The notes below the pieces were generated by a model. That model was given only the letters and a program-made list of their open reading frames with translations. It was not told the origin of the DNA and did no database searches. Of a stretch of 29,091 nt of DNA, positions 1 to 29,091 are shown piece after piece; the first letter of the stretch is position 1, and every line of letters starts with the position of its first letter. The translations under genes were made by a program, and so were the position numbers. Origin of the DNA: a virus; the IMG/VR virus record IMGVR_UViG_3300006990_000117, positions 1 through 29,091 of that record; one strand, given 5' to 3'.

Positions 1-1461
1 ATGAGCCTGAAACCCTGGGCGAAGGAGACTTATCCATTGCAAGAACTAAAACAAGTATCAGTACAGACAATCAAGACCACAGAGATCGAAGGGCTTGGTG
101 ACTACGAGGCTTACCGTGGTGTGCGTAAGGATGTCATGGAGTTCTATGACGTACAGACATTCGGATTCAATCAGGTGTACAAGTACCCATCAGGATTCCG
201 TAAGGTACGCAACACCAAGGAGAAAGGATTCAAGACAGACAAGGGATTCAAGACTGATGAACTATTCGGTATGGATAAGTTCAATGCAGGTTCAGCTAGG
301 TCTATCGTGATCTGCGAGGGTGAGCTAGATGCAATGTCTGCATTCCAGATGCTTGATAAGAAGTACCCTTGTGTGTCCGTGCCTAGTGCTACACCTAACC
401 AGAAACTATGGCAAGGTAAAGCAAAGGAGTGGATAGATAGCTTCGATAGGATTGTGTTGTCAGTAGATAACGACGAGGCAGGACGTGCATTGGCTACCAA
501 GATCGGCGCACTGTTCCCGAAGAAAACATTCCAGATCATACACGATAAGTTCAAGGATGCTAACGAGTTCCTAGAGGCAGGTGCTAAACCAAGCTACGCT
601 GCTGCATTCTACAATGCTAAACGGTACACACCTGACAACATTCGTAGCACACCTGAACAATTCCTGGAGTTGTTCGAGAAGCAAGATGATGCAGTGTATG
701 TATCGACAGGTATTGAATCCTTCGATGATGTTGCACTTGGTCTAATGCAAGGACACTTCACTGTGTTCCAAGCACCTGAAGGTATCGGCAAGACAGAGTT
801 CATGCGTTACCTAGAGTACCACGTCTTGACTGAGCACAAGGATACAAGCATTGCTATCTGTCACCTCGAAGAAACAGAGAAGCGAAGTGTGTTAGGTCTA
901 GTGTCGTATCACTTGAACATGAACCTGACACGCAAAGATTTGATAGAAGAACACGATATGGAAGAGGAAGTCAAGCAAGCAATCATCGAACTATCACAAG
1001 ATGAACGCCTGTTCCAGTTCCAGATCGCAGTAGACGAAGACCCTATGGACATACTAGAAAAGATCAGGTATTTCCGTGAGGCTTGTGGAGTAGACTATGT
1101 ATTCTTTGAACCGATACAAGACTTAGCCTACTCTCGTAAGGGTGAAGAGTCAGTAGAGAAATGGTTGTCTGCCTTGTCAGTACAGCTATCTCGCATTGCC
1201 TCTGAACTAAATGTGGGAATCGTAACCATCGCCCATGAGAATGATGATGGACAGGTACGAGATTGCAGAACCATTGCGAAACGTGCATCTGTTGTAGTGA
1301 AACTAGAACGTGATAAGATGGCAGAGGATCGTGATGAAAGGAACACAACGAAACTACTACTCGTCAAGAACAGACCTGCAGGTAAAACAGGATTCGCAGG
1401 TAAGCTCAGATTCGACGAGGCAAGCTTCAAGCTCTCAGAAGATAGAGGACGATGGAGCTAA
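1..1461 (+). CDS. T7 gp4-like DNA primase-helicase (5' end probably outside window)
   Basis: Bifunctional replication protein: a TOPRIM primase makes RNA primers and a RecA-fold hexameric helicase unwinds the fork. The TOPRIM acidic motif EGELDA is at residues 106-111 and the second motif DNDEAG follows. The helicase part has a Walker A-like loop APEGIGKT at 258-265 (first position Ala rather than Gly), a Walker B-like VDYVFFEP strand, the H4-like IVTIAHEN and a C-terminal KNRPAGKTGFAGK segment matching T7 gp4. In T7 gp4 the EGE motif lies about 50 residues further in, so the ATG at base 1 is probably internal, comparable to the gp4B start, and any N-terminal zinc-binding domain would be upstream of the window. 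An 18-bp tandem repeat sits at 223-258. Family assignment is firm; the true start is unknown. Confidence 0.93.
   Translation: MSLKPWAKETYPLQELKQVSVQTIKTTEIEGLGDYEAYRGVRKDVMEFYDVQTFGFNQVYKYPSGFRKVRNTKEKGFKTDKGFKTDELFGMDKFNAGSARSIVICEGELDAMSAFQMLDKKYPCVSVPSATPNQKLWQGKAKEWIDSFDRIVLSVDNDEAGRALATKIGALFPKKTFQIIHDKFKDANEFLEAGAKPSYAAAFYNAKRYTPDNIRSTPEQFLELFEKQDDAVYVSTGIESFDDVALGLMQGHFTVFQAPEGIGKTEFMRYLEYHVLTEHKDTSIAICHLEETEKRSVLGLVSYHLNMNLTRKDLIEEHDMEEEVKQAIIELSQDERLFQFQIAVDEDPMDILEKIRYFREACGVDYVFFEPIQDLAYSRKGEESVEKWLSALSVQLSRIASELNVGIVTIAHENDDGQVRDCRTIAKRASVVVKLERDKMAEDRDERNTTKLLLVKNRPAGKTGFAGKLRFDEASFKLSEDRGRWS
223..258 (+). repeat. 18-bp tandem repeat inside the primase-helicase gene
   Basis: Two adjacent 18-base units (223-240 and 241-258) match at 15 of 18 positions and both encode Lys-Gly-Phe-Lys-Thr-Asp. 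All three differences are in third codon positions. They lie before the ELFG segment that precedes the TOPRIM motif. Confidence 0.85.
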
Positions 1462-1499
1462 TCCATATGATGACGTGACGCACTGGATAGGAGAATTGA

Positions 1500-3380
1500 A
1501 TGATAGTATTCGCAGACATAGAGACAGAGAGCCTGACCCCTGACAAGTTGTGGTGTATCTGTGTAAAGGAGAAAGAGTCAGGTAAGACACACCAGTTCGT
1601 CAACCTACATGAGAACGAAGAGGAACGTGATCGGTTCAAGCAGTACGCCAAGGGTGTCACACGTTGGGTTGGTCACAACTTTATCAACTTCGATGCGCCT
1701 GTGATCAACAGGATTGTAGGACAAGTCATCGACATGCAGAAGATTGTTGATACCTTGGTTGTGTCTATGCTACTTGACTTCGGTATCGGATCACACAGTC
1801 TAGGTACATGGGGTGAGAAACTAGGCTTCCCGAAGGATGACTTCAAGGACTTCGAGGGTGGCCTGACACAAGAGATGTTAGACTACTGTCACCGTGACGT
1901 TGAGGTAACAGAGAAACTATTCGATCACTTCTCTAAGCAGATCAAGGACAAGGATTGGTCACAGTCTATGCGCCTTGAACATGATGTAGCAATCATCTGC
2001 CAAGAGATGCACGAGGGTGGGTTTGAGTTCGACATCGCAACTGCGAATCGTTTGCATCTAGAGATTACTAAACGACTACAAGAACTAGAGGAACGTATTC
2101 ATCAGGCATTCCCACCCAAGCTAGAGCTAATCAAGACTATCAAGTACCGTGTCAAGGAAGACGGTAACCTGTTCAAGAATGTAGAGACTGCACTAAACTC
2201 ACACCCTGAGACAAAGATTGTTGATGATATGCTAGAGTGCTACGACTACGTAGAGTTCAACCCAGGTTCTACTAAGCAACGAGTCGAGAGATTGTGGGAT
2301 GCAGGTTGGAATCCTGTAGATAAAACAGTCGGTCACCGTGAAGCTATCCGCAAGGAACAGACAGAGAAGCTTGACTACTATAAAAAGTACGGTTGGACAG
2401 TATCAGAGGAGAACCTCAACACGCTTCCTCAGAGCGCACCAGAGGGGGCAAAAGCACTGGCTGAGTGGTTGACCCTAGAGGGACGCAGAAGCACACTCAC
2501 AGAGTGGCTACAGGCAGTGGAGAGTAGCAGGGATACACGCATCCACGGTCAGTTCATGCACATAGGATCATGGACAGGACGCATGGCACACCGTCACCCT
2601 AACATGGGTAACATACCAAGTGTGTATCATGGTGATGCTAAGACTGCGGTAGATAAAGTAAAGGCAGATTACGATGGACAGTTTAGAGACTTATGGACAA
2701 CACCTGATGGCTGCTATCTTGTTGGCACGGATGCTGCAGGAATCCAACTTCGGATACTTGCTGACATCATGGAGAGTAAGCAGTATGTTAAGGCTATTAT
2801 CGAAGGTAAGAAAGAAGACGACACAGATATACACAACCTTAATCGTAAGGCTCTGGGTCTGAATCATATCACAAGAGACATGGCTAAGACATTCATCTAT
2901 GCATTCCTACTTGGTGCAGGTACAGCAAAGATCGCACAGATACTGAAGACAGGTATGGGTCAGGCAAACAAAGCAGTGTCTAACTTTACTAACAGTATCG
3001 AAGGTCTAGCTAAACTAAAGAAGAATGTCATACCTGAGATAGCATCTCGTGGTTACTTCAGAGGGTACGATGGACGCAAGGTTGTAGTACCTAACGAACA
3101 CAAGACACTAGCAGGTATGCTACAGAATGGCGAGACACTTGTAATGAAGTACGCTACAAGACGGTGGCGTGAACAAGCAAAGCAAGAAGGTCTTGACTTT
3201 AAGATATGTACATGGGTACATGACGAATGGCAAACAGAAGTAAGAGGGAGTTATCAAGACGCAGAGAGACTAGCTCAGATACAATGTGATGCGATCCAAT
3301 GGGCAGGTTTGCATCTCGGAATTATGTGTCCGTTAGAGGGTGAATCTTCGATAGGAAAATCGTGGAAAGATACACATTGA
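1500..3380 (+). CDS. Family A DNA polymerase with 3'-5' exonuclease (T7 gp5-like)
   Basis: Replicative DNA polymerase, 626 aa (T7 gp5 is 704). The N-terminal proofreading exonuclease shows DIE at residues 6-8, an HNFINFD Exo II block and YCHRDVEVT as Exo III. The polymerase domain has motif A DAAGIQLR starting at D411, motif B RDMAKTFIYAFLLGAG from R459 and motif C HDEWQ with D575. The residue equivalent to E. coli Pol I 762 is Tyr (Y467), as in T7. The position equivalent to E. coli Y766 / T7 Y530 is Leu (L471). The stretch where T7 has its thioredoxin-binding insertion is shorter and diverged (inference by eye). An AGGAG ribosome site lies a few bases before the ATG. It follows the helicase gene with a 38-base gap. 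Confidence 0.96.
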   Translation: MIVFADIETESLTPDKLWCICVKEKESGKTHQFVNLHENEEERDRFKQYAKGVTRWVGHNFINFDAPVINRIVGQVIDMQKIVDTLVVSMLLDFGIGSHSLGTWGEKLGFPKDDFKDFEGGLTQEMLDYCHRDVEVTEKLFDHFSKQIKDKDWSQSMRLEHDVAIICQEMHEGGFEFDIATANRLHLEITKRLQELEERIHQAFPPKLELIKTIKYRVKEDGNLFKNVETALNSHPETKIVDDMLECYDYVEFNPGSTKQRVERLWDAGWNPVDKTVGHREAIRKEQTEKLDYYKKYGWTVSEENLNTLPQSAPEGAKALAEWLTLEGRRSTLTEWLQAVESSRDTRIHGQFMHIGSWTGRMAHRHPNMGNIPSVYHGDAKTAVDKVKADYDGQFRDLWTTPDGCYLVGTDAAGIQLRILADIMESKQYVKAIIEGKKEDDTDIHNLNRKALGLNHITRDMAKTFIYAFLLGAGTAKIAQILKTGMGQANKAVSNFTNSIEGLAKLKKNVIPEIASRGYFRGYDGRKVVVPNEHKTLAGMLQNGETLVMKYATRRWREQAKQEGLDFKICTWVHDEWQTEVRGSYQDAERLAQIQCDAIQWAGLHLGIMCPLEGESSIGKSWKDTH

Positions 3381-3384
3381 CCCC

Positions 3385-3413
3385 TTGACAGACGCTACTA
3401 TATGTATTAATAT
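3385..3413 (+). promoter_or_regulatory. Candidate host sigma-70 promoter
   Basis: A perfect -35 box TTGACA lies at 3385-3390. With a 17-base spacer the -10 box is TAATAT (3408-3413, 4 of 6 consensus); a closer match, TATAAG at 3413-3418, has too long a spacer (22). It sits in the 67-base gap between DNA polymerase and the ssDNA-binding gene, the longest gap in the window and AT-rich. It would drive the gp2.5-like gene and the genes after it. Host RNA polymerase use is inferred, since no phage polymerase gene is visible. Confidence 0.6.
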
Positions 3414-3447
3414 ATAAGTATGGCCCTACAAAATAGAAGGAAAACCA

Positions 3448-3942
3448 ATGCCTAAAACAATCTACAAAGAAGTAACAACTACTGGTGCAATCGAATGGCC
3501 TCGCCTAACTGAGGAAAACCGTGACCTTACAGGGTATGGTGGTGCGTATGAAAAGTCGGACGGTGCTTACACTGTCAACCAGGTACTCACCAAGGACGGT
3601 ATGAAAGCACTGAAGGACGCAGGTTCTCAGAAGCAACCTAACCAGAATCGTATGATTGATGGTGAGATTGTAGTAAAGTTTGTGCGTCCACACAAGGTTA
3701 CAAAGAAGGACGGTACTGAGATTCCACAAGCAGGTGGAGCACCGAAGGTAACAGACAAGGACGGTAACCCTTGGACTTCAGACATGGGTGTTATCGGTAA
3801 CGGTACTGTAGCTGAGTGTACTAACCTAGTCACTACCTTCACAGGTTCAGACGGTAAACAGTACAGCCGTACATCCTTGGTTGGTGTCAAGGTACTTGAG
3901 CTTGTTGAGTACATCCAAGAGAACGAGGCAGTAGGCTTCTAA
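3448..3942 (+). CDS. gp2.5-like single-stranded DNA-binding protein
   Basis: Probable phage SSB (164 aa) that coats single strands during replication and recombination. The length, the position straight after the polymerase, the segment DMGVIGNGTVAECTNLVTTF followed by GVKVLELVEY, and a short acidic C-terminus ending in Phe (IQENEAVGF) resemble OB-fold gp2.5-type proteins, whose acidic tail contacts polymerase and helicase. The tail here is much less acidic than in T7. The start is set by an AGAAGG ribosome site seven bases before the ATG. It has its own candidate promoter, and its stop overlaps the next start (TAATG), suggesting translational coupling to the exonuclease. The identity rests on pattern and context, not on a catalytic motif. 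Confidence 0.75.
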   Translation: MPKTIYKEVTTTGAIEWPRLTEENRDLTGYGGAYEKSDGAYTVNQVLTKDGMKALKDAGSQKQPNQNRMIDGEIVVKFVRPHKVTKKDGTEIPQAGGAPKVTDKDGNPWTSDMGVIGNGTVAECTNLVTTFTGSDGKQYSRTSLVGVKVLELVEYIQENEAVGF

Positions 3943-4802
3943 TGAAAACCATTGATACTCTGATTGCTGATATGCAAGAGGTTATCAAAGGTAACGGTGG
4001 GTGGTCTGGATTAGAGGGTTCTATTCTAGGCCACAACATCGCTCTGATGGCTAACAAACGATTCAGCAAACCACAGGAGCCACGAGGTTATCTATCTCTG
4101 TCTTCTATCGGTACGCCATGCAAGAGAAAGTTATGGTACAAAGTCAACACACCTGCAGAGGGTTCACCCCTAGAAGCTAACGCACTGTTCAAGTTCTTTT
4201 ATGGTGACATGATTGAAGAACTAGCACTGACCATTGCAATGGCTGCAGGACATGATGTAGAGGGACAACAAGATCGTCTGAATGTACACGGTATCAAAGG
4301 TCATCGTGATGCAGTGATTGACGGTATGACTATTGATGTCAAGTCTTGTAGTCCCTATGCATTCAAGAAGTTCAAGGAAGGAAACCTACGACAAGACGAT
4401 CCATTCGGTTACATCAGTCAGTTATCTAGTTATGTGTATGCAGGGCAGGATGATGATAAGGTAACAGATAAAACACACGGCGCATTCTTAGCGATAGATA
4501 AACAGAACGGACACATGTGCCTAGATGTTTATGACTTCACAGAGGAACTCAGAACCAAAGAGCAAGAGATGCTAGAGGCTAAAGAACTTGTCGCAGGTGA
4601 CATGCCTGATCAACGACAGAAGAAAGTTCCACAGTCCAAGTCGAGTCCCAATAGCAAGCTGCCTATGATGTGTAGCTACTGTGAGTTTAAGAAGCAGTGT
4701 TGGCCTGAAGCACGTAAGTTTATTTACAGCACTGGCCCTGTCTACCTAGTCGATGTACGCTCAGAACCTAAAGTTCCAGAGGTGTCTATGGATGAAGATT
4801 AA
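3942..4802 (+). CDS. Cas4/RecB-family PD-(D/E)XK exonuclease with Fe-S cysteines
   Basis: Nuclease of the RecB/Cas4 superfamily, 286 aa. The active site is visible as GHRDAVIDGMTIDVKS with D123, D132 and K134, followed by the QLSSY helix motif (Q160, Y164). Four cysteines sit as expected for the Cas4/AddB iron-sulphur cluster: C60 (TPCKRKLWY) and C244-x2-C247-x5-C253. The gene takes the place of T7 gene 6 exonuclease, next to SSB and endonuclease I. A role in degrading host DNA and in recombination or processing of replication intermediates is therefore likely (inference). No CRISPR locus or cas1/cas2 is present, so an adaptation role is not supported. The start overlaps the SSB stop by one base. 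Confidence 0.88.
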   Translation: MKTIDTLIADMQEVIKGNGGWSGLEGSILGHNIALMANKRFSKPQEPRGYLSLSSIGTPCKRKLWYKVNTPAEGSPLEANALFKFFYGDMIEELALTIAMAAGHDVEGQQDRLNVHGIKGHRDAVIDGMTIDVKSCSPYAFKKFKEGNLRQDDPFGYISQLSSYVYAGQDDDKVTDKTHGAFLAIDKQNGHMCLDVYDFTEELRTKEQEMLEAKELVAGDMPDQRQKKVPQSKSSPNSKLPMMCSYCEFKKQCWPEARKFIYSTGPVYLVDVRSEPKVPEVSMDED

Positions 4803-5193
4803 AGTAAGACAGAGAGCACTGAGGGCAGGTTATCGTTCAGGTCTTGAGCAAGATACTGCTAAGTTCTTAAAAGAGAGAGGTGTTAAGTTTACTTATGAAC
4901 AATTCAAGATTAAGTGGGTTGATCCTAAGACTAAGACTTACACACCTGACTTTGTTTTAGAGAACGGTATCATAATCGAAACCAAAGGGCGGTTCATTTC
5001 CCCAGATAGAGCTAAACACCTAGCTGTACGTGATCAGTACCCTGACTTAGATATACGGTTTGTCTTTACAAATAGTAGGACTAAACTATATAAGGGTAGC
5101 AAGACTACTTACGGTATGTGGTGCGACAAGTACGGATTCAAATACGCAGACAGGGTTATCCCTAATGCTTGGCTAAAGGAACCTAAGAAATGA
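4792..5193 (+). CDS. Endonuclease I, Holliday junction resolvase (T7 gp3-like)
   Basis: Structure-specific nuclease that cleaves branched DNA and helps break down host DNA, 133 aa against 149 in T7. The four catalytic residues of T7 gp3 (E20, D55, E65, K67) are present as E19 in RSGLEQ, D53 in TYTPDF, and E63 and K65 in IETKG. The C-terminal half (SRTKLYKGS, then TYG, then PNAWLKEPKK) also matches closely. The start was placed at the internal ATG 4792 because an AGAGGTG ribosome site lies seven bases upstream and the T7-like sequence begins there; an upstream in-frame ATG at 4753 exists. It overlaps the exonuclease gene by 11 bases. Confidence 0.95.
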   Translation: MKIKVRQRALRAGYRSGLEQDTAKFLKERGVKFTYEQFKIKWVDPKTKTYTPDFVLENGIIIETKGRFISPDRAKHLAVRDQYPDLDIRFVFTNSRTKLYKGSKTTYGMWCDKYGFKYADRVIPNAWLKEPKK

Positions 5194-5420
5194 AACTCAT
5201 ACTACACAAGGTGTTGCAAGAACCATTTGAGCACCCTGAGTACGTGGATGAAGACGGTAACAATCCTTACTGTGTTGTCTACTTATCAGAGTACAATGGT
5301 GAAGTAGAAGAAACAGAAATGTTATACGAGACTTTCGACGAGGCATATAAAGAAGCTAAGAAAGTATCTCAATCTATAGAAGGTGTTGTTATCCGTAACA
5401 ATAGTATATACGATGCTTAA
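5190..5420 (+). CDS. Small acidic hypothetical protein (76 aa)
   Basis: Not recognised. An acidic 76-aa protein with no membrane segment and a predicted alpha/beta pattern (the MKLILHKVLQ strand, a DEDGNNPYCVVYL strand, then an EAYKEAKKVSQSI helix). It starts at an ATGA overlap with the endonuclease I stop and ends eight bases inside the metallophosphoesterase gene, so it is translated as part of the same cluster. Codon use matches its neighbours, which supports it as a real gene. Confidence 0.75.
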   Translation: MKLILHKVLQEPFEHPEYVDEDGNNPYCVVYLSEYNGEVEETEMLYETFDEAYKEAKKVSQSIEGVVIRNNSIYDA

Positions 5421-6201
5421 AAAGAAGAAGACTGTACTGGTATTCACGTGTGCTCACGCTGATCCAGGTACACCTAACGACAGGTTCAGTTGGTTAGGTG
5501 CATTCATATATGATCTGAAACCAGACTACGTTGTAGACTTAGGTGACGGTGCTGATCTTAAATCACTCAACAGTTTCGATACACGATACCCACAGGCTAT
5601 TGTATCACAGAACTACGGTAAAGACATTGAGTGTTACAATGACGCACAAGAAAGACTACGGTGGAAGTTCAGACATCATAAACGTAAACGTCCCTTCTGG
5701 ATAGGACTTGAGGGTAACCATGAAAATAGAATCAAAAAGGCTGTCGCCCACGACCCAAGACTACAGGGAGAGAAGTACGGGATTTCCTTCGGGCATCTTC
5801 AAACGAAGCACTGGTTCGACGAGTACCATGAGTACCACAATTCGGCCCCCAGTGTCGCTGATTACGATGGCGTATCTTACGCTCACTTCTTTGGTTCTGG
5901 CAATTATGGGACACCTGTCTCTGGTGTTCATCATGCTTACACCCTACTACAAAACAGGAACCATAGTTCTACTTGTGGTCACAGTCATAAACGTAGTATT
6001 TATTTTAAAGATACTGCACATCCTTCTTCGATTATCGGGCTTGTTGCGGGATGCTTCAAGGGAAGCGAGGAAACGTGGGCAGGACAGTCTAATAATGAGT
6101 GGTGGAAAGGTGTTGTAGTTAAACGTGAGTTAGAGAACGGTGTCTACGAGCCTGAGTTTGTATCACTTGAAACAATCAAACGGCAATATGGGAGTGGATG
6201 A
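5413..6201 (+). CDS. Calcineurin-like metallophosphoesterase
   Basis: Predicted metal-dependent phosphoesterase, 262 aa, substrate unknown. Family motifs are visible in order: CAHADPG near residue 13 (a diverged form of the usual DxH strand), VDLGDG with D42 and D45, LEGNHENR with N102, H103 and E104, and CGHSHKR with H190 and H192. The ATG at 5413 was chosen because MLKKKKTVLVF leads directly into the first strand; no strong ribosome site is seen, so reading probably depends on coupling from the previous gene. In-frame starts further up to 5383 are possible. The stretch from about 5740 to 6040 uses codons unlike the rest of the left arm and opens a hydrophobic ORF in the +1 frame (see findings). 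It could act on DNA ends, RNA or nucleotides. Confidence 0.87.
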   Translation: MLKKKKTVLVFTCAHADPGTPNDRFSWLGAFIYDLKPDYVVDLGDGADLKSLNSFDTRYPQAIVSQNYGKDIECYNDAQERLRWKFRHHKRKRPFWIGLEGNHENRIKKAVAHDPRLQGEKYGISFGHLQTKHWFDEYHEYHNSAPSVADYDGVSYAHFFGSGNYGTPVSGVHHAYTLLQNRNHSSTCGHSHKRSIYFKDTAHPSSIIGLVAGCFKGSEETWAGQSNNEWWKGVVVKRELENGVYEPEFVSLETIKRQYGSG

Positions 6202-6392
6202 TGTTTGATTACAGAGGACAACTTGAATTGTTAGTTGATAGTTATGGACTCACTAAAATCTTAGAGATGAATGACATCACTGAGAATGTAGTCCTTGAGT
6301 TGTTAGTTGAACGTGGTGACATAGACTTGTCAGATTATTTCTACAACGATATGCCTATTGATGTGTTAGAAGAGGACGATGAGTATGATTAA
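6201..6392 (+). CDS. Small acidic hypothetical protein (63-64 aa)
   Basis: Not recognised. A very acidic protein ending in EEDDEYD, with a leading helix (YRGQLELLVDSYGLTKILE) and a repeated ELLV element (LELLV at both ends of the first half). Two adjacent ATGs occur at 6198 and 6201. The GGGAG at 6190-6194 is better spaced for 6201, which is used here. The start overlaps the metallophosphoesterase stop, and the end overlaps the MazG-like gene. Very acidic small phage proteins can mimic DNA or inhibit host enzymes, but nothing here shows that. Confidence 0.72.
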   Translation: MFDYRGQLELLVDSYGLTKILEMNDITENVVLELLVERGDIDLSDYFYNDMPIDVLEEDDEYD

Positions 6393-6750
6393 CGAGAGTG
6401 ACATAGAAGCATTCGAGTACTACAACGAAGATATAGACATCACTATGAACTACTACCAGAAGCAAGCTGCTAAGACTGCAGTATACAAACAAGAACATGC
6501 AGTGATCTACCCTGCCCTTGGTCTTGCAGCAGAAGCAGGTGAGGTAGCAAACAAAGTAAAGAAGATTATGCGTGACGGTACATTCAATCGTCAGGCTATT
6601 GCAGATGAGGTAGGTGATTGCCTCTGGTACATTGCAGCATTGTGTCGTGACTTGAACGTAGACATGTCAGACCTAGCTACAGCTAACCTAGAAAAATTAC
6701 ATGACCGTAAGAAACGTGGTGTCATACAAGGGAGTGGGGACAAACGATAA
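6385..6750 (+). CDS. MazG-like nucleoside triphosphate pyrophosphohydrolase
   Basis: Single-domain all-alpha NTP pyrophosphatase of the MazG fold, 121 aa. The metal-binding pattern ExxE...ExxD is present as E50-A-G-E53 (in LAAEAGEVANKVKK) and E75-V-G-D78 (in DEVGDCLWYIAAL). Such enzymes hydrolyse (d)NTPs to monophosphates; in marine phages MazG proteins have been proposed to alter alarmone or nucleotide pools, and which substrate applies cannot be told here. The ATG at 6385 is preferred over 6379 because AGAGGA at 6371-6376 is eight bases upstream. It joins the next gene through a TAATG overlap at 6750. Confidence 0.9.
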   Translation: MINESDIEAFEYYNEDIDITMNYYQKQAAKTAVYKQEHAVIYPALGLAAEAGEVANKVKKIMRDGTFNRQAIADEVGDCLWYIAALCRDLNVDMSDLATANLEKLHDRKKRGVIQGSGDKR

Positions 6751-6956
6751 TGAGTAAAAAGAAAACAGGTATGTCTTGGTTCTGGCGTTGGGTAAACTAC
6801 CTAGCAACATGGCGAGAACATCGTAATACAATTAAACAGCTTAATGCGCTGACTGATAAAGAACTAAATGATATAGGCATTAGCCGTGCAGACATTGATC
6901 GTCTGGTATGGTTAGGTGAAGACAAGACAATGCGAGGACGAGGTAAAGATGACTGA
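6750..6956 (+). CDS. DUF1127 (YjiS-like) small basic protein
   Basis: 68-aa protein whose residues 21-53 carry the DUF1127 signature: Trp-Arg, an Arg/Lys-rich helix, then LNALTDKELNDIGISRADID. DUF1127 proteins are widespread in Alpha- and Gammaproteobacteria and have been linked to RNA metabolism and stress or phosphate regulation in hosts; their molecular action is incompletely known. The N-terminal part (SWFWRWVNYLATW) is Trp-rich and amphipathic. It starts at a TAATG overlap with the MazG-like stop and overlaps the RNR start by eight bases, so it is co-translated with nucleotide-metabolism genes. Codon use is phage-like, so any transfer from a host is not recent. The domain match is confident; its role in the phage is unknown. 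Confidence 0.85.
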   Translation: MSKKKTGMSWFWRWVNYLATWREHRNTIKQLNALTDKELNDIGISRADIDRLVWLGEDKTMRGRGKDD

Positions 6957-8691
6957 ACAATACGGACCAACACTATCCATCAGTGAAGAGATTCATGCTA
7001 TGAAGTATCGTAGCAAGGGTGAGACTTTCAAGGAAGCTATGACACGTGTAGCTGAAGCATTGAAGGATGATGAAGGACACTTCAATAACTTCCGTAACAT
7101 CCTTTACAACCAACGCTTCCTACCTGCAGGACGTGTACAGTCTGCTATGGGTGCGCCTCGTCGTGTAACACCATACAACTGCTTTGTGTCTATGACTATC
7201 GAAGACAGTATGGACGGTATTATGGAAGCTGCTCGTCGTGCTGCAGAGACTATGCGTCTAGGTGGTGGCATTGGTTATGACTTCTCAACACTGCGTCCAC
7301 GTGGTACGTTGATCAAGTCACTAGACTCTAAGTCCTCTGGTCCTCTGTCGTTTATGAGTATCTTTGATGCGGTGTGTAAGACGATTGCATCTGCAGGTCA
7401 CAGACGTGGAGCACAGATGGGTGTGTTGCGTGTTGACCACCCTGACATTGAAGACTTCATTACAGCAAAGAACAACAGTGATACACTAACTCAGTTCAAC
7501 ATCTCTGTAGGTGTGACTGATGAGTTTATGACTGCAGTTAAGGATGATCTAGACTTCGATCTAAAGTTTGATGGACGTGTCTACAAGACTGTTAGTGCTC
7601 GTGCTCTATGGGATCAGATTCTACGTAGTACATGGGATTGGGCTGAGCCAGGTATCCTATTCATTGATCGTATCAACAAGAAGAATAACCTGTGGTACGC
7701 AGAGAAGATTGCAGCTACTAACCCCTGTGGTGAGCAACCACTACCGCCTAACGGTGCATGTCTACTAGGCTCGTTTAACTTAACCAAGTATGTCGTAGAC
7801 CATGAAGGTAAGTATGTCTTCAACATGAACCAACTACGCAACGACATCCCACATGTTGTTCGTGCTATGGATAATGTGGTTGATCGTGCAACGTATCCAC
7901 TTATGGAACAAAAGGGAGAGGCAATTAGTAAACGTCGAATGGGCCTTGGTGTTACTGGTGTAGCGAATGCTATCGAAGCACTAGGGTTTGAGTATGGTAC
8001 TGAACGATTCCTACAGACCCTTGAAGAAATCATGGGAGTAATTAGGGATGTCGCTTATCGCACTTCTGTTGAGTTGGCTATTGAGAAGGGACCGTTTCCT
8101 CTCTTTACTCAAGCTTATCTTGAGAGTGACTTTGCTAAGTCTTTACCTAGTGATATTCGTAACCTCATTAGCGATCACGGTATTCGTAACAGTCATCTGC
8201 TTTCTGTTGCTCCAACAGGAACTATCAGTCTGTCAGCCGATAACGTATCCTCTGGAATCGAGCCTGTCTTCTCACATTACTACGACAGAACTATCCAAAC
8301 CTTCGATGGACCCAAGGTTGAGCGAGTAGAGGACTACGGTTACCGTATCTTTGGTGTGAAGGGTAAGACTGCAGACGAACTATCAGTGTTCGATCACGTC
8401 AAGGTGTTGAATGTAGCATCACGATTCGTAGACTCTGCATGTTCTAAGACCTGTAACGTAGGTGATGATGTGACATGGGAAGAGTTCAAGCAGGTGTACA
8501 TGGATGCCTACGATGGTGGTTCATCTGGTTGTACTACATTCCGTGCATCAGGTAAACGATACGGTATCTTGAATGCATCTAGCTCAGAGGATGTAGTAGA
8601 GGAGCCTGTAGTACAGGAAACACAAGACTACGTAGACGAGGGTGGTGCTTGTTACTTCGATCCTGCTACTGGCCTACGTCAGTGTGAGTAG
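6949..8691 (+). CDS. nrdJ: Class II (adenosylcobalamin-dependent) ribonucleotide reductase
   Basis: Converts ribonucleotides to deoxyribonucleotides, 580 aa. Signatures include TPYNCFVS with substrate-side C78, a glycine-rich MRLGGGIGYDFSTLRPRG block, SAGHRRGAQMG, the radical-site NPCGE with N258, C260 and E262, LLGSFNLTKYV, and PTGTISLSADNVSSGIEP. The tail ends ACYFDPATGLRQCE, with C568 and C579 as probable redox cysteines. No beta subunit or activase gene is nearby, which fits a single-chain B12-dependent enzyme. The ATG at 6949 is used: GAGG lies about six bases upstream, and the in-frame ATG at 6916 would give a poorly conserved leader. Bases about 8050-8330 show a different codon style and a hydrophobic +1-frame ORF (see findings). 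It depends on host cobalamin. Confidence 0.94.
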   Translation: MTEQYGPTLSISEEIHAMKYRSKGETFKEAMTRVAEALKDDEGHFNNFRNILYNQRFLPAGRVQSAMGAPRRVTPYNCFVSMTIEDSMDGIMEAARRAAETMRLGGGIGYDFSTLRPRGTLIKSLDSKSSGPLSFMSIFDAVCKTIASAGHRRGAQMGVLRVDHPDIEDFITAKNNSDTLTQFNISVGVTDEFMTAVKDDLDFDLKFDGRVYKTVSARALWDQILRSTWDWAEPGILFIDRINKKNNLWYAEKIAATNPCGEQPLPPNGACLLGSFNLTKYVVDHEGKYVFNMNQLRNDIPHVVRAMDNVVDRATYPLMEQKGEAISKRRMGLGVTGVANAIEALGFEYGTERFLQTLEEIMGVIRDVAYRTSVELAIEKGPFPLFTQAYLESDFAKSLPSDIRNLISDHGIRNSHLLSVAPTGTISLSADNVSSGIEPVFSHYYDRTIQTFDGPKVERVEDYGYRIFGVKGKTADELSVFDHVKVLNVASRFVDSACSKTCNVGDDVTWEEFKQVYMDAYDGGSSGCTTFRASGKRYGILNASSSEDVVEEPVVQETQDYVDEGGACYFDPATGLRQCE

Positions 8692-8872
8692 GAACCGTAA
8701 ACAGTTAGGTGATGTGCCTACACCCTGCATCAAGACCTGTCGTTTAGAGGATGGGTACTGTGTAGGGTGTAAGCGCACCCCCGAAGAGATACGAGATTGG
8801 ATGATCATGTCTACATACGAACAGAACATGCTAGTCCATGAGTTGAAATGGAGACAAGAAAATGGCAGCTAG
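8684..8872 (+). CDS. DUF1289 four-cysteine (Fe-S-type) protein, GTG start
   Basis: 62-aa protein with the DUF1289 pattern: TPCIKTCRLEDGYCVGCKRT with C15-x3-C19-x6-C26-x2-C29, then a PEEIRDWMIM helix. The family is common in proteobacteria and is predicted to bind an Fe-S cluster or zinc; its function is not settled. The GTG at 8684 (reading VSRNRKQLGDVPTPC) overlaps the RNR stop in GTGAGTAG and gives a protein of typical family size. An upstream ATG at 8642 would put 14 hydrophobic residues inside RNR coding sequence and looks unlikely. No clear ribosome site was seen, so coupling to RNR translation is likely. Confidence 0.78.
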   Translation: MSRNRKQLGDVPTPCIKTCRLEDGYCVGCKRTPEEIRDWMIMSTYEQNMLVHELKWRQENGS

Positions 8873-9053
8873 TGGTATTTACTGGATAGACTTGACTTTT
8901 AATTGGTGTGTTATTATATTAGCTTGGGTAGCATCTCAACTAGGCATAACATATGAAGAGATTAACGTATATCTTTTCTGTATCATATGGCCCATCCTTA
9001 CGTTGTATCACTTAGCACGTATCAAGTACTTGAAGTGGAAACTATATGGCTAA
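8862..9053 (+). CDS. Small inner-membrane protein (63 aa, two hydrophobic segments)
   Basis: Not recognised. Two hydrophobic stretches, about residues 7-27 (YWIDLTFNWCVIILAWVASQ) and 35-52 (NVYLFCIIWPILTLYHLA), followed by a positive tail (RIKYLKWKLYG). Topology is probably a hairpin with both ends in the cytoplasm. A GGAG site lies eight bases before the ATG. It overlaps both neighbours by about ten bases. Two segments and a basic tail are compatible with a holin, but it sits in the early/replication cluster away from the endolysin, so another membrane role, such as a superinfection or host-interaction protein, is as likely. Confidence 0.72.
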   Translation: MAASGIYWIDLTFNWCVIILAWVASQLGITYEEINVYLFCIIWPILTLYHLARIKYLKWKLYG

Positions 9054-9390
9054 TTGTAATGACTGCGGCAGCCTACTAGACGACGATGGATACTGTGGTG
9101 AGTGTTATGTCTACGAGTATCCTGATTTTACAGACGAGGAGTACAAGAAGATTAAGAAGAAAAAGAATGATGTAGTAAACAACCCGATACACTACAATCA
9201 TAGTGGTATTGAGTGCATTGATGCAATAGAAGCTATGACAGAGAACATGTCAGGCAGTATAGCACCACACGCAGCTAACGTACTCAAGTACCTGTGGCGT
9301 TGTGAGTACAAGAATGGTCTAGAGGATATTGATAAAGCTATCTGGTATCTGCAACGACTACGAGAACGATGGTGCGACATACACCAATAA
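9046..9390 (+). CDS. Zinc-ribbon plus DUF3310 protein (T7 gp1.7 nucleotide kinase-like domain)
   Basis: 114-aa two-part protein. Residues 4-20 have paired cysteines (C4-x2-C7, C17-x2-C20) as in a zinc ribbon. Residues about 40-112 match the DUF3310 domain: DVVNNPIHYNHSGIECIDAIEAM, HAANVLKYLWRCEYKNGLEDIDKA and WYLQRL. T7 gp1.7, a dTMP/dGMP kinase, contains this domain, so a nucleotide kinase role fits its place after RNR, but activity cannot be read from the sequence. It is the last + strand gene and ends at the base before the terminator hairpin region. Confidence 0.85.
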   Translation: MANCNDCGSLLDDDGYCGECYVYEYPDFTDEEYKKIKKKKNDVVNNPIHYNHSGIECIDAIEAMTENMSGSIAPHAANVLKYLWRCEYKNGLEDIDKAIWYLQRLRERWCDIHQ

Positions 9391-9430
9391 GAAAAAACCC
9401 CCAGGGATTTCTCCTTGGGGGTTTTCTTTT
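9391..9430. terminator. Bidirectional rho-independent terminator between convergent arms
   Basis: Stem 9394-9407 (AAAACCCCCAGGGA) pairs with 9412-9425 (TCCTTGGGGGTTTT): 14 pairs with one G-T wobble and a 4-base loop. A T-rich run follows on the + strand (CTTTTATGTTTTC) and an equivalent run (TTTTTTC) follows on the - strand, so it can stop both the early rightward and the late leftward transcript. The + strand gene ends at 9390 and the - strand gene ends at 9429, so nothing else occupies this gap. Confidence 0.93.
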
Positions 9431-9656
9431 ATGTTTTCTTTTTTCTCTTTTTACCTGAAGCAGTGACTGACCAACTTACTCGTTTCGGTCCTGTCTTTTT
9501 CCTTGCTTCACTCTTAGATATTCGTGCGGCAACAGATTTAGGACGACATGCAGGGTAACCTCGTTTATCTTTCTTACCTGATCTACCACAAGGCTTACCT
9601 GTTTTAACGTCGATCCATTGCTCCCCGAACCATTTACCTAGTCCACCTTTAGCCAT
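9429..9656 (-). CDS. Small basic protein, DUF5872-like
   Basis: 75-aa strongly basic protein (GLGKWFGEQWIDVKTGKPCGR, later YPACRP, then KSEARKKTGPKR and a KKRKKKT tail). The GLGKWF...WID.KTGKPCGR...YP.CRP pattern is one I recall as an uncharacterised family (DUF5872) found in phages and large viruses; this is from memory and unchecked. Function unknown. It is the last gene of the late leftward operon, directly against the terminator. The high Lys/Arg content suggests nucleic-acid binding or a virion-associated role (inference). Confidence 0.8.
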   Translation of the reverse strand: MAKGGLGKWFGEQWIDVKTGKPCGRSGKKDKRGYPACRPKSVAARISKSEARKKTGPKRVSWSVTASGKKRKKKT

Positions 9657-9658
9657 GA

Positions 9659-9823
9659 CTATGCTTTCTTAACTCTGTTGTCCTTACCTTTCCAACCGCC
9701 ACCCTTAGATTTATACCACTTAGCAGCCCAAGCATTAGCATAAGCTGAAGGGTAGACCTTAAACTTCTTCTTTGCTTCTGATTTAGCTCGTGACCATAGT
9801 TTAGGGTTGGTTGGAGTAGGCAT
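9659..9823 (-). CDS. Small basic Trp/Lys-rich protein (54 aa)
   Basis: Reads MPTPTNPKLWSRAKSEAKKK, then FKVYPSAYANAWAAKWYKS, then KGGGWKGKDNRVKKA. A good GGAG ribosome site lies eight bases before the ATG, and the start shares one base with the previous stop (TAATG). The NPKLW...AK..FKVYPSAYANAWAAKWYK..GGGW pattern looks like a conserved phage mini-protein of unknown function. It is strongly basic, with aromatic residues spaced along a likely helix, so nucleic-acid binding is plausible. The two-base gap to the next gene fits the tight late operon. Confidence 0.8.
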   Translation of the reverse strand: MPTPTNPKLWSRAKSEAKKKFKVYPSAYANAWAAKWYKSKGGGWKGKDNRVKKA

Positions 9824-9921
9824 TACTTTTTCTCCATCTTCTTCTTTTTCATTGTCTTAACAGGTTTCTTAGGTGTTGCCTTTTTTCCGTAAGGCATTTT
9901 CTTTCCGTTCTTGTATGGCAT
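9823..9921 (-). CDS. Very short Lys-rich protein (32 aa)
   Basis: Reads MPYKNGKKMPYGKKATPKK then PVKTMKKKKMEKK: about 14 of 32 residues are Lys, with the MPY element repeated. Support comes from signals rather than similarity: AAGGAG eight bases before the ATG, and stop-start overlaps (TAATG) with both the gene before and the gene after. Because its length is marginal it could be a leader that couples translation, but the conserved layout favours a real peptide. Function unknown. Confidence 0.62.
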   Translation of the reverse strand: MPYKNGKKMPYGKKATPKKPVKTMKKKKMEKK

Positions 9922-10109
9922 TACGCACTATCTCCTTCGACTTTGTGGCAGTGTGGTGTAGCATACGCACCGCCTTGACGTATTGTAGTTGCTACTTTTT
10001 CTGCTTCCTCTAAGCAAGCTTTCTCACTATAGAATGGTTCTGGTTTTGCTATGATCTTGCAGGATAGTGCCATAGGATCTAAACAAACTAATAAGATTCC
10101 TATCCACAT
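9921..10109 (-). CDS. Small protein with hydrophobic N-terminus and four Cys (62 aa)
   Basis: Not recognised by name. It begins with a short hydrophobic stretch (MWIGILLVCLDPMALSC) and continues with a hydrophilic part containing SEKACLEEAEKVATTI and TPHCHKVEG. The four cysteines could form disulphides if the protein is exported; a classical lipobox is not present. The stop overlaps the start of the Lys-rich mini-gene. The ribosome site is weak (AGTGGTG). It may be a periplasmic or membrane-attached protein linked to the lysis block; this is inference. Confidence 0.68.
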   Translation of the reverse strand: MWIGILLVCLDPMALSCKIIAKPEPFYSEKACLEEAEKVATTIRQGGAYATPHCHKVEGDSA

Positions 10110-10110
10110 A

Positions 10111-10362
10111 TCACCACTTCACTTTCGCAGCCCAGTATGCTGCACTCATTTTTCCCTTTTTAATGTTCTTAGCATGTCTAGCACGAAACGCTTTATTTCT
10201 TGCGCTACCTTTAGGACTGCCTTTGACACCTTTCTGACCGAATCGTATAATCTTTTCTTTACCATTTACACACGCCTTTACTACATGAGATTTACTTGGA
10301 TGATTAGGTGTAGTCTTAGGACTATTACATTTCATCTTAGCTTTGTTAAGCCTTGCTGCCAT
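10111..10362 (-). CDS. Small basic conserved phage protein (DUF6321-like)
   Basis: 83-aa basic protein with the pattern CNSPKTTPNHPSKSHVVKAC, then GKEKIIRFGQKGVKGSPKG, then KAFRARHAKNIKKGKMSAAYWA. This P..T..HP.KSHVVK......IRFG..G......FRARH layout recurs in many phages and I recall it as DUF6321 (unchecked). Function unknown; the RARH and Lys-rich segments suggest nucleic-acid contact. The ATG at 10362 has AAGGAG eight bases upstream; a GTG directly before it adds one residue. It overlaps the upstream lipoprotein gene by 17 bases. Confidence 0.78.
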   Translation of the reverse strand: MAARLNKAKMKCNSPKTTPNHPSKSHVVKACVNGKEKIIRFGQKGVKGSPKGSARNKAFRARHAKNIKKGKMSAAYWAAKVKW

Positions 10363-10720
10363 CACTCTTTCTCCTTAGTGTTGCTATTAGAGTAAGTAAA
10401 CCACGTCCCATTTCTTGTGGACTAGGGGCTAACCAACCTAGCACTAGAAGGATCAAGACCCACGGCGGTATCTCATTTATATTTATATTCTCTACGCTAT
10501 CTGTGTTTACTTTGTTTGTGTCGTTGCTTTGTTTCAGGTCACCTGTCAGTGTTTCGACTACCACCTCTTGATCAGAGTTGCTTGTAGTTCCAACTGTCTG
10601 AGAGTTGGTCTGCCCTGCCTGTACATTTGCTGCGACATTCGGTCCACCCCCACCTCCCAAGAGAAAGGACGGAATCTGAGAGCAACCAGACAGGAACAGA
10701 GCTAAGACTAACCACCTCAT
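10346..10720 (-). CDS. Lipoprotein with C-terminal membrane segment (candidate unimolecular spanin)
   Basis: 124-aa protein. The N-terminus MRWLVLALFLSGCSQ is a lipoprotein signal with lipobox L-S-G-C and acylation at C13. A Gly-rich and polar, probably extended, middle follows, then EIPPWVLILLVLGWLAP (about 84-99) as a membrane segment and a basic cytoplasmic tail. A lipoprotein anchored in the outer membrane that also carries an inner-membrane segment is the layout of unimolecular spanins (T1 gp11 type), which join the two membranes in the last step of Gram-negative lysis. It lies between a holin-like gene and small basic genes, near the endolysin. The spanin role is inferred from architecture; the periplasmic part is fairly short (about 70 residues). 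Confidence 0.68.
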   Translation of the reverse strand: MRWLVLALFLSGCSQIPSFLLGGGGGPNVAANVQAGQTNSQTVGTTSNSDQEVVVETLTGDLKQSNDTNKVNTDSVENININEIPPWVLILLVLGWLAPSPQEMGRGLLTLIATLRRKSDGSKA

Positions 10721-11037
10721 TTACTCATTGCCACCTTGTTACCCATAGGTTTACCTGCCATGTACGCAGTAGCACCCATATACGCTGCAACGATACCTGT
10801 CTGTGCAATGTAGAACAGACCTAGTAGATCAGCTAGTGCAGATACACGAGAGTCTGACATGATAGGTGTAAATAAGAACACAGTAAAGATAATCATCATA
10901 GCCATTGCTATCCATGCCATCTTCTTTTGTGACTCTGCTTTCTCTTCACGTAGCTCTATCTCAAGCATACGTTCCTTCATTGCTACTTCAGCTTCAGTGA
11001 TAACACCATCACCATCAATATCGAAGTCTACCACCAT
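10717..11037 (-). CDS. EF-hand membrane protein, holin candidate
   Basis: 106-aa protein. Near the N-terminus is a complete EF-hand calcium loop at residues 6-17 (DIDGDGVITEAE: D6, D8, D10, G11, I13, T14, E17). A charged helix (KERMLEIELREEKAESQKK) and two membrane segments (about 40-60 and 68-94) follow. Only one EF loop is present. The ATG at 11037 is used because AAAGG lies six bases upstream and the sequence before it (in-frame up to 11115) falls inside the neighbouring gene. Two membrane helices, small size and a place three genes after the endolysin make it a holin candidate. Calcium binding is predicted from the loop alone. Confidence 0.75.
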   Translation of the reverse strand: MVVDFDIDGDGVITEAEVAMKERMLEIELREEKAESQKKMAWIAMAMMIIFTVFLFTPIMSDSRVSALADLLGLFYIAQTGIVAAYMGATAYMAGKPMGNKVAMSK

Positions 11038-11039
11038 AA

Positions 11040-11498
11040 CTAACCTTTCATAGCGTACATCAGTAGTCCAAGACCACCGAAGAATATTAACAACAAGACT
11101 CCTGTAATAGACCAAGTGATTATGGACTCAATCATCTCTGCCTTACGGTACTCTTGATCTCTCTTTTGTTTACGAATCTTAGCCTCTGTACGCACTAATT
11201 CATCCCATGCTGAAGGACCATATATGAAACTAATATGTTGACGTAGCTCTTCACGCATAGCCTCTGCCTTACGCTTCGCATTCCAAACAGCGAGGGCTTC
11301 CTGTTCTACATCCCCGCTTATAGTCTTCCACCACGGTGGGTTGTTGGCCTTTTTCTCTGCTTGCCCTAGATCGGACATAGCACCTGCCCATTGAGATAAC
11401 TGACCATGCATATCTTGCAAGTCTTTACCAACCTGCAGCCCCTTCTTAATTGCGTTGAAGGCTACAGTCGCACCACCTATGATAGTCACTGGGTCCAT
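11040..11498 (-). CDS. Conserved phage protein with coiled coil and C-terminal membrane segment
   Basis: 152 aa, function unknown. It starts MDPVTIIGGATVAFNAIKKG and continues with charged helices (GKDLQDMHGQLSQWAGAM, NPPWWKTISGDVEQEA, NAKRKAEAMREELRQHI, YGPSAWDELVR, then KIRKQKRDQEYRK). It ends with a hydrophobic segment about 127-148 (WSITGVLLLIFFGGLGLLMY). I recall similar proteins in other marine podoviruses but not a function. It lies between two lysis-type membrane genes and joins the upstream one by a TAATG overlap. Possible roles are a membrane-anchored scaffold of the lysis system or a virion-release factor; neither is shown. Confidence 0.75.
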   Translation of the reverse strand: MDPVTIIGGATVAFNAIKKGLQVGKDLQDMHGQLSQWAGAMSDLGQAEKKANNPPWWKTISGDVEQEALAVWNAKRKAEAMREELRQHISFIYGPSAWDELVRTEAKIRKQKRDQEYRKAEMIESIITWSITGVLLLIFFGGLGLLMYAMKG

Positions 11499-11728
11499 TA
11501 TCTATCTCGCAATGCTTGCTCTATTGTGTCTAACTTGTTGAAGATTGCTTTGATTGTTTCTTTCATCTCTTTCATCTCACGATCATAAGATGTCTTAGAG
11601 GACTCATGTTGTGCTTGTATTACTGCAATGTCTCTTTCGTTCTTGTTTACTTTATTAAACAGAACCCAGACCACTACAATAATAGGAGCTACTAACCATT
11701 GCATGAATAGGTCTAACATCTCGTACAT
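11498..11728 (-). CDS. N-anchored coiled-coil membrane protein (candidate inner-membrane spanin or holin-associated protein)
   Basis: 76 aa. A single N-terminal membrane segment (about 8-25, FMQWLVAPIIVVVWVLF) is followed by a long charged coiled coil (NKVNKNERDIAVIQAQHESS to ETIKAIFNKLDTIEQALRDR). This type II layout matches inner-membrane spanins (Rz-like), which pair with an outer-membrane lipoprotein, and a lipoprotein gene lies at 10346-10720. XhlA-like proteins also combine a coiled coil and one membrane segment, but in the opposite order. It is placed immediately after the endolysin with a two-base gap. The role is inferred from architecture and position. Confidence 0.72.
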   Translation of the reverse strand: MYEMLDLFMQWLVAPIIVVVWVLFNKVNKNERDIAVIQAQHESSKTSYDREMKEMKETIKAIFNKLDTIEQALRDR

Positions 11729-11730
11729 GA

Positions 11731-12177
11731 TTATAGAACCTCGAAGTGTGGGGCATCAATGAAAGGTCTACGCCCTGCAGAACGACGAATGTCTATGTAC
11801 TCATTCATCAAGTCTTCTGCCGTACCGTCCCAATCATTAAGAGCCTTGTGCCATGCAGCACCCCAACGGATAGTGACTCCTAGTTCTTTTGATGCCTTGA
11901 GCATTGCATCAGCTATTTCGTCGTACAAGTTTAGTTCCCAACGACCACCATCAACCCACGCCATGAGGTCTACAGCGTTACCTTCGAGGTGCTTAGACTT
12001 CATGGTTTGTGATGCACCTTTAGCGACCAAGGCTTCCTGCTCTTGAATGGTACGTAGACCACAGATCACAGAGAAGTCCTGCTCAGATAGCTCAATGGCC
12101 CTCTCCACTACAGCTACTAGCCGTGGATTAACACCTTCAAGTTTCTGTTTACTTCGATTACCTAAAACGTATCCCAT
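11731..12177 (-). CDS. M15-family endolysin (L-alanyl-D-glutamate / D-Ala-D-Ala peptidase type)
   Basis: 148-aa zinc peptidase that cuts peptidoglycan cross-link peptides, like T5 endolysin and VanY-type enzymes. The zinc site is visible: SKHLEGNAVD (S61, H63, D70) and DAPHFE near the end (D141, H144). No signal peptide or SAR segment is present, so it needs a holin to reach the cell wall, fitting the adjacent membrane genes. A TAGGAG ribosome site sits before the ATG. Length is typical of single-domain phage M15 endolysins. Confidence 0.93.
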   Translation of the reverse strand: MGYVLGNRSKQKLEGVNPRLVAVVERAIELSEQDFSVICGLRTIQEQEALVAKGASQTMKSKHLEGNAVDLMAWVDGGRWELNLYDEIADAMLKASKELGVTIRWGAAWHKALNDWDGTAEDLMNEYIDIRRSAGRRPFIDAPHFEVL

Positions 12178-12178
12178 G

Positions 12179-12907
12179 CTAGTCTCCTAGTTTACCTAAG
12201 TTTATTCTTATTTTAGAGTCGGCTTCCTTACCCGATTGTTTTCTAGTCTCTTGTGCAGCATATGCTAAGATACTAAGTAACTCAATAGGACTTGCATCCT
12301 CTAGAGAATCAGTGTCTATTGTACCTGCTTTCAAACCTTCCCAGAACTTAACACGACGAGGCCCAGGATTGAAGTCATATAGGTCTTCTACAATAGTATT
12401 ACCTTCGTCGTCTGTGTATATCTTACCACCACTTCCTACAAAGTGTGCCATACGTGCTTTAGGGTCAGTAAAGCTTTCTTTGAATCCTCGTTTCAGAGTT
12501 TCTTCGTTCTTTGTATTGAAGTCATCATATGTAAAGTAACCACGATTACTAGAACGTGCAGATGTTACAGCTTCTTTCAATGCAGTTATGTCTGACTCAT
12601 TCAACATAGACTCATTTAATTCAGAACCTGGTGTTAGTAGATTAGAAGTAAAAGCTCTAGCTTGTGCTGTACCGAAACCTTCAGCAGTCACAGTAGAATA
12701 AAGAGAAGTACCTGCATCTTGTATGTAGTCAAGACCTTCACCTACAGACTCCCCTACTGCCATTGCAGCACTCGTACCTTTTTCTAGTAGGTCTGATCCG
12801 AAGTCAAGAATCTTAGTGTAGTTGCCACCTGTAGTAGCACCTTGATTCTTTGCAGCCTTAACAGCAGCAGGTGCAGCTAGATCGAAGAGCTTTGTGTAGT
12901 CAGCCAT
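12179..12907 (-). CDS. Unknown probable virion protein (242 aa)
   Basis: Not recognised. The first 80 residues are Ala/Gly-rich and helical (DLAAPAAVKAAKNQG, GSDLLEKGTSAAMAVGESVG), and the rest is mixed and polar (EDLYDFNPGPRRVKFWEGL). It lies one base after the muramidase-bearing internal virion protein and before the endolysin, so it is transcribed with late genes. In T7 the tail-fibre gene would follow the core proteins, but this sequence shows no fibre-like repeats or known N-terminal tail-binding domain. A minor core or ejection protein is the best guess from composition and place. Confidence 0.7.
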   Translation of the reverse strand: MADYTKLFDLAAPAAVKAAKNQGATTGGNYTKILDFGSDLLEKGTSAAMAVGESVGEGLDYIQDAGTSLYSTVTAEGFGTAQARAFTSNLLTPGSELNESMLNESDITALKEAVTSARSSNRGYFTYDDFNTKNEETLKRGFKESFTDPKARMAHFVGSGGKIYTDDEGNTIVEDLYDFNPGPRRVKFWEGLKAGTIDTDSLEDASPIELLSILAYAAQETRKQSGKEADSKIRINLGKLGD

Positions 12908-12908
12908 A

Positions 12909-15611
12909 TCAGTCTACCTTCACCATTTCAGTACCGATCATAATGATGTCACCTGTTTTAATAACACCAAGTCTTTCGGCTGCGTCTGCCTCGTCTTGTG
13001 AAGTGAAGTATCTAACATCTTCTGCAGTTTGATCTAGTCCTGCAGCTTGCATTCGAGTAGAAAATGTGTTAGCCATTTCGTCATTCCACCAATCAGCTTG
13101 TGTAATGTTCATAGAACCTGGGCGTAGCTGTGGGCGTGGTCTTGATGTAGGTTCAACACCCTCTTCAATAGCCTGTGATGCAGTATCAATTACCTGTGAA
13201 GGAGTCATCTGACCTTCGGTTGCAATCTCCTCACTGATGATGCCTGAAGCATACGCCTCTCTTGCACGTTCTAGTGCCTCACGTGTTTCTGCTATAGTAT
13301 GTTGTGCTTTGTTACCTGTCTTATCGTAGTAACTACGTCCTGTATTCGGATCAGGTATTGATGCAAACTCTTTAGCGAACTCCAACATAGCAGTGTTAAT
13401 GTCATCAGACTCGCCTTTGATATACGCAGCTAGTTTAGGACGTTTAGTTCCTAGTATCAAACCTAGTCCCATACGGTCTTGTACAGTAGGGCTGAAGATT
13501 GTGCTGTCGTTAACACCTGCAGCTTTCATTGCAGCGTCCATTGCTTCAGGTGTAATCTGATACGCACCTACAGCAAACAAACGGTTAGGGTTGTTAGGGT
13601 CTTTGATACGCTGATAACCTTTAATCTCACCTAGTGTCATCTTAGATAGAGGTTTACCACCACGTACTGTGCTGTTAGTAGAGCCTACGATGTTGTCACC
13701 TGATGTACCACGGTTACTAGATTCGTACCCACCTTCACCTGCACTAATAAAGTTTAGTACTTCCATACGTTCTGGTGTAGGAGAACCCCCTACGTCAACC
13801 ATAGTTTCGTCAGGCTCTTCTACTCTAGTCTGACCTAGAATACGATTAGCTACAGATAGAACCTCACGGTGTTTGTATGCACGTTGAATGTTATCGCCTT
13901 TAGCATACTCACTTGTTTTAGGTAGATACAAACCTTTATCACTTAGGTTAGTTTGTACATACGCTCTCATGCTACTGTCACCACTACGTAGATGATCTAT
14001 ATAGTCTTGGTTTGTAGCGTAGTAGGATTGAGTACCTTCATCCCACACTAGGCCCATAACCCTATTTGAAGGATCACGACCTTCTGCTTCTAAGGTACTT
14101 AGTTTAGATTCAGAGAATCGTAGGTTATTTGTAACAGCACTATTGATTAGTGTACGAATCTGGTTAGCAGTAGCTGTGTCACCGTAGTTATCTAGTGCAT
14201 TTAACTTCTCAACAAGACCTGAGTCTACAATAAGCTCATTTAGTTTAGAGCCTGTCTGCTGTAGATCAAGGTTGTTCAGTGATTTAACAACAGATGCGAT
14301 ACCTGCGATAAGTTGTTTCTTACCTTTGTCTGTAGCAATGTCACCTACTGATAGGTTCTTGATCAACCCTAGACCTGTAGCACGTTCTGTAATCAAGTCT
14401 TCAGGTGTCAATCCCTCTGTACTAAACGCAGCATTCAAATCTTCTTGAGTCATAATGGTGTTAGGGCCAACAACTTCGTCTTGACGTGCCTCAATAAGGG
14501 TATCAAAGATAGAGCCTAGATCACCTTTACTTGAGATAGCTGCAGTATCTGAACCATCACTTAGTTTAGTTGTGATACTCTTAAATAAGTCTAGACCTGC
14601 AGGTGATGCAAGAATATCTGACTTAGTAATGCTTGCACCTGCAATAACCTCGCCCATAGTATTACCTGTTTGAGCTAGGTAAGATGCAACACCTTCAGCA
14701 ATTTTCTCAGGGTCTTTAGTCTCTTTCATTTCAGTTAAGAAATTACCTAGATTCGTAAAGTATTCTGAGTACTGACTACGTTCATCTTCAGATATTGTGT
14801 TAGGGATAGACAGATCGATGATACGTCGAGCTTCTGCAACACGAACTTCTAGAGCTTCGATGTCTGTTGTAGTAATAACCTCACCAGTATCACGCTTCAA
14901 CTGAATAGACGCAATGATTGCAGTGTCTAAGTTCTGAATACGATTCTCTACTACAGGTTTTAGTTTAGTGTACCACTGAGCCTTGTCGTTTACATCTGCA
15001 GTTGTAGCCATAAGTTCTACAGCCGCAGCTTCTGATGCTTTATTCTGAGCAAACATAGCGTGTTGATCAGGAGTGTAACTAGGATTCAGAGTCTTAGAAG
15101 CTAAGTAAGCAGTCATAAACTTAGGATCACGCTGCATAGCTTCATACTGAGTCATCTCTGTAGTCTTAGAAAGATCAGAGAAGTCCATACCTGTCTTAGC
15201 TTTTAGTGTACTGTTGTACTTAGCTAGGTCAGCGTACCCACCTGGAAGTTTAGAAGCAGCAGCCTGTACAGCTTGACTATATCCTGCACGTGTCTGTTCA
15301 AACGACATACCACTTTGTTCTGCTTTCTGATCTACAGAATCAATAGCACCAAGCAAGTCACGTACAGCACTCTTCTCACGTGCAGTATCATACATATCGT
15401 AGGCATTACCTGCGATACCTATAGCAGATTGTAGAGCACTAGCTTGTGTACGCTCAAGAGCCGCCTGACCTTGTACTGCCTTGGCCTGTGCGCCTAGTGA
15501 CATTGTTTGAAAGTCTGACCTAATCTTTTCAGTGTTATCTACAACACCCTGTTGAGGACGTTCAAACCCTATATCGAAAGATGTCTTAGGTGCAAATATA
15601 TCTTGTGCCAT
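12909..15611 (-). CDS. Internal virion protein with muramidase-like domain
   Basis: 900 aa. The first 600 residues are mostly helical, as in DNA-ejection core proteins. Residues about 615-800 hold a lysozyme/transglycosylase-like domain: FISAGEGGYESSNRGTSG with candidate catalytic E626, VGAYQITPEAMD around 681-691, then FSPTVQDRMG. This pattern resembles phage muramidases of the EGGY-x-SxNRG type. After it comes a TYxTG-poor acidic linker and a short C-terminal part (QADWWNDEMANTF). It would open peptidoglycan during DNA injection. In T7 this activity is in the N-terminus of gp16; here it is near the C-terminus of the shorter protein. The domain call is by motif. Confidence 0.84.
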   Translation of the reverse strand: MAQDIFAPKTSFDIGFERPQQGVVDNTEKIRSDFQTMSLGAQAKAVQGQAALERTQASALQSAIGIAGNAYDMYDTAREKSAVRDLLGAIDSVDQKAEQSGMSFEQTRAGYSQAVQAAASKLPGGYADLAKYNSTLKAKTGMDFSDLSKTTEMTQYEAMQRDPKFMTAYLASKTLNPSYTPDQHAMFAQNKASEAAAVELMATTADVNDKAQWYTKLKPVVENRIQNLDTAIIASIQLKRDTGEVITTTDIEALEVRVAEARRIIDLSIPNTISEDERSQYSEYFTNLGNFLTEMKETKDPEKIAEGVASYLAQTGNTMGEVIAGASITKSDILASPAGLDLFKSITTKLSDGSDTAAISSKGDLGSIFDTLIEARQDEVVGPNTIMTQEDLNAAFSTEGLTPEDLITERATGLGLIKNLSVGDIATDKGKKQLIAGIASVVKSLNNLDLQQTGSKLNELIVDSGLVEKLNALDNYGDTATANQIRTLINSAVTNNLRFSESKLSTLEAEGRDPSNRVMGLVWDEGTQSYYATNQDYIDHLRSGDSSMRAYVQTNLSDKGLYLPKTSEYAKGDNIQRAYKHREVLSVANRILGQTRVEEPDETMVDVGGSPTPERMEVLNFISAGEGGYESSNRGTSGDNIVGSTNSTVRGGKPLSKMTLGEIKGYQRIKDPNNPNRLFAVGAYQITPEAMDAAMKAAGVNDSTIFSPTVQDRMGLGLILGTKRPKLAAYIKGESDDINTAMLEFAKEFASIPDPNTGRSYYDKTGNKAQHTIAETREALERAREAYASGIISEEIATEGQMTPSQVIDTASQAIEEGVEPTSRPRPQLRPGSMNITQADWWNDEMANTFSTRMQAAGLDQTAEDVRYFTSQDEADAAERLGVIKTGDIIMIGTEMVKVD

Positions 15612-15612
15612 A

Positions 15613-18600
15613 TTAGTTTCCTAGTGTTGATGCTAGACGTTCAGCCATCGCAGTCCTATCATTCTTACGTAGTTTAAGAATTAGTTGTGGTAGTTCATCT
15701 TCTAGTGGAGTGATCAAGGCTTTACGTAAACCCATCTTAGTTATCTCTGATGCACCACTTAGATCAATACGTAGCTTCAAGGCTTCTAGTAGTTTGAAAC
15801 CTTCCTCGTATTGTTGTGGGTCACCTGACTTAATCATAGCATGAGCTTTATCTGCTAGTCGGTTAATGTCTCGACGTTCTCTACGTAGACTCTTATCGTC
15901 ATTGTAAATCTTAGACTTGACTGAGTAGAACTCTTGTACTTTCAGAGGACTAATGCCTAATGCAACCATTAGAGCTTCAGTTGTAGTCATCTCACCAGGA
16001 ACGGTAGCTCCTGTTTTACTACGATACAGACCGTTATTCATAATACCGATAGCCTTTGCAGTACTATCAAGTGTTGTGATGTTACGGAATGTCTTGATTA
16101 TATCCTCTTTTACGAGTGTGCCGTTACCGTCTGTAAGATTCAGGATACTGTTCCAGATAGAAGATACGATGTCCCCGCCAATCTGAGCAGATGGACCACC
16201 TACAACCTCTAGGAACTGACCCTCTTGAATCTTACGTAGTGTCTCACGTACCTGACCCATTGGTGCAAGGCTTGTTGTTAGACCTGTACCTACACGTCCG
16301 TTCTCGTCTTTAAGGAGTACATCAGTAACACCATCAATCAGACCCCACTTCAAGAATGTGAATAATGAGTTGTCTGTTGACATACCTGTTTTCTCTGCAA
16401 TGTAGTCTGCAGCATTAGCGAATCCGAAACCTGCAGCACCGTACATAGGTACAAGTACAGCACCCAACCTTGCACGTTCTGCTATGCTTAGTTCACGTCC
16501 TGTAAACAACATCTCCATAGAACGCATGGTGTGTGACAACCACTGTGTAGGTAGACGCATGACACCCTGTTGCCAAGATGCGTTAGAGATAGACGACATA
16601 TGGAAGTTCAAGGTACTGTCACGTCGAGCAATCTGTCTACGAGCCTGTTCAGTCAGGATAGATGCACCTGGGTTCTTCGCCATGTACTCAAGGATAGCTG
16701 TATAAGTACCTGTCATACGTGCTAGGCGGTCACCCTCACGGAAAGGTACAAGACCTATCTCCATACCCTTAGATGCAGTCTTACGTGTAGTTGCCCATGC
16801 ATTAGCTAGTTTACTAGGTGTGTAGTCTTCACCTGCAAAACCAGAGATACCACGACCATAACCAGTGTTAAGTTCAGCGATCTCAGTATCCAAGTCCATG
16901 CGACCTGATGAACGTACATACTGCATGATCTCTTTTACTTGATTGTCTGTCAGGTTGTAGCGTTTAGCAACCATCGACAAACCTTTATCCACTGCATCTG
17001 GGAATACAAACAATGGACGCATAAGTAGTGCCATACCTGCAGCACGAGGGCCATGAGTAGGTGAGATCATCATAATAGATGTAGCATGGAAACTCTGAAT
17101 GATAGTTTGTTTTACATTCAAGAATCCGAACTTAGACAAGAATCCTACTTTAAGCATAAAGTTAGTAGGATCATTGAAGTTTAGTTCTTTACCTGTACCT
17201 CTGTATACAAAGTTACCTACAGACTTACCAAGATTAAGCATGGCTACCTCGTCTGCACGTTTAACCCTCATACGACGACGATCAATACTCCATAGCTCTT
17301 TCATTCGATTTACTTCTTTACCTGTGCCTGTGAACTGAGCACCCATAAACAAGTTATAGAAGTCATCTTCAGGTACGTTGCTAGGTAGTCGAATGCCTGA
17401 TACGTTACGTGCTTTCTTGACCCACGCTGTCATAGCATTTACAGTGTATGCTCTGTAGCTGAAGTCGTTTATAGCACCATTGATACCAGATACAATGTTA
17501 GCAGTAGGATCGAAGTTAGTAGTTTTTACACCACCGAAGTGAGGCAATACACTATCACTACGGCGCATATCGTTCTCAATGAAGTTGCCTACAGACATTC
17601 CATTGAATACATCATCATCACCATCTGCAGAGGATAGAGCTACGTTGCGTTCTTTCTTCTGAAGTTGTGATGCAGTATTTAAGTCCCAGTTGTTTTCACG
17701 AGCAAACAATTCCAAGTCATCAAAGGTTTCTATAGATGGGTTCCAAGAGTTATTCTCTTTGATGATGTCATCTATCTTAGAACTACCTCTGTTAGCAAGG
17801 ATAGTGTTAATCTCATTGATAGCTTTTACTGCGTCTTCTTCAGTGAATGCAGATAACCAAGTCTTAATACGGCCTCTGTTGTAGTCACCTGCCACGACAA
17901 ACCAGTTAGAGAATGGGTTAGTACGTGGGCCACCTGCGTTGTAGCCTAGTACATCTGATGGGTCTAGTGCATCTACAGACTTAGGACGTACAATATATTC
18001 TACACCCTCGTATGGTTTATCTAAACGCCATACACTTGTGTTAGGTTCTACAAACTCTTTGTATGTTACCTGATTATCTACGATGTCTAGGATGCGTGAG
18101 TTCTCAGGTACAGATGCTTTAGTGCCTAGTTGCTTTGCAGGTACACGGAATCCGTTAGGCATCTTAACAGCACGGTATCCTTTCTGGATGTACCGTTGCA
18201 TGATGTTACTTGCCTGTAGAAGGTACGCTGCATCACTGATCTCTACAAGAGATGCATAAGCTTCCTTAACAGTTTGTGTAGCCTCACGTCCTGTAAACTC
18301 TAGGTACTTATTAGAGAAGTCCTCAATAGTGTACCATCCACGTTTAGCAGACTCTAATGGGTTGTCACGAAGATTACGTGTGATGAATGCTAGTGCTGCA
18401 CGGTCAGTGTTGTTCAATGCTTCAATAGGTCTAGAAGCTTGTTGTACTAACTTACCGATAGCTGCAGCCGCACCCTCGCCAAGTAGTGCTAGTTCTGTTG
18501 TGTTACGTAGGCCACGAGTAGAAGCATTACTGACAAACCGTCCTACGCCACCTAACACATCATTCATCATGTTACGAGCAGTACTACGCTCAAGGTTCAT

Positions 18601-19959
18601 TGCACCTTCAAAGATGTCATCAATACCCTTGATCTCTTTAGCTAGGTTTAGGTTCTCACGTAACTGAATTACGAAACCCTTACCCTCATTCACAGGTACA
18701 AGTTCACCACCTGAACGCTTCGCTGCTTCTTTAGCACCTACTGATGGGTTGCCTTTAGATGTAGCTTTGTAGGGTTGACCGTCTGTTGCACGTCCGAACT
18801 GTACAGTAACATTGTAGTTACCTAGATCGTCACCTACATGCCCTGCTTTGTAGATAGGGTTGCCGAATGATTTACCCATACGAGCTACAGCTTCTGCAGC
18901 AAGACGTGTCACATCAGCTTCAGGTAGAACCTTACCGATAGCGTTGTTCTTGTAGTAAGTCTGTATATCCTGTAGAAGTTTATTCTCTTGCAAGATACGA
19001 GACACACGAGACTCAGAGGGTAGGCCATCATCTAAGTGTGGATTCAAAGACGCAGGACCAACATCGTTAGTAACTTCAGGGTCTAGTCGTTTGTTTAGTG
19101 TATCCTCTGCTACCTTTGCAGCTTCCTCTGGTCCTTGGTTAGCTGATACACGGCCTACAAGAGTACGGTTACGAGCAGTCTTAGTTGCTAGTTTGATAGA
19201 ACTCTTTGCTACCTGACCTACACCTGCAGCATCTAGTGCAGCGAATGCTTTAGTTAGTGCTTTCTCACCGAAAGTTCTGAAGCCATTGTTGTTTACAATC
19301 TCTTGTAGTTGAGCTATACGCCATGAGCTATCGTCACGTGGACCTTTACTCATGTAGTCTTCAGCAAACCCAGTGAACCACTCACCGAACTGTTTAGGAG
19401 TCATGGTGATTTTATTCTGTAGCACCTCGTTACCAAGTGATTCTAATTCATCTTCACTAAGCAACGTGTAAGGAGATGTAACAAATTCATGCAATGCCAT
19501 AGAACCGAAGTCCAACACTGCATCAATAGCACCTGTTTCTTCTTGTGCAATATATGTATCTAGTACGCCTTGAGCAATACGGTTATTAGATGCAATACGT
19601 AAGTCTACAGGCTCTACCTCTGAGTCCTTTAGACCTAGTGCTTGCTCATAGTAGTACTGTTGAGTCTCTAAGAAGTCTAGTTCTTTCTCTCTGTACTTCT
19701 CAATATTCTCTTGGAACTGTACAGGATCAACATCTAGGTATTCTAAACGATCTACAGCATACGTTTCAAGAGGACGGTTCTGATCTAAGAAGTCCTGCTT
19801 GGCTAGTTTAACATCCGTATGAGGCTTACCTGTGGTTAGGATAACTTCATCTTGTTCTGTGTCTGTTTTGATAGACGTGTCTTGTTGTTCTTGAGATTCA
19901 AACTCATCAAGGAAATGATGGGTATCCTCTTCAATGAACGTAAGATTTAAGTTTTCCAT
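15613..19959 (-). CDS. Large internal virion (DNA-ejection) protein, T7 gp16-like in size and place
   Basis: 1448 aa, the largest gene of the window. Helix-rich sequence throughout, acidic N-terminus (EEDTHHFLDEFESQEQQDT) and a few hydrophobic stretches in the C-terminal half (for example LGAVLVPMYGAAGFGFANAA). Segments such as MEIGLVPFREGDRLARMTGT and WQQGVMRLPTQWLSHTMRS look like conserved parts of podoviral core proteins. No transglycosylase motif was seen, unlike T7 gp16 (1318 aa), because the lytic domain is in the following gene. It probably forms part of the internal core and the periplasmic tunnel. The assignment rests on size, composition and order (gp13, gp14, then large core proteins). 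Confidence 0.8.
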   Translation of the reverse strand: MENLNLTFIEEDTHHFLDEFESQEQQDTSIKTDTEQDEVILTTGKPHTDVKLAKQDFLDQNRPLETYAVDRLEYLDVDPVQFQENIEKYREKELDFLETQQYYYEQALGLKDSEVEPVDLRIASNNRIAQGVLDTYIAQEETGAIDAVLDFGSMALHEFVTSPYTLLSEDELESLGNEVLQNKITMTPKQFGEWFTGFAEDYMSKGPRDDSSWRIAQLQEIVNNNGFRTFGEKALTKAFAALDAAGVGQVAKSSIKLATKTARNRTLVGRVSANQGPEEAAKVAEDTLNKRLDPEVTNDVGPASLNPHLDDGLPSESRVSRILQENKLLQDIQTYYKNNAIGKVLPEADVTRLAAEAVARMGKSFGNPIYKAGHVGDDLGNYNVTVQFGRATDGQPYKATSKGNPSVGAKEAAKRSGGELVPVNEGKGFVIQLRENLNLAKEIKGIDDIFEGAMNLERSTARNMMNDVLGGVGRFVSNASTRGLRNTTELALLGEGAAAAIGKLVQQASRPIEALNNTDRAALAFITRNLRDNPLESAKRGWYTIEDFSNKYLEFTGREATQTVKEAYASLVEISDAAYLLQASNIMQRYIQKGYRAVKMPNGFRVPAKQLGTKASVPENSRILDIVDNQVTYKEFVEPNTSVWRLDKPYEGVEYIVRPKSVDALDPSDVLGYNAGGPRTNPFSNWFVVAGDYNRGRIKTWLSAFTEEDAVKAINEINTILANRGSSKIDDIIKENNSWNPSIETFDDLELFARENNWDLNTASQLQKKERNVALSSADGDDDVFNGMSVGNFIENDMRRSDSVLPHFGGVKTTNFDPTANIVSGINGAINDFSYRAYTVNAMTAWVKKARNVSGIRLPSNVPEDDFYNLFMGAQFTGTGKEVNRMKELWSIDRRRMRVKRADEVAMLNLGKSVGNFVYRGTGKELNFNDPTNFMLKVGFLSKFGFLNVKQTIIQSFHATSIMMISPTHGPRAAGMALLMRPLFVFPDAVDKGLSMVAKRYNLTDNQVKEIMQYVRSSGRMDLDTEIAELNTGYGRGISGFAGEDYTPSKLANAWATTRKTASKGMEIGLVPFREGDRLARMTGTYTAILEYMAKNPGASILTEQARRQIARRDSTLNFHMSSISNASWQQGVMRLPTQWLSHTMRSMEMLFTGRELSIAERARLGAVLVPMYGAAGFGFANAADYIAEKTGMSTDNSLFTFLKWGLIDGVTDVLLKDENGRVGTGLTTSLAPMGQVRETLRKIQEGQFLEVVGGPSAQIGGDIVSSIWNSILNLTDGNGTLVKEDIIKTFRNITTLDSTAKAIGIMNNGLYRSKTGATVPGEMTTTEALMVALGISPLKVQEFYSVKSKIYNDDKSLRRERRDINRLADKAHAMIKSGDPQQYEEGFKLLEALKLRIDLSGASEITKMGLRKALITPLEDELPQLILKLRKNDRTAMAERLASTLGN

Positions 19960-19970
19960 TTAGGTTTCCC

Positions 19971-20639
19971 TTATCGCATAATTCCTGCACCCACTTGGAA
20001 TGCAGTGCTTGCAATACCCATAATGCTAGATGCACGGCTCTGATACAGTCCTGCTTGAGCTAGAGCTAATGATTGCTGTCCTTGTAGGACGTTAGCCTTA
20101 CCGTATAGTGCATTGATCTGACCTTGTAGGTCTGCAGATCGTTGGTTAGCTTGTGTAATCTGCTCAGATAGTCCAGACTGTTGAGTAGAATAACCAAGAG
20201 CAGCCGACAAGTTAGAACCAATAGATGCAGCACCACCAGATACGGCAGATGATCCTGCAGCCCCTGCAGCCTGTGCAATATTCTGTTGACGTGCTCGTGC
20301 GATCTGAGCTTGTCGGATAGCTTGTCGTCGTTGTCTACGTACAGCTAGTTTATCTTGCTCTGCTTGCTTTTGTATAATCTCTTTCTGAACACCTATCTGC
20401 TCAGTAGATACTGTCGTGACTTCTTCTTGAATCTCAGTAATCTCTGTGCCTATGTCTGTAGCAGTTTGTGTTGCGGCCTCTGCTGCAGCAATGTTCTGAT
20501 CTATTTGATTACCTACAACAGCACCTAGAACGGCACCACCTACAACAGCAGCACCTACTACCGCCCCTGTGATTGCAGCACTAGCAGCAGCACCTGCAGC
20601 AGCACCAACAGCTAAACCAATAATAGTAAATACAGCCAT
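19971..20639 (-). CDS. Internal core protein, T7 gp14-like
   Basis: 222 aa (T7 gp14 is 196). The N-terminal 45 residues are a long Ala/Gly/Val hydrophobic stretch able to enter a membrane (FTIIGLAVGAAAGAAAS, GAVVGAAVVGGAVLGAVVG). Next are coiled-coil heptads (ATDIGTEITEIQEEVTTVST, QKEIIQKQAEQDKL), a basic patch (AVRRQRRQAIRQAQIARARQ) and a Gln/Ala-rich end. In T7, gp14 forms the outer-membrane part of the ejection channel, and the hydrophobic-plus-coil design here suits that. It is directly upstream of the large core protein genes. Confidence 0.78.
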   Translation of the reverse strand: MAVFTIIGLAVGAAAGAAASAAITGAVVGAAVVGGAVLGAVVGNQIDQNIAAAEAATQTATDIGTEITEIQEEVTTVSTEQIGVQKEIIQKQAEQDKLAVRRQRRQAIRQAQIARARQQNIAQAAGAAGSSAVSGGAASIGSNLSAALGYSTQQSGLSEQITQANQRSADLQGQINALYGKANVLQGQQSLALAQAGLYQSRASSIMGIASTAFQVGAGIMR

Positions 20640-20640
20640 A

Positions 20641-21099
20641 TTAAAATTCCTTTATATACGCAGTCTCTGTTGCTACAAAACCTTTACGCTTAAACAAGAT
20701 ACCTGCTTTTCCACCTAGTATTTCATCAATGCTTGATAGTCTAACGAAGTTACAGCCTACATTCTCAGCCCACTCTACATATGCATCAATTAGTTTAGGA
20801 GATGTCTTACCGTTTCTGTGATTTTTATCTAACCAGAACATTAACTCTTGACTTACTATGAAGTCGTTGATAGGTAACTCTGTAGCAATAGCTATAAGGC
20901 AACCTACTATTTCATCATCATGTACTACAACCTTAACAAAACCTGCAGGTGTATCTATCAAAGAAGTAATAAGTTCACTAATCTTTGTAGTATTTACTTT
21001 ACTCCAAGCCTTGTGAGGTATTTCTTTACAGAATTGTTTAACCGAAAGAATTAAATCAAGAGTATCGCTATGGTTAGCATCACGAATTGTATAAGACAT
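20641..21099 (-). CDS. GNAT-fold acetyltransferase-like protein in the gp13 position
   Basis: 152 aa. The strand/helix order fits a GNAT fold: MSYTIRDANHSDTLDLILSV, GFVKVVVHDDEIVGCLIAI, FIVSQELMFWLDKNHRNGK, VEWAENVGCNFVRLSS, then LFKRKGFVATETAYIKEF. The acetyl-CoA loop (HRNGKTSPKL) is a weak match to the usual RxxGxG/A, so catalysis is uncertain. In T7-like phages the gene between tail tubular B and gp14 encodes a small GNAT-like protein (gp13) needed for assembly of the core, and this is the same slot. The start at ATG 21099 was chosen for the TAGGAG site six bases upstream; in-frame codons continue to 21216 inside the previous gene. Confidence 0.75.
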   Translation of the reverse strand: MSYTIRDANHSDTLDLILSVKQFCKEIPHKAWSKVNTTKISELITSLIDTPAGFVKVVVHDDEIVGCLIAIATELPINDFIVSQELMFWLDKNHRNGKTSPKLIDAYVEWAENVGCNFVRLSSIDEILGGKAGILFKRKGFVATETAYIKEF

Positions 21100-21112
21100 G
21101 AAGTCTCCTAAG

Positions 21113-23254
21113 TTAGTGTGTTTGGTTAACTCCACCAAGAATTGAGTATCCAAGTAGAACGAAGTCCTTACCTTGTTCGCTTTCGAACTTGATACGCATT
21201 GATCGACCACGACCACGTACTTTCATTCGAGTAGTGATTACTGTTTCAGGGTAATCAAAGTTAAGAAGGTTGTTAGCGTCAACAACAGGCATTGATTTAA
21301 ATCTGTATGCTTGTTGAGGATTGCTTGAAGTAGTATTCTTGAAATCCCAATAAGCAGATACTAACATAGATGAAGGTTTGTCTGGTTGATAACCGTCTGT
21401 CTCGTTACCTTCCCATGCAGTCTCAGTTAGTCGCATGTAAGTTGTAATGTAGGGAGCAGTCTTCTTTAGAAGTAGATCACCCATGAAGTCATAGCCTGCT
21501 TCAGCAAAAGAACTATAGTTTGTTGTACCCCAATCTAAGAAGTCTTCTCCTGTGAAGGAACCCATAGTCATCTTATCTGATTCACCATCACGGATAATCA
21601 AGATGATTGCAGGTGAGCCAGTAACTGCTAAGTTTTGAATAGAGACAACATCATCTCCTGCAGAAGTTATGACATCATTTCCTGCACCAGTTACAACATC
21701 AAGTGTAGAAGCTGCAGCACCGAAACCAGAGAAGAACTCAATACCAATGATAGCATCTGTGTCTGTAGTTTCATCTTCTACATACCAAGGGTAGAATGCT
21801 TTCAGAGGCACATCAAGTACTAAGATATTATTTACCTTAGATTCTACTGTTTCACTATCGTCAGGCCATGCCCAGTAAGCACGTTTGTTTACAGGATCGA
21901 AAATAGATATAAGTTTATTCTTAGACTCGTTAGGAATACGATCCCAATAAGCTTGAATAGTAGAGATAGTCAAGTTGCTTTCTACAGGACGACCACTTGT
22001 CTGATCGAATTGTAGGGTGTGAATACCATTCTTACTCCACCAGATAGGCGAACCATCTGCAATTACAAAACTACCTTCACTAACGATACCTACGTCTGTA
22101 ATCTTTCTTACTGCAAAACCTGCAGGACTAAAGACACCATCAATACCTTCAATACGCCATACACCATTATCAGCAAAGACATACAAACTAGCGTCAATAA
22201 CGTAGAGTACCTTAATTCCTACAGCACCTGCAATACGGATTGTACCGCCATCTGTGTCAAGTAGATCACTGATCTGTTCTGATGTAGGATCGTTCTGTTG
22301 TAGACATTCACCTAGCTGATTAAAGTTATCAATCAACTGACTAAATAAGATGATGTCTGTATTTGAGGTACTATCAAGACCTGCATAGAAAGCACGACCT
22401 GCAAAGGTAGCTACTGTCCTAAATCTACTAGATTCAGTTTCTGTGGTAAGTCCTGAGATACCTGATGCAGTAGCACGGTCTTTACTAAAGAAGTCTAGTA
22501 CGTAGTGACCGTTGCCTGTTAAAGATGTACCAGTATAAATCTTATCCCACTCGGTAGCACTATAGACACCTGTAGCATCTTTACCTGAGTACCAAGGATG
22601 TGTAAGACGTTTAGTTAAATCAGTAGGAGCACCGTTGCCTGTGTTCCAACCTGTGTTCTGTGCATCATACTTACGTTCATCTGAAGGACTTGCTTCGTCT
22701 TCGTAGTAAGTAGTTGTGTCGCCCTGCCAATCAAAGTCACGTACACGGAAATCAATCTGAGTAATAGAGATAGTTTCTGCTACGTTATCACGTTCAATGT
22801 AGAGAGGTTCAATAGCTTCTGATACTACAATCAATGCACCTTTAAGTGATGTAAAAGTACACTTAGCATTAGAAGCACCTACACTACCTGCTACTTCATA
22901 AGTACTTAGGTTAACGGTAGCTGAATCGACGTTAGCAGAGAAAGGTACACCAGACTTATTGTAGAAGTGTAAGGTAGAGCCATTCTGAAATACTAGAAAC
23001 TCTAGACCTGACTGACCGCCTACGTTGTACCACACGCCTGTTGTAGTAATAGCATCATCTGCTACAGTGAAACTAGAAAGTTCGAAGTTAGTTTCTTTAG
23101 CTGCACCTTTACGTCTACGACGAGAACCGTCACGACGAAGGTCACAGTTTAGTTCATCTACTGATGCATCTGGTGGAAAGGTAAGTTCACCTGCCTCAGT
23201 AATCAAACCTTTAACAAATGTGTTAACTACCCTTTGCGTTAGACTCTGTGGCAT
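21113..23254 (-). CDS. Tail tubular protein B / nozzle protein (T7 gp12-like)
   Basis: 713 aa (T7 gp12 is 794). The N-terminus TQRVVNTFVKGLITEAGELTF, then PPDASVDELNCDLRRDGSR, is the characteristic opening of podoviral tail nozzle proteins, and the body is beta-rich (GVWYNVGGQSGLEFLVFQNG, YVIDASLYVFADNGVWRIEG, PIWWSKNGIHTL) as expected for a beta-propeller nozzle. It follows tail tubular A with one small gene between. It would form the distal tail tube and bind the fibres. The start at ATG 23254 overlaps the preceding gene by 32 bases, with only a weak ribosome site. Confidence 0.87.
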   Translation of the reverse strand: MPQSLTQRVVNTFVKGLITEAGELTFPPDASVDELNCDLRRDGSRRRRKGAAKETNFELSSFTVADDAITTTGVWYNVGGQSGLEFLVFQNGSTLHFYNKSGVPFSANVDSATVNLSTYEVAGSVGASNAKCTFTSLKGALIVVSEAIEPLYIERDNVAETISITQIDFRVRDFDWQGDTTTYYEDEASPSDERKYDAQNTGWNTGNGAPTDLTKRLTHPWYSGKDATGVYSATEWDKIYTGTSLTGNGHYVLDFFSKDRATASGISGLTTETESSRFRTVATFAGRAFYAGLDSTSNTDIILFSQLIDNFNQLGECLQQNDPTSEQISDLLDTDGGTIRIAGAVGIKVLYVIDASLYVFADNGVWRIEGIDGVFSPAGFAVRKITDVGIVSEGSFVIADGSPIWWSKNGIHTLQFDQTSGRPVESNLTISTIQAYWDRIPNESKNKLISIFDPVNKRAYWAWPDDSETVESKVNNILVLDVPLKAFYPWYVEDETTDTDAIIGIEFFSGFGAAASTLDVVTGAGNDVITSAGDDVVSIQNLAVTGSPAIILIIRDGESDKMTMGSFTGEDFLDWGTTNYSSFAEAGYDFMGDLLLKKTAPYITTYMRLTETAWEGNETDGYQPDKPSSMLVSAYWDFKNTTSSNPQQAYRFKSMPVVDANNLLNFDYPETVITTRMKVRGRGRSMRIKFESEQGKDFVLLGYSILGGVNQTH

Positions 23255-23537
23255 TTCGTTTCTTACGCTCCTCGTAGTCCTTACCGAAAGCTTCTCTACG
23301 GACAGCCTTAGAAGGAGTAATCTTATTTAAGTATATCTCTATTGCTTTCTTAGCTTTATTTAGTGACGTATACTTTCCACTTAAATCTCTTGGAACCTTG
23401 CCTTTTTCTACATGGACCTCGAAGAATATGTAACCACCTGGGGATTTTTTTACATGGATTGGAGTACTTAGTTTTTCTGGACATGTGGCTTTCAGAGTTT
23501 TCTTGTCATAGTCAATATCGAACTCAACGTCTACCAT
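23223..23537 (-). CDS. Hypothetical protein between tail tubular A and B (104 aa)
   Basis: Not recognised. A basic protein with a beta-strand-like N-terminal half (MVDVEFDIDYDKKTLKATCP, HVKKSPGGYIFFEVHVEKGK) and a helical C-terminal half (SLNKAKKAIEIYLNKITPSK, REAFGKDYEERKKRNATES). The ATG at 23537 is used because AAGG lies eight bases upstream; in-frame codons run further up to 23579 inside tail tubular A. It overlaps both neighbours. T7 has no gene in this place. It may be a tail-assembly factor or a repressor-like domain; no basis to choose. Confidence 0.7.
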   Translation of the reverse strand: MVDVEFDIDYDKKTLKATCPEKLSTPIHVKKSPGGYIFFEVHVEKGKVPRDLSGKYTSLNKAKKAIEIYLNKITPSKAVRREAFGKDYEERKKRNATESNAKGS

Positions 23538-24255
23538 AGTACGGCCTTTTGTTTTCTTTCTTAACTCTGTACATATCACTCTGCATGTATGACTTCTGCC
23601 TACGTGCAGCCTGTTCTATCTTCTGGTCTACACCACTCTTGAACAATGAGAAGCATGTTGACTTAGATTCAGCAATCAAGTATGGGAATAGTACTTCGTC
23701 TAAGTCTGGTGTGAAGCTATCATTAAGAGTAAAGTCAGGAACCTTATGACCTAGTGCCTGTGTTTTACTTTCTGCTAGAATGTTGTCTACATTGCTTTCA
23801 TATGAATCCATTACGATATGTAAGTCATCAAATGATGTGTAGTAATCAGGCATCTTGTCGTTACGTACAAGGATAGGTGTATTACCATTTACGTCATAGA
23901 CTGTATCTACGTTATCACCATCCCTGTTTAGTGTCAGAAACACTAGAGGTTCAATGTATTCTATTTCTTTAAACTCAGTACCATTGGTAGTACTAATGTT
24001 ATAACGTAGGAAGTCGACACGCTTAACTGACTCAGGTACTTGGAAGTGTGTAGGACGTGCTGAGTTAGATAAACTTACAAGTCTAATTAATTCTTGGTGT
24101 TCAGGTATCATACGTGTAGATACCATGTTGTAGTAAACATCACGTACTACAGAGGCGATCTGTTCCGCTTCAATAGAATCGCTAATGCTGTTCACATCCT
24201 CAGAGTCCATGTCGGACAGGATGTTCTGGACTATCTGTAGTAATGTTCTTTTCAT
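23524..24255 (-). CDS. Tail tubular protein A / adaptor (T7 gp11-like)
   Basis: 243 aa (T7 gp11 is 196). The start MKRTLLQIVQNILSDMDSED, then AEQIASVVRDVYYNMVSTRM and HFQVPESVKRVDFLRYN, matches the helical adaptor fold of gp11-type gatekeeper proteins. The C-terminal helix ends RVKKENKRPYYGRR, as is common in this family. It would join the portal to the nozzle. The ATG at 24255 overlaps the previous stop (TAATG) and has GGATGG six bases upstream; ten in-frame residues upstream to 24285 lie within the preceding gene. Confidence 0.85.
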   Translation of the reverse strand: MKRTLLQIVQNILSDMDSEDVNSISDSIEAEQIASVVRDVYYNMVSTRMIPEHQELIRLVSLSNSARPTHFQVPESVKRVDFLRYNISTTNGTEFKEIEYIEPLVFLTLNRDGDNVDTVYDVNGNTPILVRNDKMPDYYTSFDDLHIVMDSYESNVDNILAESKTQALGHKVPDFTLNDSFTPDLDEVLFPYLIAESKSTCFSLFKSGVDQKIEQAARRQKSYMQSDMYRVKKENKRPYYGRR

Positions 24256-24713
24256 TATGAACCATCCACTGAAACTACAAACCACAATTCAGTATGTGAG
24301 GAAGCACCACCATCACAACTTACTCTAATGTAGTCACTTGCTGTGACTGTGTTGTTAGATGAAGGAGCTAAAGTATCTACATCTCCTGCAGCAGAACCTG
24401 ATGAAGTAACTACAACAGTTCCCATAGAGTTTCCTGCAGAGTTACGGAATGTAAACGTAACATCTCCACCTGCAACTGCACCTGATGTTACTGACTGTAC
24501 TTTAGAGATTGTACCTGCATAAGGCATTGGTAAGTAAATATCTGATGATGTAGAAATATCTTCAAAGTGTGCAGTGATCATATATCGACGTGAAGTCCAA
24601 GCACCTGATCCTGCACCGTCTGCGACATACACTTCACCTGCACTCGCTGTAGACGCACCCTTCGGCTCGTGGAGATAGGGGTCTGTAAGTGCTGAGTGGT
24701 TTACGTTTGCCAT
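24255..24713 (-). CDS. Head fibre / capsid decoration-like protein
   Basis: 152 aa. The N-terminus NHSALTDPYLHEPKGASTAS followed by AGEVYVADGAGSGAW is a short conserved anchor seen at the start of several phage capsid-fibre or decoration proteins (from memory). The remainder is Ser/Thr/Gly/Val-rich beta sequence (SKVQSVTSGAVAGGDVTFTF, TVTASDYIRVSCDGG). It lies just after the major capsid gene, behind a hairpin, which is the usual place for decoration proteins. A tail-fibre role is possible but less likely given its size. It has a TAGGAG ribosome site. Confidence 0.66.
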   Translation of the reverse strand: MANVNHSALTDPYLHEPKGASTASAGEVYVADGAGSGAWTSRRYMITAHFEDISTSSDIYLPMPYAGTISKVQSVTSGAVAGGDVTFTFRNSAGNSMGTVVVTSSGSAAGDVDTLAPSSNNTVTASDYIRVSCDGGASSHTELWFVVSVDGS

Positions 24714-24740
24714 TTAAATAGTCTCCTAGAGCATAAGGAA

Positions 24741-24762
24741 GGTAGCCCCCGAAGGGACTACC
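24741..24762 (-). terminator. UUCG-loop hairpin downstream of the capsid gene
   Basis: On the - strand GGTAGTCCC-TTCG-GGGGCTACC forms a nine-pair stem (one G-T wobble) closed by a UUCG tetraloop, followed by TTCCTTATG. It lies 11 bases after the capsid stop codon, in the only sizeable gap of the late operon (24714-24772). The T tract is weak, so it is probably a leaky terminator or an mRNA 3' stabiliser. T7 has its late terminator (Tphi) in the same place after gene 10. Confidence 0.8.
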
Positions 24763-24772
24763 AATTAGTTAG

Positions 24773-25747
24773 TTATACGTTAGGGTTTGAAACCACAGTA
24801 ACGATACCTTCTGGACGGTACTTCTTAACACCGTAACGAGCAGTTGTAACATACTCGTGACGTTGGTAATCTTTGTTGTACTCGTAATCCACCTCTGGCA
24901 TCTGACGCCATGCACCCACGAATGGGTTAGCTGTAGCATCTGCAGAGAAGAACAAGTTAGCAACACCGTTTGTTGAAGAGAAGTCGTTAGTTGTAGAACC
25001 GTCACGCTCTGCTAGTGCAGCATCTGCGACAGTGTTCTTCAAGTAGTTCGATGTATATACGTCGAAACCGTATACGTTTGCAACAAAGCGCATACCCGTT
25101 GCGATACCGTCACGAACAATACCTTCCCACATTGGGTTGTTTGATACGTTAACCAAGTTAGTCAGTGTGTTCAACTGGAACTCAACTGATGGGTCAACGA
25201 TAGCAACCATACCACGATCAGGAACATTAGACTTCTTCAATGCATAACGTGCAAAGGCAAAGTCAGCAAGTTCCATAACACCGCCGTTACCACCTGAGAT
25301 ACGGTGTGCAACACCATCAGTGGTTTCTGCAGAGTTAGCTGTTACACCAACTTCAGGAGAAGCAAACGTAGTTGACTCAAAGTGTTCCATGATTGCACGT
25401 TCCTGCTCTGGAACAAAACGTGCTTCAAGTTGTGCACTGTAGAATGAGTCTTGCGCTGCTTTCTTAGTGATGTAAGAAGCTGATTGCAAGTATTGGTCAA
25501 CAGTGAATGAAAACTCTGCAGTGTCCATTGGGACATATGATACTGCATTATCTTCAGTGTATGTTGATACAGTTGTTTCACCGATGGTTGGGATAGTGAA
25601 TGTGTCACCATCTGGGAATCCATCTAGAATACGCACATAACGCTGTGCTTGCATTTCGTCACGCAGAATCTCTTTCAGTTCTGAGGAGTATACCTCTGAA
25701 CGAATCAGACGCTGCATGTCTGTGTTGGAGGAAATCATACCAGCCAT
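24773..25747 (-). CDS. Major capsid protein (HK97 fold, T7 gp10A-like)
   Basis: 324 aa (T7 gp10A is 345). Recognisable parts: SELKEILRDEMQAQRYVRIL near the N-terminus (N-arm), GDTFTIPTIGETTVSTYTED (E-loop region), QYLQSASYITKKAAQDSFYS and REMAIVDPSV-like DRGMVAIVDPSVEFQLNT, GMRFVANVYGFDVYTSNYL, and a C-terminal VTTARYGVKKYRPEGIVTVV strand. It follows scaffold and precedes a decoration-like gene. An AAAGGA ribosome site lies eight bases before the ATG. I looked for a T7 10B-type frameshift product and found none, because the alternative frame ends just four bases past the stop. Confidence 0.93.
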   Translation of the reverse strand: MAGMISSNTDMQRLIRSEVYSSELKEILRDEMQAQRYVRILDGFPDGDTFTIPTIGETTVSTYTEDNAVSYVPMDTAEFSFTVDQYLQSASYITKKAAQDSFYSAQLEARFVPEQERAIMEHFESTTFASPEVGVTANSAETTDGVAHRISGGNGGVMELADFAFARYALKKSNVPDRGMVAIVDPSVEFQLNTLTNLVNVSNNPMWEGIVRDGIATGMRFVANVYGFDVYTSNYLKNTVADAALAERDGSTTNDFSSTNGVANLFFSADATANPFVGAWRQMPEVDYEYNKDYQRHEYVTTARYGVKKYRPEGIVTVVSNPNV

Positions 25748-25768
25748 TGAGCTAGTCCTTTCTTAAAG

Positions 25769-26557
25769 TTAGTTGCCGAACTTATCTCCCATCCGCATCT
25801 TATCATCCATAAGCTGTTGTTGGATTTTAGGGGAGTAGTACAGGTTACGATTTTCTCGACGAAGCTTCTGGTAGTATTGCCAATTACGCTCCGAAGAGTT
25901 TTGCATGTTGACACTTTCAGTACGCACAGACCCTTGAGTAATAGGCTTAAAGGTCTGTTGTTTCTCACCGATCAATGCAAAGAATGCTGATGGTGATTCT
26001 GCAGCAAGTTCTTGCATACGCTCCATACTAATACCAAGTTCTTGTGACTTGTTGACTAGCATGTTGTGAGCTTCAGTACCATACGTTTCTTGTAGTACAC
26101 TGTCTACAGTACTGATGTTCTGCTTTGCTGTAGCTTGATTCTCACGCTCTGTTAGTGTCTTTTCGACAAGGCTCTTTAAATCATCTTCACTCACTGCAAG
26201 GTTGGTATTACCTTCAGTATTCGTGCCACCGTTATTGTTATTGGACTCTAGAGGTTTTTCGTTGGTGGGAGCCGAAGCCTTTCCCTCTAGTTGTTGTAGT
26301 AACTGTGACGCATAGTCTTGCTTACCAAGGTCTTCTCGCATTTGTGAGAGTTGATCCTCAAGGTTCTTGATATAAACATCTGCCTCAAGTTTACCTTTAG
26401 CTAGTACTTCTGGGTCTTTCCAGTTATCACCACGTGTCTCTACGAGCTTCTGCAAATAAGATTCCTGTGGTTGAGTCTCTTGTTGCGTAGTCTCGGCTGT
26501 AGTCTGACCTGCCTGTGGTTGGGTGTTATCAGACTGTGTTTCATCAAAAACTGACAT
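25769..26557 (-). CDS. Capsid scaffold protein (T7 gp9-like)
   Basis: 262 aa, acidic and Gln/Glu-rich. Disordered N-terminus (SDNTQPQAGQTTAETTQQET), helical segments (DPEVLAKGKLEADVYIKNLE, DQLSQMREDLGKQDYASQLL), a low-complexity Asn/Gly linker (LESNNNNGGTNTEGNTN), then helices and a C-terminal basic helix (YYSPKIQQQLMDDKMRMG) that would bind the capsid shell. The order portal - scaffold - capsid is typical. It is present in the prohead and lost during packaging. The ribosome site is AAGGA. Confidence 0.88.
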   Translation of the reverse strand: MSVFDETQSDNTQPQAGQTTAETTQQETQPQESYLQKLVETRGDNWKDPEVLAKGKLEADVYIKNLEDQLSQMREDLGKQDYASQLLQQLEGKASAPTNEKPLESNNNNGGTNTEGNTNLAVSEDDLKSLVEKTLTERENQATAKQNISTVDSVLQETYGTEAHNMLVNKSQELGISMERMQELAAESPSAFFALIGEKQQTFKPITQGSVRTESVNMQNSSERNWQYYQKLRRENRNLYYSPKIQQQLMDDKMRMGDKFGN

Positions 26558-26559
26558 AA

Positions 26560-26805
26560 TTATTTATGATCCTTACGGTTGAGGTCTATTAATCTTAACA
26601 AGTCGTCTAGAGCAGCATTGTACTCATTAACGGCTATTTGTTTTTCAGCCCATCCTGGGCCGTAGTCACGTACAGATTCTTTCTTATATAGAGTCTGTTC
26701 GATAACATCTTGCAAGTCATCAAAGGCATTTCTGTAGTACATTACCTGTTCGATGCGCTTGGCTTTTTCCTCACCCCTTAGACCTTTTGTCCAAGCTGAG
26801 TGCAT
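26560..26805 (-). CDS. Small protein between portal and scaffold (81 aa)
   Basis: Helical 81-aa protein: MHSAWTKGLRGEEKAKRIEQ, then VMYYRNAFDDLQDVIEQTLY and NEYNAALDDLLRLIDLNRK. The HSAWTKG...KA.RI..V..YRNAF pattern is one I recall from other podoviruses at this place, without known function. It is one base from the portal stop and two bases from the scaffold start, so it belongs to the head-assembly block and may help portal or scaffold nucleation (inference). Confidence 0.75.
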   Translation of the reverse strand: MHSAWTKGLRGEEKAKRIEQVMYYRNAFDDLQDVIEQTLYKKESVRDYGPGWAEKQIAVNEYNAALDDLLRLIDLNRKDHK

Positions 26806-26806
26806 A

Positions 26807-28546
26807 TTATAATCCCATCTCCGATGCTTCCATTAGTCTCTCTTCATTTGCAGCTTGTAGGTCTTGAACTTTAGACTGTGTTTCCATTTGTTCGTCTACT
26901 GCAACATTATCTGCAAACAAGGTTGGTTCACCAAGTTCGTAGGCAATGATACGAGCTAGTTCTTTACCTGACAAGTGTGGTGCAACAGTAGGGTCTTGTG
27001 CCTTGACTGCAGCCATCTGAATTAGATTCTGTAGTCTACGAGCACGTTCAGCAAAGTGTCTTGCTCCTACTGGTACAATCTTACCGCTAGACGTAATGTC
27101 TTCACGAGTAATATCTAGGAACTTCATAAAGCCCTGATCTTCATCTAGTACACGGATAGTGTCTGATCTGTTCATATATCGACGTGCATTCTCAAGCATA
27201 GTATTCAAGATAGGTTCAATGAATGTACGCTCGAAGTGTGCAGCCTTGTGTTCAAAGATACGAGATGCAGAGTTCTGTAGTGTCTGTACTTCGAATGCAG
27301 TCTTCTCACCTGGGGTACGGATACCCATAGCTTGACGAGGAGCACCTGCCATTTCTTCCATCTTGTTCTCTAGGACTTGAATCTGTAGGTCTGCATTTAG
27401 TGCAGTAGCATCAGGAGCCATATAACCTACATCACCCTCTTCGCCCATGTATATACGAGCACCAGGTTCGAAGTCGAAGTCCTCTACGTCACCCTTGACT
27501 TTTAGAATAGGGTAAGCAATCTGATCGAATACGTCTGCCTTTAGGTTCTCTAGGTGATCAATGCGGTACTGCATACCTACAAGATTATCTAGTGGACCCA
27601 TAGAGTAGAGGTTGTCTGGACGGTTACGCCACCCACTGTGGAAGATAGGAGCCTTACCCATCCATGATGGATTCTCTTGGTTGTCTAGAACATACGCACG
27701 ATCTACGATTGTAATCACACGGTCTGACATAAACTCACCAGACTCTTGATCGTAGACATCACCGTAGAATGTTAGAATCTCTACGTAGTCTGATTCGTAG
27801 TACTGTTGGATGTTAGAGAAACCATCTGCTACAAAACCCTCACCCTTGTCGATGTGACCTTCTGATGAAGATATAGTCTGACGAGCACCAAGCATCTTAT
27901 CGAATACTTTAGATAAGTACTCATTATTAGGATCAGCATCTATCATACGTTTGATTTCACCTAGAGATTTAATACTCTTAATAATCTTAGGTGAGTCTTC
28001 GAAGGATGCTGCAGTAGGGTTAAAGCAAATATCGTATGGTGAGATACGGACTAACTTAGGTCCAATGTATTTAGGAATGTATTCACCATTCTCTTTAGTA
28101 GTGAATCCATCATTCCACTCGACCATAGAGAAGCAGTTACCGTATAGAATCCAATCTTGAATCAAGTCGGATACTGTTGTAACGAAACCTGACTGAGATA
28201 CTTTGTTATCCATATACGCTTGGATAATCTCACGCTTCTCTTTACGTGCTGAGTCTCGTGTATCTGCTTCCCACTTCATCCACTTCTGTTGTGGGAACAA
28301 TGTAGCAAAGTAGTTAGCGTGTAGGTTATCTGCAATCTGTGTAATCTTAGGAGTAGTCGTTGTGTTAGACCAAGGAAGGATTGCGTTAGCAGTAGTAGTC
28401 GTATCTGTAGCGTATACGTAGTTACGTAGTTCTTTACTTTGTTCGATCCAATCCTGACGAAGCTTGTTCCAAGTATTCCACTTGTTAGCTATTTCTACAG
28501 CAAGGTTATCTGGATCAATGATTTGTTCGATGTCGATAGTTTCCAT
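26807..28546 (-). CDS. Portal (head-tail connector) protein, T7 gp8-like
   Basis: 579 aa (T7 gp8 is 536). Family features include an early helix with KLRQDWIEQSKELRNYVYAT, LPWSNTTTTPKITQIADNLH, NYFATLFPQQKWMKWEADT, WILYGNCFSMVEW, and the GPLDNLVGMQYRIDHLENLK helix, then PGEKTAFEVQTLQNSASRIF. It forms the dodecameric ring through which DNA is packaged and ejected. The start overlaps the terminase stop (TAATG), with AGGGAG upstream. Confidence 0.93.
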   Translation of the reverse strand: METIDIEQIIDPDNLAVEIANKWNTWNKLRQDWIEQSKELRNYVYATDTTTTANAILPWSNTTTTPKITQIADNLHANYFATLFPQQKWMKWEADTRDSARKEKREIIQAYMDNKVSQSGFVTTVSDLIQDWILYGNCFSMVEWNDGFTTKENGEYIPKYIGPKLVRISPYDICFNPTAASFEDSPKIIKSIKSLGEIKRMIDADPNNEYLSKVFDKMLGARQTISSSEGHIDKGEGFVADGFSNIQQYYESDYVEILTFYGDVYDQESGEFMSDRVITIVDRAYVLDNQENPSWMGKAPIFHSGWRNRPDNLYSMGPLDNLVGMQYRIDHLENLKADVFDQIAYPILKVKGDVEDFDFEPGARIYMGEEGDVGYMAPDATALNADLQIQVLENKMEEMAGAPRQAMGIRTPGEKTAFEVQTLQNSASRIFEHKAAHFERTFIEPILNTMLENARRYMNRSDTIRVLDEDQGFMKFLDITREDITSSGKIVPVGARHFAERARRLQNLIQMAAVKAQDPTVAPHLSGKELARIIAYELGEPTLFADNVAVDEQMETQSKVQDLQAANEERLMEASEMGL

Positions 28547-29091
28547 TATCTACTCCCTGCTCTGAAACGACTATTCGCCCAGACAATATTGCTTTCACGT
28601 TTCCTATTAAGGTTACGAGTTGGACGCACAGCCATATCTACGGCAGATGCTAGAGCGTCAATTACGTCATCATGTGGTGGGTTACGAGTAGACAGTTCGT
28701 CTTCTAAGTACTGTGTGTTACCCCCACGGTAATGCCACATTTGAAGGTTATCATATCTAGGCTCTAAGACAGAAGCGATACGCTCTTGTTTATTACCTTG
28801 TTGCTTGTTAGGTCTAAACTCATCAATACTAAGAGACAGACCGTGTTGTTTAATTAACTCTTTTAGTTGCTTCACGATAGCCATCTGTGCAACAGTAACC
28901 TCTGCACGTAGCTTACGGAATGACCACTTACTATGCATATCAAAGATGTGATCGAAGTACTCTGATATACGTTCTGTTCTGAACCTGTCGATGTCTAGAA
29001 CATAAACATTATTATCTGCATCTACTCCTACAAGCACCAAGGCAGTGTAGTCAGCTTTTGCTCTCATACTAAACGCAAAGTCAATAGCAGC
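28546..29091 (-). CDS. Terminase large subunit, C-terminal nuclease domain (partial)
   Basis: The last 181 residues of the packaging ATPase-nuclease are in the window; the ATPase part lies beyond the right edge. The nuclease (RNase H fold) is recognised from AAIDFAFSMRAKADYTALV with the first catalytic Asp, the strand NVYVLDIDRFR, and PPHDDVIDALASAV with the last acidic cluster. In T7 the terminase is at the far end after the tail genes, whereas here it precedes the portal. The true start is outside the window. Confidence 0.93.
   Translation of the reverse strand, partial: AAIDFAFSMRAKADYTALVLVGVDADNNVYVLDIDRFRTERISEYFDHIFDMHSKWSFRKLRAEVTVAQMAIVKQLKELIKQHGLSLSIDEFRPNKQQGNKQERIASVLEPRYDNLQMWHYRGGNTQYLEDELSTRNPPHDDVIDALASAVDMAVRPTRNLNRKRESNIVWANSRFRAGSR

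Follow-up and report, generated by a model that had tools for sequence, protein, structure and literature searches.

Holins act as the clock of phage lysis, and what causes their sudden triggering is still debated. None is known to us to have a calcium site, and a search of the open-access literature found no description of a holin with a calcium loop or calcium site. In F1 mycobacteriophages, lysis is jointly controlled by a two-transmembrane (two-TM) protein with both termini inside the cell (N-in/C-in) and a one-TM protein (PMC13056207), while the calcium-switched phage endolysin LysGH15 has a calcium site of the pattern termed 'loop-F' (PMC4022735). In the window analysed here, the whole stretch of 29,091 nucleotides of viral DNA, a two-TM protein of 106 amino acids (aa) carrying an EF-type loop near its N-terminus is encoded among genes of lysis (Table 1).

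The minus-strand gene translates to MVVDFDIDGDGVITEAEVAMKERMLEIELREEKAESQKKMAWIAMAMMIIFTVFLFTPIMSDSRVSALADLLGLFYIAQTGIVAAYMGATAYMAGKPMGNKVAMSK followed by a stop codon, and a GAAAGG ribosome-binding site lies 6 nt ahead of its ATG. An upstream TTG start, giving 132 aa, was rejected, since in several homologues the matching ATG comes immediately after an in-frame stop and the longer frame is thus not the gene. The preliminary description had claimed two membrane segments and a fit to the EF-hand loop at every key position, and both claims are borne out: hydropathy places two hydrophobic segments at about residues 43-61 and 67-85, and the translated residues 6-17 (D-I-D-G-D-G-V-I-T-E-A-E) match at every position of the EF loop.

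Table 1. Position of the lysis genes in the window and of the parts of the calcium-loop protein
Feature	Position	Strand	Evidence
M15-type endolysin	11731..12177	-	phrog_465 endolysin 4.2e-52; Pfam Peptidase_M15_4 6.9e-5
76-aa protein, N-terminal TM and coiled coil	11498..11728	-	weak PHROG matches: Rz-like spanin 0.0018, holin 0.035
152-aa tail-anchored coiled-coil protein, one TM	11040..11498	-	phrog_32327; cluster comp0
106-aa calcium-loop two-TM membrane protein	10717..11037	-	translation, stop codon included; over 200 close homologues
EF-type Ca2+ loop DIDGDGVITEAE, residues 6-17	10987..11022	-	translation; conservation in homologues
Continuous helix, residues 15-56, charged exiting helix into TM1	10870..10995	-	AlphaFold2, pLDDT 75-87
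Second helix, residues 62-94, TM2 with small-residue face (GIVAAYMGATA)	10756..10854	-	AlphaFold2 model, hydropathy
Spanin, lipobox LSGC at N-terminus and C-terminal TM	10346..10720	-	NCBIfam NF037952 spanin2_3, 102.5 bits, cut-off 80

The genes of the operon are packed on the minus strand in the order endolysin, 76-aa protein, 152-aa protein, calcium-loop gene and spanin, with 2-nt gaps or overlaps of 1-4 nt between them, and the calcium-loop gene therefore lies three genes from the M15 endolysin, as had been reported. Since an M15 endolysin and a spanin share this tight operon, the term 'lysis block' is right for the window; it also suits most relatives outside the T4-like branch, but not the T4-like phages, in which the gene belongs to a tail block. 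The stop of the calcium-loop gene and the start codon of the spanin overlap, and the spanin, which also matches the PHROG Rz-like spanins (1.2e-5), appears u-spanin-like, being laid out as in single-protein (u-type) spanins. The 76-aa protein is possibly a BhlA/XhlA-like lysis accessory. A freshwater group of relatives encodes its mirror layout, a coil followed by a TM, at a similar place, and an XhlA/BhlA-like accessory may have been swapped between cassettes. Tail-anchored coiled-coil proteins of the same cluster as the 152-aa protein, or of a second cluster (comp10, 232 aa, from the freshwater group) which is homologous to it by hhalign, precede the calcium-loop protein in four lineages with lysis cassettes, and the 152-aa protein and the calcium-loop gene form a conserved two-gene unit. 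Downstream of the lysis block, positions 9429-9823 and 10111-10365 (minus strand) encode small lysine-rich proteins, two of them DUF5872-like and one P0003; other lineages, too, have relatives of these proteins next to the calcium-loop gene.

A chance origin of the loop was rejected by background reading frames, shuffles and codon data. The calcium-loop gene is the sole frame of the window with an EF-loop motif; the strict loop pattern was present in 6 of 14,403 open reading frames outside the family at the same loci, corresponding to 3.3e-4 per 106-aa protein, and shuffling the protein 200,000 times produced it twice. Among 69 distinct close relatives the codons of the ligands differ only synonymously, with no amino-acid change, GAT and GAC being used 38 and 31 times for D6, 58 and 11 times for D8, and 44 and 25 times for D10, a sign of purifying selection among these close relatives.

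Conservation of the loop in homologues, on which the preliminary description had itself staked its claim, was found on a wide scale. Among 304 unique members of the family, the complete loop (D1, D/N3, D/N5, G6, I/L/V8, E12) is present in all 301 that are untruncated and have the DxDxDG core, although these were located through that core, so that only I/L/V8 and E12 are free observations there. Two further members are cut by contig ends. Independently of the core, a query stripped of loop positions 1-11 returned 56 matches, two of them from a phiM12 query, and all 56 have the loop core upstream. In an alignment of 62 divergent members, which share 26-93% identity with the window protein, the invariant columns are D6, G11, E17, Q37 and A85, of which three are loop positions 1, 6 and 12; as members entered this alignment (A3) by a pattern with the D/N/G core residues and with D/E at position 11, those columns are biased, and position 12 was not selected. 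Across the family the loop ligands are kept more strictly than the membrane segments. The sole untruncated homologue found without the loop is that of Stenotrophomonas phage DLP_6 (locus L163, 2896-3342), which retains both TMs and its place after the gene 51 homologue, and which provides a natural variant for comparison.

Glutamate at position 12 of an EF loop favours Ca2+ over Mg2+, and its presence in all members with the loop thus favours Ca2+ here. Searched against the PDB, the profile of the family hits EF-hand proteins at 3e-10 to 1e-7, values summed over repeats, with no single stretch passing alone. The Pfam model EF-hand_1 scores 15.8 bits on the 106-aa protein, below its cut-off of 25.4, and EF-hand models match 52-53 of the 62 diverse members at E up to 0.1. 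The loop very probably binds a divalent cation, and very likely Ca2+ in particular.

The description as an EF-hand stands only in part. AlphaFold models were made of the window protein (mean pLDDT 76.8, pTM 0.46) and of a member of the T4-like branch (mean pLDDT 78.8, pTM 0.46). In both, the loop leads into a single unbroken helix that includes TM1, and TM2 follows after a short turn; at this pTM, how the two helices pack against each other cannot be relied on. The 12-residue loop with all key positions is there, but only five residues precede it in the 106-aa protein, and the models place no helix before residue 15 (window protein) or 22 (T4-like branch). With no entering helix, this is a Dx[DN]xDG loop with an exiting helix, or 'loop-F', rather than a full EF-hand; the 106-aa protein has the linear motif followed by a helix by which Dx[DN]xDG loops are recognised, for which an entering helix is not required. 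The members inspected have one loop per protein and no paired hands within one chain. A single loop lacking an entering helix may bind weakly. Comparison with solved structures and predicted viral folds gave no meaningful match to the protein beyond loop fragments of calmodulin, and no global fold match for the AlphaFold models.

Positive-inside analysis predicts that both termini are inside in all groups, which would make the loop cytoplasmic, so that high Ca2+ would be met only after the membrane leaks. Of the two routes by which calcium had been proposed to reach the loop, entry through a leaking membrane is compatible with this topology, but an N-terminus lying outside is not. The accompanying appeal to the calcium of sea water is not specific, since the freshwater Limnohabitans phage DC31 retains the loop and the outside Ca2+ level fails to predict its presence.

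The family is abundant in viral contigs and occurs in marine and freshwater phages. A first scan of viral contigs gave 230 close relatives, and further scans raised the members found to 535, of which the 304 above are unique. Proteins of the roseophage isolates CRP-1 and CRP-9 are about 94% identical to the family consensus, CRP-1 being described as an HMO-2011-type podovirus (PMC6918029). Distant relatives were reached with a consensus query: those of CRP-207, DC31 and the Sinorhizobium phages phiN3 and phiM12 matched at E up to 3e-4, whereas the matches in CRP-345, CRP-810, HTVC008M, the Melnitz phages and DLP_6 were weaker, at E 0.01-0.5. Most of these relatives are linked at 1e-7 to 1e-15 by queries with the proteins of HTVC008M, CRP-345 and DC31, while membership of DLP_6 and of the Sinorhizobium phages comes from the consensus query, with the shared loop as support for the Sinorhizobium proteins. 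The best library match of the 106-aa protein is PHROG 27150 (5.5e-12), which matches 29 of the 62 diverse members; NCBIfam gave no meaningful match to the calcium-loop protein. No prophage copies of the gene were found in bacterial genome contigs by the patterns used, and at that sensitivity the family appears to be phage-borne. In the family tree (104 columns, limited resolution) the members in T4-like blocks do not form one group, which suggests that the gene was transferred between unrelated phage lineages.

Gene neighbourhoods were counted over loci that had been dereplicated and that extend for 1.5 kb or more to either side of the calcium-loop gene, and most relatives outside the T4-like branch adjoin endolysins, spanins or a 3-TM holin. 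Loci of the window type include an endolysin in 36 of 37 cases and both endolysin and spanin in 35 of 37, and those of the DC31 type an endolysin in 48/48 and an Rz-like spanin in 47/48. An endolysin was found in 33 of 34 CRP-345-type and 17 of 25 CRP-810-type loci, and the 3-TM holin cluster in 27/34 and 25/25 respectively; this cluster mixes confirmed PF11351 members, such as the CRP-810 holin (2.5e-20), with phrog_2524 proteins that have no Pfam match. Most CRP-207-type loci have no recognised endolysin within 3 kb and mostly feature a TM-coil protein and a secreted protein, with a T4-like block in 7 of 35. In this type, a secreted protein encoded two genes upstream of the calcium-loop gene (L160, 2510-3295, cluster comp14) contains a degenerate EF-like stretch, DALSDGIITTDE, which is without the position-3 ligand. 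T4-like hub or tape-measure genes accompany the gene in 26 of 43 HTVC-type loci. The T4-like pelagimyophage relatives, unannotated to date, include those of Melnitz-3 (L166, 3959-4288, QZI95058.1) and HTVC008M (L162, 3959-4291). For Melnitz no holin was named, and a curli pore was proposed as the functional analogue (PMC9004378), which leaves room for the calcium-loop protein.

In all groups the protein is predicted to have the two TMs and N-in/C-in topology of class II holins, and an endolysin and a spanin lie alongside in the window and in most lysis-type loci, though not in the T4-like branch. No holin family was matched above cut-off (Phage_holin_3_6, 16.5 bits against a cut-off of 28.4), and the best holin-family match among the 62 diverse members was 9.4e-5. 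The suggestion that the protein is holin-like is consistent with its two TMs and topology, but the 3-TM holin next door in two lineages and the tail-block location in T4-like phages mean that it is not established as 'the holin'; where a 3-TM holin is adjacent, as in CRP-810-type phages, it would be at most a partner and not the only holin. The best reading of these sequences is a calcium-responsive holin or co-holin, and a direct function in lysis is rather probable. In its fuller form, the favoured explanation is an inner-membrane protein of the lysis machinery, class-II-holin-like alone or as a partner, whose genuine Ca2+ loop senses leaks; as a whole it is put forward tentatively, at somewhat below an even chance.

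According to this explanation, cytoplasmic free Ca2+ during infection would be sub-micromolar and the acidic loop empty and disordered. With the first lesions or the loss of membrane potential, Ca2+ would enter from the periplasm (millimolar in sea water) and fill the loop, neutralising its negative charge and capping the long helix. The filled loop would then tighten or rearrange membrane oligomers, leading to abrupt triggering and release of the endolysin, after which the spanin, translated from its overlapping start codon, would finish the outer membrane. We infer that Ca2+ is bound in vivo, that lesions are formed and in which direction calcium acts on them; that calcium acts as a trigger or modulator of lysis is speculative, and its likelihood lies between low and modest. 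A stronger version, in which the loop gates the lesion, influx through the first leaks gives positive feedback and all-or-none lysis, and the same calcium-gated holin serves unrelated marine and freshwater podoviruses as well as T4-like pelagimyophages, is unlikely.

A structural role for the loop, with Ca2+ or Mg2+ bound permanently to cap or rigidify the helix or to dimerise the N-termini without any sensing, is the alternative that weighs most, although it too is on the unlikely side. The anatomy of a loop and an exiting helix is that of stabilising Dx[DN]xDG loops (PMC3123361), and retention of the loop in the freshwater branch, by which the outside Ca2+ level fails to predict its presence, would suit it. 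Against it, there would be little free Ca2+ on the predicted cytoplasmic side, the invariance of E12 speaks for Ca2+ even though Mg2+ is abundant, and a plain helix cap would be expected to have been replaced in more members than DLP_6 alone. It is a good deal less probable that the protein is a holin antagonist or timing factor, restraining a separate holin until entering Ca2+ lifts the restraint. In favour of such a role are the 3-TM holin directly downstream of the gene in CRP-810-type and part of CRP-345-type phages and the one-TM partner upstream in four lineages, but in window-type and DC31-type cassettes the calcium-loop protein is usually the only small protein with at least two TMs, spanins aside, and with no other multi-TM holin candidate usually nearby there would be nothing obvious to restrain.

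The T4-like location bears on a further explanation, in which the protein helps to assemble the virion, serving the tail hub or tape measure as a chaperone or as a platform anchored in the membrane, and came to lie beside lysis genes in podoviruses. In HTVC008M, Melnitz, phiM12, phiN3 and DLP_6 the gene is flanked by the baseplate hub gene 51 on one side and on the other by the tape measure or what stands in its position, and the T4-like block of the HTVC-type loci points the same way; the open literature yielded no phiM12 virion proteomics. The short-tailed relatives argue the other way, with the gene in endolysin-spanin operons and no tape-measure neighbours, as does T4 gp28, which occupies the matching position before gp29 and has neither a TM-like segment nor any similarity; homology to gp28 was accordingly rejected (hhalign probability 0.1%). 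This explanation is given a small likelihood. The location is the main fact that the leak-sensing mechanism leaves unexplained by itself, while being compatible with a late membrane protein that may be encoded anywhere in the late region. Late operons often contain genes for membrane takeover or superinfection exclusion, and the protein could be one of these, merely sharing the operon; tight linkage to endolysin and spanin across several divergent lineages, and in the window the overlap with the spanin start codon, make this very improbable.

With its abundance and its strictly conserved loop ligands, the family turns a divalent-cation signal in lysis triggering into a testable question, gives a testable role to a 'hypothetical protein' of many environmental phage genomes and offers a candidate holin for pelagimyophages such as Melnitz. 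In relation to known families, PHROG 27150 has a length of 139, which is the length of the phiM12 and phiN3 proteins, and leaves about half of the diverse members unmatched. GTA_holin_3TM (PF11351) is likewise a short late membrane protein beside the endolysin, but with three TMs, no calcium loop and no homology it is a neighbour and not a relative. The CHAP endolysin LysGH15 of a staphylococcal phage has a similar 12-residue EF-type loop with an exiting helix and no entering helix (PMC4022735, PMC3123361); LysGH15, however, is a soluble enzyme, whereas the calcium-loop protein fuses the loop to a membrane hairpin. Class II holins of the lambdoid S21 type and LysF1a-like proteins (PMC13056207) resemble the family in size, in their two TMs, in predicted N-in/C-in topology and in having endolysin neighbours, but they have no detectable homology to it and no known calcium loop, whereas the family adds a predicted cytoplasmic Ca2+ loop followed by a charged helix of roughly 25 residues.
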